From Nitrospirota bacterium (lineage in GTDB: Bacteria > Nitrospirota > Nitrospiria > Nitrospirales > Nitrospiraceae), in contig JAUSMA010000015.1 of assembly GCA_030645475.1 (NCBI GenBank), forward strand, positions 62,001 to 126,000: a DNA stretch of 64,000 nt, read 5' to 3'. The notes under the pieces were generated by a model that ran no database searches, was not told the origin of the DNA, and saw nothing but the letters and a program-made list of their open reading frames with translations. Of the stretch, positions 1 through 64,000 are shown piece by piece. The stretch's first letter is position 1. Every line of letters begins with the position of its first letter. The position numbers were made by a program, and so were the translations under genes.

Positions 1-448
1 TGATCTCGACGTTGATCGCGGAGACGTTGTACTGCTTCACCGGGGCCGTGGCCGGGCACTTCCCGCCGCCCGTCAGCGCGACCGGTTCCACCCGAGGATC
101 GGACACCAGGAGCATGTCCTGCCCACCCGCTCCATATTGGTGCATCATGGAGGAGGTGTTGTACATGCCCGTATTGATGCCCTGCAGCTGAGGATCGCTG
201 GCCATATGGTCCATGATCCGCTGATGCTGCTGTTCAACCATCGCGGAACGCTCGGGCTTGCCGCCCATCGTATCCTCGACGATCGTCTGACCTTTGAGTT
301 TTTCTGCCCAACCGGGCAGCTGGTGATTCATCGCAACGTGCTGCGATGGGCTCTCAGCGGATGCGAGCGGGACCCCGAGAAGGGCCACCGCCGCCATCGC
401 GCTAAGCATGCGGGTAGGGACACAGACCCGTAGCGTACGGAAAAACAT
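1..448 (-). CDS. Exported protein, probable multicopper oxidase, N-terminal part (truncated by window edge)
   Basis: The frame is open from an ATG at 448 to the window edge, giving 149 residues; the rest of the gene lies to the left. The first ~31 residues are a signal peptide (basic start, hydrophobic core, then LASA-ES). A polar linker rich in Met, His and Gln follows. Near the edge the residues KCPATAPVKQYNVSAINVEI resemble the start of the first cupredoxin domain in long bacterial multicopper oxidases. That is a resemblance from memory, and no copper ligands are inside the window. A strong Shine-Dalgarno (AAGGAGG) precedes the ATG. A role in periplasmic copper or nitrogen redox chemistry would fit a Nitrospira-like host but is inferred. 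Confidence 0.45.
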   Translation of the reverse strand, partial: MFFRTLRVCVPTRMLSAMAAVALLGVPLASAESPSQHVAMNHQLPGWAEKLKGQTIVEDTMGGKPERSAMVEQQHQRIMDHMASDPQLQGINTGMYNTSSMMHQYGAGGQDMLLVSDPRVEPVALTGGGKCPATAPVKQYNVSAINVEI

Positions 449-560
449 GGACCGGCCTCCTTGTTTTGGTGAGAAAAACAGCTACAAACTAGAATGACGT
501 ATGTATGGACCGAATAATGGACCGGCCTCCTTCAGATGAGGAGTGAAACAGCTAGCAAAA
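447..560 (-). repeat. Duplicated leader with a second ribosome-binding site
   Basis: Read on the plus strand, the 16 bases at 447-462 (atggaccggcctcctt) recur exactly at 517-532, 70 bases away. Similarity continues through the next ~22 bases (both end in aaacagcta). On the minus strand each copy is AAGGAGGCCGGTCCAT. The gene-proximal copy leads into the start codon ATG, while in the distal copy the same place reads ATT. This looks like a tandem duplication of a leader in which one start codon has been lost. Confidence 0.6.
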
Positions 561-833
561 ATAAACAACTCGTACGCATGACACATTCCTCTACCGACTC
601 ACGAAGAAATGTTCATCTTCATAATGAGGGGCGAACGATACTGAAATTCCACATAGCATGTCAACCCCTGTGGGTTCAGGCACTCCAGGCAAACTGCCGT
701 ATACCGCATCGCATGCGGAACCACACACACCACCCTGTCAAAATCATCCATATCTGGCGGGTGTTTCGCGCTCCGATAATTAGGCCTTCTTCTTCGGTGC
801 GCCAGCCTCTACTTCTGTGCGATAATTATTCCC
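561..833. other. Intergenic region between divergent genes, no gene seen
   Basis: This stretch separates the minus-strand exported oxidase from the plus-strand kimA-like gene and should hold both promoters. It is noticeably more AT-rich than the flanking genes. I looked for a ydaO (c-di-AMP) riboswitch in front of the potassium transporter and found no recognisable conserved core. No convincing terminator or small ORF was found. Confidence 0.4.
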
Positions 834-2657
834 ATGCTACTTAAACGTTGGCTCGTTGGAAATCCACTGAAGACCGCGCAAGCCGCTCACCAGCGGCTCT
901 CGAAGCGCTTAGCCTTGGCCGTGTTTTCCTCCGACGCCCTCTCTTCAGTCGCGTACGCCACAGAAGAAATTCTCCTGGTCCTCGTTCCATCCAGCCTGGC
1001 CTTTGCGCATTTCTCGATTCCGATCAGCCTCATGATCATCCTGCTACTGGGAATTTTGACTCTTTCTTACTCCCAGATCATTTTCGAATATCCCGGCGGC
1101 GGCGGCGCCTACATCGTCTCAAAATCGAACCTGGGTGAATGGCCGGGACTAACTGCAGCAGCCTCATTGATGATCGATTATGTCCTAACCGTCGCAGTCA
1201 GCGTGGCGGCCGGTATTGCCGCCATCACCTCCGCAGTTCCCGCGCTCTATCCGTATCGCACAGTGCTCGGCGTGGTCGCCATTCTGCTCGTGCTCCTGGT
1301 CAACCTGCGCGGCGTTCGGGAGTCGGGAAAAGTATTTGCCGTCCCGACCTACATGTTCATCGGGACCATGCTCCTCATGTTGGCTGCAGGAACGTATCAA
1401 ATCCTGTTCGGGCAACTCACCCCCGTCGTCGCCCAGAGCATGGCCACCCAAACGGCGGTTGAGTCGGTGTCGCTGTTTCTCCTGCTCCGTGCTTTCTCAT
1501 CAGGCTGTACGGCACTCACCGGCGTCGAAGTCATCTCGAACGGCGTGCCGGCCTTTCGTCCCCCGGAGCCGAAGAACGCTGCTATCACGATGATCGCGAT
1601 GGCGGGCATCCTGGGCGTACTTTTCCTCGGCATCAGTACGATGGCCTATCACTTGGGTGTCCTGCCGAAAGACGATGAAACCGTTGTCTCACAAGTGGCG
1701 CGCGCCATCTTCGGCGAAGGATTCCTCTACTACTTGATACAGATTTCCACGATGTCGATCCTGGTCCTCGCAGCGAACAGCGCCTTCGCAGGGTTTCCAC
1801 GTCTCGCATCGCTGTTGGCCCGCGACAGCTACATGCCCCACCAGATGGAACTCATGGGCGACCGCCTGGTGTTCTCCAATGGCATTCTCATCCTGGGAGT
1901 CTTCTCGTGCTTCCTCATTGTCATATTCAGCGGTGACACCCACGCACTGATTCCGCTCTATGCCGTCGGCGTGTTTCTCTCGTTCACCCTCTCGCAAGCA
2001 GGCATGGTCCGTCGCTGGCTGGGCAAACGTGGACCCCATTGGCGGAAGAAAATCGTTATTAACGGCATCGGCGCGGTCGCCACTGCCATTGCGACCGCGA
2101 TCATCGCCAGTACCAAGTTTATGCACGGAGCCTGGATCGTCATCGTACTGATCCCGGTCCTGATCATGATGTTCCGGGGCATCCACGCGCACTATAAGGC
2201 GGTCTCTGAGCAAATCACGCTCGATCGGCGAGGCAGCCGGCCCCCAATGCCTCGCCGTAATATCGTGATCATTCCGATCAGCGGAGTGAACCGTGCCGTT
2301 ATCCGCGCCGTCGACTATGCCAGAAGCCGGCCAGGGGAAGTTCGAGCAGTCATGGTCGACGTAGACTCGGAAAAGACGGCCAAATTCGAGATGCAGTGGG
2401 CCCAGTGGGGCTGCGGCGTCACCCTCATCGTCTTGCCCTCGCCCTATCGATCCATCCTGAATTCCCTCCTCACCTACATTGAGGAGATCCTGGAAAAAGA
2501 GCCTGACACCTGGGTCACCGTTGTGATTCCGGAGATTCTCCCGGCTCGCTGGTGGCAGAACATCCTGCACAATCAGCGGGCTCTCTTGCTGAAGGGGGCC
2601 CTCCTCTTCAAAGACCGCGTCATCCTGACCGACGTCCCCTTCCACCTGACGAGGTGA
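834..2657 (+). CDS. kimA: KimA-type potassium/proton symporter (APC superfamily)
   Basis: The 607-residue protein has about 12 hydrophobic segments up to residue ~450 and a soluble C-terminal domain of ~150 residues. It matches the length and layout of Bacillus subtilis KimA (YdaO), a high-affinity K+ importer inhibited by c-di-AMP. Residues D34, Y41, D115, T119 and E232 fall where I recall the ion-binding residues of KimA. Other shared stretches are SSDALSSVAY, GGGAYIVSK and a closing ILHNQ...LL segment. The C-terminal domain is where c-di-AMP acts in the Bacillus protein. The start has no clear Shine-Dalgarno. The next gene begins two bases after the stop, so the two may be co-transcribed. 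A general amino-acid permease is the alternative. Confidence 0.85.
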   Translation: MLLKRWLVGNPLKTAQAAHQRLSKRLALAVFSSDALSSVAYATEEILLVLVPSSLAFAHFSIPISLMIILLLGILTLSYSQIIFEYPGGGGAYIVSKSNLGEWPGLTAAASLMIDYVLTVAVSVAAGIAAITSAVPALYPYRTVLGVVAILLVLLVNLRGVRESGKVFAVPTYMFIGTMLLMLAAGTYQILFGQLTPVVAQSMATQTAVESVSLFLLLRAFSSGCTALTGVEVISNGVPAFRPPEPKNAAITMIAMAGILGVLFLGISTMAYHLGVLPKDDETVVSQVARAIFGEGFLYYLIQISTMSILVLAANSAFAGFPRLASLLARDSYMPHQMELMGDRLVFSNGILILGVFSCFLIVIFSGDTHALIPLYAVGVFLSFTLSQAGMVRRWLGKRGPHWRKKIVINGIGAVATAIATAIIASTKFMHGAWIVIVLIPVLIMMFRGIHAHYKAVSEQITLDRRGSRPPMPRRNIVIIPISGVNRAVIRAVDYARSRPGEVRAVMVDVDSEKTAKFEMQWAQWGCGVTLIVLPSPYRSILNSLLTYIEEILEKEPDTWVTVVIPEILPARWWQNILHNQRALLLKGALLFKDRVILTDVPFHLTR

Positions 2658-2659
2658 CC

Positions 2660-3700
2660 GTGAAGCGTGAAACGAAGTATCGGAACCTTGGGTTGTTCCT
2701 GTTAGCAACTTGCCTCCTCCTCACAGCCCAACCAGCCCAAGCCTTCAAGATCCTCGAGCCAGCAGAAGGGGCCAAACTGACATCGGGCAGCACCGTCACT
2801 GCCCGCGTAGACCTCGGCAAAGATTCCGGCATCGTCCAGGTTCGCTACTATTGGTATGGCGAACAGGATGACACGCTGGTGGGGCAGGAAGACGCGACGG
2901 CTACGGGATCGATCGTTGCGCCGGTGGCGCTGATCGGATTGTCCGACCATGACCCGGCCTTCGGAGGCCCGTTACGGGTCCCGAAAGACGGCATCGGGCC
3001 AATGCGGTTGCTGGCGGTCGCCGACATTTCACGGGGACGATTGGGCACGAGGTCTGTCTTCGATGAAATCCTGGTTAACGTAGAGCCAGCAGCGTCCCTT
3101 GCCATCATCGATTTCGAAACGGACAAGCCCTTGCACCTCGGACGGACAGGACAATCCTCCGCATTCGGTCACGTCGATTCACTGGGCAAGGTCTTCGAAT
3201 TGCCCGTGGTCGGTGAGTTCGCCGATGGCGTCACCCGCCGAATCAGTACCCTGGGCAGCGGCACGAAATACCAGTCCTCGAACCCCAAGATCATTCAAGT
3301 CCTGTCCAATGGCCTCCTGCAGATTGTCGGTAACGGAAAGATGATCCTCACCGTCACCAATCGCGGCAAACAGGCCATGCTCGATGTCACCGTCGAAGTG
3401 AACGAGGAGCCAAACGAGCCTCCAGTCGCGGATGCAGGCCCCAACCAATCGGTCAAAGCCGGGACGAAAGTGAAGCTGAGCGGGCTCAAGAGCCGGGATG
3501 CGGAAGGCGAAGCCCTCTACTATTCATGGAGCCAAGTCCGCGGCAGTAAGATCGCACTGCTGGACGTGGATAACGCCGAAGCCTCCTTCCTCGCGCCGAC
3601 CATGTCGGAAAAACGGACTTATCGGTTCAAGCTGAGGGTGACGGATAAGAAGGGGGCGGACTCTGTGCCGGCGTTCGTCGATGTGACCGTCGAGCCTTGA
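2660..3700 (+). CDS. Exported protein with Ig-like and PKD domains
   Basis: The chosen start is the GTG at 2660, right after the upstream stop. It places a clear signal peptide at the N-terminus (VKRETKYRNLGLFLLATCLL, cleavage near AQA-FK). The frame is open further upstream but only inside the previous gene. The mature ~320-residue protein is all-beta in character. Its middle part (about residues 170-250) resembles a bacterial Ig-like BIG2 repeat. The last ~85 residues form a PKD domain, with VADAGPNQSVKAG at its start and YSWSQ in the middle. Such domains mediate surface or periplasmic protein contacts, and no enzyme motif is visible. The stop codon lies one base before a palindromic repeat element. 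Function is unknown. Confidence 0.75.
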   Translation: MKRETKYRNLGLFLLATCLLLTAQPAQAFKILEPAEGAKLTSGSTVTARVDLGKDSGIVQVRYYWYGEQDDTLVGQEDATATGSIVAPVALIGLSDHDPAFGGPLRVPKDGIGPMRLLAVADISRGRLGTRSVFDEILVNVEPAASLAIIDFETDKPLHLGRTGQSSAFGHVDSLGKVFELPVVGEFADGVTRRISTLGSGTKYQSSNPKIIQVLSNGLLQIVGNGKMILTVTNRGKQAMLDVTVEVNEEPNEPPVADAGPNQSVKAGTKVKLSGLKSRDAEGEALYYSWSQVRGSKIALLDVDNAEASFLAPTMSEKRTYRFKLRVTDKKGADSVPAFVDVTVEP

Positions 3701-3701
3701 C

Positions 3702-3823
3702 GGCTGCTGAAAAAGTCCCCCAGCATCGTTCTCAGTCCTGTGTCTCCCTGCGACGTACCCTCCGGGTACGCCTCAGTCGCCCCACTCCTTGCGGCCTTGC
3801 TGGATGGCCTTTTTGAGCAGCCT
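3702..3823. repeat. Palindromic intergenic repeat, family 1, copy 1
   Basis: The 122 bp element has imperfect terminal inverted repeats: ggctgctgaaaaag at the left, cttttt..gagcagcct at the right. The inner parts also pair (cagca against tgctg). The centre holds a short palindrome, cgtaccctccgggtacg. The right arm read backwards contains CCAGCAAGGCCGCA, which is shared with the copies near 10.5, 52.1 and 55.7 kb. The element begins one base after the stop codon of the PKD gene. Such a long hairpin could end transcription or stabilise mRNA. It carries no ORF, so if mobile it would depend on a transposase elsewhere. Confidence 0.8.
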
Positions 3824-3855
3824 AAACAGAAGATTGAGACACCTGACGACTTCTT

Positions 3856-4590
3856 ATGGAACCGGACAAAGAACTTGAATCCCTCGCTCATCAGATTGCA
3901 AGCCTAGAAAAAAGATTTGTTCAATCTTCAAGTCTCGGCATGTACTTGCAAAGTGAAGACGAAGCACAATTTTCCCAGCTTGTAGCAGAGTCAATTTCCC
4001 TAATCGACTCCCTACTGGGTGAAGACAATAACTTTTCACGCAATATTGCTAGAGCCGTGAACAACGGAAACGGAGGTTACATCGAGGGCCCCTCATATGC
4101 CTGCGTTCAGAAGACTCGGGGTCTAATCACTGCAGCCGCTAATCACTTGATGCGAGTAAAGAGCCTAAGTCCTAAAGCAACTACCACCAATCCTTCTTCT
4201 TACGTTGCCCCTGAAAGGCTTACCGAACTCAAATCGGCTACATCTTTAGAGTTCGACCTCACTCGGCTAGTTCGGTTATGCGAAGAGCTCAACGTTGCTT
4301 ACACAAATAACTGCATGATGACAATCGCAATGCTTGTTCGTGCAATCGTGGACCATGTTCCTCCAATTTTTAAGCAACTAACCTTTACGCAAGTCGTGAA
4401 CAACTATGCCGGCTCAAAGGCCTTCAAAGGCTCGATGCAACAGCTCGACGGCTCACTAAGAAACATTGCAAATGCTCACCTACACACCCATGTTCGGTCC
4501 CATGAGGTGCTTCCGACCTTCACTCAGGTAGACTTTCGGTCTGATCTTGATGTGTTGTTATCGGAGGTTATAAGAGTGCTGAAGACTTAG
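3856..4590 (+). CDS. Orphan protein with a HEPN-like RX5H motif
   Basis: This 244-residue soluble protein has no signal peptide or membrane segment. I do not recognise a named domain. The C-terminal half (from about residue 125) is mostly helical and resembles a widespread uncharacterised family. It includes SLRNIANAHLH, which fits the R-x(4-6)-H pattern of HEPN ribonuclease domains; this is suggestive only. The gene is visibly richer in A+T than its neighbours, uses different codons and sits directly beside a palindromic repeat, all of which point to horizontal acquisition. HEPN proteins are common in toxin-antitoxin and phage-defence systems, but no partner gene is evident here. Confidence 0.65.
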   Translation: MEPDKELESLAHQIASLEKRFVQSSSLGMYLQSEDEAQFSQLVAESISLIDSLLGEDNNFSRNIARAVNNGNGGYIEGPSYACVQKTRGLITAAANHLMRVKSLSPKATTTNPSSYVAPERLTELKSATSLEFDLTRLVRLCEELNVAYTNNCMMTIAMLVRAIVDHVPPIFKQLTFTQVVNNYAGSKAFKGSMQQLDGSLRNIANAHLHTHVRSHEVLPTFTQVDFRSDLDVLLSEVIRVLKT

Positions 4591-4628
4591 TAAGTAGGCA
4601 TCTTCTGAAATCTTGTTTCATTTCAAAA

Positions 4629-6194
4629 TCACGCCTTGCTCAGCCGCACTGGCCCGTAGGTTTGGCGGGCTTGTTGGAGTTCTTTCACATGCTTGCGGAG
4701 GGCTGGGCCGAATTTGGAGACGAGGACGGCTTTTCTGTGGGGCTCGATGCTTTGCTCGACCTGTTCGATAGTCTCTGCCAACTGCTTGACCAGCCTTTGA
4801 CCTGAGCCGGTAAGCCACTTGAGATGCCAGCTGGCATATTCCAAATCCTGGATCGAATACCGAACCGACTCCACTTCTTCGAGACAGCGAAACCTGGCTC
4901 GTTGCAGATCGTTCGGTGTGAGGCCTGCCCTCTTCCATCTTGTCGATCCACCCACCCCCGATGCCCAGGTTGAGAGCCGCTCGAAGAGCATCGCGCCCAT
5001 CGTAAACGTAAAGGCCGCATGGAGAATGCCCCTGAGCGGACGCAGGCTGCAGCGCCAAGGGGAATAGAATACTTGTTGGTTGCGATCGCCACGATACATG
5101 ACGTATTTGCGCAACAAGAGATTTAGGTGGTGATGGCTGTTCTCATGGATCAGGTCGTCGATCAGATCGAGGTTATCCCGGTCGAAACAGTTAATAAACG
5201 ACAAACCAGGCCTATGCCGATAGCTGAAACTCACGACGCCTTTGGCCTTGAGCGGCACGATCCGATCGGTTAACAGCGCAAGGACCTCATGCCCTTCCGG
5301 CCAGGCTCCGTGAATGGCGGTCCAGGCTTGGTTGATGCGTTTCACTTGAGCCGCTGAGGTGGCTGCCACCGCCTTCGGCTGGCGGTCCTTCCCATAAACC
5401 AGCGTCGGCCCGACTGTGATGGCCCCGGCCGGAGTCTCCATGGCCACGACCGGCGGACGGTACGTCCAACTCCATTCCAGGCGATGGCCTTTCATCGTGC
5501 AGAGAGGCGTCACCGTTCGGTCGATCTTGATGAACAGCTCCTGCGCTCGAATCAACAGCGTGGCGTGACCAGATGTTTTTTTGAGGGCTCGCTTCACCGA
5601 AGGAGGCGCTTCATAGGTCGTACCATCCATCCCGATAGCCATCGTGCCCAACCGTTCCGCCCGTTCGACGTTGTCGCCGAGCTGAACCTCTACGGCCCAG
5701 GACGGAATCTTATGAGAGGCGCACCACAACATCGGAAGACCCGGCACGAGACAGAGCGATTCCTGTGTCAGCTCCTGTGTGAGGCGAGCGCACAATTTGG
5801 TGAGTCGCCGCTCAAGGCCTGAGGACTGGGAGAGCCCACGGGGAAAGAGCTCGTGCAGATAACTGTTCTCAAAAAACTTTTCTTGGCACTCGGTAAATAA
5901 TTGCGCCGCAAACTCACGCGGGTGGGACTCCCCTCGAATTTGTTGCAACAGGTCGATGAAGTACACCAAGTCGTTTAATGATTCGATCCAGCCGACGACT
6001 TTCCCCTGAGCATAGGCATCCCGCTCAAGCGCTCGACCAAGGAACCGAAAGTAGGCCACTGGCAAGGCCAACGATTTCGCCACGTCCGCATATTGATTTT
6101 CCAAGTCCAGGCAGAGGTCGCTCAGGAGGCGTTTCATCGACAGGCGAAATTCTGCTTGCAGGCGAACCAGCAAAGACACATCAAGTAACGGCAT
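4629..6194 (-). CDS. HExxH-motif protein, possible peptide beta-hydroxylase or metallopeptidase
   Basis: This 521-residue protein carries H350-E351-N-S-H354 followed by two more histidines, a classic HExxH metal-binding helix. The motif sits in a hydrophobic helical stretch (DLIDDLIHENSHHHLNLLL). This arrangement recalls the HExxH domain of putative peptide-modification proteins (aKG-HExxH-type peptide beta-hydroxylase, TIGR04267). In that family the metal serves hydroxylation of a ribosomal peptide rather than proteolysis. There is no signal peptide, so the protein should be cytoplasmic. I saw no candidate precursor peptide or other RiPP enzyme next to it. The start has a modest Shine-Dalgarno (TGGAG). 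A zinc metallopeptidase is the alternative. Confidence 0.6.
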   Translation of the reverse strand: MPLLDVSLLVRLQAEFRLSMKRLLSDLCLDLENQYADVAKSLALPVAYFRFLGRALERDAYAQGKVVGWIESLNDLVYFIDLLQQIRGESHPREFAAQLFTECQEKFFENSYLHELFPRGLSQSSGLERRLTKLCARLTQELTQESLCLVPGLPMLWCASHKIPSWAVEVQLGDNVERAERLGTMAIGMDGTTYEAPPSVKRALKKTSGHATLLIRAQELFIKIDRTVTPLCTMKGHRLEWSWTYRPPVVAMETPAGAITVGPTLVYGKDRQPKAVAATSAAQVKRINQAWTAIHGAWPEGHEVLALLTDRIVPLKAKGVVSFSYRHRPGLSFINCFDRDNLDLIDDLIHENSHHHLNLLLRKYVMYRGDRNQQVFYSPWRCSLRPLRGILHAAFTFTMGAMLFERLSTWASGVGGSTRWKRAGLTPNDLQRARFRCLEEVESVRYSIQDLEYASWHLKWLTGSGQRLVKQLAETIEQVEQSIEPHRKAVLVSKFGPALRKHVKELQQARQTYGPVRLSKA

Positions 6195-6395
6195 GGGGGC
6201 ACAGGCTCCAGGGTAAAGGAGTCAGACTGTACCGGAGGAGCGGGCGCGCTGCAAGAATGGGTGGATTTTTTTCGGCAGATATGGAGGAAGGAACAGACTC
6301 GATGAAATACCGGCGGAGTCAGAACGAATAAACCGACATGCCGAAACAATGGTAGCGCTGATTGCTGTCGCCGGACTGCGAGACGAATCCCGTCG

Positions 6396-6623
6396 TTAGC
6401 CCGTAGCTTTCAGCCCGTGACGGAGCCGCGGCATGACCACTTCCGCTCCGAGCAAACGTGAGGCGCCCGCCTGCTGAATCATCCGATGCCGCAGAATGAG
6501 CGGATCGACGATGTTCCCACAGGACACACAGCGCCATCCTTTCATCCACATCGGAATACTGCTTTCTTGCATGTCGATCAGGCTATCGGCCACCATGAGA
6601 CCATCACATCTGGTGCACTGCAT
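6396..6623 (-). CDS. Small zinc-ribbon protein
   Basis: The frame is open upstream, but the ATG at 6623 follows a perfect Shine-Dalgarno (AAGGAGG) and gives a compact 75-residue protein. Two CxxC pairs (C3/C6 in MQCTRCDG and C32/C35 in RCVSCGN) form a zinc ribbon, with a short beta-hairpin-like segment between them. The C-terminal ~40 residues are basic and helical. Proteins of this pattern recur in Nitrospira genomes as I recall, but no function is known. The ribbon could bind nucleic acid or protein. It is transcribed away from the rqcH-like gene. Confidence 0.75.
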   Translation of the reverse strand: MQCTRCDGLMVADSLIDMQESSIPMWMKGWRCVSCGNIVDPLILRHRMIQQAGASRLLGAEVVMPRLRHGLKATG

Positions 6624-6891
6624 GAGACCCTCCTTGTCCAACTCACGCTCACCGCCACAATGCCCCTCGTACTCCTCTTTCAAGTTTAGCAGGCCTGCAC
6701 CCACCCGCTTGCATCCTAACAGAAGCAATCGCAATGCCAAGACTGACGCGCCTGAGGCTTGCGAGTTTTCGCGCTGAATCGTAGAGTGCGGACGAACAGC
6801 ATTCAGCCGCAACCGCTACAAGTGTGGCCACTGTGGTCTCATGCGGCAAAAAAGACCTGCTTCAATCATCGCGACCGGCCGGAGACGAATC

Positions 6892-8340
6892 GTGGCATTG
6901 ACGGCGACAGAAATTGCTAAGGTGGTGAGTGAGCTGGCTCCGGCATTGGCTGGAGGCTGGATTCAAAAAATTTACCAGCCGACGGACCGTACCCTCGTGC
7001 TGGAAATTCGTGCGCCGGGTCGGACACATCGACTCCTCATTTCTTGCCACCCGGACAGCGCCCGTCTCCACTTCACCACGGAAGCCTTTCAGAATCCACA
7101 GACGCCTCCCCCCTTCTGTCAATTTCTCCGCGCTCATCTCCAAGGCGCACGCATCGGCCGAATCGAGCAGGTCCCCGGTGACCGGATCGTTCAACTGACA
7201 TTGAGCGCCAAGGAAGGTCCCTGCACCCTGGTCGCCGAATTGACAGGAAAGACGTCGAATCTCCTCGTACTCGATGATGCAGGCCTCATCCGGCGAGACC
7301 TGAACGGGGTGAAGGACCTTGTGGGACAGACCTATGCTCCACCTGCTCTCCCTCAGGGGGATCGGCATGCAGCCGACCTCGATCGATTCAGCCAGCATAT
7401 CCAAGAATCACCATTTCCCCTGTCGACTGCCATCGACGCCCATTACCACAAAGCCGAAGCAACCTCCGTTGTCGAGACCGTACGACATGCCCGGGCAGGG
7501 ATACTTAAAAAATCCATCAAGAAGCTCCGCCGCCGCATTGAGGCCTGGCACGAAGACCTCGCAAAAGCCGAGAAGTACAAGACGTACGATCGCTACGGCG
7601 AACTCATCAAAGCGAACCTGGGTACCATCCGCAGAGGCCAGACCGACGTGTCCGTGGTAGATTATTTCGATGAGGCGCTCCCCAACCTGACGATCCCGCT
7701 CGACCAGACCAAAACTCCCCAGGGCAATATGGACGACTACTTCCGCAAACATCGAAAGCACCTAGCTGCACAGCGAGAGCTTCACCCACGGATCACGGGG
7801 GGAGAAAAAGAGCTGGCGGCTCTACAAGAGGAATTAACCGCCATCGAACAGGGAACCTGGCAGCCACCCGAGACCGCGCGTCCCAATATGCGAACCAGAA
7901 CCCCTTCGCGGACAAGAGGGGCCAAAGGCAAGCAGGAGCCACGCCAGGGTCCGTTCCGGCGCTTTACCTCATCAGACGGATTGGCGATCTATGTCGGAAA
8001 AAACGCCAGAGAGAACGACGAGCTGACGTTCGGCCTCGCCAAGAGCGACGACCTCTGGCTCCATGCTCGCGGCACCCCCGGCTCTCACGTCGTAGTGCGC
8101 TTGGAAAAAGGGAGCGATCCACCGCCCGAAACGATACGCGACGCCGCCACGCTGGCCCTGCTCTATAGCGATCTCAAGAAAAGCGGCAAAGGCGATGTGA
8201 TCTATACCAGGCGCAAGTGGGTCAAGAAAGCCAAGGGCCAGGCGCCGGGGGCCGTGATCGTCACGCAGGAGAAATCCCTGCATGTGAGTCTGGAAAAGAA
8301 GCGGCTCGATGCGCTCAAGGCCCGATCTGGCCAAGAGTAG
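6892..8340 (+). CDS. rqcH: Ribosome quality control factor RqcH (NFACT family)
   Basis: RqcH binds stalled 50S subunits and adds alanine tails to the trapped peptide. The GTG at 6892, with GGAG seven bases upstream, is chosen over the ATG at 6841 because it gives the usual family N-terminus (VALTATEIAKVVSELAPALA). With this start the conserved Asp-Arg pair (VPGDRIV) falls at residues 97-98, the position I recall for the tRNA-related DR motif of the Bacillus protein. The order is an NFACT-N domain, two central helical coiled-coil segments around residues 190-340, and a C-terminal NFACT-R domain (IYVGKNARENDELT, LWLHARGTPGSHVV). The 482 residues make it somewhat shorter than the Bacillus protein. 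Older databases call it fibronectin-binding protein A. Confidence 0.85.
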   Translation: MALTATEIAKVVSELAPALAGGWIQKIYQPTDRTLVLEIRAPGRTHRLLISCHPDSARLHFTTEAFQNPQTPPPFCQFLRAHLQGARIGRIEQVPGDRIVQLTLSAKEGPCTLVAELTGKTSNLLVLDDAGLIRRDLNGVKDLVGQTYAPPALPQGDRHAADLDRFSQHIQESPFPLSTAIDAHYHKAEATSVVETVRHARAGILKKSIKKLRRRIEAWHEDLAKAEKYKTYDRYGELIKANLGTIRRGQTDVSVVDYFDEALPNLTIPLDQTKTPQGNMDDYFRKHRKHLAAQRELHPRITGGEKELAALQEELTAIEQGTWQPPETARPNMRTRTPSRTRGAKGKQEPRQGPFRRFTSSDGLAIYVGKNARENDELTFGLAKSDDLWLHARGTPGSHVVVRLEKGSDPPPETIRDAATLALLYSDLKKSGKGDVIYTRRKWVKKAKGQAPGAVIVTQEKSLHVSLEKKRLDALKARSGQE

Positions 8341-8451
8341 CCGCACCACGAGAAACCCTGACAGCCCTCGCCACTCCAGCGTTGCACAAACCGAATATTC
8401 TCTCGCCATGGGTTCTGACCGGTACTATGCTGCTGATAAGGTCAACCCACT

Positions 8452-8967
8452 ATGTCAGAGCTGCCACCCATCGAGACGCCCTCCGCATCCCCAACCATCC
8501 TGGTGGTCGATGACGAGTTGGCCCTCACGAAACTCTGCACGAGGATTCTGGAAGAGGCCGGCTTCACAGTCCTCCATGCCGACGGCAGTTCGGACGCGCT
8601 CAAACTCTGCACGCAGCACGAAGGGCCTATCGACCTGTTGCTCACAGACCTGGTTCTGCCTCCTCCGGGCTTTCAATTGGCTTCAAGCACCAATCAATTC
8701 CCCCACGTGCATGGCCACGAGCTGGCCGTCCGCGCAGTCCGCATACGGAAAGATCTGCGAGTCATCCTCATGTCCGGCAATGTCGAACAGGAACTGGCAG
8801 GCTATGGAATACGCCGGGGAACCCTCCCGTTTATTCCCAAGCCGTTTGAGCCGAACGCTCTGGTCTCACTTGTGAAGCAAACGCTTCACGCACCGGCGCC
8901 TTCGCTCGAAAGTCTGACGGAGAAACCTCCCGGACTTGTGCGGCCCTCTGACGAGTGGGTCGGCTAA
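8452..8967 (+). CDS. Stand-alone response-regulator receiver protein
   Basis: This 171-residue CheY-like protein has the acidic pair D20-D21 in ILVVDDE, a phospho-acceptor D66 in LLLTDLVLP, S108 in ILMSGN, and K130 in FIPKPF. That is a full set of receiver-domain residues. It lacks a DNA-binding or enzyme output domain. An insertion of roughly 15 residues after the phospho-Asp loop (about residues 71-86) is unusual for a receiver and may form a partner contact. No histidine kinase gene is adjacent, so its kinase must lie elsewhere. It is convergent with the 2OG oxygenase gene and separated from it by a strong hairpin. Confidence 0.85.
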   Translation: MSELPPIETPSASPTILVVDDELALTKLCTRILEEAGFTVLHADGSSDALKLCTQHEGPIDLLLTDLVLPPPGFQLASSTNQFPHVHGHELAVRAVRIRKDLRVILMSGNVEQELAGYGIRRGTLPFIPKPFEPNALVSLVKQTLHAPAPSLESLTEKPPGLVRPSDEWVG

Positions 8968-9010
8968 CCGGCGTCTCGCCGCAATAGACAGATCCTCTCT
9001 CACATCACGA

Positions 9011-9060
9011 ATGAAAATGGGGGCTGCCATTGGAATATGGCAGCCCCCATTGATTTTCAT
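9011..9060. terminator. Bidirectional hairpin between convergent genes
   Basis: The 17-base arms aaaatgggggctgccat and atggcagcccccattgattt pair almost perfectly around a six-base loop. The element sits between the ends of two convergent genes, and A/T stretches flank it. It can serve both strands. Confidence 0.75.
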
Positions 9061-9072
9061 ACGTGGCGAAAC

Positions 9073-9765
9073 CTACGGATGTTCCGTCATAAACCATCCG
9101 GCGATTGAAAGCCGCCGCTGATCGCCCGCGACTTGATCCACCCGGCATACTCGGTGGAAACGGGGAACCGTAAACATCACGAGGGAACCTGGACGAGGCT
9201 CGATACAATGAGCCACCTCGAGCTCCGGCTGATCGGAATCATGCGCCTTCCGCTTCGCATAGATAATGAGCTCCCCGCCCCAATCCGACTTCCATTCGTC
9301 ATGAAAATAGCTCACCAGGGCGATACGGCGCTTGGGTGCCGTATCGCCCTGCATCTCATACCCTTGATCGGTATCGTCATGAGTCAGCAGGCAATCGCCG
9401 GCCGCGTAGGAGTAATAGCTGAATCCCACGTGCCGGCCGGTGATATTCGGGAAAGACTCCATGTAGTCCTGAATGCAGGGCAACTGTAACCGCGAAAGCA
9501 AACGCTGCCCCTGGGTCCTGGCGATTTCCGCCTTCGCCCAATTTCCCGAATTCGGGAAATCTTCTCTGACCTTCGGCAGATCCGCCAAACTCTTCCAGGC
9601 CGCCTCATGCATGCCCTCACGGAAGAACTTCCGTTCGTCCGACGACCAAAAGTTTTCCACGACGAGAACGGGACTCTTGTGAAATGAAAATGACGATAAA
9701 TCAGTTAACGATATGGATCTTGGTATTGTTGCTCCTTGAAAAGGCACCACATTCCTCCTAAACAA
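9073..9765 (-). CDS. 2-oxoglutarate/Fe(II)-dependent oxygenase
   Basis: The 230-residue protein belongs to the 2OG-Fe(II) dioxygenase fold of the prolyl-hydroxylase type. Visible iron ligands are H129-x-D131 (LLTHDDTDQG) and H204 (VPRFHRV). R218 in DQRRLSIAGWF is the probable 2-oxoglutarate-binding arginine. The aromatic stretch FSYYSYAAGD before the first ligand is typical. The substrate is not evident from the sequence or neighbours; family members hydroxylate proline or other residues in proteins or small molecules. There is no signal peptide, so it is cytoplasmic. Upstream it faces the terminator of the RRM gene on the same strand. Confidence 0.85.
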   Translation of the reverse strand: MFRRNVVPFQGATIPRSISLTDLSSFSFHKSPVLVVENFWSSDERKFFREGMHEAAWKSLADLPKVREDFPNSGNWAKAEIARTQGQRLLSRLQLPCIQDYMESFPNITGRHVGFSYYSYAAGDCLLTHDDTDQGYEMQGDTAPKRRIALVSYFHDEWKSDWGGELIIYAKRKAHDSDQPELEVAHCIEPRPGSLVMFTVPRFHRVCRVDQVAGDQRRLSIAGWFMTEHP

Positions 9766-9837
9766 CGTGGTCGGACAGCTTCCAGAGTCGCCATCTCATC
9801 GCACCCTGTCATTCGGTTGATTCGTCAGCCCGGCCGC

Positions 9838-9875
9838 AAAAAAAGGGGCTGCTATCTCGACGATAACAGCCCCCT
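9838..9875 (-). terminator. Rho-independent terminator of the RRM gene
   Basis: On the minus strand GGGGCTGTTATC pairs with GATAGCAGCCCC around a short loop and is followed by seven or more T residues. It lies ~20 bases beyond the stop of the RNA-binding protein gene. Confidence 0.85.
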
Positions 9876-9894
9876 TCACATTCGTGAGTTAGGA

Positions 9895-10227
9895 TTAGTA
9901 GCGATCGCGCTTGCCGCCGCCGGCACCGCCTCGGCCACCGCCGCCACCAAATCCGCCGCCACCACCGCCCGTACGAGGCTCCTGGGGACGCGCTTCATTG
10001 ACGGTTAAGGTCCGGCCACCCATTTCCGCACCATTGAGCGCGGCAACAGCTGCCTGTGCTTCCGCATCCGAAGACATCTCGACGAAGCCGAAGCCCCGTG
10101 ACTGTCCCGTGAACTTGTCCGTAATGATCCGCGCTGAAGCGACGGCACCATGCCGCCCGAACAGGTCACTCAACTCCTGCTCGGTCGCTGAATAGGGCAA
10201 CCCACCGACATAGATCTTTGAACCCAT
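9895..10227 (-). CDS. Glycine-rich RNA-binding protein with one RRM
   Basis: The 110-residue protein starts with a single RNA recognition motif: RNP2 is KIYVGGLP (residues 4-11) and RNP1 is RGFGFVEM (about 44-51). A Gly-rich tail follows, ending in Lys/Arg/Tyr (GGKRDRY). Bacterial and cyanobacterial Rbp proteins of this form act as cytoplasmic RNA chaperones and are often induced by cold. A perfect Shine-Dalgarno (AAAGGAGG) precedes the ATG, and a strong terminator follows, so it is likely a highly expressed single-gene unit. The ~240-base upstream leader could hold thermoregulatory structure, which I cannot show. Confidence 0.9.
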   Translation of the reverse strand: MGSKIYVGGLPYSATEQELSDLFGRHGAVASARIITDKFTGQSRGFGFVEMSSDAEAQAAVAALNGAEMGGRTLTVNEARPQEPRTGGGGGGFGGGGGRGGAGGGKRDRY

Positions 10228-10465
10228 CTGGGGTTCCTCCTTTGAGTATGATGATATTGTCTTGGGCTCGAGGGACGGGGGAAGGAGCGGGCCAAAGACG
10301 CAAAGGACGTGGCGACTTAGGTCTGACTTCCGACGAGATTCTCGGGCAAGGCAACATCGATGCTGCAGGCCTGTTTATTTCGCGCCACCTCACCGCCAGG
10401 CCCCTGCGGAAAGGTAGATCTAGGCTAGCACAGCCCTTATAAAAATGGCAATCCGCCACAAACCA
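10228..10465. other. Leader/promoter region of the RRM gene
   Basis: No gene is seen here. The segment contains a G/A-rich stretch (gggacgggggaaggagcggg) and lies upstream of the RRM gene on the minus strand. It ends at a palindromic repeat. Confidence 0.4.
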
Positions 10466-10625
10466 GGATGCCGAAAAAGTCCGCCAGCCGGGAAACGATG
10501 AACGGTGAGCGATGAATGATGAGTAGTGACATGCTTACACTTCCCCATTCTGCATTCATCGTTCATCACTCATAGTTTAGTTGTCCGCTCGCTGCGGCCT
10601 TGCTGGACGAACTTTTTGAGCATCC
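10466..10625. repeat. Palindromic intergenic repeat, family 1, copy 2 (with internal insertion)
   Basis: The ends are ggatgccgaaaaagtccgcc and ctttttgagcatcc, again with CCAGCAAGGCCGCAGCGAG when the right arm is read backwards. The usual gtaccc centre is missing. In its place is ~90 bp with its own inverted repeat (gatgaatgatgag on the left, cattcatcgttcatcactcat on the right). The copy is ~160 bp instead of ~124 bp. It lies between the permease end and the RRM leader. Confidence 0.75.
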
Positions 10626-10645
10626 AGCTAAACCCCATTGCCTTC

Positions 10646-11437
10646 TCACTCCCCAATACGCACCAGCAGGCCCCGCTCACGGCACAGCTCGAACATCCAA
10701 TGAAACCCCGCAACGACCAGACCGAGAAGCACCAGATTCAAGCCGGTTGCCCATGCGAGATGAGCGATCGGTGAGACGGATGCATTCAGTACCGCGCGCA
10801 TACCTTCAAAGACATGGGCAGCCGGGTTCATCCAGGCAATGGCCTGCAGCCAACCTGGAAGCACCTCTATCGGATAGAACACGCAGGAGATGGGCTGGAA
10901 CAGGAACACCATACTCCAGGCTAAGACTTCTGCTTCCTGGCCGAACCGCATAATAAGAGCCGTGGTCAGCACCCCAATAATCCATCCTGTCATCACAAGA
11001 TTCAAGACGAACGGAACGAGCCACATCCCGATCACAAAGATATTGTAGGAGTAGAACAGCCCCGCACAGACGACCATGACCACAGACACTGCGATCACCT
11101 TTAAAATACTCATCACCATCGTCGCGGCCAGAAACTCGCTCGGCTTGAGTGGACTGGCAAACAAGTTCATGAGATTTCTCGACCAAATTTCTTCCAGAAA
11201 CGAAATCGTAATCCCCTGCTGCGCTCGGAACAGCACATCCCAGAGGATCAAGGCTCCCAAAAAGAACGTGACGGCCCCTGGAATCTGCCCCTGGAACTTC
11301 ATGAGATAGACCGTAATGAACCCCCAGATAACGAGGTCCAGAAACGGCCAATAGAAAATTTCCATCATGCGCGGCAAGCTGCGCCGATACAGATACAAAT
11401 GCCTCGCCACCAGCGCATGAATTCGATGGATTTTCAT
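10646..11437 (-). CDS. ABC-2 type exporter permease
   Basis: This 263-residue integral membrane protein has six predicted transmembrane segments and the ABC-2 fold of drug, polysaccharide or NodJ-type exporters. The start is basic (MKIHRIHALVARHLYLYRR). The stretch VFYPIEVLPGWLQAIAWMNP, before the last segments, is the family's signature-like loop. Its ATPase partner is the upstream gene on the same strand, but 273 bp of repeat DNA separates the two. The gene follows a cytochrome and molybdenum-cofactor genes, so it may export or help assemble a respiratory component. The real substrate cannot be read from the sequence. Confidence 0.85.
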   Translation of the reverse strand: MKIHRIHALVARHLYLYRRSLPRMMEIFYWPFLDLVIWGFITVYLMKFQGQIPGAVTFFLGALILWDVLFRAQQGITISFLEEIWSRNLMNLFASPLKPSEFLAATMVMSILKVIAVSVVMVVCAGLFYSYNIFVIGMWLVPFVLNLVMTGWIIGVLTTALIMRFGQEAEVLAWSMVFLFQPISCVFYPIEVLPGWLQAIAWMNPAAHVFEGMRAVLNASVSPIAHLAWATGLNLVLLGLVVAGFHWMFELCRERGLLVRIGE

Positions 11438-11504
11438 TTCATCTTCTTTCCGATCACCACGCTAAAATACCTGGCGCACTACGTGAGCTGGCAGGGAGGT
11501 TCAC

Positions 11505-11690
11505 CACTGCGCGCGTCCAACGAGGCCTCCCCGATTTCTTATGCCTCTTTTAAAGGGAGTGGCCGAGGCTGCCCTTTACTTCGCGCATCGAACGAGCACA
11601 TTTTTATCGTGCGCGTTCTGCGAGCAAGAAGGGCACCTGGCCGCTCCCTCTCATCCTTCCGAGGCCGCGCGTTGCGCGAGCACAGGGAAC
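11505..11690. repeat. GC-rich intergenic repeat, family 2, copy 1
   Basis: The core at 11582-11684 begins cgcgcatcgaacgagcac and ends gcgcgttgcgcgagcacag. It aligns nearly end to end, with equal spacing, with the copy at 58939-59045. The unit is a chain of alternating related words (gcgcgtcgaacgagcac, gtgcgcgttctgcgagca, gcgcgttgcgcgagcac), giving many possible hairpins. It sits between an ABC ATPase gene and its permease gene, both on the minus strand. No ORF is convincing in it. Confidence 0.7.
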
Positions 11691-11710
11691 GTCCCTGCCA
11701 GCTCATTCCC

Positions 11711-12439
11711 CTACGTCTCTCGCGCCAACTTCACAAACACTTCTTCCAGATCCGCTTGTCCAAACCGCGCCACGATCTCCTGCGCCGTCCCCGCCGCCAC
11801 AATTTTCCCCTTCTGGAGAAAGATGATCCGATCCGTCATCTCTTCCATCTCATGCATGTTGTGCGACGTATAGAGCACACTCAGGCCGGACGATCGCCGC
11901 TCTTCCTTGAGAAAACTCCGAATCTTTTGTGCGATATCGGGATCGAGACTGGCAGTCGGTTCATCGAGAAACAGAATCTTCGGTTCGGTCAAAAAAGCTT
12001 TGGCGAGTCCAAGGCGAGTACTTTGACCGGAGGACAGCTTGCGCGTGACTTTATGACGAAAATCTTCCATCTCAAACCGCTTCACGATGCCATCGACCCG
12101 CTGTTGGATCTGAGACAGACCGTATAGCCGCGCAATCACCCAGAGGTTTTCTTCAACTGTCAGCGCCTGCGGCATGGAGACATAGGTCGAAGAAAAATTC
12201 ACTTGCTGCAGGACGGCCTCCCGGTCGGCCGCCAGGTCGAGTCCGAACATCTGAATGGAGCCGGCCGTCGGCGTCACCAACCCAAGCAGCATCTGAATCG
12301 TGGTGGTTTTCCCCGCCCCATTCGGGCCTAACAACCCGAGAATCTCTCCCGGCTTGATGTCGAAGGAAATATCGTTGACGGCAACGAACTCGCCGAACTG
12401 TTTCACCAGATGTTCGACTTGCAAGACAGGTGTGGGCAT
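11711..12439 (-). CDS. ABC transporter ATP-binding protein
   Basis: The 242-residue nucleotide-binding subunit shows Walker [10 protein letters not shown] (38-46), signature LSSGQ (135-139), and Walker B ILFLDE (155-160) followed by PTASLDPD. The final H-loop lies in [10 protein letters not shown]. The signature has SSGQ rather than the usual SGGQ. It pairs with the downstream ABC-2 permease as an exporter. It starts 14 bases after the cytochrome gene stop, so it belongs to the same operon. The substrate is unknown; exporters of this class move lipids, polysaccharides, drugs or haem-related molecules. Confidence 0.9.
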
Positions 12440-12453
12440 GAATGTTCGGCGAT

Positions 12454-13164
12454 TTAATTAAAGAGCAGTGCGTTGGCGATCTTTTCGGGAAGATGGCAGG
12501 TTTCACATTTCCGGCTCACGACCTTCCCCTCATGCTCCGTCTTTCCATCGTGACATCGGAAACAATCCGAGAGAGCCCTGGTTCGCAAATACGAACCTTC
12601 CGGATGGTCCGGAAACCAGGGTTTGGCATCGGCCGAGAGATGCCCGCGTGGCATGACAATCGGATACCCTTTGATCGGCTTTTCATGCACGATCGAAGAA
12701 TGGCACGTCGTACAGCCCTCTCCTTGGCCGCGCGTAGCAAAAGCATCGATATGTTTGCGATGGTTCATGATCAGACCGACCTCATTGACCGGCGGCGGCA
12801 AATCGCGCGGGGCCACCTCGGATACCCGCAAAATGTTTCGATGACAGCTCAAGCACACCGCAGACTCGACTTTCGCCTGCAGATTGTGCGGATCGGTCGG
12901 ACTGCCGAACAAATAGATCGCGACATCCTTCGTCCCGGCCCAGGCCTTATCGCGAAGCCAGCCTTCGAGACCCGGTCGCACGTGGCAGGCGACACAGGTC
13001 ACCTCTCGATGCGAGGATTTCGCCCAGCTCTCATAGGATGGCGCGATGGTATGGCAACTGGCACAGAAGGTCGGGTGGTTGGTGACAGGAATGGCCACAG
13101 TGCCGAGCGCGATAGCGCCGGCCACAAGAACCAGCACGATGGATGCTTTAGGCTTCCAGTTCAT
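12454..13164 (-). CDS. NapC/NirT-type multihaem cytochrome c
   Basis: A short cytoplasmic start and one membrane anchor (residues ~8-27) are followed by a periplasmic domain with six CxxCH haem sites at residues 34, 57, 104, 151, 201 and 220. NapC/NirT quinol dehydrogenases usually have four haems in ~200 residues, so the two C-terminal sites extend the family pattern. The start is preceded by TGGAG and overlaps the end of mobB by 17 bases. The likely job is electron transfer between the quinone pool and a periplasmic partner. The neighbourhood of molybdenum-cofactor and Tat genes suggests a molybdoenzyme redox chain. The partner enzyme is not in the window. Confidence 0.9.
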
Positions 13165-13672
13165 GCTCCAGAGGAGATTGCGATTTAGGAAATTGTTTCA
13201 TGATCAACGCGGCCACGCCGACGACATCGTCCAGGCCAAATAACGGGACGGAAAGATCGATCTGCTGATCCGAAACCACTGCAAGGAGCCCTTCCGTGGA
13301 CACAGGAATTTCGCCGACTTGCTCACGGACGATGACAATCTTCGGATAGCCTTCGTGTTTCCATCCCTCAGCGATAATCAGGTCATAGGTACGGTCGAGA
13401 AACCGATCCCGCACTTCCTCGACCGTCATCTGATCGGACACATCCGCAAACATCGCCATACTGCCCTTGGAGAGCACCATCACGCTGCTGGCACCGGCTC
13501 GCTTATGGCGCCAGCTGTCTTTGCCTTCTGTATCGAGATCGAAGCCATGTCCGGCATGTTTCACCGTCGCGACTTTGTAACCGGCCCGAACCAATTCAGG
13601 AATCACGCGCTCGATCAGCGTGGTCTTCCCGCTGTTCGACCGACCGACAAATGAGACAATAGGTACGGCCAT
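13148..13672 (-). CDS. mobB: Molybdopterin-guanine dinucleotide biosynthesis protein B
   Basis: This 174-residue GTP-binding protein has the P-loop GRSNSGKTT at residues 10-18 and the family stretch VATVKHAGHGFDLDTEGKDS. The middle part DLIIAEGWKHEGYPKI is also typical of MobB. MobB assists MobA in attaching GMP to molybdopterin to form the bis-MGD cofactor used by DMSO-reductase-family enzymes, which include nitrite oxidoreductase and nitrate reductase. It sits directly downstream of moeA and overlaps the cytochrome gene, so the operon links cofactor making with electron transfer. The mobA gene is not visible here. Confidence 0.93.
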   Translation of the reverse strand: MAVPIVSFVGRSNSGKTTLIERVIPELVRAGYKVATVKHAGHGFDLDTEGKDSWRHKRAGASSVMVLSKGSMAMFADVSDQMTVEEVRDRFLDRTYDLIIAEGWKHEGYPKIVIVREQVGEIPVSTEGLLAVVSDQQIDLSVPLFGLDDVVGVAALIMKQFPKSQSPLEHELEA

Positions 13673-13774
13673 GGATGTATCTTACGGGTCAATCGTCATG
13701 ATCATGGGTCAACGGCGCGCTCACATACGTCGGCCATCGGCTCGCGAGTGGTGACGATTGGCCTCCTTTCTTTC

Positions 13775-15073
13775 TTAGCAACAGGACAGCTTGTGAGAGT
13801 CGGTCCGGGCATGCCCTGCATGGCTGGGCCAGGCTTCTCCGCCCAACAGTTGAACCGACACCAGATCGCCAGGACTGACCCGCTCTACCTCGACAGGAAT
13901 GTCGATCAAACAATTAGCCTTCACCATCGAGGTCAAAATTCCTGACCCCTGAGCGCCGGTCGTTCGAACCTTAAATACACCCTCTTCTTGCGTAAGCACT
14001 CCGCGCAGGAAATGGCGGCGATCCGTCCGCTTGGAAAACTTTTCCTGGAAGACTGCCTGAAGAACAGGCCGACCATAGGTCAGGTGCCCGCTCATCTTCA
14101 GCATCGCGGGCCGCACCAACTGCTCGAACGTCACCATAGACGACACGGGATTCCCCGGCAGGCCGAACGCCAGCTTGCCCTGAATTTTACCGAACGCGAG
14201 CGGCTGCCCTGGCCTGATCGCCAGCTTCCAAAAATTCATTTCCGCACCCAGTTCGTGAAAGACCGTCTTCGTGAAATCATAATCGCCCATCGACACACCA
14301 CCGGACAGCACCAGAATATCCGCTGTCAGTCCATGTGAAATTTTTTCTTTGAGCGCGGCAGGCGTGTCCCTCGCGATCCCCAGCAAGAATGGAATACCGC
14401 CCGCCTCCTGGACCGCAGCTGCAATCCCATAACTATTCGAGTTGATGATTTTTTCTTCGCTGAACCGCTCGTCCAAATCCGCCAACTCATCGCCAGTCGA
14501 CAAAATCGCCACCCGGGGTCGTTGGTAGACAAAGACGAACGACTTGGCCAGGATCGCCAGCATCCCTGCTTCACCGGGCCTAATCTGAGTCCCCTTGGCA
14601 ATGATGCATTCACCCTTCTTCACGTCTTCGCCTTGCGGGCGGATGTTCGCGCCTTGGGCTTCCGGTTTGAATACGCGAACGGAGCTCGGCGTATGCTCCG
14701 TATCTTCGACCTTCAAGACGGTATCCGCTCCCTTCGGGATTGGGGCCCCGGTCATGATGCGAATCGCCTGCCCTGCACCGACAGTTTTTGACGGCATCTT
14801 ACCGGCAGGCACGTCCTCGATCACCGTAAGCGTTACCGGCTTCTGAATCGCATGCTCCTGTTTGATATCCTCCCACCGCACCGCGAACCCGTCCATCGCG
14901 CTGTTGTTCCAGGGTGGATTATCCCGCTCCGCCACGATATCCTCGCCGAGGACACGACCGAGGGCATCCAGGATCGAAATCTTCTCCAGGCCCAGAGTCG
15001 GCGTGGATGCCAGCACGATCCGTTGCGCCTCTTGCAGCTGCGTAAGCCCCTCTGTCGCGTCGGTAGCCTTCAC
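13775..15073 (-). CDS. moeA: Molybdopterin molybdenumtransferase
   Basis: MoeA inserts molybdate into adenylated molybdopterin. The 432-residue protein shows DNPPWNNSAMDGFAVR near residue 53, the molybdopterin-binding segment RIMTGAPIPKGADTV, GDEL in the cofactor-binding domain, LSGGVSMGDYDF, and GLPGNPVSS in domain III-IV. The start is GTG at 15073 with AAGGAGAG upstream; it lies 14 bases after the Mrp gene. The last ~17 residues (ending HKLSCC) are an odd cysteine-ending tail beyond the normal domain. The downstream gene is mobB. Confidence 0.93.
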   Translation of the reverse strand: MKATDATEGLTQLQEAQRIVLASTPTLGLEKISILDALGRVLGEDIVAERDNPPWNNSAMDGFAVRWEDIKQEHAIQKPVTLTVIEDVPAGKMPSKTVGAGQAIRIMTGAPIPKGADTVLKVEDTEHTPSSVRVFKPEAQGANIRPQGEDVKKGECIIAKGTQIRPGEAGMLAILAKSFVFVYQRPRVAILSTGDELADLDERFSEEKIINSNSYGIAAAVQEAGGIPFLLGIARDTPAALKEKISHGLTADILVLSGGVSMGDYDFTKTVFHELGAEMNFWKLAIRPGQPLAFGKIQGKLAFGLPGNPVSSMVTFEQLVRPAMLKMSGHLTYGRPVLQAVFQEKFSKRTDRRHFLRGVLTQEEGVFKVRTTGAQGSGILTSMVKANCLIDIPVEVERVSPGDLVSVQLLGGEAWPSHAGHARTDSHKLSCC

Positions 15074-15086
15074 GATCTCTCCTTCA

Positions 15087-16040
15087 TCAATGCGCCTGCC
15101 GAGGGGCGATCTTCATCAGCGACCCGCTCTTCTTGCAGAACGCTTCGACCTTGTTGGCAATGTCGTGATAACACTCGGCCGTCGGGGAGTCAGAATTGAA
15201 CATCGCAAATGGCTCACCGGCATCGGACTGGAGCACGACATCGGGGTCGAGCGGAATGCGTCCGAGAAACGGCACGCCCATATCATGCGCCGCAGCTTCC
15301 CCGCCGCCCTTGCGGAACACATCGATGTGGTTGTGACAATGGGGGCACTCCAACCCGCTCATGTTCTCGACAATCCCGATGATCGGCACTTCGCTGTCCT
15401 TGCAGAAGGTCACCGACTTGCGGGAATCCAGCAAGGCCACTTCCTGCGGTGTCGTAATGATCACCGCCCCGCTGACATTGCCGAGCAAATCGATCGTCGT
15501 CACCGATTCATTGCCCGTCCCTGGGGGCAGGTCGACAAATAAAAAATTCAGATCCTGCCACTCGACGCCGCCTAAGAGCTGGTTGATGAACTCGTATTTG
15601 TACGCATCGCGCCAGATGATCGGATCGTCCGAATTCTGCAGCAAGAACGACATCGATGCGATTTTCAGATTATAGGCCTGGAAGGGGATGATTCCGCCCG
15701 AGCTGCTGATCTTGAGCTTCTGCCCTTCGGCCCCCACCATCTTCGGGATGTTCGGTCCATGAATGTCCATGTCGCAGATCCCGACATGCCATCCCTTGAG
15801 CGCAAGACTCACGGCGAGGTTGGTCGTGCAAGTGCTCTTCCCGACGCCACCCTTGTTGCTCATGACCAGAACTTTATATTCGATCCGCTCCATCCGCTTG
15901 GCCACCAGCCAGCGGCTGTGCCCTTCCTTGTCCTTCTGGCAAGTTTCATTTTCGTCGCAGATCGCACAGGCCCACATATAGATGCAGGCATCGCTGTCGC
16001 CGGAACTAGGAGGTTGAATGACGTTCAATTCACGAGCCAT
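15087..16040 (-). CDS. Mrp/NBP35-type P-loop ATPase with N-terminal cysteines
   Basis: The 317-residue protein has a deviant Walker A KGGVGKST at 63-70, the DMDIHGPNIPKM stretch, DLPPGTGNE and a C-terminal-half CPHC pair. These features define the Mrp/ApbC/NBP35 group, which carries Fe-S clusters to apoproteins as a dimer. Four cysteines before the ATPase (19, 25, 28, 34) resemble the extra N-terminal cluster motif of NBP35-like members. A good Shine-Dalgarno (AGAAGGAAG) precedes the ATG. Its position between tatC and moeA suggests that it matures the Fe-S clusters of the molybdoenzyme that uses this cofactor and export route. This link is inferred. Confidence 0.9.
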   Translation of the reverse strand: MARELNVIQPPSSGDSDACIYMWACAICDENETCQKDKEGHSRWLVAKRMERIEYKVLVMSNKGGVGKSTCTTNLAVSLALKGWHVGICDMDIHGPNIPKMVGAEGQKLKISSSGGIIPFQAYNLKIASMSFLLQNSDDPIIWRDAYKYEFINQLLGGVEWQDLNFLFVDLPPGTGNESVTTIDLLGNVSGAVIITTPQEVALLDSRKSVTFCKDSEVPIIGIVENMSGLECPHCHNHIDVFRKGGGEAAAHDMGVPFLGRIPLDPDVVLQSDAGEPFAMFNSDSPTAECYHDIANKVEAFCKKSGSLMKIAPRQAH

Positions 16041-16084
16041 GTATCTTCCTTCTGTAAAACGTTACGCCCGATCTGCGTTTTCCG

Positions 16085-17017
16085 TTATCGCTGGCGCCCT
16101 GTCGGCACACCGACGTAGTCACCCTCTCCCACGCTGGAGAGTCCGGTCGCTTTTCCATTTCCCGCCGCTGCGGTCACCACAACCGGCACCGACGACTCTT
16201 CCGGCTTCTTCTTGTTGAAGAATCCTGCACTCACAATGCCGACTTCGTAGAAGACATACATCGGCAAGGCCATGAGACATTGATTGAACGGATCGGGTGT
16301 CGGGGTGAGAATTGCGGCGAAAATGAATGACCCCAGAAACGCCCACTTTCGATATCGCTTCAGAAATGGCGCATCGACCCACCCGAGTTTTGCCATGAGG
16401 GTAATCGCGAGCGGCACCTCGAAAATCAGCCCGAATACCATCAAAAACCATAGGGCAAATCCGACATATTGCGCGATGGAAATTTGGGGAATAAACCCGG
16501 CGTTGACGCCGTAAGACAGCAAAAAATTCAGGGCGAACGGCAGGACGAAGAAAAATGAAAAACCCACCCCCACATAAAACGCCAGGGCACTCAACAGCAC
16601 AAATGGCGCGACAAACCGCCGCTCCTGGGCATGGAGGCCCGGCACGACGAATTGCCAGACTTCCAAAAGAATGTACGGGGTCGCCGCAACGAGCGCAAAG
16701 AGCCCGGCCACCTTCACGTTTTGCCACAGGGCTTCAGCCGGCGCGAGAAAGACGAATGGAACGGTCGGCAGATCGGTCGGCACCCACGAGAGGGATCCGG
16801 GCACAAACATGTTCTGAAGGGGGATGCGAAGCCACTGCACCAACGTATCGGCGTAAAAAAATGTGCCGACAAACACCAGCGCGGTGATGATCACCGCGCG
16901 CGTCAGCCGAACCTGGAGCTCCACGAGGTGCTCCATCACCGGCATTTTCTTATCTTCCAGCGGCTTAAAGATCGTGTCTTGCAGCCACTGGTTGAGCGAA
17001 TTCAAACCGTCGGACAT
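16085..17017 (-). CDS. tatC: Sec-independent protein translocase TatC
   Basis: TatC is the twin-arginine signal receptor of the folded-protein export pathway in the inner membrane. The 310-residue protein has six membrane spans, the N-terminal MEHLVELQVRLTR motif (family pattern HLxELRxRL), and a conserved Glu in the membrane segment FGLIFEVPL. About 45 extra residues follow the last span (KKKPEESS onward), ending in a Gly/Ala-rich tail, so it is longer than the usual ~250. No tatA or tatB gene is adjacent. The neighbouring cofactor and cytochrome genes fit export of a Mo/Fe-S enzyme. Confidence 0.93.
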   Translation of the reverse strand: MSDGLNSLNQWLQDTIFKPLEDKKMPVMEHLVELQVRLTRAVIITALVFVGTFFYADTLVQWLRIPLQNMFVPGSLSWVPTDLPTVPFVFLAPAEALWQNVKVAGLFALVAATPYILLEVWQFVVPGLHAQERRFVAPFVLLSALAFYVGVGFSFFFVLPFALNFLLSYGVNAGFIPQISIAQYVGFALWFLMVFGLIFEVPLAITLMAKLGWVDAPFLKRYRKWAFLGSFIFAAILTPTPDPFNQCLMALPMYVFYEVGIVSAGFFNKKKPEESSVPVVVTAAAGNGKATGLSSVGEGDYVGVPTGRQR

Positions 17018-17087
17018 ACGAACCGTTCATCCGATGTCTGGCCGTAACCGCTCGGATACCGAGCGATCACGGCCAGCGTCAGGCCTG

Positions 17088-18605
17088 TTACTTGGGATTG
17101 ACTGCGACAAACAAGCTATTGCCCTGCCGACTCAACAGCAGGACAGCCAACTCGTCTTTCTTCAATTTGCTCGAAGCTTTCTGGTAGTCATCAAGAGTCT
17201 TCACGACTTCGTGGTTCACTTCCTGAATCACGTCGCCGCGCTGCAAGCCTGCCGCTTCCGCAGAACCGCCAGTTTCGACCGACGTCACGACGACACCGGT
17301 CATCTTCGCCGGGATATTCAATTGACTCATCGTGGCTGCATCTAATGCCTGGACCCGGATAGAAGCCAGGACATTATCCGGCAGCTTCGCCGTCTCGACC
17401 GGTTCCTTGGGAGCCGTGGGCTCCTTCTTCGCCAACATTTCATCCGTCGGCCGCTCCGCCACCTTCACGGAGATGGTCTGCTCCTTGCCATCTCGCAATA
17501 CTTTTACCTGCGCATCCTTGCCGACCATCGTTCGTGCGACGAGATTTCGCAACTGACTCACGTTTTGCACTTCTTTCCCGTTGAACGCGATCACCACATC
17601 GCCGCGCTTCATACCCGCAGCATGGGACGGGCCGTTCTCATTCACATCGCTGATCAGGACCCCTTTGCGCTGCTCAGGCAACTTGAACGACTTGGCCAAC
17701 GCCGGCGTGATTTCTTGAATGGCGACGCCCATCCAACCGCGCACGACTTTTCCGGTCTTCTGCAGGCTATCGACGATGTCCAAGGCAATACTGCTGGGAA
17801 TGGCAAACCCGATCCCCTCCGATCCGCCGGTCCTTGAAAAAATAGCCGTATTAATCCCCATGAGTTCGCCGTTCATATTGACCAAGGCCCCGCCGGAGTT
17901 GCCCGGATTAATCGCGGCGTCGGTCTGGATGAAGTCTTCGTAATCGGCAATACCGACATTGCCGCGGCCTAACGCGCTAATGATGCCCAGGGTCACGGTG
18001 GAACTCAGTCCGAACGGACTGCCTACGGCTAACACAATATCGCCGACCTGCAACTTGTCATAGTCCGCCCACTTTAATGCTGGAAGATCTTTCGCATCGA
18101 TTTTGACCACAGCCAAGTCCGTCTTCGGGTCAGTCCCCACCACCTTGGCGGTGAATTCACGCCGATCGCTGAGCGTAACGGTAATCTGCGTGGCGCCTTC
18201 GACAACGTGATTGTTGGTGACGATAAATCCGTTCGAGTCAAAAATGACGCCGGATCCTGCGCTTTGATCGGGACGTCCATGCCCTCCACCCGGAGGCATC
18301 GGTGGAGGAGTTGGAAGTTCGCCCTCTGGCCCTTCTTCACCAGGAGGTCCGCCAAATGGGCCTGGCGGCAACGGCGATTTCCGACCTCGTCCCTTGCCTT
18401 CTCCACCCCCAGTCACCGCGATATTCACCACGGCCGGGGTTACCTTCTTGACGATCTCTGAAAATCCCTGTGTCAGCCCGGCTGGAGCCCCGGCGGCAAA
18501 GGCTGTCGGTTCATTCGGCAGGACAGCAAACGCGAAGGTGCTTGTAACCAAACCAAGACCTGCGACAAGACCCAGAACATCCCTTCCCTTACTCCGCGTG
18601 ACCAT
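17088..18605 (-). CDS. DegP/HtrA-type periplasmic serine protease
   Basis: The ATG at 18605 is chosen because TGGAGGAA lies just upstream and a signal peptide follows; a longer frame to 18647 lacks these. In the 505-residue protein the catalytic triad is H133 (NNHVVEG), D163 (KTDLAVV) and S237 (GNSGGA). Two PDZ domains follow at about 320-400 and 425-505. A Pro/Gly-rich insertion of ~45 residues (about 68-115) precedes the protease core and may be a flexible loop. HtrA enzymes degrade or refold damaged periplasmic proteins. It opens the minus-strand operon with tatC, which would suit quality control of exported respiratory proteins. Confidence 0.93.
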
Positions 18606-18695
18606 AACAGCGTTCCTCCAGAGGGTTAACCGACGCGACCGCATCAACTGAACGGTGCATTGTACACTATCCGTTCCGGGGGCTTCAAAGACTAA

Positions 18696-18738
18696 TAGTC
18701 CCCTTCGGACTCTCCAAAACAGAGCCCGAAGGGGACTA
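18696..18738. terminator. Hairpin between the lipoprotein and protease genes
   Basis: The 18-base arms tagtccccttcggactct and agagcccgaaggggacta pair with one mismatch around a six-base loop. It lies downstream of the minus-strand lipoprotein gene, but no long T run follows, so termination may be weak. Confidence 0.6.
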
Positions 18739-18768
18739 GAGTACTACCCGCAAGACGATCGACGCGCG

Positions 18769-19548
18769 CTACGAACTGGCTCTCCGAGCCGCCGACTCGG
18801 CTTCCAATACCCCAAGCCACGAGTTCTGGAGCCTCAACACCAGCCGCTTCGCGGCCTGCTCGAAGGACACGACACGGAGGGTATTGGGAGCGCCCTCATA
18901 CGTCGGAGGCCAGATACGCCGTTGATCCTGAGGGCGTAGATAGATGGCCGGATACCATTGGTCGATCCCCGGTGCGCTCGGACGGTCCAGCGTGGCCCAG
19001 CCCCGGCCTTCGGCCTGCATCAGCGTCTGGCTGTGCTTCAAGTCCAGCAGGACGAACTCCAATAACGACCAGTTATCTCGACGATATCCAGGCTGTGCAT
19101 GGGTCGTCCATCCAAGGAACAAGGTAACGGGATATTCCTGCTCGGTGCTCGACACCACCACAACTGCCAGATAGTCGAGTCCACGTTGCCGGCCCAGCTC
19201 TGCGAACTGGGCCCAATCGCCATGAGATTGCGGCTTGATATGGTGACCGGGAATAACCTCTTTAATGACGATAGGAATTGCGTGACCAAGATCTTGCTGC
19301 AGGCTCTCTGTCAGGCGAGTCAGCGCTTCTTCCGGCAGATTCGGAGCCGCACCAGGATCTGCGGTATCCGATACGACGACCAGCCCGGCCTGCAACGGCC
19401 GCTGATCGATCTTTGCGAGAGCATCGGCGCCGGACGGCTGCTCTGCCGACACATAGTCGCCAATCCGCGCCGGCGGAACGGCGGAGGCACATGATACGAC
19501 GAATAGGGCACTGACGATGAGACTGAATGGTTTGAGCAGTTCGCGCAT
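18769..19548 (-). CDS. Predicted lipoprotein of unknown function
   Basis: The ATG at 19548 follows AGGAGGTG; a GTG just before it is possible. The N-terminus is a lipoprotein signal (LIVSALFVVSC, lipobox VVSC). The 259-residue mature protein is mixed alpha/beta with no recognised enzyme motif. One stretch (GLDYLAVVVVSSTEQEYP) resembles the curli-assembly CsgG-like or LpoB-like folds in which a lipoprotein builds an alpha/beta core, but this is a weak hint. A hairpin follows the gene. It is divergent from the glycosyltransferase gene. Confidence 0.7.
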   Translation of the reverse strand: MRELLKPFSLIVSALFVVSCASAVPPARIGDYVSAEQPSGADALAKIDQRPLQAGLVVVSDTADPGAAPNLPEEALTRLTESLQQDLGHAIPIVIKEVIPGHHIKPQSHGDWAQFAELGRQRGLDYLAVVVVSSTEQEYPVTLFLGWTTHAQPGYRRDNWSLLEFVLLDLKHSQTLMQAEGRGWATLDRPSAPGIDQWYPAIYLRPQDQRRIWPPTYEGAPNTLRVVSFEQAAKRLVLRLQNSWLGVLEAESAARRASS

Positions 19549-19738
19549 CACCCACCTCCTGGCTATGAGAGGCTCGCCCGTCGATTCACTCTACTTATAT
19601 ACGTTCGCTCCCCGGTAGTAGATCTGTCAAGTCCGGGCCATCCACTTGCAATCCTGCCCGTGGCTCGGCTACCGTATTTCCTCATGCCTCTGCCTCTCGT
19701 CCGGGGACGCCGCAGCTCACCCAACAAGGCTGGTTCCT

Positions 19739-20548
19739 GTGTCATTACGAAACGACTTCGGCTCCATCGAGTGGTCGATCATCATCCCTGCCCATAACGA
19801 AGCGGCTCGCATCCTTCCCTATCTCCAAAGCATCACGTCATACATGGAAGAGCGAGAAAAGCCCTACGAAGTCCTCGTGGTTGACGACGGCAGTACCGAT
19901 GCCACCGCCACTCTGGTTGAGACCGCGGCCTCTTCCCTCCCGCACATTCAGTTAATCCGGACCCCAGAACGGCAAGGGAAAGGGGCCGCCGTGCGACGGG
20001 GCATGCAAGCCGCGACCGGACAGCTCCAACTGTTTGCCGATGCCGATGGGGCCACGCCGATTCAGGAACTCGCCCGGCTCGAACAGGCCCTGGCAAGCGG
20101 TGCCGATCTGGCTATCGGATCGCGTGCGCTGGCTTCCCGATTGCCAGACTATGCAGTCCAGGCCCGCTTCGTTCGAACTATTTCTGGCAACCTGTTCAAT
20201 TTCATCGTACGACAATGCGGCCTCAGAGGAATCACCGATACGCAATGCGGATTCAAGCTGTTCCGTCGACCGGTGGCCATCGACCTCTTTGGCGTCTCCT
20301 CCATCGATGGTTATGGCTTCGATCTCGAACTGCTCTACGTGGCGCAACAACGAGGATACAGCATCGCAGAGATTCCGGTGAATTGGTCGGATCAGCCAGG
20401 TTCGAAAGTCCGCGTCCTCAGAGACGGCCTCGCCATGCTACGCGAATTGGCTGTAATCAGACGGAATTGGGCCAAGGGCTCCTATTCCTCTCAGGCGCAG
20501 AATTTCCAGCCAGCTACAGTCGGCCACCTCGAACTCCCTCCTCAATAA
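19739..20548 (+). CDS. Family 2 glycosyltransferase (dolichyl-phosphate glucosyltransferase-like)
   Basis: The frame is open from a TTG at 19646, but sequence typical of the family begins with SIEWSIIIPAHNEAARI, so the GTG at 19739 is the more likely start; no clear Shine-Dalgarno decides it. Motifs are VVDDGSTD, QGKGAAVRRGM, and the metal-binding DAD in FADADGATP. TDTQCGFKLFRR is typical of the Alg5/DPM1-like branch, which moves a sugar from a nucleotide donor to a polyprenyl phosphate. There are no C-terminal membrane spans. The neighbouring polytopic membrane protein could use the lipid-linked sugar. The last ~20 residues are low-complexity. Confidence 0.85.
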   Translation: MSLRNDFGSIEWSIIIPAHNEAARILPYLQSITSYMEEREKPYEVLVVDDGSTDATATLVETAASSLPHIQLIRTPERQGKGAAVRRGMQAATGQLQLFADADGATPIQELARLEQALASGADLAIGSRALASRLPDYAVQARFVRTISGNLFNFIVRQCGLRGITDTQCGFKLFRRPVAIDLFGVSSIDGYGFDLELLYVAQQRGYSIAEIPVNWSDQPGSKVRVLRDGLAMLRELAVIRRNWAKGSYSSQAQNFQPATVGHLELPPQ

Positions 20549-20569
20549 GAAGAATGGCTCTCCCACACA

Positions 20570-22075
20570 TCACTTGAAGGTCTGCACATAAATCGAGACT
20601 TTCCTATCTTCATATTCCCGTAGCCATGTCGGCTCGCCTGCAAGTGCCTCGTCCAACAGACTCTTTCTCCTCACGATCGCCCAATCCACCGAGTAGGCAG
20701 CCAGGACAGAGAGCCTTGGAGGGTCGGTCAGGCTCAGTGCCACGTAATCTTGGAAAATCAGGCGATCCCCGCTTCGCCAGGCCGGCATACGCCCATCGAT
20801 AAAGATTTTCTCTTCCGGCAACCACCAGAGCAGAAACCCTCCGTAGGCATAGTCGTTATAGAGCCGCTGCCCCACCCGGTCCCGATGTTCCCGAATCCAC
20901 TGCACCGCCTCAATCGGGTAGGAGGTGCCCTTGAAATACTCGGCAGGCTCTAGACCGGACTGCACCACCCGCTGAAGATGGTCCGGCCCTAACCAGACCA
21001 TGAACAGCCCTCCGGCCAGCGTCCCAGCCAACACCCATCGCCTGGCAGAAACGGAGTCCGAACTGAGCCAGCCGGTACATTTGCCACACCCTTCAGCCAA
21101 CAACTCGGCACAAAGCGGGAGACTGACCAAGAGAAAAAACGGAATGTTTCGCATATGACGCAGAGAGAGAAACAAAAACACCATCCAGACGGCCCATCGT
21201 ACCGGCTCAATACGCCGATACCAGGCCGCCACAGCCAGCCCCAATCCAGCCAGATACAACGCGTAGCTGCGGCCAGCCAACGTGCTCAAGGACAGTGGCT
21301 GCCATTCCTGCAAGTTATCGAGCATGAATTGATTCGACAGGGAATCGATAATCTCTCCGTACAACCTCCATCCATAGGGATTCACCAAGGTCACCAAGGC
21401 CGCGACCCCAGCCGCCGCTAGTAGCCGCCCGATCGCAGGCCAGACGAGAGGCGCTTCATCGAGACGACAGGCCAAACCCGGCGCCCAGAACAATATCCCC
21501 TGCACCACCGCCGAACAGGCGACCACGAGCCCCAGCAGAAACAGCCCGGCCGTAAACCCTCCATGCAGATTGGCCCAGAGCAGAAACAACGGCGGAATCA
21601 GCCATAGTAAACGGGTTCCTCCATTCCGACTTCGCTGAAGAATCACCAGCAATACCGCGAGGCCCAGCAAGGTGACCATTTGGGTTCTCGCCCCGAGATA
21701 TGGCAAGGCCACCCACAAAGACAGTGCACAGGCGAGCAGTCTAAAGATCCTGTTGCAAGGGACGGAACAACTCGCAACCAGCCAAGCTCCTGCCGTCACA
21801 GCGCCAAAGAAGAGAATCACCCCCAAAGCGCCGAACATCTGATAGAAGGCTCCGACGATCAGATCGGTCAGCCAGGCATGTTCAACCCATGGCCAGTCCG
21901 GCATCGTGTGGGAATAGGGATCGAGAGCCGGCAAGATTCCGCCTTGCCAGAGGAGATCGAGGCCCGTTCTCAGATGCCATCCGAAATCGGGCTCTGTCAG
22001 AGGCTGCAGCGTAAAATTCAGGATGATCAGCAGGAGGAAGGCATCGAAGACTGAGAATAGGCTGTCACCCTTCAC
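20570..22075 (-). CDS. Polytopic membrane protein, possible lipid-linked-sugar glycosyltransferase
   Basis: The 501-residue protein has about ten to twelve hydrophobic segments. Its first periplasmic loop (EPDFGWHLRTGLDLL...DPYSHTMPDWPWVEHAWLTD) resembles the acidic first loop of GT-C fold mannosyl and arabinosyl transferases, although no DxD is certain. The C-terminal ~110 residues (RLYNDYAYGGFLLWWLPE, IFIDGRMPAW) form a soluble domain seen in many uncharacterised bacterial membrane proteins. Its start overlaps the end of the carbamoyltransferase gene by four bases, so the two are translationally coupled. It is convergent with the family 2 glycosyltransferase gene. The substrate is unknown. 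Confidence 0.7.
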   Translation of the reverse strand: MKGDSLFSVFDAFLLLIILNFTLQPLTEPDFGWHLRTGLDLLWQGGILPALDPYSHTMPDWPWVEHAWLTDLIVGAFYQMFGALGVILFFGAVTAGAWLVASCSVPCNRIFRLLACALSLWVALPYLGARTQMVTLLGLAVLLVILQRSRNGGTRLLWLIPPLFLLWANLHGGFTAGLFLLGLVVACSAVVQGILFWAPGLACRLDEAPLVWPAIGRLLAAAGVAALVTLVNPYGWRLYGEIIDSLSNQFMLDNLQEWQPLSLSTLAGRSYALYLAGLGLAVAAWYRRIEPVRWAVWMVFLFLSLRHMRNIPFFLLVSLPLCAELLAEGCGKCTGWLSSDSVSARRWVLAGTLAGGLFMVWLGPDHLQRVVQSGLEPAEYFKGTSYPIEAVQWIREHRDRVGQRLYNDYAYGGFLLWWLPEEKIFIDGRMPAWRSGDRLIFQDYVALSLTDPPRLSVLAAYSVDWAIVRRKSLLDEALAGEPTWLREYEDRKVSIYVQTFK

Positions 22076-23799
22076 GCTTCACCCTTCACGGCTGTGGGGC
22101 GGCCGACCAATAGATTGCCTAACACCAGCCACTCCACGTCCGTGCGGAGGAAGCAATCGACCGCCTCCTCCGGAGTGCAGACGATGGGTTCATTGACGTT
22201 GAACGAGGTATTCAGAAGTACGGGGATTCCCGTCCGACGACCAAACGCTTCCAGGAGCAAACGATATCGCGGATTGGATATCGCATCCACCGTTTGAACC
22301 CGCGCCGAACCATCGACATGGACGACGGCAGGGATCAGGCCTTTCGCCGATGGGAGGACCGGAACCGTCAACAACATGAAGGGTGAGGGCGACGGCAGAT
22401 CGAAATACTCCGAGGCCTTCTCCTCAAGGACCGACGGAGCAAAGGGTCGAAAGGGCTCCCGAAGCTTCACCTTGGCATTGATCAACTCCCGCATATCCTC
22501 GCGGCGGGGATCGGCCAGCAGACTGCGATTGCCCAACCCGCGCGGCCCCCATTCCATTCGACCTTGAAACCAACAGACGAGCCGACCATTCGCCAGCTCA
22601 CCCGCCACCTTCTCACAGAGTTGATCGTCGGGAAGATGTTCGGCTGACAGCCCGGCCTGTTCGAGCGCAGCCAGGCACTCCTGCTCGGTGAACTCCGGTC
22701 CCCAGGAAGCAGATCGCATGACCATGCGCTCGGTCAACGCTCCGCGCCGGTGAGTCAGCCACAGAGCCGCCCCCATGGCAGCCCCGGAATCCCCCGCCGC
22801 CGAAGGGATATAGATCTCGTTGAATCCAGCCTCCCGCCACAGGCGACTGTTGGCGACACAATTATAGGCCACGCCTCCAGCGAGGCAGAGCCGATCGAGA
22901 CCGGTCAGGCGCTGCAGATGGCGGGCGAGATGGAGCACCGTCTCTTCCAGAACCATCTGTGCGCTGGCTGCTACATCTCGATGCCGCTGCGTGACCTCGT
23001 CGTCTGGCTGCCTATTGGGCCCTAACAGTCGAAGGATGGCGGGAGAAAACATCCGCTGCCGGGCCAGGTGAAAATCGAAGATCTTCGTGTTCAACTCAAA
23101 CCCGCCATCGGGGAGAAGACGGAGGACCTGTTCCCGGAGAACCGCTGCGAATCGGGGCTCGCCGTACGCCGCCAACCCCATCACAATGTATTCATCGTGA
23201 TCCGGCTTGAATCCCAGATACGCGGTCATGGCCGCGTAGAACTGTCCTGCCGAATGGGGAAGGGATACCCGTTGTAGCACTCGAATATCCGGGCCGTCGG
23301 CCCGCGCCAGCATGGTGGTATGGGCTTCCGACGCCCCATCCACGATGAGCACGGCCGCGCGGTCAAACGGGGAAACAAGAACTGAGCTGGCAGCGTGACA
23401 GAGATGATGGTCCAGAAAGACAGGCTCGGGACAGGTGGTTCCGTCAATCAGCCTGGTGAGGTAGCGACGAAGGAAGAAAAGCTCCTGCCACTCCTGAGTC
23501 AGCCGTTCTGTGCTCCGCTTGCCCTTCACCCAACAGAGTTGCGGCGACCGGATCATCGCCCCAAAGGCCAGAGCTCCCCGCCGACCGACTTGCCAATACT
23601 TCCACGGTACTGCCACCGCATCGACATCACACAACCGCACACCAGCCGTACGGAGACAATAACGAATGGCCTGCACTGGCAGTGCCGTGACATGTTTCAC
23701 CCGGACGAACCGTTCTTCTTCTGCCGCGGCAATGACTCGGCCATTCTCGACCAGCGCCGCAGCAGCATCCCGCATGTTCGAGAGCCCGAGTATCAGCAT
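22072..23799 (-). CDS. Carbamoyltransferase (NodU/CmcH family)
   Basis: The 575-residue protein has the YrdC-less, Kae1-like N-terminal domain of O-carbamoyltransferases. Visible marks are LGLSNMRDAAAAL at the start, AAAEEERF, the histidine motif LDHHLCHAASS, and VDGASEAHTTM in the nucleotide-binding core. LAGGVAYNCVANS and the C-terminal GPRGLGNRSLLADPR and LNTSFNVNEPIVCTPE are also diagnostic. These enzymes transfer a carbamoyl group from carbamoyl phosphate through an adenylate to a sugar or antibiotic hydroxyl. The overlapping membrane-protein gene suggests modification of a cell-surface glycan, which is inferred. It is divergent from the pseudo-caspase gene. Confidence 0.9.
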   Translation of the reverse strand: MLILGLSNMRDAAAALVENGRVIAAAEEERFVRVKHVTALPVQAIRYCLRTAGVRLCDVDAVAVPWKYWQVGRRGALAFGAMIRSPQLCWVKGKRSTERLTQEWQELFFLRRYLTRLIDGTTCPEPVFLDHHLCHAASSVLVSPFDRAAVLIVDGASEAHTTMLARADGPDIRVLQRVSLPHSAGQFYAAMTAYLGFKPDHDEYIVMGLAAYGEPRFAAVLREQVLRLLPDGGFELNTKIFDFHLARQRMFSPAILRLLGPNRQPDDEVTQRHRDVAASAQMVLEETVLHLARHLQRLTGLDRLCLAGGVAYNCVANSRLWREAGFNEIYIPSAAGDSGAAMGAALWLTHRRGALTERMVMRSASWGPEFTEQECLAALEQAGLSAEHLPDDQLCEKVAGELANGRLVCWFQGRMEWGPRGLGNRSLLADPRREDMRELINAKVKLREPFRPFAPSVLEEKASEYFDLPSPSPFMLLTVPVLPSAKGLIPAVVHVDGSARVQTVDAISNPRYRLLLEAFGRRTGIPVLLNTSFNVNEPIVCTPEEAVDCFLRTDVEWLVLGNLLVGRPTAVKGEA

Positions 23800-23961
23800 T
23801 GATGCATCGCCCTTCCCCTAATTCAGAAGGGCAGAATAACTGAGCGTTCACAGCCTCGCAAGACCACCTGCGCCCTGTTGCATTCAGTCTGACATTTCGG
23901 TACGGTGCAGAGCTTGAATTCCTCTAGCCAAACCGGTCACGACAGGCACCACTCCCAAGCT

Positions 23962-25854
23962 ATGGTCATCGAACAATACTCACCGGCTCCATCTCGACGA
24001 CTCACGAGGCAATGGGCCGTTCTCTTGTGTCTCCTCATTTCCGTGGGTGGACTATGGGGATGTGAGAAGCTGACCTCAGGGTTTCGCCGAACCCCGTTAC
24101 CGGACATGGGCCCGCGTCTGGCAAACTCTGTGAAGCTGACCTTCGATCCCTCCCTCACCAACCTCAAGATGCAGTACACGGATGGATGCAATAGCCCGCA
24201 TGAGCTCAACGTGGGTGAGGAAACGGAATCCATCCTCATCGACGCAGCGGCCCAAAACTTTACGGCCGTGACCGTCACCGGGGGAGTGGCCGCGCCGGTG
24301 ACGCCAGACACGGAGATCCTGGTCACCCTCCAACGTTCAGGCCTCAAACTTTGGGCGGACAGTGTCTATGACCGCGTGCCGGCCGACATGGTTCTCGAAG
24401 CACTCTTGACCTTTAAAAATGCCGCGGGAAAAGAGCTGAGCCAGCAGACCATTTCGATCACGCACAATCAGCGCCTCATTCTGGAACCAACCCAACGCCG
24501 TTGCGACTACGGCAACATGGGGGAATTCGTGCACGACGCCGGAGTTGCCCTGGCGACGCAATTCATTCGAGCAGCCAGGACCCAATTGACTGGGGCTGGT
24601 GGCCAGGCGCCCGCCACAGTGGCAGTCTTACCAACCAAACCAGCTCCATCACCGGCGACTCTACCAACCAAAGGCATCCCTTCGGCACTTTCGTTTAAAG
24701 CCACCGTGCTGGACGAGAACAGTAATTTAGTTTTTGAGGGAGGCGAACGGATTCGAGTCCGCATCGATCTCGTAAACGGAGGAGAGCCTGAGCTTCAGGG
24801 TGTCACGGCGACCTTAACGGGAACCGCCTCGTTGCTCGCCCAATTTCCGGTCACCACGCTGGCGGTCGGACGACTGCAACCAGGCCAATCCCGCTCGATC
24901 GAATTTGTGGCGACGTTGCCGCAAGCCGTCCAACAGCAGAAGGCCGAGGTCCAGGTGGCAGTGTCTGAATCAGGAGCCAGGACTCAACCGCCGATTCAAA
25001 CCCTGACCCTCTCGATCCAACCCACTGGCATCAAAACAGACGACGTGGATCAGATCCCTGCTGTGACCGCGGGATTTCATCAGCCCCACACCTATTTGCT
25101 CTCAATCGGGATCGGATCCTATCGAGACCAGCAAGTCCCCTCTCGCAAATTTGCCTCCTTGGATGCCGAAATGGTCTCAACCTATTTTCAATCTCTCGGC
25201 GGCTTACCGGCCTCCAATATTCGGCTGTTACAAGATTGGAAGGCGCTCCGTCCTGATATTGACGAAGCCCTGTTAGATTGGTTGCCGCCTCATATGAGCA
25301 AGGATGCGGTTGTCATTGTCTATTTCGCCGGTCTGGCCTCGGTCTCTGCGACGGGAGACACATTCCTGGTGCCATACGATGGGACCGCCACAAGCACCTC
25401 ACGAGCCTACCCGTTCAAGGATTTGGAGGCAGCGCTCTCCCGCCTCAAAGCGAAACAGACGATATTTCTGTTCGATGGCATTGTGTCCAGAATGGGGGCT
25501 GAGGGCAAAACCAAGGCCGCCCCCCCGCAGTGGAATCCTCCGGGGAGTTCGACGCTCCATGTCATCGGAACCAGCGGGATCGGACGTGGGTTAGAAGACG
25601 ACGAACATCGGCATGGGCTGTTCACCTACTATCTGCTGCGGGCACTGCGCGGCGAAGCCGATACGAATCGGGATGGCGACGTGACCGTCGGCGAAACGGT
25701 GGCCTATCTCAGCCAGAAAGTATTGTGGGCCTCAAAGACTCACATGGGCCAGGAACAACGCCCTATAATTGCGCCGCCTATCCGCTCAGCCGATCCTTCC
25801 GCAGCCTTGATATTGACCAAGCCAGCCTCGATCCAGGGAACGGTCGCTCGCTAG
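23962..25854 (+). CDS. Lipoprotein with a catalytically degenerate caspase-like domain
   Basis: The ATG at 23962 (a GTG at 23905 is the alternative) leads to a lipoprotein signal ending in GLWGCEK. Residues up to ~190 form an unknown beta-rich domain. A CARDB/Ig-like segment follows (VFEGGERIRVRIDLVNGGEP). From codon ~25090 onward the sequence follows the caspase-like peptidase C14 fold (LSIGIGSYRD..., FASLDAEMVSTYFQS). The catalytic His motif, normally YFSGHG, reads YFAGLA with Leu at 25333. The Cys motif, normally DxC, reads FDGIVS with Ile at 25480. The GLFTYYLLRALRG helix is intact. It is probably a pseudo-enzyme used for binding. It lies opposite the carbamoyltransferase gene. Confidence 0.75.
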   Translation: MVIEQYSPAPSRRLTRQWAVLLCLLISVGGLWGCEKLTSGFRRTPLPDMGPRLANSVKLTFDPSLTNLKMQYTDGCNSPHELNVGEETESILIDAAAQNFTAVTVTGGVAAPVTPDTEILVTLQRSGLKLWADSVYDRVPADMVLEALLTFKNAAGKELSQQTISITHNQRLILEPTQRRCDYGNMGEFVHDAGVALATQFIRAARTQLTGAGGQAPATVAVLPTKPAPSPATLPTKGIPSALSFKATVLDENSNLVFEGGERIRVRIDLVNGGEPELQGVTATLTGTASLLAQFPVTTLAVGRLQPGQSRSIEFVATLPQAVQQQKAEVQVAVSESGARTQPPIQTLTLSIQPTGIKTDDVDQIPAVTAGFHQPHTYLLSIGIGSYRDQQVPSRKFASLDAEMVSTYFQSLGGLPASNIRLLQDWKALRPDIDEALLDWLPPHMSKDAVVIVYFAGLASVSATGDTFLVPYDGTATSTSRAYPFKDLEAALSRLKAKQTIFLFDGIVSRMGAEGKTKAAPPQWNPPGSSTLHVIGTSGIGRGLEDDEHRHGLFTYYLLRALRGEADTNRDGDVTVGETVAYLSQKVLWASKTHMGQEQRPIIAPPIRSADPSAALILTKPASIQGTVAR

Positions 25855-26010
25855 AAGCAATCGCACGCCTTACCGGCAATCAGATCCCGGCAGACCTCGA
25901 CATACTGTTCATGAGCGTCATGCTCACAGCCTATGCATGGCCGTCATACGTGAGATGCGGCGTTGCCTTCCGCACGGGCTCGACGAAATAGGATGGCACG
26001 ATCAGCGGAC

Positions 26011-26047
26011 AAAAAAAGAGGGTGGAGGATTCGCTCCTCCACCCTCT
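26011..26047 (-). terminator. Strong Rho-independent terminator of the cytochrome c gene
   Basis: On the minus strand GAGGGTGGAGGA pairs with TCCTCCACCCTC around a short loop and is followed by seven T residues. It lies ~22 bases past the stop codon. Confidence 0.9.
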
Positions 26048-26068
26048 TACACTCACGCTCAGGCGAAA

Positions 26069-26515
26069 TTACTCGCCTTTGCAGAAGCTCCGCTCGTAGT
26101 TGATGATCATCCAGGCTTCTTCCTCGTTGATCGCGGCCGGGATCAGGGAGACCATCCCTGTTCCTGCGCTGCCGTTCTTGATCACCCAGAAGAGCTCTCC
26201 GTCTTTCCGCTTCTTGTGGAACTTGCAGTTCGTGAAATCGCGGGGGCTCGGGTTCAAAATCGCACCGGCCGGGCCCTGGCCATTTCCTTCTTTGCCATGA
26301 CAATTGAAGCAGGTGCCCTTCCCCTCGAACAATGCCTTCCCTTTGGCGATATTCTCAGGAGTCGCGGCAACTGGATTCTTCATCGCCTTTGCATCGCTCA
26401 TCTGATCCGCCGGAACGCGGGGCTTCAGCGGCTCGCGCTCCTCGGCTCCGACCACTGAGACCGACAACATCATCAGCGCTGCGCTGATTCCCAGGAACTT
26501 AGAGAAATACCCCAT
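26069..26515 (-). CDS. Small periplasmic monohaem cytochrome c
   Basis: The ATG at 26515 is chosen over the longer frame because AAAGGAGG lies nine bases upstream and a signal peptide follows (cleavage near VVGA-EE). The 148-residue protein has one CxxCH (CFNCH, residues 69-73) and a likely axial Met in GTGMVSLIP. It also carries two extra cysteines (NCKFHKK and SFCKGE) that could form a disulphide. It is a class I cytochrome c suited to carry single electrons in the periplasm, for example between a nitrite-oxidising complex and a terminal oxidase. A strong Shine-Dalgarno and a strong terminator suggest high expression as a single-gene unit. Confidence 0.9.
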   Translation of the reverse strand: MGYFSKFLGISAALMMLSVSVVGAEEREPLKPRVPADQMSDAKAMKNPVAATPENIAKGKALFEGKGTCFNCHGKEGNGQGPAGAILNPSPRDFTNCKFHKKRKDGELFWVIKNGSAGTGMVSLIPAAINEEEAWMIINYERSFCKGE

Positions 26516-26990
26516 CAGACGTCCTCCTTTGTGTTTAACCACCGCACGTGAACTCGGCCTCTGGCTCAAAGATCCATGTAAAGTCGACAAAACGCCGGCG
26601 AATATAACAACTGCCTTCCACCCATGTCAAGCATTCCAACTCGAGACCGACCCCTTCCCGCTCCGCGAATTTCTCACGGCCTCGCGCCTCACTTCATACT
26701 CACTTTGGTTCCACTGGCAATCGTCCGTTCTACCAGAGACTACTCAAAGCCCGTGCCAGAGTGCACATTCTGTGATGCATGATATTCCAGCTAGTTATGA
26801 TAGGTACGATCTCAGAGATCTTGGACGCCTTAAAATGGTGACACCATTGCGCCTCAGTCCCTACTGCGATGCCCCATCAATCGATCGAGTATGCCGAAGC
26901 CTCGTAGCTTCTCGTCAGCTACGTCCGTCTCTCACGGAACCGAGGTGTGAATGGGGTGAACCAATAAAAAAGACAACAACTTGAGGGCCG
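26516..26990. other. Gene-free 475 bp with one perfect palindrome
   Basis: No ORF with coding character is seen on either strand. This region lies upstream of the cytochrome c gene and downstream of the rodZ-like gene. A perfect 15-base palindrome, AATGGTGACACCATT, is at 26834-26848 and could be an operator or half of a hairpin. No T run follows it. Confidence 0.45.
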
Positions 26991-27929
26991 TTAGCGCTTG
27001 ACCACGATATCGCGAGCGACTTTACCACTCGGGCCGAATGGTTTTTGTGGCTTGCCATTGAGCTCGGCTTTCACCCCTCCGGCGTTACCCAACGTCAGGA
27101 TAAACTGATCCTGCCCCTTCCATCTGCCCTTTTCACCTGGTCGGAGCAAGGCCTCTTGAGGACTACCACCATCGATTTGGACCACGACCCAACTTAGTTC
27201 TGTTGCCTCAAGATCTAACACCAACTGTCCGTCCGTGGTCCCGGTCCCTTCGAGCGAAATCCCTCCCAATGGCCCATCGCTCCCCAACGAGGAGGGGGCA
27301 GGGGCGGTCGACTCGGGCATCGATGAAGTCAGCGGCACGGCTCCAGCCACTGGCCCAACAGTACTTCCCGTGCCTGTCTTGGCTGGCACGAGAGGGGACT
27401 CCCCCGATTTAGCCTTAGCGGCTGATGGAGAAACCGCTTCTGCCTGCGGGCTTGGCGGTGGCAGGGCCTGAGTTTCCTGAGCCGGTTGAATCGTCCGCTT
27501 GGAGGAAGAAGCCGGAAGATCTGAGCTCGAACGGCGCACCAGAAGCGACGACTGCTCACGGCTCAAGAGAAAAATGAGCGTGAAAATCGCAATGCCGATA
27601 GCAACCGCGACGGCCTTTCGATTCGATTGCCGCTTCCGCTCTTCTTCCGCCTGCCGGACTTTCAACCGCTCTCGTTCGATTTGCTTGTCGTAAAAAGCGC
27701 CAGCCGATTGCACAAATCGGTGGATCGCATCCTCTTCATCGAGGCCGAGAGATCTGGCATAGGACCGGACAAAACCTCGCGCAAACACCTGATCGGGCAG
27801 CTTGGCAAAATTCCCATCTTCCAACGCCTTCACAAAATCGGTTCGAATTCGCGTTTTGGCCGCGACCTCGTCGATTGTGAGCCCCTTGGTCTCTCGCACC
27901 TGTTTGAAAAATTCGCCGATCGATTCCAT
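26991..27929 (-). CDS. RodZ-like membrane protein with cytoplasmic helix-turn-helix
   Basis: The first ~75 residues are a Xre-like helix-turn-helix (TIDEVAAKTRIRTDFVKALE, GFVRSYARSLGLDEEDAI). A basic stretch (EERKRQSNRK) and one membrane span near residues 107-125 follow. A Pro/Ser-rich linker leads to a C-terminal beta domain of the DUF4115 type (ATELSWVVVQIDGGSPQEALLRPGE). This is the layout of RodZ, which links MreB filaments to the membrane and the cell-wall elongation machine. No mre gene is visible here. The upstream partner is a TPR lipoprotein, an arrangement like the pilF-rodZ pair of proteobacteria. It is the last gene of a long minus-strand run. Confidence 0.85.
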   Translation of the reverse strand: MESIGEFFKQVRETKGLTIDEVAAKTRIRTDFVKALEDGNFAKLPDQVFARGFVRSYARSLGLDEEDAIHRFVQSAGAFYDKQIERERLKVRQAEEERKRQSNRKAVAVAIGIAIFTLIFLLSREQSSLLVRRSSSDLPASSSKRTIQPAQETQALPPPSPQAEAVSPSAAKAKSGESPLVPAKTGTGSTVGPVAGAVPLTSSMPESTAPAPSSLGSDGPLGGISLEGTGTTDGQLVLDLEATELSWVVVQIDGGSPQEALLRPGEKGRWKGQDQFILTLGNAGGVKAELNGKPQKPFGPSGKVARDIVVKR

Positions 27930-27939
27930 AGGTATCTCT

Positions 27940-28629
27940 CTACGGCTTGAGCCGTGTCAGCAGTTCTTTCGCGGCTGCGGCATACTCGCCGCCCTTATCG
28001 AGCGTCGTCACCTTGATCAGCGTGTCCTTCGAACGCTGCTCGAATCCAAGTTTGTGATAGGCCCGTCCCAGCTCCAAATTTAACAAGGCGGGGGGAACAT
28101 TCGGCGGACTGACCACTAAAGCATCTTCGAACGCTTCCATCGCGCCTTGATAGTCGCCCTCGTGAGCCAGCGACCGACCGAGATGGAATCGGGCCAGATC
28201 CGGGGTCGTATAGACGGGATTGGCTAATGCCTGATGAAACGATGCAATCGCGTCCTTCCATCGCCCCTGCTTCTGCAGGACCTGACCGAGATAGGTGTAG
28301 GCCTCTGAGTAATTCTCATCAAGCGCTGTCGCAGCCCTGAGCTCTTCTTCCGCTTGAGGCAATTTCCCCTGCACCGCCAAAATATGGCCGAGCCCATATC
28401 GCGCTTCCTTGTTACCAGGGTCCAGCTTCAACGCCTTCTGAAACGATACATAGGCCTTCTGCTGATCATATTCCAGGCTCGCGATACCTTCCTGGTAATA
28501 GCCTTTTGATTTCTGCATCGACTCTTCAGAAGTTGCACAGCCTGGCAGCCATCCGATCACCAGACCCAAGGCGACCAGTGAACATATCCGTACTCGAACA
28601 ATAGGAACGACGGAAGCCATATTCGTCAC
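27940..28629 (-). CDS. TPR-repeat lipoprotein (PilF/PilW-like)
   Basis: A lipoprotein signal (ALGLVIGWLPGCATSEE) precedes four to five tetratricopeptide repeats between residues ~45 and 220, for example AYVSFQKALKLDPGNKEARYGLGHILA and EAYTYLGQVLQKQGRWKDAIASFHQAL. The repeats build a helical scaffold for protein contacts, probably at the outer membrane. PilF-like proteins help PilQ secretin assembly, but no pilus genes are in the window. It overlaps the kinase gene stop by four bases and precedes the rodZ-like gene by ten bases, so all three are likely co-translated. Confidence 0.82.
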   Translation of the reverse strand: MTNMASVVPIVRVRICSLVALGLVIGWLPGCATSEESMQKSKGYYQEGIASLEYDQQKAYVSFQKALKLDPGNKEARYGLGHILAVQGKLPQAEEELRAATALDENYSEAYTYLGQVLQKQGRWKDAIASFHQALANPVYTTPDLARFHLGRSLAHEGDYQGAMEAFEDALVVSPPNVPPALLNLELGRAYHKLGFEQRSKDTLIKVTTLDKGGEYAAAAKELLTRLKP

Positions 28630-29540
28630 GAAATGTCCTCGAAATGGGTCAACTGCTTAAAGGCTCGAAAACGGTCTTGCACCTCTTTGTAGTCCAGGAT
28701 TCGCAAACGGTCAAGACTAAAGGCTTCTACGGTAAATGACGCCATCACGCTTCCGAAGATAATAGCCTGTTTGAACGCCTCGACCGAGCGATTGCCGGTC
28801 GCCGTCAGATAGCCCAAAAATCCGCCGGCAAAGGTATCCCCTGCACCGGTTGGATCGCGCACATCTTCAAGCGGAAAGGCCGGAGCTCCAAACACCTGCT
28901 TCTGATTGAACATCAAGACCCCATATTCCCCACGCTTGATGATGAGATGCTTGGGCCCGCGTGCCAGTATTTTCTGTGCAACCTTCACAAGATTCGTATG
29001 TTCGCCGAGTGCCCGAGCCTCCCCATCGTTAATGATGAGGATATCGACCTTCTCCAAGACCCGCCACAGCGCCTCCCGCTTGCCGTTGATCCAGAAATTC
29101 ATCGTATCGCACGCGACGAGGGGCGGACGCGGAAGTTTCTGCAAGACATCCAACTGGAGCTCGGGATCGATGTTGCCCAAGAATAAAAGATCCGGGGATC
29201 GGTAGGCCTCAGGGATCTTGGGGCGAAACGTTTCGAAGACGTTGAGCTTCGTGTCGAGCGTATGCGCTTCGTTCAGCTGATGTGTGTATTCCCCCTTCCA
29301 GCGAAAGGTCTCTCCCGGCCGCCGCTCCAACCCCGTCACATCGATACCACGGCTCTTGAGGAACGCCAGATGCTGCGGAGGAAAGTCTTCCCCCACAACA
29401 GCGATAAGATCCACGCTGGTAAAGTAACTGGCCGCCGTCGAAAAATAGGTGGCCGACCCTCCCAGAACCTCACTGACTTCTCCGAAGGGTGTCTTCACCG
29501 TATCAAGCGCGACCGACCCGACCACAAGCAACTTCCCCAT
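28626..29540 (-). CDS. PfkB-family sugar/nucleoside kinase
   Basis: The 304-residue cytoplasmic kinase starts GKLLVVGSVALDTVKTPFGEV and has the C-terminal signature DPTGAGDTFAGGFLGYL, in which the Asp is the catalytic base. The early GGSATYFSTAASYF segment matches the substrate-lid region. The family includes ribokinase, adenosine kinase and fructokinases. The adjacent methylthioadenosine phosphorylase gene, three bases upstream, points to nucleoside or 5-methylthioribose-related salvage. The exact sugar cannot be read from motifs. Confidence 0.88.
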   Translation of the reverse strand: MGKLLVVGSVALDTVKTPFGEVSEVLGGSATYFSTAASYFTSVDLIAVVGEDFPPQHLAFLKSRGIDVTGLERRPGETFRWKGEYTHQLNEAHTLDTKLNVFETFRPKIPEAYRSPDLLFLGNIDPELQLDVLQKLPRPPLVACDTMNFWINGKREALWRVLEKVDILIINDGEARALGEHTNLVKVAQKILARGPKHLIIKRGEYGVLMFNQKQVFGAPAFPLEDVRDPTGAGDTFAGGFLGYLTATGNRSVEAFKQAIIFGSVMASFTVEAFSLDRLRILDYKEVQDRFRAFKQLTHFEDIS

Positions 29541-29543
29541 AGT

Positions 29544-30443
29544 TCACCGAGTTCCTTTCTTCACTGGAACAGCCCGATCTATCAATAAAGCCAGCTTCCT
29601 CCTGAGCGCGACCGGCATCCGATCTGGCGCCGTAATAATGGCATCCTGCAACGCGCGTTGACAGCGGCACGATGTGACGGCTGCCACCGCAGGCATCACC
29701 GTCCGCAACAGTTGCTTGGCCAGCATGACATTCTGGCGGAGCGTCGCCAGGATGCCTTCGACGGTGACGGCCTCTTCCGTCTCATGCCAACAATCGTAAT
29801 CGGTCGCCAAGGCCACTGTGGCATAACAGAGCTCTGCCTCGCGTGCCAGCTTGGCCTCAGGAAGATTCGTCATGCCGATGACGCTCGCACCCCACTGACG
29901 ATACAGCCTGGACTCCCCTTTCGTCGAGAATTGCGGCCCTTCGATGCACAGGTAGACACCTCCCTGATGCACCGTGGCGCCAACCGCGCGGGTCGCCTCC
30001 AGCAATGCCGCACCAAGCGAGGCACAGACTGGATCGCCAAACGCCACATGCGCGACAATTCCTCCCTCAAAGAAGGTCGACACCCGCCGCTTGGTAAGAT
30101 CGATGAATTGATCGGGCAGCACCACGTCTCCCGGCTTGATCGACTCCTTCATACTCCCAACGGCACTCACAGAAATCACCCGACTCACCCCGAGCGACTT
30201 CAAGGCATAGATATTCGCGCGGTAGTTGATTTCGGACGGATTGATCCGATGGCCTCGTCCATGCCGTGAGAGAAACGCAATACGAATTCCGTCCAGCTCG
30301 CCGAGGATCAACTTGTCGGAGGGAGCCCCGAAGGGGGTTTTGACTGCGAGCTCCTTCACCTTCCGAAGCCCTTCGATATCGTAGAGCCCGCTACCGCCAA
30401 TGATCCCGATGTCTGCGCGCGTACCCGGTCCCTGTCGTCTCAT
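29544..30443 (-). CDS. mtnP: S-methyl-5'-thioadenosine phosphorylase
   Basis: The 299-residue enzyme is a trimeric-type purine nucleoside phosphorylase family member. Key stretches are IGIIGGSGLYDIEGL, FLSRHGRGHRINPSEINYRANIYALKSLGV, CIEGPQFSTKGESRLYRQWG, VIGMTNLPEAKLAREAELCYATVALATDYDCWHE. It cleaves methylthioadenosine, a by-product of polyamine synthesis, to adenine and 5-methylthioribose-1-phosphate. The ~10 residues before ADIGIIGG are extra. It overlaps miaA by four bases and precedes the PfkB kinase gene. Confidence 0.93.
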   Translation of the reverse strand: MRRQGPGTRADIGIIGGSGLYDIEGLRKVKELAVKTPFGAPSDKLILGELDGIRIAFLSRHGRGHRINPSEINYRANIYALKSLGVSRVISVSAVGSMKESIKPGDVVLPDQFIDLTKRRVSTFFEGGIVAHVAFGDPVCASLGAALLEATRAVGATVHQGGVYLCIEGPQFSTKGESRLYRQWGASVIGMTNLPEAKLAREAELCYATVALATDYDCWHETEEAVTVEGILATLRQNVMLAKQLLRTVMPAVAAVTSCRCQRALQDAIITAPDRMPVALRRKLALLIDRAVPVKKGTR

Positions 30444-31450
30444 GCCTGGCCCTCAAGTGTCAGAAGAAATCGTTCGACCTGCCCAATCACCAACTCAGCC
30501 GTATGCGCGACAGATTCCGAATGCTCGATCGTCAGCCACTGCACTCCCGGCTCCTTTCGAAACCAGGTCATTTGTCGCTTGGAAAAATGTCTCGTGTCCC
30601 GTTTGAAGCGACGAACCATCTCCGCCGTATCGTACTCGCCGGCCAAGTGCTCGGCCACCTGTCGATACCCCAAGCCCTTCATGGCCGAGCTGTCACGCTG
30701 ATACCCCAGGGAGAGAAGGTGTGTCGTCTCTTCTATCAAACCATGAGCCAGTTGCCAATCGATTCGCTCCTCGATACGCCGATACAACGCATCGCGGTCA
30801 CGATTCAGGCCGATGATCAACGAGCAAAATGGCCGCTCGGCAAACGCATGCTCCTGCTGAAACTCCGACATGCGCCGTCCAGACAGCTGGTACACCTCCA
30901 GTGCACGGATGACTTTCGATTCATCGCGTGGATGCAGCCGAGCCGCAGCCACAGGGTCAACGCCTATGAGTCGCGCGTAGAGGCGATCGAGCCCCTGCTC
31001 CTTTGCCTCCTGCCTCAAGGCCGCCCGCAGAATTGGATCGGCCAGTGGGGCATCGCACAAGCCCTTGAGAAGGGTCCGCACGTAGAGCCCTGTGCCACCC
31101 ACCACCAGGGGAAGGCGGTGATCCCGATAGAGACGATCGATCTCATCGACCGCCTGACCGCGATACAATCCTGCATTAAACGGTTCATCGGGATTGACGA
31201 GATCGATCAGACGGTGAGGAACCGCCTGGCGCTCCTCCTGGGCCGGCTTGTCCGTCCCGATATCCATCCCGCGATAGACTTGCCGGGAATCTGCTGTGAG
31301 CACTTCGGTTTCGAACGCCTTCGCGACCTCGACCGCAACACGGCTCTTCCCAACAGCAGTCGGTCCAAGAATCACGACCACAGGCTTACAACGGACATGT
31401 CTGTCGGACAGACGATGTATCACCCGAGTCGGAATAGCCATCATGTCCAT
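30440..31450 (-). CDS. miaA: tRNA dimethylallyltransferase
   Basis: MiaA adds a dimethylallyl group to A37 of tRNAs that read UNN codons. The 336-residue protein shows the P-loop LGPTAVGKS, TADSRQVYRGMDIGTDKP, VGGTGLYVRTLLKGL and a C-terminal tRNA-binding helix region (GLGYRQVAEHL, KRDTRHFSKRQMTWFRK). It overlaps the end of mutL by ten bases, the classic mutL-miaA gene pair. The start lies a little upstream of the P-loop with ~25 extra residues, and an internal start is possible. Confidence 0.94.
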   Translation of the reverse strand: MDMMAIPTRVIHRLSDRHVRCKPVVVILGPTAVGKSRVAVEVAKAFETEVLTADSRQVYRGMDIGTDKPAQEERQAVPHRLIDLVNPDEPFNAGLYRGQAVDEIDRLYRDHRLPLVVGGTGLYVRTLLKGLCDAPLADPILRAALRQEAKEQGLDRLYARLIGVDPVAAARLHPRDESKVIRALEVYQLSGRRMSEFQQEHAFAERPFCSLIIGLNRDRDALYRRIEERIDWQLAHGLIEETTHLLSLGYQRDSSAMKGLGYRQVAEHLAGEYDTAEMVRRFKRDTRHFSKRQMTWFRKEPGVQWLTIEHSESVAHTAELVIGQVERFLLTLEGQA

Positions 31451-33273
31451 CCAACCCGGCCGAACAGCTTGGCGAGTTCATCGGTCGAAAGGCGAAACGC
31501 GGTGCGGCGCCCATGCGGGCACGTCGTGATCAAGCCCTCCTCCACCCAATCCTGAATCAGCTGTTGAATTTCAGGAAGCGCCATGGTTCGTCCGGCTCGC
31601 ACCGCCCCATGGCAGGCAAGAGACGCCAGCACGGGCTGTACCCGCAAGTCCAGCGACGGAACCTTGTCCCATTCGGTCACATCGTCAAGCAGATCCTCCA
31701 CCAACGCCGACATATCCACCTTGCCAAGGCCAACCGGCACGCCGCGAATCGCCACAGCCGTGGCACCAAACGGCTCAATCAAGAGGCCGAGCTTCTCCAG
31801 GTCATCACCACGCTTCAGTAACAACGTGCTCTGGGTGGCTGACAGCTCGATCAGCTCCGGAATCAAGAGCGGCTGCGACGGGATGTTCCGGCTTTGCCAG
31901 CCCCGCCACAGCCGTTGGAAGAGGACACGCTCGTGCGCCGTATGCTGATCGATCACTTGGAGTTCTTCACCCACCTGCGCCACGAGATAGGTCCGACGAA
32001 TTTGTCCAAACGGCACGATGAGGGGTTTCTCTGTCCGCTGATAGTCGGCAACTGCCTCATGAGCAAAGGCCAACTGACTTCCCTCAATGCTGCCGGATCG
32101 GAGGATAGCGTCATTCGAAGGAATTCTGGAATCCCGCGTAGAACCTGATATCGGTGCGGCCTGACGAGAGCTCTGAAAGGAGGAAGCCTCTCGCCCGACC
32201 GTGGGAACGAACTCCGGGGCCTTCTCCGACAGCCCTGTCGGCGCGAGACCCACCGTGGCCGTCCGTTCGGAACCGCCGAGTGCATGACGGACGGACTGGC
32301 GCACCAACTGATGGAGCGATTCTGTGTCAGCGAAACGGACTTCCTTCTTCGTGGGATGCACGTTGACATCCAGTCGATCCGGCTCGATATCCAAAAAGAG
32401 GACGAACGTCGGGTGTGATCCCTTGGGAAGAAACGATCCATACCCATCCATGACCGCATGAAATACGGTTGCGTTACGGACCGGACGCCGGTTCACAAAC
32501 AATTCCTGCGGCATCTTCGAGGATCGTGCATGAACAGGATCGACCATGACGCCGCGAATCGAGAGGCCTCCTGCCCGGCCCCTCACCTCAATGGTTCGGT
32601 CGAGAAACGCCGGACGATAGACTTGGAGGATTCGATCCCGATCCGATGCCACAGCGGGGTAATTGAGGATCTCTTGGCCGTTATGGGTAAGACGAAAATG
32701 CACCGACGGCCAGGCCAGACCTGCAAGCTGCACGGCATGATTGATATGGGAAAACTCGGTTGTGGTCGTCTTGAGGAACTTCTTTCTCGCCGGTTGATTG
32801 AAAAACAGGTTGGAGACTTCGATCCTGGTGCCGGGCACGGCAGGCGCATCGAGAATTGCGCTGCCCGCTCCTGCGATCAGGGTGAGCTGTGCGCCCACCG
32901 TATCCTGCCTGGTCGACGTCGTCACCAGCACGTGAGACACGGACGCGATGCTCGGAAGGGCCTCGCCGCGAAAACCCATCGTCGTCACCGAGGCCAGATC
33001 CCGATCTGACCGGAGCTTGCTGGTGGCATGCCGCTCGAAGGCACGGGGAAGGTCCGCACGGCTGATGCCCTCTCCATCATCCGTCACACGAATGAGGGCC
33101 AGCCCGCCATCTTTCACATCGATCGTGATATGCAGGCCGCCGGCATCGAGACTATTCTCCAGCAACTCTTTGACGACGGCGGCAGGGCGCTCGACGACCT
33201 CGCCGGCCGCGATGCGGCTGATCACATCGTCTGGAAGAACCTGGATTTTGGCGGTGCAACTGGCCGCGGGCAT
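31441..33273 (-). CDS. mutL: DNA mismatch repair protein MutL
   Basis: The N-terminal GHKL ATPase (residues 1-335) shows VVKELLENSLDAGG, TDDGEGI and GFRGEALPSIASV. A linker follows to about 415, then the dimerisation and endonuclease-type domain. The nicking motif DQHAx2Ex4E appears as D442-Q-H-T-A-H-E448-R-V-L-F-Q453, so Ala is Thr and the last Glu is Gln. The downstream motifs ACHGAVRAG and CPHGR are present in altered form. Whether it still nicks DNA is therefore uncertain. It works with MutS in mismatch repair. The tail overlaps miaA. Confidence 0.95.
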   Translation of the reverse strand: MPAASCTAKIQVLPDDVISRIAAGEVVERPAAVVKELLENSLDAGGLHITIDVKDGGLALIRVTDDGEGISRADLPRAFERHATSKLRSDRDLASVTTMGFRGEALPSIASVSHVLVTTSTRQDTVGAQLTLIAGAGSAILDAPAVPGTRIEVSNLFFNQPARKKFLKTTTTEFSHINHAVQLAGLAWPSVHFRLTHNGQEILNYPAVASDRDRILQVYRPAFLDRTIEVRGRAGGLSIRGVMVDPVHARSSKMPQELFVNRRPVRNATVFHAVMDGYGSFLPKGSHPTFVLFLDIEPDRLDVNVHPTKKEVRFADTESLHQLVRQSVRHALGGSERTATVGLAPTGLSEKAPEFVPTVGREASSFQSSRQAAPISGSTRDSRIPSNDAILRSGSIEGSQLAFAHEAVADYQRTEKPLIVPFGQIRRTYLVAQVGEELQVIDQHTAHERVLFQRLWRGWQSRNIPSQPLLIPELIELSATQSTLLLKRGDDLEKLGLLIEPFGATAVAIRGVPVGLGKVDMSALVEDLLDDVTEWDKVPSLDLRVQPVLASLACHGAVRAGRTMALPEIQQLIQDWVEEGLITTCPHGRRTAFRLSTDELAKLFGRVGWT

Positions 33274-33339
33274 GGGGCTAGGCTCCAGGGGACGCCGGCA
33301 ACAAGGGCGCGCCGGCGAACGGTTTCGAGAACCGTCCGG

Positions 33340-34134
33340 TCATCGAATTTCGGCGAGCTTGCTCTTGGCCAACTTCGCCTCGTCCGACGTAGGAAACTCT
33401 TCGATGACGCGTTTGAGATGCTTCTTCGATTTCACGAGATCTCCGGTCTCTCCCGCCGCAAGCCCTGACTTGAAGAGCGCTGCAGGCACCTTCTCATTTC
33501 CCGGAAACTCTGTCGTAAGATACTCGAACGCTTGGATCGCGCGCACATAGTCTTTCTGCTGATAGGACGACTCCCCCAGCCAGTAATAGCCGTTCGGCGT
33601 CAGCGACGTGCCAGGGAAGTCTTTCACAAATCGCTGAAAGCCCGCCACGGCAAGATCGTATTTCCCATTGAGATAATCGTTGTACGCCAGATTGAACGCC
33701 GACGTCGGGGTAATCGTCGGAACACCGGGCATCATCGTCGGCACATCCGATGCCGACGCGGGCTTCTGCGGTTTGGAGGGACGGGCCGGCTCTCCCGGAA
33801 CCGGGTCCATCTTGGGCGCAGCCGGAACACTCGGTATCTCCTCTGATTTGGCCGCCATCCGGTTTTCCATTTTCTGGATCCGGGCAGACAACTCATCGAT
33901 TTTCGGATCAACCTTCGGCTTGGCCGATTCGCTATCCTTCACCCGTTCCAGCGACTCCAAACGTCGTTGCAGGGCATCTAACCGTTTTTGATCCTGATCT
34001 TGCGACTTCGACACCGTTGCCAAATTGTCACGCAGCTCGACAAAGTCCGCATGTTTGGCACATCCGGCGAGCAACAGGCCTGCCAAGGCCATCATCACAC
34101 CCGATCGCACAAATCCGGTTTTCTTGTACATCAC
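33340..34134 (-). CDS. CpoB/YbgF-type periplasmic protein (copy 1)
   Basis: A lipoprotein signal (MALAGLLLAGCAK) leads to an N-terminal coiled coil (residues ~30-95), a Pro/Ser-rich linker, and a C-terminal TPR domain (about 145-264). TPR marks are FNLAYNDYLNGKYDLAVAGF, YYWLGESSYQQKDYVRAIQAF and FPGNEKVPAALFKSGL. CpoB coordinates Tol-Pal action with cell-wall synthesis during constriction. It is usually soluble in enterobacteria, whereas here it is lipidated. It lies downstream of a longer paralogue in the tol operon. Confidence 0.88.
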   Translation of the reverse strand: MMYKKTGFVRSGVMMALAGLLLAGCAKHADFVELRDNLATVSKSQDQDQKRLDALQRRLESLERVKDSESAKPKVDPKIDELSARIQKMENRMAAKSEEIPSVPAAPKMDPVPGEPARPSKPQKPASASDVPTMMPGVPTITPTSAFNLAYNDYLNGKYDLAVAGFQRFVKDFPGTSLTPNGYYWLGESSYQQKDYVRAIQAFEYLTTEFPGNEKVPAALFKSGLAAGETGDLVKSKKHLKRVIEEFPTSDEAKLAKSKLAEIR

Positions 34135-34136
34135 GG

Positions 34137-35603
34137 TTATCGCGACTCCTTCAACTGGGATAGTTTATCGGACGCTTTACCTGCCTCAGGACTCCGTGGA
34201 TACAACGTTACCACCTGTTTGAAGGCCGAAGAGGCGCGCTTCTTATCTTTCATCGCCAAGTAGGCATAGCCCTTCTTTAAGATCGCGGCCGGGACTTTCT
34301 CGCTCTGGGGAAAATCCAGTTCGACACGATCGTACGAATCGATCGCCTGCCGGTAATCCTTCTTGCCGTAGTGCGACTCACCGAGCCAATACCGCGCGTT
34401 GGGGGACAGATCCGAGCTTGGATAGTCCCGCAAAAATGCGGCAAACCCCTGTCGGGCTCCATCGAGATCCCCATCACGAAAGAGGGCCAGTAGCCGTTCG
34501 TACTCAAGTTTGTCGGAATGCTCCCCACTCTGGCTGACTTGTGGACGCGGCGACTCCTCAGATTCGCTTGTCGATGCCGCCGCCTCAGCCTGCACAGGAA
34601 GTGCTGCCGACGGCGTAACCGGCTCAACTTTTGTGGTATCAGACGAAGGCATCGGCGCCGATCGAGGGGCCGGCTTCGACGCTGATTGACGGGCCCCGGC
34701 CTTGTTCCCCCCACGCACATGTGTGTTCTGGGCGGCCTGATCGACGGCTGTGGAGAGTGCATCCAGACGACGGTCCTGCTCATCGAAACGAGCCGCGAAC
34801 TTCTGCGCAACAGACGCGACGCTCTTATTGACCTCGCCTAAGTGACTGGTCACGGATTTATTCATCTCGTTGATATGGGTCGTCGAGGCTTTATTCGTCT
34901 GCTCTTCTTGACTGACTCGCTCGCTCAATCCCGTCAGCGAATCCTTGAACCCCGTCAAGGACTGACTGAACTGCGCGAACTTGGCGGCCAGTTGGTCCTG
35001 GCGGTTTTGACTGTCCGCCGCAGCCTTACGCTGCTCCTCAAGACGGGCATCCACATTCTTCATGAGTGCGCTGTTGGTCTTCTGCACGGCCTCGATCAGT
35101 TCTTTTCGCAGAATCTCCATCTGCTTATTGACGTCGTCGAGACGGCTGTTCATCTCGGTTCTGAACTGGTCACGGTCCGCTTTGGTCTTCACATCCTGGG
35201 CATTCAAACTTTCACGAACCTGCGCATAACGATTGGCGTTGTCTGTATCCAGTTTGCCCGCCAGCTGTTCCAACTTCTTGGTTTGCTGTTCAAGTACCCC
35301 CGAACGTTGCTTCAGGTCCTCCTGCTTACCCTGGAGCTCCTGGGCCTGATGTAATGCCCGCTCCAATTCACCCCGCAACTGCGGCAGCTCCTGCTCCCGA
35401 AGCACCGAAATCTCCTGACTCTGTCGCGCACGGGTCTGCGCCGACTCATCGCTCGTCTGCTTGATGCGCTGCTGAAGATTCTTTTCCGTCCGTTTAAGAT
35501 CAGCTTCTTGCGCAACGCAGCCAGGCGACAGCAACGCACAGATCAGACTGATCGTCGTCCAGGCTCCCCTTGTATCCGAATGGTTCCACATTGTTTCACC
35601 CAC
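34137..35603 (-). CDS. CpoB/YbgF-like protein with long coiled coil (copy 2)
   Basis: The 488-residue protein has a lipoprotein-like signal (ICALLSPGCVAQ). A very long coiled coil covers about residues 35-290, far longer than in normal CpoB. A Ser/Pro/Ala linker follows, then a C-terminal TPR domain (about 370-488) clearly related to that of the next gene (LFRDGDLDGARQGFAAFL, ARYWLGESHYGKKDYRQAI, FPQSEKVPAAILKKGYAYL). The tandem arrangement suggests duplication followed by growth of the coiled coil, which could span the periplasm. It lies between pal and copy 1, so a Tol-Pal role is likely. Confidence 0.85.
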   Translation of the reverse strand: MGETMWNHSDTRGAWTTISLICALLSPGCVAQEADLKRTEKNLQQRIKQTSDESAQTRARQSQEISVLREQELPQLRGELERALHQAQELQGKQEDLKQRSGVLEQQTKKLEQLAGKLDTDNANRYAQVRESLNAQDVKTKADRDQFRTEMNSRLDDVNKQMEILRKELIEAVQKTNSALMKNVDARLEEQRKAAADSQNRQDQLAAKFAQFSQSLTGFKDSLTGLSERVSQEEQTNKASTTHINEMNKSVTSHLGEVNKSVASVAQKFAARFDEQDRRLDALSTAVDQAAQNTHVRGGNKAGARQSASKPAPRSAPMPSSDTTKVEPVTPSAALPVQAEAAASTSESEESPRPQVSQSGEHSDKLEYERLLALFRDGDLDGARQGFAAFLRDYPSSDLSPNARYWLGESHYGKKDYRQAIDSYDRVELDFPQSEKVPAAILKKGYAYLAMKDKKRASSAFKQVVTLYPRSPEAGKASDKLSQLKESR

Positions 35604-35676
35604 TATGATAAAGGAATTCCCTGCACTCGCGTCATGGACAACGAAGTCTCACCCATCGCAACAACGAATACGACGC

Positions 35677-36360
35677 TTACTTCCCGGTCTTTAACGAAAG
35701 ATGTCCGCGCCGGTTCTGCTGATAGCAGGCCTCCGTATGTTCATTGCAGGAGGGTCGCTCTTTCCCGTACGACACCACGGACAAACGATTGGCGCCGACC
35801 CCGAGTTCGACCAGATAGTTCCGCGCCGCTTTCGCTCGCTTCTCTCCGAGGACCAGGTTGTAGGCGGAGGTCCCGCGTTCGTCACAATGTCCCTCGACCT
35901 TGATCTGCGCGCTTGAGTTGGACTTCATCCATTCGGCATCGCGGCTCAGCGCTTGGCGCCCATCCTCGGAAATGGTCCAGCTATCGTAGGCGAAAAATAC
36001 ATCTCGCAAGCCTGCTGCAGCCGAAGCCGCCTGCTCGGCACGGATTTCATCCATTTGCCGCCCGGCGCTGCCGGAAGGATCGACTTTAGCCAACAACGTA
36101 CCGCCACCGACTCGCTCTTCCGAAGGATTCTTGTTGATCCCTTGAAGTCCGCCGCCACCGGACTGAAGGCTCGTGTCTGGGAAGCTCCCCACCCCAGACT
36201 TAGAACTATCTGAACTTCCTACGCTCCCCCCCTTCGCCATACCTTGCGTGGCCTGGGAGTCGCCGCCCGATTGCACAGACTTCTTGGAACAGCCAGGCAT
36301 CCCGATGAATGCCATACTCGCCACCAACGTGATACCGTAGATACCTAATGTCTTCGTCAT
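35677..36360 (-). CDS. pal: Peptidoglycan-associated lipoprotein Pal
   Basis: The ATG at 36360 follows AGAGGAGAG and starts a lipoprotein signal (MAFIGMPGCSKK). After a Ser/Gly-rich linker and a 40-residue helical segment comes an OmpA-like peptidoglycan-binding domain. It shows VFFAYDSWTIS, the family motif in IKVEGHCDERGTSAYNLVLG, and RAKAARNYLVELGV. Pal tethers the outer membrane to the wall and interacts with TolB. The gene order tolB-pal-cpoB is canonical. Confidence 0.94.
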   Translation of the reverse strand: MTKTLGIYGITLVASMAFIGMPGCSKKSVQSGGDSQATQGMAKGGSVGSSDSSKSGVGSFPDTSLQSGGGGLQGINKNPSEERVGGGTLLAKVDPSGSAGRQMDEIRAEQAASAAAGLRDVFFAYDSWTISEDGRQALSRDAEWMKSNSSAQIKVEGHCDERGTSAYNLVLGEKRAKAARNYLVELGVGANRLSVVSYGKERPSCNEHTEACYQQNRRGHLSLKTGK

Positions 36361-36432
36361 AGATCGCTCTCCTCTTTCTAAGTTAATCATCTCAATAGTT
36401 GGCCTGTATTCATTCTCGCGAGTACGGTCACC

Positions 36433-37773
36433 TCACGATGCCGGAGACCAGGAGGGCGCGCTATTGTGCGTCCCTTCAAATGTCAGCCGCTCGATATCCT
36501 TCCCATCGGCATTGATCATATAAATGTGGCTCTTGCCATCGGCCGTCGAACTGAACACCAGATGCCGGCCATCCGGAGACCAGGAGGGGGAATCGTCGAC
36601 GCCCGGTCCTGTCGTCAATTGCATCCGCTTCTGTCCGTCGGGCGAAATGAGGCAGAGCTTATACTCCCGGCGAGCCCGGCAGACATAGGCAATCCAGTTG
36701 CCGCGCGGCGACCAGACCGGTGCCGCATTATAGTCGCCTTCAAACGTCAGGCGACGCACGTTCGATCCGTCTGCCCCCATCAGGAACAGCTGTGGCCCGC
36801 CCCCTCGATCCGACACAAACACCAGCTCTCTCCCGTTCGGAGACCAGGAGGGCGACAAGTCACCGGAGGGATTTGATGTCAGGCGTTGAATCGCTTTCGT
36901 CCTGGTATCCAACCGATAGAGATCGGAATTGCCTTCGTGGCTGGAGGCAAACGCCAGGAAGTTTCCATCAGGAGACAACGCCGGAGTAATATTCAGCCCC
37001 CCCAGGGAAATCACGGTCCATCGCTTGCCCGTCGCCAACTCGATCATATCGATGTCCTGCGTATTCCGGTTGCGATAGGCCGTAAACACGAGAAAACGGC
37101 GATCCGGAGACCATCGCGGCATGAGATTCAGAAACCCGTCGGCCGTCAACTGGCGCGTATCATACCCATCATAATCCATCACGAACAACTCTCGGGCAGA
37201 CCCATGTTCGGCCACGTAGGCAATCTTCGTCCGCGCAATACCAGGCTCACCCGTGTAACGAAACACGAGTTCGTCGGCAAAGCGATGCGCCATCAGTCGC
37301 ACCACTGAGGGGGATCCTGCATACCGCTTCCCCCCCACGACTTCGTCGCTGCCGCTGTCATAGACGAAGCCTTCCATGTTCACGTCGGCGTCTTTATCTG
37401 CCTCCTTCAGGCCCGCTTTTCCCCAAACCAACACCGAGACACCCTTCTCGGCTGCCTGTTTAAATACGGCCTTAGAACCGGCTTCCGTCCCGTTGCCGAT
37501 ATCAAACGTCTTAATCCCAAGACTGGGCAGATCCAATAAATCAAAGACCAAGGAGCGTTTCACATCTTTCTTGAGGACTTCTTCGATCCGTCCCCCCAAC
37601 CAATCGGGGCCTCCGGCATTGTGTATCCCCGCAACAGCCAGCGATATTTTCTGAAAGTCCGGGCGCGTGGCCTCCAGGAAGACATCTGCCGCGCCGGACT
37701 CCAGAATACCGATCGCACCGGCCATCAGCAGAAGCCCGCCGACCAACGCACTGATCAATTTCACCTGTGTCAT
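36433..37773 (-). CDS. tolB: Tol-Pal system protein TolB
   Basis: The 446-residue exported protein has a signal peptide, an alpha/beta N-terminal domain (to about 165), and a six-bladed beta-propeller. The blades are marked by repeats such as PRWSPDRRFLVFTAYRNRN, SPDGNFLAFASSHEGNSDLY, SWSPNGRELVFVSDRGGGPQ and SPDGRHLVFSSTADGKSHIY. TolB is the periplasmic link between TolA and Pal. It overlaps the tolA-like gene by four bases. Confidence 0.94.
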   Translation of the reverse strand: MTQVKLISALVGGLLLMAGAIGILESGAADVFLEATRPDFQKISLAVAGIHNAGGPDWLGGRIEEVLKKDVKRSLVFDLLDLPSLGIKTFDIGNGTEAGSKAVFKQAAEKGVSVLVWGKAGLKEADKDADVNMEGFVYDSGSDEVVGGKRYAGSPSVVRLMAHRFADELVFRYTGEPGIARTKIAYVAEHGSARELFVMDYDGYDTRQLTADGFLNLMPRWSPDRRFLVFTAYRNRNTQDIDMIELATGKRWTVISLGGLNITPALSPDGNFLAFASSHEGNSDLYRLDTRTKAIQRLTSNPSGDLSPSWSPNGRELVFVSDRGGGPQLFLMGADGSNVRRLTFEGDYNAAPVWSPRGNWIAYVCRARREYKLCLISPDGQKRMQLTTGPGVDDSPSWSPDGRHLVFSSTADGKSHIYMINADGKDIERLTFEGTHNSAPSWSPAS

Positions 37774-38768
37774 CCGGCCGATTCTCCCACTCGAAAGACC
37801 ATCTCGATATCCTTATAGCTGTCTGTCATATCGGCGGGAAAGGCCGGGACCATTCGTGGCTTCAACACGGCGCGCTGGCCTGCCAGATCATAGTAGGCAT
37901 TCCCTGACGACTGTTGCACGACCACGTCTTTGATCGTTCCATCCCGTTGCAGCCGAAACTTCACGACCATGGTATAGGTCTGTCCTGCCATATCGATCGG
38001 CGGCGGCTCCCAATGACTGCTGATGACAGCCTGCACGCGAGCCCAATAGGGATTCGACCCGGTCGTACCGGAAATCTTCAGCGCCGTATCCGGGGTCTTC
38101 ACCGACGAGACTTTTGCCTCTTGCTGAGGAGCCGGTTTCACCGGCGCCTCGCTCGGCTTCACGTCTTTCGGGATATCCAGCTTCGCTGCGGGCTGAAACT
38201 GTTTAATCTTTTTCAGCTCTTCTTCTAATTCACGATTCAAATCGTCGCTGACTGAAGACCGCTGCGAAATCTTGGCGGCCGGGTCTGGCGCCACATCGGG
38301 GACACGAGGGATATCGAGGGCCTTCACTTTCGCCGCCTGTTGGGATTGCGCTGCTATTTTTTTTGCAGGGCTCAAATCGCCGAACTTCGGTGCATCCGGC
38401 GGGAGCTGAAGATCCCGGAGCAGATCCCTCCTCACCTCGCCCTTCGGAGGCGCAACGGAAGGGGCTGCCCGTGCGGTCATCGTCTTAACCAATGGCGCAG
38501 GGACCGGTTTCTGATCTGCAGTTTTCGCTGACTCAACCGGCTTCGACGGCTCAGCCGGCCTCACAGGTGCCGGCAAACTGACCAACGAGACTTCCACCGA
38601 CGTCAATGGGCGTTCACCGTGCTGTGGAAGTCTGAGCCCCGTGATCACAAGCAATAGCGCAACATGCAGGCCAAGCGACAACGCCAGCGTTCGCTTGAGG
38701 CGAGCGCTCATACTGGATTCGTCCCGCTCGAACCACGAACTCGACTGGACCGACGTCTGGAACGTCAT
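37770..38768 (-). CDS. TolA/TonB-like membrane-to-periplasm energy transducer
   Basis: From the ATG at 38768 the 332-residue protein has a ~25-residue cytoplasmic start, one membrane span (TLALSLGLHVALLLVITGL), a Pro/Lys/Ala-rich periplasmic stretch with a helical EELKKIKQFQ region, and a C-terminal TonB/TolA domain (YWARVQAVISSHWEPP, YTMVVKFRLQRDGTIKDVVV, YYDLAGQRAVLK). Its place between tolR and tolB marks it as TolA in function. An ATG at 38711 is an alternative start. TolA stretches across the periplasm to reach Pal and TolB. Confidence 0.88.
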   Translation of the reverse strand: MTFQTSVQSSSWFERDESSMSARLKRTLALSLGLHVALLLVITGLRLPQHGERPLTSVEVSLVSLPAPVRPAEPSKPVESAKTADQKPVPAPLVKTMTARAAPSVAPPKGEVRRDLLRDLQLPPDAPKFGDLSPAKKIAAQSQQAAKVKALDIPRVPDVAPDPAAKISQRSSVSDDLNRELEEELKKIKQFQPAAKLDIPKDVKPSEAPVKPAPQQEAKVSSVKTPDTALKISGTTGSNPYWARVQAVISSHWEPPPIDMAGQTYTMVVKFRLQRDGTIKDVVVQQSSGNAYYDLAGQRAVLKPRMVPAFPADMTDSYKDIEMVFRVGESAG

Positions 38769-38796
38769 AATAACCAGCCCCCTTACGCACGGTGCA

Positions 38797-39249
38797 TCAA
38801 TTCTTTCGCGGCGGAAGACGCGGGACTTGCGGCGCAGACACATGCTCGGGGCCGGCCGGTTCCGTCACCATCCCGATCTTCTCGATTCCGGCTTTTTTCA
38901 CGCCGTCCATGACTTGAACGACGATACCATAGGGCACATCGCGATCCGCCCTCAGATACAGCGACACATCGGGGTGGTCCCGCTTCAACAACTTCAATTT
39001 CTGTTCCAGCTGGGCCACGCCGACCGGATCTTTGTCGAGATAGAGCCGCTGGTCTTTTTCGATTGTGAGCACCGTGCGCATTTCCGGCTTGATCGTATTC
39101 GTGGCAGAGGTCGGCAGCTTGATGTCCATCCCTCGATACAACATCGGCGCCGTGACCATAAAAATCACCAGCAGGACGAGGACCACGTCGACGAGAGGGA
39201 TCACATTGATTTCGGCCAGAAACCGGCGGTGCCGAGACTCAAGGGTCAT
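38797..39249 (-). CDS. tolR: TolR/ExbD biopolymer transport protein
   Basis: The 150-residue inner-membrane protein has one N-terminal span with the conserved Asp (INVIPLVDVVLVLLVIFMVTAP) that takes part in proton flow. A periplasmic ExbD/TolR domain follows (LYLRADRDVPYGIVVQVMDGVKKAGI). The C-terminal ~20 residues are Pro-rich and variable. It overlaps tolQ by four bases. Confidence 0.93.
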   Translation of the reverse strand: MTLESRHRRFLAEINVIPLVDVVLVLLVIFMVTAPMLYRGMDIKLPTSATNTIKPEMRTVLTIEKDQRLYLDKDPVGVAQLEQKLKLLKRDHPDVSLYLRADRDVPYGIVVQVMDGVKKAGIEKIGMVTEPAGPEHVSAPQVPRLPPRKN

Positions 39250-39950
39250 CCTTGAGCTCCGACGGGAGCAGGTTTCGGTTTAGATGCAGCAGTCGCGAGG
39301 GAGGCCAGAAGCTCGATGGTTACCGAATCCAACCGGAATGCCGTATTGCGAATCCGAATGAGAAAGTAGTTATAGGCGATGACGGCGGGAATGGCGGTGA
39401 ACAGGCCGGCTGCCGTCGCGACGAGAGCCTCCGCCACACCGGGAGCGACAGCAGAAATACTGGCGGTCCCTTGCGTGCCGATCTCACGAAACGCGTCGAT
39501 GATTCCCATCACGGTCCCGAGGAGTCCGACAAAGGGCGTAATATTTCCCGTCGTGGCAAGAAAGGGGAGATAGGTCTCAAGCCGCGAGAGCTGGCTTTGC
39601 CCGAGATGGGCTGCTGTCCGTTCAATCACATGTTGATCGACCGGTCCCGCGCTGAAGCCGTTCCGGCCCTCGGTTCGCCCGGACCCCACACGCTCCATCA
39701 CGCCTTCGAACACGGCGGCACTGGGACTCCCCTCGATTCGCCGGACTTGCCGATACAACTCGTCGAGGTCGTGTGTTTTGGCTAAGAGCGCAAGAAACCG
39801 TCGATCCTCTCGATCGGCCACGCGGAAGGCTCGCCATTTGGAGAAAATTACGGCCCAGGAGATGACGGAGAATACGAACAGGAGTAAGAGAACGATTTTC
39901 GACACCGAACCAAGCGAGCCGACCAGTCCGGATAGACCTGTCTGAAACAT
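39246..39950 (-). CDS. tolQ: TolQ/ExbB proton channel protein
   Basis: The 234-residue membrane protein has three spans, the cytoplasmic loop between spans one and two, and the MotA/TolQ/ExbB domain with ATTGNITPFVGLLGTVMGIIDAF and GVAEALVATAAGLFTAIPAVIAYNYF. With TolR it harvests the proton gradient to drive TolA. It opens the tol operon, and the tRNA genes lie just upstream. Confidence 0.93.
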   Translation of the reverse strand: MFQTGLSGLVGSLGSVSKIVLLLLFVFSVISWAVIFSKWRAFRVADREDRRFLALLAKTHDLDELYRQVRRIEGSPSAAVFEGVMERVGSGRTEGRNGFSAGPVDQHVIERTAAHLGQSQLSRLETYLPFLATTGNITPFVGLLGTVMGIIDAFREIGTQGTASISAVAPGVAEALVATAAGLFTAIPAVIAYNYFLIRIRNTAFRLDSVTIELLASLATAASKPKPAPVGAQG

Positions 39951-40026
39951 GCAGCGATAACCTTTCCCGACTCTAGGAAGTACTCACCCTCCTGCCTACG
40001 AAGCCCACACACTCACCGGGGAAAAT

Positions 40027-40103
40027 TGGCGGGGCCGACGGGATTTGAACCCGCGACCTCCAGATTGACAATCTGGCGTCCTAACCAGCTGAACGACGGC
40101 CCC
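40027..40103 (-). tRNA. tRNA-Asp (anticodon GTC)
   Basis: On the minus strand the acceptor arm GGGGCCG pairs with CGGCCCC, followed by discriminator G and an encoded CCA. The anticodon stem CCAGA/TCTGG presents the loop TTGTCAA with anticodon GTC. The T arm is GCGGGTTCAAATCCCGT. All cloverleaf parts are in place. Confidence 0.97.
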
Positions 40104-40223
40104 TCGAAACTCAACGTATAGCGGAAGATGTAAATGACAAGACGATATCTAGCGGTTGGTCCCGTCTGAAGTTCTTAATTCTTCGTATCGTATCTATCCT
40201 GTCCCCTTAACCCAGCAATTCCC

Positions 40224-40299
40224 TGGTAGGCGGAACAGGGATCGAACCTGCGACATCCACCGTGTAAAGGTGGCGCTCTGCCAACTGAGCTATCCGCCC
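40224..40299 (-). tRNA. tRNA-Val (anticodon TAC)
   Basis: On the minus strand the acceptor arm GGGCGGA pairs with TCCGCCT (one G-T), followed by discriminator A and an encoded CCA. The D arm is TAGCTCAGTTGGCAGAGC. The anticodon stem CCACC/GGTGG holds the loop TTTACAC, anticodon TAC. The T arm is GCAGGTTCGATCCCTGT. Confidence 0.97.
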
Positions 40300-40423
40300 G
40301 ATTTTCTTAACAAGCTGGGCGGGATGCTACCAAGTCCACCTCCCCATGTCAACCGAATCTCGCACTCTTCTTGCATTTTTTAGCCATCACCTGCTCCGCA
40401 CACATGAATCGGGGCTTCTTCGG

Positions 40424-41359
40424 TTATTTTTTCTGTCCAGGCCGCCGGCCCGTCCTGGGAAAATAGGTGTCATGCACCCGCTTCAGACGTCCCCGCTCGA
40501 CATGGGTATAAATCTGCGTGGTCACAATATTGGCATGGCCGAGCATGACCTGCACAGAGCGAAGGTCGGCCCCGCCTTCGAGCAGATGCGTGGCAAACGA
40601 ATGCCGCAACATGTGCGGTGAAATCACCTGTGTGATCCCAGCTCGCTGCGCACGCCCTCGCAATAATTTCCAAAAGGCTTGCCGCGTCAGCGGACCGCCA
40701 CGCCTTGAGACAAACAGATACCGCGATGTCCGTTGTTTGAGAAGCTCCGACCGCACGGTACCCACATACTCCTGCAGCAGTTGCCTGGCCCCTTCGCCCA
40801 TCGGCACCAAGCGCTGCTTCGCCCCCTTGCCCGTGACCCGGAGATAGCCGACATCAAGATTCACCTGTGCGACTTCAGCCATCACCAATTCAGACACGCG
40901 CAGCCCCGTCGCATAGAGCAACTCCACCATCGCACGATCACGTCGGTCTTCAAGAGTAGGGATTGCTACCAGATCCAATAACGCCGTGACATCCTGCTGC
41001 GACAATGTTTTGGGCAGTCGAATGCCGCGAGTGATCGCAGGCAGACTGATGGCAGGGCTTTCCTCAATCATTCGTTCCTGCATCAGGAACCGGAACCATC
41101 CGCGGATTGCCGACAGACAGCGGACGGAGGAGGCGCGAGACAACCGGGCCTCCTGCAACGAATGAAGAAACCCCGTCAGCATCGCCGGCGTGAGCGGTTG
41201 AAGCAATACGGCGCCGGTGCGATGCACATAGGCATGGAACTTACTCAGATCGCGTCGGTAAGCTTCAATCGTGTTGACGGAGAGACCACCTTCCACTCGA
41301 AGATGGCGCAAGTATCGCTCGACCAGCGGGTCCAACATCATCGGTTCGATGATAGCCAA
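40424..41359 (-). CDS. xerD: Tyrosine recombinase XerD-like
   Basis: The 311-residue recombinase has an N-terminal SAM-like DNA-binding domain (VERYLRHLRVEGGLSVNTIEAYRRDL) and a catalytic domain. Catalytic residues are Arg in LYATGLRVSELV, the HxxR pair in HMLRHSFATHLL, His in LGHANIVTTQ and Tyr in IYTHV. XerD with XerC resolves chromosome dimers at dif. A dif site was not found here. XerC versus XerD cannot be fixed from motifs alone. It is not an IntI, because the integron-specific insertion before the HxxR motif is missing. Confidence 0.9.
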   Translation of the reverse strand: MAIIEPMMLDPLVERYLRHLRVEGGLSVNTIEAYRRDLSKFHAYVHRTGAVLLQPLTPAMLTGFLHSLQEARLSRASSVRCLSAIRGWFRFLMQERMIEESPAISLPAITRGIRLPKTLSQQDVTALLDLVAIPTLEDRRDRAMVELLYATGLRVSELVMAEVAQVNLDVGYLRVTGKGAKQRLVPMGEGARQLLQEYVGTVRSELLKQRTSRYLFVSRRGGPLTRQAFWKLLRGRAQRAGITQVISPHMLRHSFATHLLEGGADLRSVQVMLGHANIVTTQIYTHVERGRLKRVHDTYFPRTGRRPGQKK

Positions 41360-41467
41360 TCACTCTCATGAACACAACGAGCCATACGGGACTTTCCTTG
41401 ACACCCCCACAAGGTTTCCGATAGTAGTCACCTGCGTACCACAAGTCCGTTACCCCTCTAGGAGCCC

Positions 41468-43447
41468 ATGGCCCGCCCGTTGATAGCGACGCCCCCACAG
41501 CGCATCTCTCCCCTCTTGGCATGCCGGGGCCTGGCACTCGCCCTTGCCTGCACCCTGTTCTGGCCAATGGGGTTCGCGCTCAGCTCTGCGGTCTATGCCC
41601 AAACGGGAACACCTGCCACGGCGAGCCATCCGACCCTGAACCAGGCGAAACGCCTGATCGATACAGAACGGGCGGAGGAAGCCATCACCCTCCTTCGTCG
41701 TTTCCTGACGACCTCGCCGAAACCCGACCTGCTCGACGATACCTATCTCCTGCTCGGCGCAGCCCTCTATGGGTCACAACAGTATGGTGAGGCCCTCAAA
41801 TACTTGCAGCAACTGCAGACGGAGTTTCCTGAGTCCGAGGTCTCAGACCGCGGCAAGATCATGCAGGCCCGTACCCATGCGGCGATGGGCAACCTCGACC
41901 TGGCGCTCCCCATTCTGACCAGTCTCCGCACCCTCTCGAAAGATGACGTCACCAGACGCGAAGCCCTGCGCCTAAGTGGGGATTTCTACGCGCAAAAAAA
42001 AGACACCATCCATGCCATCCAGGCCTGGCTCGATGAAATGGCGTTGGGCACCGAGGACCAAGCGGAAGACGCGAGGACCCGTATCCGCGAGTTCGTCAAC
42101 GAGACATCGGACCGCAAACCTCTCGAACGAATCCGGGAAACCTTTCCTCGCAGCTTTCCCGGCGATCTCGCCTCGCTCCGCCTCATCGACGTCTATGTCG
42201 GCCGGGGCGAAGAACACCAGGCCGTCCGGCAAATCCAGCAATTTCTCTCAAGCTTCCCGACACACCCGCAGGCGGCCGGCACCTCGGAGCTGCTCACGAC
42301 ACTCCAAGCCAAACTCATGTCCCATCAGTTTTTCATCGCCTCGGTGTTGCCGCTCTCCGGAAAACTCGCTCCCTTTGCCACCGAAACCCTCAACGGCATC
42401 CAGTTGGCCATGGAAGCACATAAAGACAAGGCCGGCGTCCCCTCGATTGGTCTCATTGTCAAGGATTCCGAATCCGATCGAGCGTCGTTTTTAGACGATT
42501 TCTCCGGACTTCTGAGCAACAATCGCCTCCTCGCCGTCATCGGCCCGCTCTTGTCCAAACATTTGCCAGTGATGGCTGAACTAGCCGGGCGAGCCCACAC
42601 CCCCTTGATCACGCCGACCGCGACCGTCCCCAACGTCAGGAGGCTCGGCTCCTATGTATTCAGCACCTCGCTCACGTATCAGCTCCAAGCCAAACGCATC
42701 GCGGCCTATGCCATCGGGGAACAGGGCTTCCGGCGGTTCTGCATCCTGCATCCCGATACGGCCTACGGCCGCGAATTAGCCAGACTGTTCGCCCAAGAGG
42801 TCCGCCAGCACGAAGGGGAAGTGATCGCCATCGAGTCCTACAAAGAGGGCGAGGCCGACGTGAGTGCGCAGCTCAAGCACATGAAAGCCGAAGATCTCAA
42901 ACGGTATGGTTTATCCGTGCCGGTCGATCAGACCAAGCTGACAGGAAAACCGACCAAGATGGACAGGAAGATTCTCTACACGCCAGGCTTCGATGCGGTC
43001 TTTATTCCAGGCCGCGCAGCCGACGCCGGACTCATCGCCGCCCAGCTCAATTTTCACGACATGAAAGTGCCCTTCTTAGGCACCAATGGGTGGAACTCGC
43101 CGGACTTCGCCCGCACGGCCGATTCGTCGATCGACGGAGCCGTGTTCGTCGACGGCTTCTTTGTGGACAGCCCCAACTCCGGGGTGCAGGATTTTGTCGA
43201 ACGATACAAAAAACGATTTCAAACCAACCCGACCCTCTTCGCCGTACAGGGCTACGATGCTGCAAAACTCGTGATCGACGCCATCCGAAAAGGCGCGACC
43301 TCCGGCGAAGCCATCCGCGACCAGTTGTTGACCCAACCGGACCTCGCCTCCCTCACGGGGCCGGCGGCCTTTGGACCGGACGGAACCTTGAATCGGCCGC
43401 TCTTCCTCATGCAAATCAAACGAGGTCGATTCCACCAGGTAAACTGA
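41468..43447 (+). CDS. TPR plus periplasmic-binding-protein domain protein (LpoA/YraM-like)
   Basis: A signal peptide (LALALACTLFWPMGFALSSAVYAQ) leads to a TPR-like helical region (residues ~45-275; for example LLDDTYLLLGAALYGSQQYGEALKYLQQLQTEFPESE). A type I periplasmic-binding fold covers ~285-655 (IASVLPLSGKLAPFATETLNGIQLAME, AVIGPLLSKHLPVMAELAGRAHTPLITPTAT). E. coli LpoA has the same domain order and activates a penicillin-binding protein. This protein has no visible lipobox, so the parallel is structural. Its stop lies 13 bases downstream of the M50 gene start. Confidence 0.82.
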   Translation: MARPLIATPPQRISPLLACRGLALALACTLFWPMGFALSSAVYAQTGTPATASHPTLNQAKRLIDTERAEEAITLLRRFLTTSPKPDLLDDTYLLLGAALYGSQQYGEALKYLQQLQTEFPESEVSDRGKIMQARTHAAMGNLDLALPILTSLRTLSKDDVTRREALRLSGDFYAQKKDTIHAIQAWLDEMALGTEDQAEDARTRIREFVNETSDRKPLERIRETFPRSFPGDLASLRLIDVYVGRGEEHQAVRQIQQFLSSFPTHPQAAGTSELLTTLQAKLMSHQFFIASVLPLSGKLAPFATETLNGIQLAMEAHKDKAGVPSIGLIVKDSESDRASFLDDFSGLLSNNRLLAVIGPLLSKHLPVMAELAGRAHTPLITPTATVPNVRRLGSYVFSTSLTYQLQAKRIAAYAIGEQGFRRFCILHPDTAYGRELARLFAQEVRQHEGEVIAIESYKEGEADVSAQLKHMKAEDLKRYGLSVPVDQTKLTGKPTKMDRKILYTPGFDAVFIPGRAADAGLIAAQLNFHDMKVPFLGTNGWNSPDFARTADSSIDGAVFVDGFFVDSPNSGVQDFVERYKKRFQTNPTLFAVQGYDAAKLVIDAIRKGATSGEAIRDQLLTQPDLASLTGPAAFGPDGTLNRPLFLMQIKRGRFHQVN

Positions 43448-43459
43448 GAAAGCGACCCC

Positions 43460-44203
43460 ATGAACTCCCTACCCCACATCCTGCATACGATCTCCTACAT
43501 GGCGCTCCCACTCCTCTTCGCCATGGTCTTGCACGAATATGCCCATGGGTGGGTCGCCTATCGATGCGGGGATTCCACCGCCAAACTCCAAGGCCGGCTC
43601 ACAATGAACCCGCTGGCACATATCGACCCATTCGGCACCATCATCCTGCCGCTGATCTGCCTGGCCATACCGGGAGGCTTCTTCCTCGGGTGGGCCAAAC
43701 CGGTCCCCGTCGACCCCCGCTGTATGCATCAACCACGTCGTGACATGGCACTCGTCGCAGCCGCAGGCCCGGCCATGAATCTCGCGCTGGCCATCGTGAG
43801 CGCCCTGCTCTTCGCCATCCTCCTGTCGATCGAGCCCACGGTTGGAGACTACTGGTCCAAGTCGGGAGAGACCGGCTCGCCGGACACCTGGCGCAGTAAA
43901 CTGCTGCTGCCTATCGCCGTAATGGCAGTCTACTCCGTCTTGATCAACGTGCTCTTGATGCTCTTCAACTTGCTGCCGCTGCCGCCCCTGGATGGCGGAA
44001 GGATTCTCACGAGCCTGCTCCCGCCCACTGCAGCGATGGCCCTCATGCGCGTGGAGCCCTATGGCATGTTCGTCCTGATGGGATTGATCATCTTGGATCC
44101 ACAAATCCACCTCATCCATACCGTCACCGGCACCTTGACCCACAGTCTGTCAAACACGATCCTCTCCACCGCCATCGGTCTCGGCACAGGAAATACACCA
44201 TGA
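43460..44203 (+). CDS. Site-2-type zinc metalloprotease (peptidase M50)
   Basis: The ATG at 43460 gives a 247-residue protein. The polytopic membrane protein has the active-site motif HEYAH (HExxH) in the first span, and NLLPLPPLDGGR supplies the third metal ligand in a later span. AGPAMNLALAIVSALLF is the typical middle motif. The short form without a PDZ domain belongs to the YwhC/FtsH-independent S2P branch found in many bacteria. It would cut inside membrane helices, but no substrate is evident. It overlaps trpS by four bases, a pairing seen in other bacteria. Confidence 0.93.
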   Translation: MNSLPHILHTISYMALPLLFAMVLHEYAHGWVAYRCGDSTAKLQGRLTMNPLAHIDPFGTIILPLICLAIPGGFFLGWAKPVPVDPRCMHQPRRDMALVAAAGPAMNLALAIVSALLFAILLSIEPTVGDYWSKSGETGSPDTWRSKLLLPIAVMAVYSVLINVLLMLFNLLPLPPLDGGRILTSLLPPTAAMALMRVEPYGMFVLMGLIILDPQIHLIHTVTGTLTHSLSNTILSTAIGLGTGNTP

Positions 44204-45198
44204 CGTCACCCAAGAAACGAGTTCTCAGCGGCATGCAGCCGAGCGGGCTGCTCCATCTCGGCAACTATCTCGGCGCGTTGGAGAACTGGAAAGGCCTTCA
44301 GAACGACTACCAATGCTATTTCTTCGTCGCGGACTGGCATGCACTCTCGTCGAACTATGCCGACACCAGCCGCATCCGTGAATTCGTCCGGGAGTTATTG
44401 ATCGACTGGCTGGCCGCAGGCATCGACCCCGCGAAAGCGACGGTCTTCGTGCAATCGCGGATCCCCGAGCATGCAGTCTTACATCTCTTGCTCTCGATGA
44501 TGACGCCTGTCTCCTGGCTGGAGCGGAACCCGACCTACAAGGAAAAGCAGGAAGAGATTACAGATCGCGACATGACCACCTACGGGTTTCTCGGCTATCC
44601 GGTCCTTCAAGCCGCGGATATTCTCCTCTACAAACCCGATTTCGTGCCGGTAGGGAAAGACCAACTCCCGCATTTGGAGCTCACCAGAGAACTGGCCCGC
44701 CGGTTCAATAGCCTCTACAAGCCGGTGTTCCCAGAGCCCATGGAACAACTGACCAAGTATCCGAAAGTGCTCGGCACGGACGGCCGGAAGATGAGCAAGA
44801 GCTACGGCAACACGATCAACCTCTCCGACGCCGAACCGGTCGTGCGCCAAAAACTCAAAACGATGGTCACCGATCCCGCTCGCGTCCGTCGCCATGACCC
44901 CGGGAACCCGGACCTCTGCCCTGTGTACGATTTTCACAAAATATTTTCATTGCCGATGATTCAGGAGCAGATTAATACGGAATGCCGGACCGCTGCCATC
45001 GGCTGCATCGACTGCAAGAAGCTTGTAGCCGATCGAGTCGTGGAACGCATGACGCCGATGTGGGACGCGCGGGCGGTCCTGAGCAAAGATCCCGCATACC
45101 TGAACGACATCGTGACAGAGGGCAGCCGCCGGGCCGGCGAAGTCGCCAAAGCAACCCTCCACGACGTGAACGAAGCGATGAACATTTCAATGGGGTGA
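44200..45198 (+). CDS. trpS: Tryptophanyl-tRNA synthetase
   Basis: The 332-residue class I synthetase shows the HIGH-like motif in GMQPSGLLHLGNYLGAL, KPDFVPVGKDQLPHLELTRELARRF, and the KMSKS motif in GTDGRKMSKSYGNTINL. It charges tRNA-Trp. The start overlaps the M50 protease stop (ATGA), so it is translationally coupled. The length matches bacterial TrpRS. Confidence 0.96.
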   Translation: MTSPKKRVLSGMQPSGLLHLGNYLGALENWKGLQNDYQCYFFVADWHALSSNYADTSRIREFVRELLIDWLAAGIDPAKATVFVQSRIPEHAVLHLLLSMMTPVSWLERNPTYKEKQEEITDRDMTTYGFLGYPVLQAADILLYKPDFVPVGKDQLPHLELTRELARRFNSLYKPVFPEPMEQLTKYPKVLGTDGRKMSKSYGNTINLSDAEPVVRQKLKTMVTDPARVRRHDPGNPDLCPVYDFHKIFSLPMIQEQINTECRTAAIGCIDCKKLVADRVVERMTPMWDARAVLSKDPAYLNDIVTEGSRRAGEVAKATLHDVNEAMNISMG

Positions 45199-45201
45199 AC
45201 G

Positions 45202-45621
45202 ATGCGGCACGGCAAACGGTGGCAAGGTGGGCTCGTCCTCTGCGCCCTCGTCGGAGGGCTCTCAGGCTGCGGAAGCTGGATGCATTCCGACAAGCAGTCC
45301 GTCACCATTTTTACCAACCCGCCTGAAAGCACGGTCGTCATCGACGACTATCTGCACCTCACAGCCCCGGGCACCGTCACGCTCAGCCGCAAAGGCAACC
45401 ACCTCGCGCAGGTCGTCAAAGACGGCTATGAACCGACCTCCTTCAAAATCGATCGCACCTGGTCCTGGTGGGTCGTCGGAGACATTTTCGGCTGCTTCAT
45501 TTTCTTTTCCCCCATTTGCATCATGAACGACATCGACCAGGGCGGCTACTATACCTTCGACGACAAGATCTACCTGACGCTTGAACGCCGCATAGAATCT
45601 GCCCCATCCACATCGAAATAG
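45202..45621 (+). CDS. PEGA-domain lipoprotein
   Basis: A lipoprotein signal (LVLCALVGGLSGCGSW) is followed by a PEGA-like beta domain (VTIFTNPPESTVVIDDYLHLTAPGTVTL, AQVVKDGYEP). A hydrophobic hairpin (WWVVGDIFGCFIFFSPICIM) and a short polar tail complete the 139 residues. Proteins of this layout are common as uncharacterised surface lipoproteins. It lies three bases after trpS and is convergent with a methyltransferase gene. Confidence 0.8.
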   Translation: MRHGKRWQGGLVLCALVGGLSGCGSWMHSDKQSVTIFTNPPESTVVIDDYLHLTAPGTVTLSRKGNHLAQVVKDGYEPTSFKIDRTWSWWVVGDIFGCFIFFSPICIMNDIDQGGYYTFDDKIYLTLERRIESAPSTSK

Positions 45622-45630
45622 CCGACCGAG

Positions 45631-46278
45631 CTAGCCTAGTTTCTGCGCAAGGAGATTCAGCCACCGTCCCTTACGCTCGCAGTTCGTTATTATTTTTAGT
45701 TCAAGGATTTCCCATCCGGCGCGCCGAACCGCACGAGCGAGTTCGTCCTTTCTCCAGCGAGCGAAGTAGCGCCCGGGAACCCACCCGTCCGTCACGATGC
45801 CGCTCTTCATGCCATAGGTCACCGTCGCGGCCAAGAAGCCGCCTGGACGAACAAGACGGCACAGGTCGATCAGGACCCGCCGTGCAACCGGTTTCGGGAG
45901 ATGCATCAGCGAAGCGGCGGCCCAGAGGCCGTCGAACGACATCGCTTGAAATGGGAGCTGGCGGAGATCGGCCAGGACTAACGGCAACGAAGGATCCCGG
46001 CATCGTCCCTCCGCGAGCAACGCCTTGGTACGATCCAAACCGACAACACGATAGCCGCGCCGGCGAAGATTGCTCGCGTCCTGCCCTCCCCCGCAACCGA
46101 GATCCAGCAGCCTCGCATCGACGGGGAGATGCCTGAGCCATTCAGTCAGTAACGGAGGGCGGCGAAGCCTTCGCTTGCTCCAACGAGCCAGACAATCCCC
46201 AGCGGACCGTTCATAGGCGGCGATCGTCTGCAAGACCACTTGAGTTGTGCTATCGTGAGGTGAGCTGCGAAGCGCCAT
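45631..46278 (-). CDS. Class I SAM-dependent methyltransferase
   Basis: The 215-residue protein has the SAM-binding motif I LLDLGCGGGQDASNLRRRGYRVVGLD, motif II around FDGLWAAASLMHLP, and the post-motif LCRLVRPGGFLAATV. The fold is that of small-molecule methyltransferases of the UbiE/SAM_11 type. The substrate is not evident. Its start lies only 22 bases from that of the divergent exported protein, with no clear Shine-Dalgarno, so an internal start is possible. Confidence 0.85.
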   Translation of the reverse strand: MALRSSPHDSTTQVVLQTIAAYERSAGDCLARWSKRRLRRPPLLTEWLRHLPVDARLLDLGCGGGQDASNLRRRGYRVVGLDRTKALLAEGRCRDPSLPLVLADLRQLPFQAMSFDGLWAAASLMHLPKPVARRVLIDLCRLVRPGGFLAATVTYGMKSGIVTDGWVPGRYFARWRKDELARAVRRAGWEILELKIITNCERKGRWLNLLAQKLG

Positions 46279-46300
46279 TTATATCGCGAGGAAACAAACG

Positions 46301-46597
46301 ATGACCGCACTGCTGTTGGCCGTGATGCTTCTGGGAGTGAGTTGGGGCAGCGCATGGGCTGTCGACCCGCCCTGCGACAAGTATCCCGCAACCAAGCAGA
46401 CCACATGTGCAGCGGTCTGGAAAGAGCTAAACAAGGAAGACGGCCCCTCGATCTCACAGTTTGGACTGGCCCAACTGAAGCGGCGCGAGGAAGGCAAAAT
46501 CAACGCCCAGCAACACCTCGCGGAGAACATGGCCTTCATCAAACAGTCCACCGAGAAACGCCTCGAACGGCTCCGCGTCAGAATGGAAAAAGAATAA
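46301..46597 (+). CDS. Small exported protein of unknown function
   Basis: A good Shine-Dalgarno (GAGGAAA) and a signal peptide (cleavage near SAWA-VD) support this 98-residue gene. The mature ~78 residues have two cysteines (PPCDKYP, TTCAAVW), probably a disulphide, and a charged helix rich in Lys, Glu and Arg. No family is recognised. It is divergent from the methyltransferase gene and convergent with the metallo-hydrolase gene. Confidence 0.75.
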   Translation: MTALLLAVMLLGVSWGSAWAVDPPCDKYPATKQTTCAAVWKELNKEDGPSISQFGLAQLKRREEGKINAQQHLAENMAFIKQSTEKRLERLRVRMEKE

Positions 46598-46615
46598 CCC
46601 TGTGCCTGCCACGAA

Positions 46616-47257
46616 CTAAATCCTGAAGAACTGATTCGACTCCTTCTCCACTCCGATTTCAGTCTCAGGGCCATGCCCCGTCACCACCGTCGTCGCATCA
46701 TGAAGTGAGTAGAGCCGCTCGCGAATCGACCGCTCAATCGTATCGAAGTCCCCGCCCCAGAGATCGGTCCGCCCGATGCTGCCGCGGAAGAGCGTGTCGC
46801 CAGCGACAACCATGTTGTCGTTCGGGAAATGAAAGCTCATGGAGCCGGGAGTGTGGCCTGGCGTATGGATGGCGACCGCAGACATCTGGCCGACCAACAG
46901 CTTCTCCTCATCCTTGATCCAGTAATCCGGCAGCGGAACCGGCACGTAGGCCACGCCGAACATCTGACATTGCATTTCAAGATTCTTCCAGAGCTCAAGA
47001 TCGTCCTGATGCAGGCAGATCGCCGCCCCGGTCGCCTTCTTCATTTCTCCGGACGCGAGAAAATGGTCGAAATGGGCATGGGTATGGAGAATATGCGTGA
47101 CCGTCAAGCCAAGCTGCTGCACCTCGCGCAAGATTCGTTCATGCGCGCCGCCGGGATCGACGACGATCGCCTGCTTCGTCACCGGATCGCCGATGATCGA
47201 GCAATTGCAGCCGAGGGGCGGGACAGAAAATGTTTTTCGAATCAGGGTCGGAGTCAT
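46616..47257 (-). CDS. Metallo-beta-lactamase-fold hydrolase (glyoxalase II-like)
   Basis: The 213-residue protein shows the metal motif HTHAHFDHF (HxHxDH), a later His in HTPGHTPGSMSF, and Asp/His in VVAGDTLFRGSIGRTDLWGGD and VVTGHGPETEIG. These are the ligands of a binuclear zinc or iron site. The short form resembles the YcbL/type II glyoxalase group. The physiological thioester is not evident from context. Confidence 0.9.
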   Translation of the reverse strand: MTPTLIRKTFSVPPLGCNCSIIGDPVTKQAIVVDPGGAHERILREVQQLGLTVTHILHTHAHFDHFLASGEMKKATGAAICLHQDDLELWKNLEMQCQMFGVAYVPVPLPDYWIKDEEKLLVGQMSAVAIHTPGHTPGSMSFHFPNDNMVVAGDTLFRGSIGRTDLWGGDFDTIERSIRERLYSLHDATTVVTGHGPETEIGVEKESNQFFRI

Positions 47258-47282
47258 ATTCGCATGCTATCGTTCTCGCCCC

Positions 47283-47951
47283 TCAGGGCGCAAGGTTCGG
47301 TTCGCCTTCCGGCTCTTGCTCTTGCTCTTCCTCAACCTGGATGGTCCAAGCGACGGCGGTATCGAACTGCCTCCAGGTTTGTCCTTGACGACGAAACCAC
47401 ACGAGAAATCCCGCTCCGCTGCCATCGGGACGTAGGACCTCGACATACTGCAAGGCCTGATCGTTGCGGACGTTTCGAGCCACGCGAGAAAAGGCCAGGC
47501 GCTCCAACAGCGGTGAGGCCTGAACCTGTCTGGCATGGGCCACTGTCACGGGACGGGCCAGAGACACTTCAGGCTCTTCAATCTGATCCCCCGTGGCAAA
47601 CCGATAGCCGACCCCAAAGTGAAATCGCCCTTCGAGCCGGCTGGATGCCCGATTGACCGAGATGAATGCCCGGATCAGATCCAACGGCAGTTCGCCCTCG
47701 AAATACTCCTGCTCCTGAAAGACTCCGATCGTCGTCGGCTCCTCCTGATCCGGAGACAGACGAAGCCGCGTCAGCCGTTCGATCACGACCAACTGTGTGG
47801 CTGACGTGAGAAACGTGCTCGTCACCACCTGATCGTAGAGCGGGTAATCTTCAGCTGGAATGCGGTCCGATTCCGTGACCGCTCCCGACAGACCGAGCAG
47901 CACATCCGCACAGAGCAGCGCCATCACGAACAGGACCAGGCGAGTCATCAT
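47283..47951 (-). CDS. Exported protein of unknown function
   Basis: The ATG at 47951 starts a signal peptide (MMTRLVLFVMALLCADVLLG); the open frame upstream of it to 48077 lacks coding character. The mature ~200-residue protein is mixed alpha/beta with no recognised motif (for example LDLIRAFISVNRASSRLEGRF). The C-terminal tail is acidic (EEEQEQEPEGEP). It is divergent from the coiled-coil lipoprotein gene at 48060. Confidence 0.7.
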   Translation of the reverse strand: MMTRLVLFVMALLCADVLLGLSGAVTESDRIPAEDYPLYDQVVTSTFLTSATQLVVIERLTRLRLSPDQEEPTTIGVFQEQEYFEGELPLDLIRAFISVNRASSRLEGRFHFGVGYRFATGDQIEEPEVSLARPVTVAHARQVQASPLLERLAFSRVARNVRNDQALQYVEVLRPDGSGAGFLVWFRRQGQTWRQFDTAVAWTIQVEEEQEQEPEGEPNLAP

Positions 47952-48059
47952 GAATCGAGCATACCGTCCTGCAGGACGCAGGGTCAATTCATGGATTCCA
48001 GCGTGGACAAGTCGACGTGAAGCGTGGATAATCGCGCGGATTAGCCGGAGGAACCTGAC

Positions 48060-48794
48060 GTGCAACATAAGACGCAATCGAACCAGTCGCTTCTCTGGAT
48101 CGGAGCCATCGCGCTCTGTCTCTCAACCAGCAGTTGCAAGCCGGACGACTCGCCGTTCAAAGCCGACAATGAGTCGCTCCGCAAGCAATTGGCCAAGCAG
48201 GAGTCGGTGGTTACCTCGCTGCAGGACGGCAACAAAGTCATGCAGCAACAGATCGATCTGCTGAACCAGGAGTTACGCGACGCGAAAAAATCGACTGAGA
48301 GCGCCAAGGCCGAAGCCAAAGCCGCCGCCGACAATCTGACGGTACAAGTCGCCCAGACCAAAAAACTGAGCGCGGATGTTCAGAAGACCGCCGCCGCGCA
48401 CATCGCGCAGAATATCCACGTCGAGGAAAAAGGAACCCAGATTGACGACATTCCCCGCCCCTTAAGCGCCGTCGCCAAAATGGTGGAAGAGGCCCTCAGC
48501 CGCAATGGATACCACATCAAGGTGAGCATCAAGACCGATCAGAAAGCAGTCTACGTCACGGAGAGGAAAGTCTCCCCTCCGGCCTCGTTGGAAGTCGCGG
48601 GCTTCCGGAATCAATATGTGGTGTCGCTCCATACATTGCCCTCGAACGTCACCCGGCTCAGCGTCAAGGCCGACTTCGAAAAGCTGGCTCAGGGTGGACG
48701 CATCCTCAGCGTGAGCGCGGAAGAGGCCGCAGAAATCGAGCGGAGCCTCATCGGGGAAATCAACAAGGCTTTAGCCGCCGCCAACAAGACCTGA
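48060..48794 (+). CDS. Coiled-coil lipoprotein
   Basis: The GTG start at 48060 has GGAGGAAC seven bases upstream. A lipoprotein signal (IGAIALCLSTSSCKPD) precedes a coiled coil (about residues 38-110; LRKQLAKQESVVTSLQDGNKVMQQQ). A C-terminal alpha/beta domain follows (HIKVSIKTDQKAVYVTERKVSPPASLEVAG). No family is recognised. The stop overlaps the start of the FGE-like gene (TGATG), so the two are translationally coupled and probably act together at the membrane. Confidence 0.8.
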   Translation: MQHKTQSNQSLLWIGAIALCLSTSSCKPDDSPFKADNESLRKQLAKQESVVTSLQDGNKVMQQQIDLLNQELRDAKKSTESAKAEAKAAADNLTVQVAQTKKLSADVQKTAAAHIAQNIHVEEKGTQIDDIPRPLSAVAKMVEEALSRNGYHIKVSIKTDQKAVYVTERKVSPPASLEVAGFRNQYVVSLHTLPSNVTRLSVKADFEKLAQGGRILSVSAEEAAEIERSLIGEINKALAAANKT

Positions 48795-49693
48795 TGCGCT
48801 ACTCACGTCCAGGGCTCGCAGCCGCATTCGCCCTCCTCCTCATCGTGGGAAACCCGCAGGCCGCGGGAGCCGGAGCGAAATCGTCACCGGAACTGGCTCG
48901 CCATTTGACCGGGATCGCGGCACTAGCCCAGCCGTCACCGCTGATCACCATCCCAGCCGGACCGTTCTTGCTCGGCAGCAAACGAGTCGACGACGATCCC
49001 TATGGCCATTGGACGCAGTTCGACGATACGGAACTGCCTCAACATCGAGTCTGGATGGATGCCTACGCGATCGATCGCGATGAGGTGAGCCTCGGCGAAT
49101 ATCTCGTATTTCTCCACCAGCGAAAACTTCACCCCTCGGACGAGCTGCAAAAGCTCATCTGGCACGTGATCACGATTCACTCCGTGACAGACGAGACCCT
49201 CAGCCGGTGGCCGGCGCTCTATGTCACCTGGGCCGAGGCCAAAGAATTGTGCGGCGCAACAGGCAAACGGCTCCCGACGGAGGCGGAATGGGAAAAAGCG
49301 GCGCGAGGACCGGACGGCAATCTCTTCCCCTGGGGCCAAGCCGACCCCGACCAAACCCGCGCCATGTTCGGCCAGCACCACGTCCATGAAATCCCCATTC
49401 TCGCAGCCGTGGATTCAAACGAAGCCGGGAAAAGCCCCTTTGGGCTCCATCATATGGCGGGGAACGTCGCCGAATGGGTGCAGGACTGGTTCGGATTCGA
49501 TTACTACGCCTATATGCCGGAGCGTAATCCACCAGGCCCCACCAGCGGCCGGTACAAGAGCCTGCGCGGCGGATCATGGAGAAGCAATCCGATCATGCTC
49601 CGCACCGCCACACGCAGCGGGGCGCCTATGGATCAACGTTCCCCGGCAATCGGCTTCCGCTGCGCACAATCGCCCGGCAACAAGGCGCCTTAA
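48794..49693 (+). CDS. FGE/SUMF1-domain exported protein
   Basis: A signal peptide is followed by a formylglycine-generating-enzyme-like fold: TIPAGPFLLGSKRVDDDP, the helix YVTWAEAKELCGATGKRLPTEAEWEKAARG, and the closing SLRGGSWRSNPIMLRTATRSG...GFRC. True FGE uses two cysteines in a copper-binding loop near the C-terminus, which I cannot confirm here, so it may be a non-enzymatic relative of the type common in periplasmic signalling and regulation proteins. Length 299. It is co-translated with the preceding lipoprotein. Confidence 0.85.
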   Translation: MRYSRPGLAAAFALLLIVGNPQAAGAGAKSSPELARHLTGIAALAQPSPLITIPAGPFLLGSKRVDDDPYGHWTQFDDTELPQHRVWMDAYAIDRDEVSLGEYLVFLHQRKLHPSDELQKLIWHVITIHSVTDETLSRWPALYVTWAEAKELCGATGKRLPTEAEWEKAARGPDGNLFPWGQADPDQTRAMFGQHHVHEIPILAAVDSNEAGKSPFGLHHMAGNVAEWVQDWFGFDYYAYMPERNPPGPTSGRYKSLRGGSWRSNPIMLRTATRSGAPMDQRSPAIGFRCAQSPGNKAP

Positions 49694-49756
49694 CCCCACG
49701 CAGCAATGCGCCCTTTTCTTGGTGAGGCGCGAGCCTCGTGTTAGCATTTCTCTCCT

Positions 49757-51319
49757 ATGGCTCTATCAACCAGTGTCCACGATCTCCGCACCCTGATCCG
49801 CTCGTACCATCCCCTGATCGTCATCGAGACGGTGGAAGAAGAGCGGGTGCTCACCTTGCTGCAATCCGTGGCCGCGCAAGAACGCATGCCCCTCTTCGAA
49901 TGGTCCGTCACCAGAGGGCTCACCCGCACCGACGACAGCCCCAGCCTGAGCAAGATGACCGCCACCCCGCTGGCCCTCCTGCAGCACCTCAACGGGTTGA
50001 CCGTGGAAGGAATCTTTTGGCTCAAAGACCTTGCGCCCCACTTGCAAGAGGCGGCTGTTGCGCGGCAGTTACGGGAAGTCAGTCAACACTTTGGCCGGTC
50101 ACGTGCGACCTCTGTGTTGACCGGCCATCCGATCGCCCTGCCGCTCGACCTCGAACAGATCGCCGTGCGGCTCGACTTGCAACTGCCGGATCGAGACGAA
50201 CTCCAATCCATGCTCCAGAGCGCACTGCAGTCGCTCGGTCCCAGAACCTCGCCCCATCGCCCGCGATCGACCACCGTCGTACAAAGTATTCTCCGCTCCA
50301 TCAGCGACTCCAAGCCGGCGGACCAGGGCGCCTCGGCGGACGAGCGTGACGCCATCCTTCGCGCGTTACAGGGGCTGACGCTCCATCAGGCGCGCCAGGT
50401 CATCACGCAATGCGTCGTCGAAGACGGCACCCTCTCCGCCGACGACGTACAAAAGATTCTGAAGCGCAAGGTACAGGCAATCAAGGACGGCGGACTGCTT
50501 GAATATTATCCGCTTGAGGACAACCGGTTCGAACTGGGCGGGTTCGTCAATCTGAAATCCTGGCTGGAACGAGCGAAGGTCGGTTTTACCTCGGAAGCCA
50601 AGGCGCTCAATCTCGCGCCCCCTCGCGGCATCATGCTGGTGGGCGTGCCGGGCTGCGGCAAATCGCTTGCGGCGAAGGCGATCGCGCGGGAATGGCAGCT
50701 TCCGCTCCTCAAGCTGGACGCAGGCCGGTTGTTCGATAAATTCGTCGGCGAGTCGGAAAAGAACTTCCGCAAGGCGATCGAAACGGCTGAGTCGCTCTCG
50801 CCCATCGTCCTCTGGATCGATGAAATCGAGAAGGCGATGGCCTCAGGGGGCGGAAGCGGCGAAGCCGATGCCGGCTTGAGCCGCCGGCTCTTCGGCGCAT
50901 TTCTCACCTGGCTTCAGGAAAAGAAGCAAGAAGTCTTCGTCGTGGCGACGGCCAACAATCTTTCGTTGCTCCCGCCCGAACTCCTTCGCAAGGGCCGGTT
51001 CGATGAAATTTTCTTCGTGGACCTGCCGGATGATGGCGAACGAGAGGCCATCTGGAACATACACCTCGCCCTCCGCAAACAAAACAGCACGGCATTCGAT
51101 GTGGGAAAAATCGTCAGCGCCAGCGACGGATTCAGCGGCTCGGAAATAGAACAGGCTGTGGTCGCGGCTCTCTACCGCGCCCTCCATCGAAGAACACCGT
51201 TAACCACCGACCTGTTGATTGAAGAGTTGACCCATACTGTGCCACTCTCCGTGACCAGGCGCGAAGATATCGATCAGCTTCGGGAGATGGCGCAAGGCCG
51301 GTTCGTCAACGTACGGTGA
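49757..51319 (+). CDS. AAA+ ATPase (Ycf46-like)
   Basis: The 520-residue cytoplasmic protein has an N-terminal ~250-residue helical domain (PLIVIETVEEERVLTLLQ) and a C-terminal AAA+ domain. Walker A is GVPGCGKS (296-303), Walker B VLWIDE (351-356), and the sensor region is VATANNLSLLPPELLRKGRFDE with an arginine finger in the same helix. This resembles Ycf46/CbbX-like remodelling proteins of the AAA+ family. The substrate is unknown. It is followed, with a coupled GTG/ATG start, by the NlpC-type lipoprotein. Confidence 0.88.
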   Translation: MALSTSVHDLRTLIRSYHPLIVIETVEEERVLTLLQSVAAQERMPLFEWSVTRGLTRTDDSPSLSKMTATPLALLQHLNGLTVEGIFWLKDLAPHLQEAAVARQLREVSQHFGRSRATSVLTGHPIALPLDLEQIAVRLDLQLPDRDELQSMLQSALQSLGPRTSPHRPRSTTVVQSILRSISDSKPADQGASADERDAILRALQGLTLHQARQVITQCVVEDGTLSADDVQKILKRKVQAIKDGGLLEYYPLEDNRFELGGFVNLKSWLERAKVGFTSEAKALNLAPPRGIMLVGVPGCGKSLAAKAIAREWQLPLLKLDAGRLFDKFVGESEKNFRKAIETAESLSPIVLWIDEIEKAMASGGGSGEADAGLSRRLFGAFLTWLQEKKQEVFVVATANNLSLLPPELLRKGRFDEIFFVDLPDDGEREAIWNIHLALRKQNSTAFDVGKIVSASDGFSGSEIEQAVVAALYRALHRRTPLTTDLLIEELTHTVPLSVTRREDIDQLREMAQGRFVNVR

Positions 51320-51324
51320 GACCC

Positions 51325-51993
51325 ATGCGATTCCTCTTCATCCTCACAACTCTCGCGATCGTGACGCTCGTCGGCTGTGCCGGCGTTGCCAGAGATCGCA
51401 CACAAGGGATCGCGCTGGACAGCCAGGAATGCTGCAGGACGGTGGACGCGACGCCCCGTCAAACGGCCGTCGTCCGCACCGCAACGCAGCTCATCGGCGC
51501 CCGCACCATCGACGTGAATGGCCGCCGCATCGCCTACGACTGCGCCGGAGTCACTCGCGCCATTTATCTCAAGCACGGAATCGATCTCTATCAAGGCGGA
51601 CCCAGCGCCCGTCACGCCAACGGGGTCCGGATCATCCATGCCCATATACGCCAACAAGGCACGTTCCACCAAGGCCCCATGGTCCACCCAGGCGACCTCG
51701 TATTTTTCGACAATACCTGGGACTTCAACAGAGATGGCAAGGTGAACGACCCTTTAACGCACGTCGGAATCGTCGAGCGGCAGGACCAGGACGGCACCGT
51801 CGTCTTCATCAGCCGCGTAGCCGGCGCCGTTGAACGGTACCATATGAATCTCGCCCTCCCGCATGTGCATAAAACCGCCGATGGCCGAATCCTCAACGAC
51901 TATCTTCGCCGCAAGGATGCCATCGACCCAGCCGATACCGGCTACCTCGCGGGCGAATTGTTCTCGCAATTCGCCACTCGCATCGAGCCCTAA
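51325..51993 (+). CDS. NlpC/P60-type lipoprotein peptidase
   Basis: The ATG at 51325 (GGTGAG upstream) gives a 222-residue lipoprotein with lipobox LVGC. The catalytic Cys is in the helix YDCAGVTRAIYLKHGI, and the His is in LTHVGIVERQDQDG after FFDNTWDFNRDGK. These are the NlpC/P60 motifs of enzymes that cut peptidoglycan stem peptides. The insertion between the two motifs is longer than usual. It probably trims the wall outside the cell. Confidence 0.85.
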   Translation: MRFLFILTTLAIVTLVGCAGVARDRTQGIALDSQECCRTVDATPRQTAVVRTATQLIGARTIDVNGRRIAYDCAGVTRAIYLKHGIDLYQGGPSARHANGVRIIHAHIRQQGTFHQGPMVHPGDLVFFDNTWDFNRDGKVNDPLTHVGIVERQDQDGTVVFISRVAGAVERYHMNLALPHVHKTADGRILNDYLRRKDAIDPADTGYLAGELFSQFATRIEP

Positions 51994-52335
51994 CTAGAAG
52001 TTCTCAGTTCGAGTTCGCCGCTCCCAAATCCTCGCACAGCGTGACTCAATGGCCCTCGCCCTCCGAACAACGAAAGATCACCGCGCAGGATGCTCAAAAA
52101 TACTGTCCAGCAAGGCCGCAGCGAGTGAAGACCGGAGGCGTACCCTCAGGGGTACGTTGAGGATCTGAACGATGCGAGAACGCCGCTGGCAGGATTTTTC
52201 AGCATCCTGCTAGCCAAATCCGCAACAGACGCTATACTTCACCAATATGGTCTGTTTCATCGCACTTATTCGCTCCGTATTCCGGGCGGTTCAACGCAGC
52301 GCAATACACTGTGCGACAGAGTCCAAGGAGGGACC
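51994..52335. other. Intergenic region holding a family 1 repeat
   Basis: No gene is seen in this 342 bp. It contains repeat copy 3 (52085-52210) and the upstream region of the small cysteine-rich gene. Confidence 0.5.
52085..52210. repeat. Palindromic intergenic repeat, family 1, copy 3
   Basis: The ends gcaggatgctcaaaaa and tttttcagcatcctgc are inverted repeats with one mismatch. The left arm continues with CCAGCAAGGCCGCAGCGAG, and the centre has the palindrome gtaccctcaggggtac. The 126 bp copy has the same orientation as copy 4 and lies 92 bases after the NlpC gene. Confidence 0.85.
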
Positions 52336-52500
52336 ATGGGACAGACAGCAACCTATTGCAGCGACTGTTACAACAAGGTGGGACGGGCACAGGACCCTCA
52401 GATCAAAGCAGCGGAGAGCGACGGCAAGGTCCCGATGACGAAAGAAGGCGCCTGCTGCTCGTGCCAGAAGGCCACCGTCGTGGTCTACTTCGAGGGGTAA
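52336..52500 (+). CDS. Small cysteine-rich protein (54 residues)
   Basis: The ATG at 52336 follows a perfect Shine-Dalgarno (AAGGAGG). The 54-residue protein has C8 and C11 in TYCSDCYN and C40, C41, C43 in GACCSCQK, a probable zinc or Fe-S binding pattern. The closing VVVYFEG is a likely beta-strand. No family is recognised. It sits between a repeat and the first of two paralogous orphans. Confidence 0.7.
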   Translation: MGQTATYCSDCYNKVGRAQDPQIKAAESDGKVPMTKEGACCSCQKATVVVYFEG

Positions 52501-52556
52501 CCGTCCTGGTCGACCCGGCACCTCTCCCGGCACAAGGAGCCTGCTACACTTACCCT

Positions 52557-52991
52557 ATGGCAACGACCTCACGATCCAGTCGGGCTCCCCACCCCGATCC
52601 TCTGCGCCACACGATGCGAGAGGTGCATCAGAAACTGTTGTCGCTCTATAGCGCGTTGATTGTGGCGGAGCGGCTCACCTACGAGCGCATCCATGGCCAT
52701 ATCGACTCGACGGACGAGCTCATCCAGTTGGTGCTCAAAGACCCTTGGTTTACCTGGCTCTGCCCCCTCTTGGATCTGTTGGTCCGGATCGATCAGCTTC
52801 TCGAAGACGACGCCTTCGACATCACGAGTGAAAATGTCAAACATCTTGTATCCGAGGTGCGCACGTTGACCCGCCCGTCGATCGAGGGCGACGGATTCGA
52901 GCGTGCCTACTACGAGGCGCTCAATCGAGCCCCTGATGTCGTGCTCGCCCATTTCCAGGTCACGCGCGTTCTATTGGCAAAAGCCGCCTAA
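52557..52991 (+). CDS. Orphan protein, member 1 of a tandem paralogous pair
   Basis: The frame is open from 52311, but the ATG at 52557 gives the 144-residue protein that matches the second member. Soluble and helical, it shares LVLKDPWFTWLCP and EGDGFERAYYEAL with the next gene (LVLNDPWFTWLHP, EGDGFERCYYEAL). No catalytic motif or known domain is recognised. Both copies lie close together on the same strand, a sign of tandem duplication. Function is unknown. Confidence 0.7.
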   Translation: MATTSRSSRAPHPDPLRHTMREVHQKLLSLYSALIVAERLTYERIHGHIDSTDELIQLVLKDPWFTWLCPLLDLLVRIDQLLEDDAFDITSENVKHLVSEVRTLTRPSIEGDGFERAYYEALNRAPDVVLAHFQVTRVLLAKAA

Positions 52992-53153
52992 CGTCCTCCC
53001 GCGCAATCCACTCGCCTCTTGCCAGCTCACGATCTGTTCATGACACTACAGAATGGAATTGAATCTGCCGATAGGCACATCATGACGGAGATCGGCCTTC
53101 GAAAAAAATATTCGACGGCCACCATTTTTATAATAACCTGCTAAAATAATTTC

Positions 53154-53585
53154 ATGTCGTCTGTCTCTCACAAAACCAGAACCAAGCAATCCTGCCCGCT
53201 CCGGACGAGACTCCTCGAGGTGCGAGGAGGACTCTTGGGGCTCCATAAGGCCCTCATTCTGGCAGAACAAGTCACCTACGAACGCATCAATGGCCGTGTG
53301 GCATCCAGCGGCCAATTGCTGCAACTGGTGTTGAACGATCCTTGGTTTACCTGGCTGCACCCCATCTCTCAACTCGTGGTGAGCATCGACGACTTGCTCG
53401 ACAATGAGTCAGAACTCTCGCCCGTTGAGGTGGAGCACTTTCTCATAGAAGCCCGAGCCCTCATCCGTCCTTCGGAGGAAGGAGACGGATTCGAACGGTG
53501 TTACTACGAAGCGCTTCAGCGGGAACCGGACGTCATCTTCGCCCACGTCGAAGTCAAAAAACTGCTGACCAACATCGCCGCGTAA
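53154..53585 (+). CDS. Orphan protein, member 2 of a tandem paralogous pair
   Basis: The 143-residue protein aligns over its whole length with the one encoded just upstream. Conserved points are (V/L)TYERI(N/H)G near residue 45, LVLNDPWFTWLHP, SIDDLLDN and PSEEGDGFERCYYEAL. The most divergent part is the first ~30 residues. The 162 bp gap between the pair is AT-rich and holds the likely separate promoter. Confidence 0.72.
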   Translation: MSSVSHKTRTKQSCPLRTRLLEVRGGLLGLHKALILAEQVTYERINGRVASSGQLLQLVLNDPWFTWLHPISQLVVSIDDLLDNESELSPVEVEHFLIEARALIRPSEEGDGFERCYYEALQREPDVIFAHVEVKKLLTNIAA

Positions 53586-53711
53586 TCCCTTCTGCATCCG
53601 TCTGTCATTCCATTTCCACCCCTCAGCGCATAGAACTTCAGGCTATGGGCCTTCGGCCTATCCTGTTCAAACTTGTGTTACCGTGAAATATGCTCTTCAT
53701 GGAGGCCCTCT

Positions 53712-54341
53712 ATGAATTTCCTGACCCCTCGATTCCTGTGTGTGCTGGCCAGCCTCTGCCTCTTCGCCAGCATGGCTGTGGCCCAAGGCCATCGCGGAGA
53801 CGTCACGATCGCAGTGATGCACGACAAAATCATCGCGTTGCCGGCCGGCGGGAGAGGGATGGAGGAATCTCTCGGGCTGAATGAAACCGTCATCGTCGCA
53901 GAGGCATGGGGACAAACCGCATTTGCCCAGACCACCAACCGGCTCTTGGGATTTCCTTCTGAGCTTCGACGGTGGACAGACGTACAGCTGGACAGCGGGG
54001 AAGAGGTCGGACGCCATCACGTCCTACCACGATTAATTCTCGCGCAAAGCGACCGACGGGTCTATGGATTCCAGGAGGGGCGAGGACATTGGACGGCTGA
54101 ACCGCTCGGAACCAGGGAGACCGTGAAGCAGCTGCATGACCGGGGACATGTCGCTGTGGCGATCACGGCCGAACGCGCCATGGCATTCTCCTCCTACACA
54201 GGTGGCATCTTCTCCATCCCCTGGTCGACCGACGAAAAGGTGTTGTCCGTAGAAGACTCACACGACTCTTATATGGTCCGGACCTCGACTCGCATGTTGG
54301 TATTCCGCTCACAGAGTACCAAATGGATGGAGGTGAAATAG
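53712..54341 (+). CDS. Exported protein with beta-propeller-like repeats
   Basis: The ATG at 53712 follows GGAGG and begins a signal peptide (LCVLASLCLFASMAVAQG). The mature ~185 residues contain repeating short beta segments that recall propeller blades (KIIALPAGGRGMEESLGLN, RVYGFQEGRGHWTAEPLG, RAMAFSSYTGGIFSIPW, RMLVFRSQSTKWMEV). No enzyme motif is seen. It is likely periplasmic. Function is unknown. Confidence 0.75.
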   Translation: MNFLTPRFLCVLASLCLFASMAVAQGHRGDVTIAVMHDKIIALPAGGRGMEESLGLNETVIVAEAWGQTAFAQTTNRLLGFPSELRRWTDVQLDSGEEVGRHHVLPRLILAQSDRRVYGFQEGRGHWTAEPLGTRETVKQLHDRGHVAVAITAERAMAFSSYTGGIFSIPWSTDEKVLSVEDSHDSYMVRTSTRMLVFRSQSTKWMEVK

Positions 54342-54485
54342 GCCAAAACAGTCTACGGGCCATCCGGCCCCTCGTCAGCTGAACCGAAAACTTGAGCCTC
54401 GCCCCTCACATTGCAGTAGCCACAAATCAAGTTTTTCTCGCCTCTACCGATATCCTCTGTAGAATTCAATACGGAGGTCCTAGCA

Positions 54486-54851
54486 ATGCAACCACGATGT
54501 CGTCTTCGAGTGCCGGTCGGCTATGCTGCCCGTATCCAAAGCGATACCGGCGCAGGAGAAGGGGTCTTGCTCGACCTCTCGCCCACGGGCTGCAAGATGC
54601 GCAGCGACATTGCGCTGAATGCAGGGGCTTACCTCACATTACACATTGCTGTCGCTCAAGAACCAACCCCCCTCGCAGTGGAAGTCTCGGTGGTGCGCTG
54701 GTGTAAAGACGGCCACATCGGCGTAGAGTTTCTTCGGTATAGACAGGGAGACCGTGAACGAGTCACCGACCTTGTCGAGCCCCTGCCACAGACTGAACTA
54801 TCTGCCCATCCCGATTACGCCACATCGACCTTAACCGCCGTCAGCTCTTAA
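54486..54851 (+). CDS. PilZ-domain protein (c-di-GMP receptor)
   Basis: The 121-residue protein has the PilZ motif RxxxR at R4-R8 (RCRLR), and the second part (D/N)xSxxG in LLDLSPTGCKMR. The domain covers residues ~4-105. PilZ proteins bind c-di-GMP and switch motility, polysaccharide or pilus functions. No effector gene is adjacent. The C-terminal ~20 residues are polar and variable. Confidence 0.88.
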   Translation: MQPRCRLRVPVGYAARIQSDTGAGEGVLLDLSPTGCKMRSDIALNAGAYLTLHIAVAQEPTPLAVEVSVVRWCKDGHIGVEFLRYRQGDRERVTDLVEPLPQTELSAHPDYATSTLTAVSS

Positions 54852-54914
54852 TTCGCTGTTCGTGCGAGACTCGCGAGACTTGCGCGAAACGCGAAGCGAA
54901 CGAGACCGGAGACA

Positions 54915-54960
54915 GTTCGAAGTTCGAGGTTTTCTGAACTTCGAACCTAGAACTTCGAAC
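54915..54960. repeat. Inverted repeat downstream of the PilZ gene
   Basis: gttcgaagttcgaggtt and aacctagaacttcgaac pair with one mismatch; the part between them also contains aacttcgaac. It lies ~64 bases beyond the PilZ stop and could be a weak terminator or a degraded repeat element. Confidence 0.6.
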
Positions 54961-55012
54961 CGCGCCTATCGCGCACATCTTGCCCGTCTCGCCCACAGCT
55001 CTACAAACACGA

Positions 55013-55052
55013 AGGCGGCCGGCCCTGAAGGACCGACCGCCTCGTTTTCAAC
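55013..55052. terminator. Terminator-like hairpin between converging genes
   Basis: aaggcggccggccc pairs with ggaccgaccgcct around a short loop. It lies downstream of the PilZ gene on one strand and of the His/Lys-rich exported gene on the other. T-rich sequence follows on the plus strand (cgttttc). Confidence 0.6.
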
Positions 55053-55077
55053 CTATGCTACCGAGTGGCGCTATCGC

Positions 55078-55386
55078 TTAGTGCTTCTCGCCCTTGTCGC
55101 CCTCTTCGTGCTTGTCGCCATGCTTCTCACGGTCTTTGTGCTTTCCACCCTTCTTATGCTCGCCATCTTTCCGGTGCTTTCCGCTCTTGCCATGCTTTCC
55201 CTTCTCGCCTTCGCCCTTAGGCGCTTCCACCGCTGGAGCTGGAGCAGGAGCGGCTGCAGGAGCCGTAACCTGAGGAGCCGGGGCGGCTGGTGCTGCGGCT
55301 GGAGCCGCATCAGGCGCTTGGGCCAAGGCACCGGTAAAAGCGTACAACACGGCGGCAGCCGTCAAAGAAGCCACTGTTCTGGTCAT
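55078..55386 (-). CDS. Small exported Ala/Pro- and Lys/His-rich protein
   Basis: The ATG at 55386 follows GGGAGGA and begins a signal peptide (AAAVLYAFTGALAQ). The first mature half is an Ala/Pro linker. The second half is a run of Lys, His, Gly and Asp/Glu repeats (KGKHGKSGKHRKDGEHKKGG). Low-complexity histidine-rich tails can bind metal ions such as nickel, zinc or copper, but no known chaperone family is recognised. The opposite reading frame also stays open, as expected for biased codons. Confidence 0.65.
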   Translation of the reverse strand: MTRTVASLTAAAVLYAFTGALAQAPDAAPAAAPAAPAPQVTAPAAAPAPAPAVEAPKGEGEKGKHGKSGKHRKDGEHKKGGKHKDREKHGDKHEEGDKGEKH

Positions 55387-55670
55387 GCGAATCCTCCCTG
55401 GATTTAGTTCAAATAGTGAGGTGGCAACCACCCCTCGGCCTCATCATCGCAAGGCCAATGCCACGGTTATGCCACAAATCGCTGCAAATTTCTCAAGAAA
55501 CTAGAAGGTCACCCCTGCCACAGAACAAATCCACTCAAAAAATGAGGCAATATGGCTGGTTCTTCCTCCATCCCGCCCCAACGAGATCAATCGAGTTAGA
55601 TGACGGTCTGGCAAGGCTTTCAGCCCCTCAACGCCAGATGAATCAGCCTGCGAATTTGAGATCCTATACC
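55387..55670. other. Gene-free region, repeat at its right end
   Basis: No ORF with coding character is found. It contains the promoter side of the His-rich gene and continues into repeat copy 4. Confidence 0.4.
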
Positions 55671-55794
55671 TAGGCTGTTCAAAATGGCCGTTCAGCAAGG
55701 CCGCAGCGAGTGAAGACCGGAGACGTACCCTCAGGGGTACGTTGAGGATCTGAACGATGCGAGAACGATGCTGGCGGACTTTTTCAACAGCCTA
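55671..55794. repeat. Palindromic intergenic repeat, family 1, copy 4
   Basis: The 124 bp copy has ends taggctgttcaaaa and tttttcaacagccta. The left arm continues into gttCAGCAAGGCCGCAGCGAG, and the centre holds gtaccctcaggggtac. It ends exactly at the stop codon of the DUF5069 gene: the last three bases (cta) are the reverse complement of its TAG. Confidence 0.88.
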
Positions 55795-56232
55795 GAGACG
55801 TCCTTCGTCGAGTTCGATCGCATCCACCCATGTCGAAGCAGGAGGGAGAGAGCTGACCGCGACGCCACGCTTCTTGGCAACATCATCCAGCCGCCCCTGA
55901 AGCCGGGCACGAGTGGCGTCATCTTTCGGACCGGACGACAGCAGCCCCTGCGTCCACTGCGCGATCTCCTCGTGCGAATGCGGCTTGCCATTCGCCACGA
56001 CCCAGGCGAGCAACTGCTCATCCGTCCCACCGGCCAATACTTGTTGCTCAAACGCCTTCGGATCGATCTGCAGAAAATCGACCAGGTACTTATCGAACCC
56101 AGCGGTGATGTAGTTGTAGTCCTGAATCTTGCCTGCATGCCGCAGACGAATCTTATCGATAAACCGCCCCAAGTGGGCAATGCCACCGAGAAGGGCTTTA
56201 GGACTACGGGGATAGGTTTGTTGCGTCATCAT
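55792..56232 (-). CDS. DUF5069-domain protein
   Basis: The start is one of three consecutive ATGs; the one at 56232 is chosen for the spacing to GGAGA. The ~146-residue protein carries the DUF5069 pattern (LGGIAHLGRFIDKIRLRHAGKIQDYNYITAGFDKYLVDFLQI, the acidic LLAWV helix, and HSHEEIAQWTQGLLSSGP). The family is uncharacterised. The TAG stop lies in the terminal inverted repeat of element copy 4, so that element has shaped the C-terminus. Confidence 0.85.
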   Translation of the reverse strand: MMTQQTYPRSPKALLGGIAHLGRFIDKIRLRHAGKIQDYNYITAGFDKYLVDFLQIDPKAFEQQVLAGGTDEQLLAWVVANGKPHSHEEIAQWTQGLLSSGPKDDATRARLQGRLDDVAKKRGVAVSSLPPASTWVDAIELDEGRL

Positions 56233-56794
56233 CATTTCTCCAGATTTGTGATTGTTCAAAACATACAGATGAGGAAGAGAGAAGTCTAGGAGGGGTAATC
56301 CACTTGACGAGCGCTGACATGCTGCCGCTGCTCCCCACCTCCCAGAACGGCCCTTCCGGGCTTGGCAGAGCGGAAGCCTTCTGGAATTCCTTCGGCTGCG
56401 GTCAACGACCGCAGTACCTCAGTCAGTTCCAGCTTTCCCAGCGCGCATGATCCATGAGGGCTCTACTGCAACTGCAGACACGCCGCTACGACAAGCCAGT
56501 ATGCTCATAGTCTACATACTGGCGGGCGGGCTCGCCCCTCCCGACCTCAACGTACTGCTTCGAGTACGCCTCGGCCTCTCGGGGCTCCGCGCGCCCGTCT
56601 CGCTTGGCGTCTCCACAGTTTCGTAACGAGCCCCCATGAATCAAGCACGCTAGCCAAGCCTCGGTGGGTCCCCGTTCTTCCGGTGAGGTCGCGCGGCAGC
56701 ATGCCAGCGCTCGGAGAAATCAACGGTTCGTAAATTCTTTTCTTTGCATGAACCTATTCTTTGCCGAGCGCCAGTCTTACGTACACATTTGCGG
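56233..56794. other. Gene-free ~560 bp with palindromic segments
   Basis: No coding ORF is found on either strand. It includes GC-rich hairpin-prone words (56520-56630, around tactgcttcgagtacgcctcggcctctcggggctcc) that look like another degraded repeat. It leads into the integron-like remnant. Confidence 0.4.
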
Positions 56795-56854
56795 GTTTAG
56801 CGTTGGCGGTAACCGGCCTGCCGGAGGCAGGTTCGGTTGCCAGAAGGGTTAGGC
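56795..56854 (-). repeat. attC-like site of cassette C
   Basis: On the minus strand it begins with GCCTAAC (56848-56854) right after the gene end. It continues with a stem, CCTGCC-TCC-GGCAGG flanked by CAACCG and CGGTTA with unpaired bases, and ends near GCTAAAC (56795-56801). The outer core deviates from the GTTRRRY consensus by one base. Confidence 0.6.
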
Positions 56855-56861
56855 AAATGAA

Positions 56862-57134
56862 TCACTTGCAGCTGAATTGAACTTCAGCACCGGCGAACGA
56901 AGAGTAAGGCATATAAGGTTTCGCATCCGAGCTTTGTACTGACATTTGCTTTTCTTGCTTCGCACAGAATGCGGCGGCCTCTTTTAAAATTTCTACTTTC
57001 GTTGCGTTTCCGTTGTAAGCCCATGCATCCTCTTTTGCATAGACGTAGTTACCTCCACCGAGATCAACGATGCCTGAATTTGTTGCGCACCCAGACAGTG
57101 CCAGTGGGATAAGTGCAACAATAATAATTCGCAT
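56862..57134 (-). CDS. Cassette C: small lipoprotein
   Basis: The ATG at 57134 follows GAGGAG and lies ~24 bases after the core GTTAGGC, typical of integron cassettes. The 90-residue protein has a lipoprotein signal (LIPLALSGCATNSG). The mature part has a conserved-looking NYVYAKEDAWAYNGNATK segment and two cysteines (FCAKQ and the final FSCK). It is a small periplasmic lipoprotein of unknown function. Cassettes often carry such short exported proteins. Confidence 0.65.
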   Translation of the reverse strand: MRIIIVALIPLALSGCATNSGIVDLGGGNYVYAKEDAWAYNGNATKVEILKEAAAFCAKQEKQMSVQSSDAKPYMPYSSFAGAEVQFSCK

Positions 57135-57157
57135 ATTTACTCCTCGAAGATTGAGTT

Positions 57158-57164
57158 GCCTAAC
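57158..57164 (-). other. Core site preceding cassette C
   Basis: On the minus strand GTTAGGC, with upstream GGCCTGAACATT. The segment resembles the 3' half of an attC, but its partner 5' half is unclear. An attI-like site is an alternative, given the integrase fragment ~140 bases upstream. Confidence 0.5.
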
Positions 57165-57598
57165 AATGTTCAGGCCGATCCGCATAAGAGCCGAGCCTGC
57201 CATTTCTGTCCGCGTAACACGCCATCAATGATCGTGAACAATATCCCATAATCGACGGGGGTCCTATGCGGATCCGCATAACAGCACCTCCGAAAGGGGG
57301 TTCAAAGTCCGTCCAGCGGACTGCGAACAGCCCCTGGCCCTCGGCTGAGCACATGCGTGATGATCATTGTCGTTTTGACGTCGCGATGCCCCAAGAACTC
57401 CTAATGGTTCGAATGTCAAAGCCGCTTTCGGGCAGATGCGCGGCAGAAACAACTGTGGCTGCCACCTTTGCTTTCTCCACGAGAGATACAGGAGCCTGAT
57501 TACTTTATTTTTCCTGCTCAACAAGATGCAAAGTCAAGCAACGCCCCCGCACTTTGACGTGAGGTGCGCGTATACGCGCGTCGCTCTCAATCCGCGGG
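57165..57598 (-). other. Gap in the array between cassette B and the core of cassette C
   Basis: This 434 bp contains the intI fragment (57302-57447). A repeat-like stretch is close by, with GTTATGCGGATCCGCATA on the minus strand (near 57262-57281) and TTATGCGGATCGG (near 57172-57186). These could be remains of an attI site or an old attC. No complete gene is seen. Confidence 0.45.
57302..57447 (-). pseudogene. Integron integrase (intI) C-terminal fragment, frameshifted
   Basis: From 57400 down to a stop at 57302 the minus strand reads, in one frame, [16 protein letters not shown]...[10 protein letters not shown]. That closely follows the C-terminus of IntI integrases (LGHxDVxTTMIYTHVL...GVRSPLD). 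The preceding codons in a shifted frame read HLPESGFDIRTI, matching the next upstream IntI segment. One base is missing at about 57402. The nucleophile Tyr (IYTHV) is replaced by Ile. The remaining ~50 residues represent about one seventh of an integrase. No intact copy is in the window. Confidence 0.7.
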
Positions 57599-58159
57599 CT
57601 AGACCTTATCACCGACCATCCTTTCGGCGTGTTGTAACAGCTTGACCCAGAACTCCAAACCACCGACGTGCTCCGGTTTAACACCGTCGCCATCGAGAGC
57701 TGTTGCGTCAAACGTGAACGTCGAGCCGTTATCAAGGACGATTGGATAAGCATTTCGGTATTTCTGGAACACGAGCCACTTGGGGCGCCACGGATTGTGG
57801 GCGAACGCGTTACGCAGTTGGCTCACCATGACTCTGATCCCGACCCGATTAACATCAGTATCAGCTGATAGCTTGTCGAACACTTGATCGAATGTTTCGT
57901 CGACAGTGAGGGCAGAGGCGCTAAGCGCAATGAGAACGAGGTTGGACGCTCCGAGTTGGAGGTCTTGAGCTGTTCCTTCCGGAAAGGATGGAAGAAACAC
58001 GCCAGCACCTCCAGTAATCACACTGACCTCGTGCTTGAATATCCCTGCATCGATCCGACCGGACAGTACCTCGGCATTCAGCCGGAACGCCAAATTCAGA
58101 ACCGCTTGTGCGGTAGCGATCTTGTTCGCTGGATTTTCGATACCATGACCGCTTGCCAT
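57599..58159 (-). CDS. Cassette B: HEPN-like protein
   Basis: The 186-residue soluble protein begins six bases from the core GTTAGAT (58164-58170) and has no clear Shine-Dalgarno. Its central helical part contains SQLRNAFAHNPWRP, which fits R-x4-H of the HEPN RNase fold. HEPN proteins are common in toxin-antitoxin and defence systems. The N-terminal half is a helical bundle of unknown type. Codon use and lower GC differ from the chromosome. Without an adjacent antitoxin gene the toxin reading is open, and it may work alone or with the next cassettes. Confidence 0.6.
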   Translation of the reverse strand: MASGHGIENPANKIATAQAVLNLAFRLNAEVLSGRIDAGIFKHEVSVITGGAGVFLPSFPEGTAQDLQLGASNLVLIALSASALTVDETFDQVFDKLSADTDVNRVGIRVMVSQLRNAFAHNPWRPKWLVFQKYRNAYPIVLDNGSTFTFDATALDGDGVKPEHVGGLEFWVKLLQHAERMVGDKV

Positions 58160-58163
58160 AGAG

Positions 58164-58226
58164 ATCTAACGGGAAGCTAAGGGTCGCCGCGCTTGCGTGG
58201 CATCCCGCTTGAGCGCATGGTTAGAC
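58164..58226 (-). repeat. attC site between cassettes A and B
   Basis: The minus strand reads GTCTAAC at 58220-58226 directly after the TAA stop of cassette A, then GCTCAAGCGGGATGCC, a variable part, GGCGACCC, GCTTCCC, and GTTAGAT at 58164-58170. The outer cores are complementary. AAGC/GCTT pairs in the way seen in classical attC sites. At 63 bp this is the clearest site in the array. Confidence 0.85.
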
Positions 58227-58589
58227 TTAGCCATTGGTTGGCAAGACCATTGGTATGGTGAACTGTATGCGAGATTGTGAGGTATTGGACGCATCACTCT
58301 TTCCCTGACTGCCAAGTGCTACCATGCCAACCATCAAGCCTACTCCACCTTTAGTTTCGGTGCCTTGAGCAACGGAAACAGCAACATCAAAATTTATACT
58401 TTGAACAGCTTGGCGCATCTTTTTATCTTCGGATACATAACCATAGACCTTTGCATCAGCTGTTCCATGAGCTCCGACTACACTACGAGGGTTTACAATT
58501 GCACTTGTCCCCTTAAGCGCGATACTTGCCTCGTCAATGCCCTGAGCGATTTGCACTAAAGTTTCTTTAATGAAATTTCGTAAGTCCAT
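58227..58589 (-). CDS. Cassette A: trypco2-like protein
   Basis: The ATG at 58589 has GAGGAA upstream and lies 14 bases after the core GTTAGAC. The 120-residue protein has a helical start (MDLRNFIKETLVQIAQGID) and a C-terminal beta part (INFDVAVSVAQGTETKGGVG, QSRIQFTIPMVLP). This resembles the trypsin-co-occurring domain (trypco2) found with proteases in conflict systems, a resemblance from memory. The stop TAA abuts the attC. Function is unknown. Confidence 0.6.
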   Translation of the reverse strand: MDLRNFIKETLVQIAQGIDEASIALKGTSAIVNPRSVVGAHGTADAKVYGYVSEDKKMRQAVQSINFDVAVSVAQGTETKGGVGLMVGMVALGSQGKSDASNTSQSRIQFTIPMVLPTNG

Positions 58590-58603
58590 AAAAATTCCTC
58601 TAT

Positions 58604-58610
58604 GTCTAAC
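58604..58610 (-). other. Core site preceding cassette A
   Basis: GTTAGAC on the minus strand, 14 bases before the start codon. No clear attC or attI lies further upstream: the next ~70 bases hold a hairpin-prone stretch (gttacc...ggtaac type) but no recognisable partner site. Confidence 0.5.
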
Positions 58611-58938
58611 TATTAAGTGAGCAGCGGAAGGGACATGGCTACAGGTAACCTATCCCTGCCTGCGCCAGAACTCTGGTTACTGAAAAGCTGAGAGATCATC
58701 CGCATTTCGAGGATCTGTGTCAATAACGACCCACAAGAATACACTGCCATTCGCGCGACCTATCTTCCTATTGGAAGATTCAAATGGCGGCTGGAACTGT
58801 TTCAGACTTCAATTAGGTGTGTCGGAGCGAAGAGCGAACTTTTCGAAGGACCAGGGATGGGGGCTGATTGATCTTCCACCGCGCGCGTCTTCTCACTTCC
58901 CCATTTCATTTTCAAGGGTAGCCTGGTCGATCCTCAAT
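58611..58938. other. Region upstream of the cassette array, no gene seen
   Basis: About 330 bp with no ORF of coding character. It contains a GGTAACC..CTGGTTAC type imperfect palindrome near 58654-58680, and at its right end leads into the family 2 repeat. The promoter of the cassette array should lie here. Confidence 0.4.
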
Positions 58939-59095
58939 TGCGCGCGTCGAACGAGCACATTCTGATCGTGCGCGTTCCGCGAGCAGGAGGACGGCAAGGC
59001 TATCCTTCCCATCCTTCGGAGGCCGCGCGTTGCGCGAGCACAGAAGAGCATCAGGCTCCATCCCCTCCGCATTCTGCGAGCAGAGGAGATTGACC
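58939..59095. repeat. GC-rich intergenic repeat, family 2, copy 2
   Basis: cgcgcgtcgaacgagcacattctgatcgtgcgcgttccgcgagca and gccgcgcgttgcgcgagcacag appear with the same spacing as at 11582-11684. A further unit (ttctgcgagcagag) continues to 59095. The copy lies downstream of gltD, whereas copy 1 lies inside an operon. Confidence 0.7.
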
Positions 59096-59118
59096 AGGGT
59101 GGACTTAGATTTAATCGA

Positions 59119-59128
59119 GGGGGGGGGG
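59119..59128. repeat. Run of ten G residues just beyond gltD
   Basis: A homopolymer (gggggggggg) begins three bases beyond the gltD stop codon on the minus strand (where it reads as ten C). Homopolymers of this length are prone to slippage. Here it lies outside the coding sequence. Confidence 0.7.
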
Positions 59129-59131
59129 AAT

Positions 59132-60568
59132 TTAGGAGGCTGACTTTTTGGCAGACTTGCCTGCACGCAGGTATTGATCAACCCCCGCCGCCATCTTGCG
59201 CCCTTCGGCAATCGCCCAAACGATGAGTGAGGCGCCGCGCTTGGTGTCGCCGCCGGCAAAGACGCCGTCGAGGTTGGTCATGAAGCCTTCGTCCACCGAC
59301 ACGGCACCACGGGCGTCATACTTCACGCCAAGGCTATCGAGCAGGCCGTTCTTCACCGGGCCGGTGAAGCCCATCGCCAGTAGGATCAAATCCGCATCCA
59401 TCGTGAAGTCGCTGTTGGGAATCGGCATGAACTTACCGCCTTCGAACTTCACCTGATTGCCGTGAAGCTTCGTGACCTGGCCATTCTCGCCGGTGAACTT
59501 GGTGGTCGAAATGCTCCATTGCCGGTCGCAGCCCTCTTCATGCGCATGCGAGGTGCGAAGCTGCATCGGCCACAGCGGCCAGGGTGTCGAACCCGCGCGG
59601 GTTGGGGGCGGCTCCGGCATCACTTCAAACTGATGGGCTTCGACGCAGCCCTGCCGATGGGCGGTACCGAGACAGTCCGAGCCGGTGTCGCCGCCGCCGA
59701 TGATGATGACGCGCTTGCCCTTCGCCAGGATCGGCTCGTCCGTCACGGGAAGGCCCGACGTGCGTCTGTTCTGCTGGGTCAAGAACTCCATCGCGAGATG
59801 CACGCCCTTGAGTTCGCGGCCAGGAATCGGCAGCTCGCGGGCCTGCTCTGCCCCCATGGTCAGGCCGACGGCGTCGAACTGCTTCCGCAACTGCTCACCC
59901 GTGATGTCTGTCCCAATCGTCACGCCGGTCTTGAACTCGACCCCCTCGGCCTTCATCTGATCCAGGCGCCGGTCGATGACCCACTTTTCCATTTTGAAAT
60001 CGGGGATGCCGTAGCGCAGCAGGCCGCCGATACGATCGGACTTCTCGAAAAGCGTGACGCGATGGCCGGCACGCGCAAGCTGCTGCGCAGCGGCCATACC
60101 CGCCGGACCTGACCCGATAATCGCCACCGTCTTGCCCGTCTTCACCACTGGAAGAATCGGTTCGACGTAGCCCTCATTGAAGCCACGATCGATGATGTTC
60201 CACTCGAGAATCCGAATCGAGACCGGATCTTCGTTGATGCCGAGCACGCAGGCCCCTTCACAGGGCGCCGGGCAGAGGCGGCCGGTGAACTCGGGGAAAT
60301 TGTTCGTCGTATGGAGCGCCTTGAGCGCGTCTTTCCAGCGGCCACGATAAACGAGATCGTTCCACTCGGGAATCAGGTTCACGACCGGACAACCGGTCGA
60401 CCCCTGACAGAAGGGCACGCCGCAATCCATACAACGCGCGCCTTGCGTCTTGAGCTTCTCCTCGGCGAGCGGCTCGTACATTTCCTTCCACTCAAGCACG
60501 CGCAGCTCGACCGGTTTCCGCTTGGGGCCCTCACGGGCGAATTTCATGAAACCTTTTGGATCACCCAT
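59132..60568 (-). CDS. gltD: Glutamate synthase small subunit (NADPH, GltD)
   Basis: The 478-residue flavoprotein has an N-terminal cysteine-rich Fe-S region (CMDCGVPFCQGSTGCPV, TGRLCPAPCEGACVLGI). An FAD-binding Rossmann motif follows (VAIIGSGPAGMAAAQQLARAGHRVTLFE), with an NAD(P)H-binding motif in VIIIGGGDTGSDCLGTA. The C-terminal ATG-like segment is GVFAGGDTKRGASLIVWAIAEG. With GltB it makes glutamate from glutamine and 2-oxoglutarate. It is separated from gltB by 145 bp containing repeats. Confidence 0.95.
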   Translation of the reverse strand: MGDPKGFMKFAREGPKRKPVELRVLEWKEMYEPLAEEKLKTQGARCMDCGVPFCQGSTGCPVVNLIPEWNDLVYRGRWKDALKALHTTNNFPEFTGRLCPAPCEGACVLGINEDPVSIRILEWNIIDRGFNEGYVEPILPVVKTGKTVAIIGSGPAGMAAAQQLARAGHRVTLFEKSDRIGGLLRYGIPDFKMEKWVIDRRLDQMKAEGVEFKTGVTIGTDITGEQLRKQFDAVGLTMGAEQARELPIPGRELKGVHLAMEFLTQQNRRTSGLPVTDEPILAKGKRVIIIGGGDTGSDCLGTAHRQGCVEAHQFEVMPEPPPTRAGSTPWPLWPMQLRTSHAHEEGCDRQWSISTTKFTGENGQVTKLHGNQVKFEGGKFMPIPNSDFTMDADLILLAMGFTGPVKNGLLDSLGVKYDARGAVSVDEGFMTNLDGVFAGGDTKRGASLIVWAIAEGRKMAAGVDQYLRAGKSAKKSAS

Positions 60569-60582
60569 TTCTTCTAGTCCTA

Positions 60583-60702
60583 CGTGCTGAGTTCTGAGTG
60601 CTGCGTGCTGAGTTCTGAGTCATATGTCCAACATACTGAGACCTAAGTATCGATTCTGAAAGACTGACGTCTCAGCACTCAGGACTTTGAACTCAGCACT
60701 GT
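60583..60702. repeat. Direct and inverted short repeats between gltD and gltB
   Basis: cgtgctgagttctgagt occurs at 60583-60599 and again at 60604-60620. The right part (60671-60700) contains ctcagcactcaggactttgaactcagcact, an inverted version. The set can form hairpins in the intercistronic mRNA and may modulate the gltB to gltD ratio. Confidence 0.65.
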
Positions 60703-60713
60703 CCCCTTATCCC

Positions 60714-63700
60714 TTACTTGATCGAGGCCGCTTTCTTCTTCCGCTCTTCCAAGACTCGCTTGTAATCGACCGGCATCACCTTCTCGAACTTCGGCAGGAT
60801 CGCCTCCCAGCTATCCAAAATACGCTTGGCGTTCCTGCTGCCTGTATGCATAAAGTGCGACGTGATCATCTCATGCAGTGTCTTCTTGTCTTCTGCCGTC
60901 GTCACCTTTTCTAATTCCACCATACCGAGGTTGCAGCGGGATTGAAACTTGTCGAGTTCGTTCAACACGAACGCGACGCCGCCCGACATGCCGGCCGCAA
61001 AGTTTCGTCCCGTCCGGCCCAACACCACGACCACCCCGCCGGTCATATATTCACAACCGTGATCGCCGGTGCCTTCGACTACCGCTCTGACACCGCTATT
61101 CCGCACCGCAAACCGCTCGCCCGCCATGCCGTAGCAATAGGCTTCACCCTGTGTACCGCCATAGAGCGAGGTATTGCCGATGAGAATCGTTTCTTCCGGC
61201 ACATAGAGCGCCTGCTTCGGTGGAAATACAATAATCTTTCCGCCAGAGAGTCCCTTGCCCAGATAGTCGTTAGACTCGCCTTCCAGGATGAGCGTGATGC
61301 CGCGAGACAAGAACGCGCCGAATGACTGTCCGGCTGACCCCGAGAACTTGATCGTGATGGTATCTTCCGGCAATCCCTCAAGCCCGTATCGTTTCGCCAC
61401 ACGGCTGGACAGCATCGTCCCGACCGTACGATTCACATTGCGAATCGGCAGATCGAGCGTGATCTTCTCTTTCTTGTCCAACGCCGGCTTGCAAAGTTCA
61501 ATCAATTTGTTGTCGAGCACGCCCGCAAGACCGTGATCCTGCTTCTGCACACAGTAGCGAGCAATCTCCGGCCCGACATCGGGAGCCTGCAAGAGCGGGG
61601 TCAGATCGAGCCCCTTGGCCTTCCAATGGTCGACGGCTTTGTGGACTTTCAATTTATCGACACGCCCAACCATTTCGTTGATAGTCCGGAAACCCAGCTT
61701 GGCCATAATCTGGCGCAGCTCTTCGGCGATGAAGAAAAAGAAGTTCACGATATGTTCCGGCTGTCCGGCAAACTTCTTTCGCAAGGCCGGATCCTGGGTC
61801 GCAATGCCGACGGGACAGGTATTGAGGTGGCATTTCCTCATCATGATGCAGCCTTCGACGATCAAGGGCGCGGTCGCAAACCCGAATTCTTCGGCGCCCA
61901 ACAACGTGGCGATCGCCACGTCGCGCCCGGTCTTCATTTGCCCGTCGGTCTCCACCCGGATGCGGCCGCGGAGATCGTTGAGCACGAGGGTCTGATGCGT
62001 TTCCGCCAGGCCCAGTTCCCACGGCACTCCCGCATACTTGATAGAGGAAAGCGGTGACGCGCCGGTGCCGCCGGAGTCGCCGCTGATAAGCACCTTGTCC
62101 GCATGGGCCTTGGCCACCCCGGCCGCAATGGTGCCGACCCCCACTTCCGACACGAGCTTCACGGACACCGCTGCGTCAGGATTGGAGTTCTTCAAATCGA
62201 AAATGAGCTGCGCCAGATCCTCGATGGAATAGATATCATGGTGCGGCGGCGGCGAAATGAGCTGCACGCCCGGCGTGGCGTAACGGAACTTCGCAATGTT
62301 CTCATCGACTTTGTGTCCCGGCAACTGCCCGCCCTCGCCCGGCTTCGCTCCCTGCGCCATCTTGATCTGAAGTTCTTTGGCATTGACCAGATAATGGCTC
62401 GTCACGCCGAACCGCGCGGAAGCGACCTGCTTGATATAGCTGTTCTTCGAATCCCCGTTGGGCATCGGCTTGAATCGCTCGGGATCTTCCCCGCCTTCGC
62501 CGGTGTTGCTCTTGGCGCCCAGGCGGTTCATCGCAATGGCCAGCGTCTCGTGCGCTTCCTTGCTGATCGAGCCGAAAGACATGGCGCCGGTCGTGAACCG
62601 CTTCACGATCTCCTTGGCCGATTCCACTTCCTCGACCAGAATCGGTTCCGGCAGGAACTTGAACTCAAGCAGCCCGCGCAGGTTCGAACGCCGCTTACTC
62701 TCGTCGTTCACGAGCTGGGAGAATTCGGCGAAGGTCTTTGGATCGTTCGCCTTCGTTGCATGCTGCAGCTTATAAATCGTGTCCGGATTCCAGTTGTGAT
62801 GCTCCCCCTGGATGCGATAGTGGATTTCCCCGCCGAAATCCAACTGTCTGATCGGCGCCGGCTCATAGGCCAAACGATGCCGTCGCAATGTTTCGTCCCC
62901 GACCTCGCGGATGCCGATTCCCTCCACGCGCGACGGGGTACCGGTGAAGTAGCGGCCAATGAGTTCACGATTCAATCCGATCGCCTCGAAGATCTGCGCG
63001 CCACAGTAGGACTGCACCGTCGAGATGCCCATCTTCGAGAAGATCTTGAGGAGCCCCTTATTGATCGCTTTGATGAACTTGCCTTCCGCGGTCTGCGCGT
63101 CCAACCCCTCGGGGAAGTAGCCATCGCGCTCCAGGTCCACAATCGACTCGAACAGGAGATAGGGATTCACGGTTCCGGCTCCGTAGCCGATCAAACAAGC
63201 GAAATGGTGCACATCGCGGGGTTCGCCGGTTTCCACAATGAGGCCGACTTCGGTCCTCGTGCAGTCGCGCACCAGGTGATGGTGGACGGACGCGATGCCC
63301 AGGAGGCTCGGAATCGGCGCCCATTCTTCGTTGACCCCGCGATCGCTCAGGATCAGAAATTTGTAGCCTTCTTTAATCGCCAGGGAGGCCTGTCGGCAGA
63401 GATCGTCGACGGCGGCTCCGAGCCCCTCAGGCCCCTCAGCCACCTTGAACAACATCTTCAGCGTCTTACTCTTAAAATGCGGATCGGCGATCTCGCGAAT
63501 CTTCTGGAGCTCGGCATTGGTCAGAATCGGCTGTTTGACCCGGATGCGTCGGCAGGACTCCGGATGTTCATCCATCAGATTCGGCTTGGGCCCGATGCTG
63601 GTCGTCAGGGACATGACCAGTTCTTCGCGGATCGGATCGATCGGCGGATTGGTCACCTGAGCGAATAGTTGCTTGAAATACTTAAAGAGCAATTGCGGCC

Positions 63701-64000
63701 GCTCAGAGAGCACCGCCAGCGGCGTATCCGTGCCCATCGACGAGGTGGCTTCCTGCCCCTCCACCACCATCGGGGTAATGACCATCTTCAACTCTTCAAC
63801 CGTGTAGCCGAAGGCCTGCTGGCGCTGACGGATCGTCGGATGATCCGGCTGCGGCACATTGCTGGGATCGGGCAACTCGTCGAGCGAAATCCGATACTGC
63901 GTGACCCAGGACCGATAGGGCTTGCGGCTGGCGATCTCGGCCTTCACTTCCTCGTCGTCGATGATGCGCCCCTTCACCGTATCGACCATGAACATTCGGC
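60714..64000 (-). CDS. gltB: Glutamate synthase large subunit (partial, N-terminus outside window)
   Basis: The 1095 visible codons cover the central and C-terminal parts of the ~1500-residue protein. The N-terminal glutaminase domain (~400 residues) lies beyond the right edge. The frame continues through the window end (…R-M-F-M-V-D). Visible marks are the FMN-binding domain ([26 protein letters not shown]), the [10 protein letters not shown] loop, 3Fe-4S cysteines in [19 protein letters not shown], and the C-terminal GXGXG beta-helix domain. It makes glutamate and passes ammonia from the missing domain. Confidence 0.95.

Follow-up and report, generated by a model that had tools for sequence, protein, structure and literature searches.

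A probable HEPN-like protein carried alone by a cassette of a dead integron array in a Nitrospirota genome

Why should a predicted RNase travel by itself on an integron cassette, without an antitoxin? If the interpretation given here is true, this question is raised by a small gene in the window, that is, the whole 64,000-nucleotide stretch of a Nitrospirota bacterium contig (JAUSMA010000015.1) that was analyzed. A first-pass annotation, made from the letters of the DNA, had described the product as a HEPN-like protein with an R-x4-H pattern in a helical context, encoded by a cassette and lacking an adjacent antitoxin. The reading that we favor, with a confidence only somewhat better than even, is that of a lone cassette carrying a single-domain, metal-independent HEPN endoRNase that would serve in dormancy or abortive infection. 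The HEPN RNA-cutting signature is kept in this protein, and thus the gene probably acts alone, in self-poisoning or against phages.

The open reading frame, its strand, and its coordinates (Table 1) are exact, and there is one copy of the gene in the 3.7-Mb host genome. The nearest relative, from a Nitrosomonadaceae MAG, is divided between two contig ends: L002, corresponding to residues 74-185 and 78% identical across the matched segment, and L011, corresponding to the N-terminus, whose start codon matches that of the window gene (MASGHG / MANGHG). Across the codons aligned with this relative, pS is 0.84 (synonymous sites are saturated) versus a pN of 0.14, demonstrating a real gene whose product has been strongly constrained by purifying selection. 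Another close match, L003 from a Rhodoferax MAG, comprises the C-terminal part only and is devoid of the motif; it was therefore rejected as a full relative and treated as a remnant. The window protein had no match among Pfam, NCBIfam, PADLOC, or PHROGs models, nor among PDB sequences, and used as a query it retrieved nothing from plasmid or phage records. Likewise, a search of positions 50000-60600 against Rfam gave no match.

Table 1. Features of the cassette array and their positions in the window.
Feature	Position	Strand	Remarks
HEPN-like protein gene	57599..58159	-	186 aa, ATG start, TAG stop
Signature RNAFAHNPWRPKW: R116-x4-H121 then P126-x-W128	57776..57814	-	R, F, H, P, and W invariant in 12 sequences
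attC between upstream cassette and HEPN-like cassette	58164-58226	-	63 bp; R'' GTCTAAC, L'' GCTCAAG / L' CTTAGC, R' GTTAGAT; L boxes by eye
Degenerate attC remnant	57552..57604	-	R''-like GTCTAGC over stop codon; L'-like CGTCAAAG
Decayed integron integrase C-terminus	57302..57440	-	TIGR02249; ends at stop, frameshifted upstream
Upstream cassette gene, weakly Trypco2-like	58227..58589	-	120 aa; PF19631 E 0.042, below cut-off
Third cassette, lipoprotein-like ORF	56848..57164	-	R' GTTAGGC (57158-57164), R'' GCCTAAC (56848-56854), 7/7 complementary

The gene is a true integron cassette. Read in the coding direction (58226-58164), the attC that separates it from the upstream cassette runs GTCTAAC-CATGC-GCTCAAG-...-CTTAGC-TTCCC-GTTAGAT and ends 4 nt before the start codon. 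Its R boxes are complementary at 6/7 positions, and its L boxes pair save for one extra base, an asymmetry typical of attC sites. When the bottom strand was folded as a single strand, the R boxes paired with a stability no greater than that of shuffled sequences, so the attC call rests on the boxes. The downstream attC of the cassette is not intact, with only a degenerate R'' and an L'-like box left; intact R'' boxes lie over the stop codon in L002 (ATCTAAC) and L003 (GTCTAAC). Downstream of the gene, and co-oriented with the cassettes, is an integrase remnant that matches positions 284-315 of TIGR02249 at 57305-57400 (E 1.4e-8), followed by a possible attI and then the lipoprotein-like cassette, which has a palindromic partial attC at 56780-56862 (fold z -2.95). 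The mobile location claimed by the first-pass annotation is thus borne out by both the attC and the remnant.

A functional integron was considered and rejected, as the integrase beside the array is a C-terminal remnant. No match over the TIGR02249 cut-off was found anywhere in the host genome, indicating that the array is dead. Specifically, two full-length recombinases (311 and 316 aa) were discarded as integron integrases, being XerC/XerD-like and without the segment, specific to integron integrases, between positions 184 and 239. Repeats were also observed in the vicinity. Positions 58970-59045 hold a dispersed repeat, TGCTCGCGCAACGCG, present in 89 copies in the genome at no more than one mismatch versus 2 for the reversed control, and two copies stand between gltD and the cassettes. 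In addition, a direct repeat of 122 nt (88% identical) occupies 52087-52208 and 55672-55793, part of it also occurring inverted at 56545-56572.

Lacking its own promoter and standing in an array whose integrase is lost, the gene could be a silent passenger, selected elsewhere and unexpressed in this host. The frameshifted state of the integrase is in keeping with such a history, as is a start codon that follows attC so closely, with no ribosome site evident. The HEPN-like frame has nonetheless stayed intact while the integrase around it decayed, and we judge a silent passenger to be rather unlikely.

Returning to the favored HEPN endoRNase, the core of the argument is the motif. RNAFAH forms residues 116-121 of the protein (57797-57814, minus strand), and twelve sequences, most of them 16-28% identical to the window protein, can be aligned over their whole length. 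Neither R116 nor H121 varies in the twelve (the window protein counted), and the five most conserved of the 185 positions are, in order, W128, H121, P126, F119, and R116. Eleven of the twelve sequences were retrieved without requiring the motif; the exception, L036, was retrieved through a motif pattern, and its motif is therefore not independent evidence. An isolated R-x4-H may arise by chance, but that of the window protein is not a chance pattern. The first-pass annotation had named lack of R and H conservation among homologues as grounds for abandoning its proposal, and both residues turned out to be conserved. Judged from the alignment, R-x4-6-H, the defining sequence feature of HEPN proteins, is conserved in this family, whose wider signature is [ILV]R[NSC][AC]F[AS]H-x4-P-x-W. 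The relative from Catenovulum, for example, has the variant RNAFSH, with R and H kept.

Other columns are less uniform. The polar residue that follows R in HEPN proteins is usually N, D, or H (PMC3710099); here it is N in six of the twelve sequences, including the window protein, S in four, and C in two, and the occurrence of S or C in several relatives speaks against a lone HEPN RNase. In the column of D66, on the second long helix, D or E is found in 9/11 sequences, the other two having Q beside a D; an acidic residue in helix 2 is an optional feature of HEPN proteins. Two motif patterns applied to viral contigs gave matches that are mostly due to chance (L025, L026, L035, L038-L044, and L046-L071), and L036 is the sole real relative obtained in this way.

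The family is scattered and previously unnamed. In whole-genome searches, relatives were found in 10 of 175 genomes from the host's own bacterial family and in fewer elsewhere, a patchy distribution that includes one relative on a Catenovulum plasmid and one (L036) in the accessory region of a prophage, on a temperate-phage contig. The latter adjoins a gene for a MauJ-domain protein, with a D12 methylase, an HTH gene, and a ParE-like gene nearby; L008 adjoins ParE-like and DUF433 genes. The MauJ-domain protein (PF17419; L036 3000-4112, plus strand) has RNALAH near its C-terminus, and MauJ may itself be HEPN-like. No conserved antitoxin was seen among the contexts of relatives, and these contexts fit a mobile defence cargo. 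The HEPN-like gene is disrupted, by frameshifts or by a TGA within the frame, in L020, L022, L023 (G302), and L019 (G109), which suggests repeated gene loss.

In three genomes (L005, L014, and L015), the relative lies downstream of a co-directional HATPase_c + STAS-like (DUF4325) gene at a distance of 18-19 nt, for example at 1489-2037 behind 210-1469 in L005, so a regulatory partner is possible in that branch. PADLOC labels part of the HATPase_c/STAS-like protein as DrmA (E 1.9e-36, over positions 110-393 of the 1750 in the model), a label that seems to reflect the ATPase region common to both proteins. This gene pair is as compatible with a regulated partner system as with a lone RNase. It also agrees with a protein of HEPN fold whose ligand, RNA or otherwise, is bound but not cut, either as an MtlR-like regulator or as the effector in a sensor pair, and the additional invariant P-x-W likewise falls outside the known catalytic site. 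Families of that kind, however, lose R-x4-6-H (PMC3710099), whereas the motif is invariant here, and a non-cutting protein seems to us unlikely, slightly more so than a silent passenger.

For the favored reading to hold, the fold must be HEPN, and a comparison of AlphaFold models with HEPN families had been proposed alongside the first-pass annotation. Two AF2 models were built from shallow alignments, the first from the window protein and L002 and the second with L036 added. Both are of low confidence (pLDDT 48.6 and 49.2) and differ in detail, and the first is helical, in agreement with the helical context already proposed for the motif. In the second, the N-terminal half consists of a helix at 10-32, a beta-hairpin at 45-56, a helix at 64-85, and a short helix at 88-94, and the C-terminal half of a helix at 102-121 ending in the motif, a beta-hairpin at 137-151, and a helix at 168-185; the predicted order of elements, at pLDDT 49, is a1-bb-a2-a3(motif)-bb-a4. 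In both models the long helix 102-121, the third long helix, has the motif at its C-terminus, and it is at the end of helix 3 that the HEPN R-x4-6-H motif stands (PMC3710099). The order of elements and the position of the motif thus agree with HEPN, while the low confidence of the models and the lack of a significant Foldseek match tell against the proposal.

At a pLDDT of 49, fold searches are nearly uninformative. Only one of the re-aligned chains listed, the HepT toxin 6m6u_D, extends across almost the entire model, with 111 residues spanning 6-186 at an rmsd of 4.6 and a Z of 5.1, such Z values being common. The fold matches listed for the pLDDT 49 model did not include 3JRT or most HEPN chains, an absence that excludes nothing. 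Profile comparisons contributed modestly. The window protein did not match PF18736 (HEPN pEK499_p136), and no relative exceeded its Pfam gathering cut-off of 26.6, the best being the Catenovulum relative with 15.0 bits over the motif region (E 0.02). The family profile, however, scored 26.0 against three PF18736 proteins, versus 17.3 for the best of 150 column shuffles and 11.4 for the reversed profile, with the similarity limited to 26 columns around the motif.

The failure of fold and family searches to return a significant match would also be expected if the family were mostly helical but unrelated to HEPN, with a structural core made up of R, F, H, P, and W; F, P, and W are indeed as invariant as R and H. 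Such a family would not readily explain a motif placed at a helix end with HEPN spacing, nor a PF18736 match that surpasses every shuffle, and we regard it as doubtful, marginally below the non-cutting protein. A HEPN fold is, in our estimation, likely for the window protein, and RNase activity, by analogy, somewhat less likely. Finally, it is most improbable that the gene encodes the toxin of a toxin-antitoxin pair split over two cassettes, with the upstream cassette or another separate gene as antitoxin: the two cassettes are neighbors in the same orientation, and the best weak match of the upstream protein is a conflict-associated domain, but an attC lies between them and no counterpart of the upstream gene is present at L011, L021, L036, or L072. 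The cassette itself has no second co-oriented ORF, and the statement that there is no adjacent antitoxin therefore holds within it.

How, then, might a lone HEPN endoRNase act? Characterised HEPN RNases cleave RNA without metal through the Arg and His of a dimer (PMC3710099); for the window protein, the HEPN fold, the dimer, the RNase activity, the substrate, and the defence role are inferred. Dimerisation through a four-helix bundle would bring together the R-x4-H sites, located where helix 3 ends, whereupon Arg and His would cut RNA without metal and leave 2',3'-cyclic phosphate ends. Cleavage of host RNA (tRNA or mRNA) or phage RNA would stop translation, leading to dormancy or abortive infection. 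Likely ways in which the protein would be kept inactive without an antitoxin are low expression from an integrase-less, dead array and allosteric activation by a phage product. It is tempting to go further and suggest a new HEPN family, R-[NSC]-[AC]-F-[AS]-H-x4-P-x-W, with a beta-hairpin between helices 3 and 4, that would serve as a lone, antitoxin-free, phage-triggered RNase where integron cassettes or prophages carry it and, on some chromosomes, as the effector in a HATPase/STAS sensor pair, but this broader scheme is a speculation that we think improbable as a whole.

If the favored reading is true, current annotation libraries have missed a HEPN-like family whose signature is now ready for finding further members, and cassette-borne HEPN genes extend past the Gammaproteobacteria, the reported hosts of the 3JRT family. 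The gene would also be a small, single-gene anti-phage candidate.

The idea that lone HEPN proteins on cassettes are not well described proved only half right, its novelty being weakened by the 'Integron cassette HEPN' family (PDB 3JRT), described with a proposed role in dormancy by Anantharaman et al. in 2013 (PMC3710099), and by the anti-phage genes of Vibrio integron cassettes (Darracq 2025 and Kieffer 2025, as cited in PMC12409362). Those Vibrio cassettes, as portrayed there, resemble the window gene in being small and single-gene with predicted defence roles; unlike them, the window array is dead, and the anti-phage role of the family is a prediction. HepT of the MntA-HepT system (6m6u) has in common with the window protein an R-x4-H-type active site and the weak whole-length structural match, but it is paired with the MntA antitoxin, whereas nothing comparable adjoins the window gene. 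PF18736 shares with the predicted layout of the window protein an R-[ND]-x3-H closing the third helix, then a beta-rich stretch and a closing helix, although the three proteins compared lack the P-x-W signature of the window family. The closest precedent in kind is Vpc_cass2, the integron-borne HEPN protein of PDB 3JRT (PMC3548836), which is likewise a single-domain protein from an integron cassette, with no partner gene reported, and a proposed dormancy-inducing RNase. Its helices follow the order 1-2-3-a'-a''-4, with two extra helices, whereas the window protein has a predicted beta-hairpin between helices 3 and 4, and the relatives of 3JRT are gammaproteobacterial, whereas the window family is mostly found in the host's own bacterial family. 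No similarity between the window family and 3JRT emerged when PDB sequences were searched by profile up to E 10, an absence that by itself excludes nothing. Taken together, the different predicted layout and the lack of detectable sequence similarity point to a new HEPN-like family within an already known kind.
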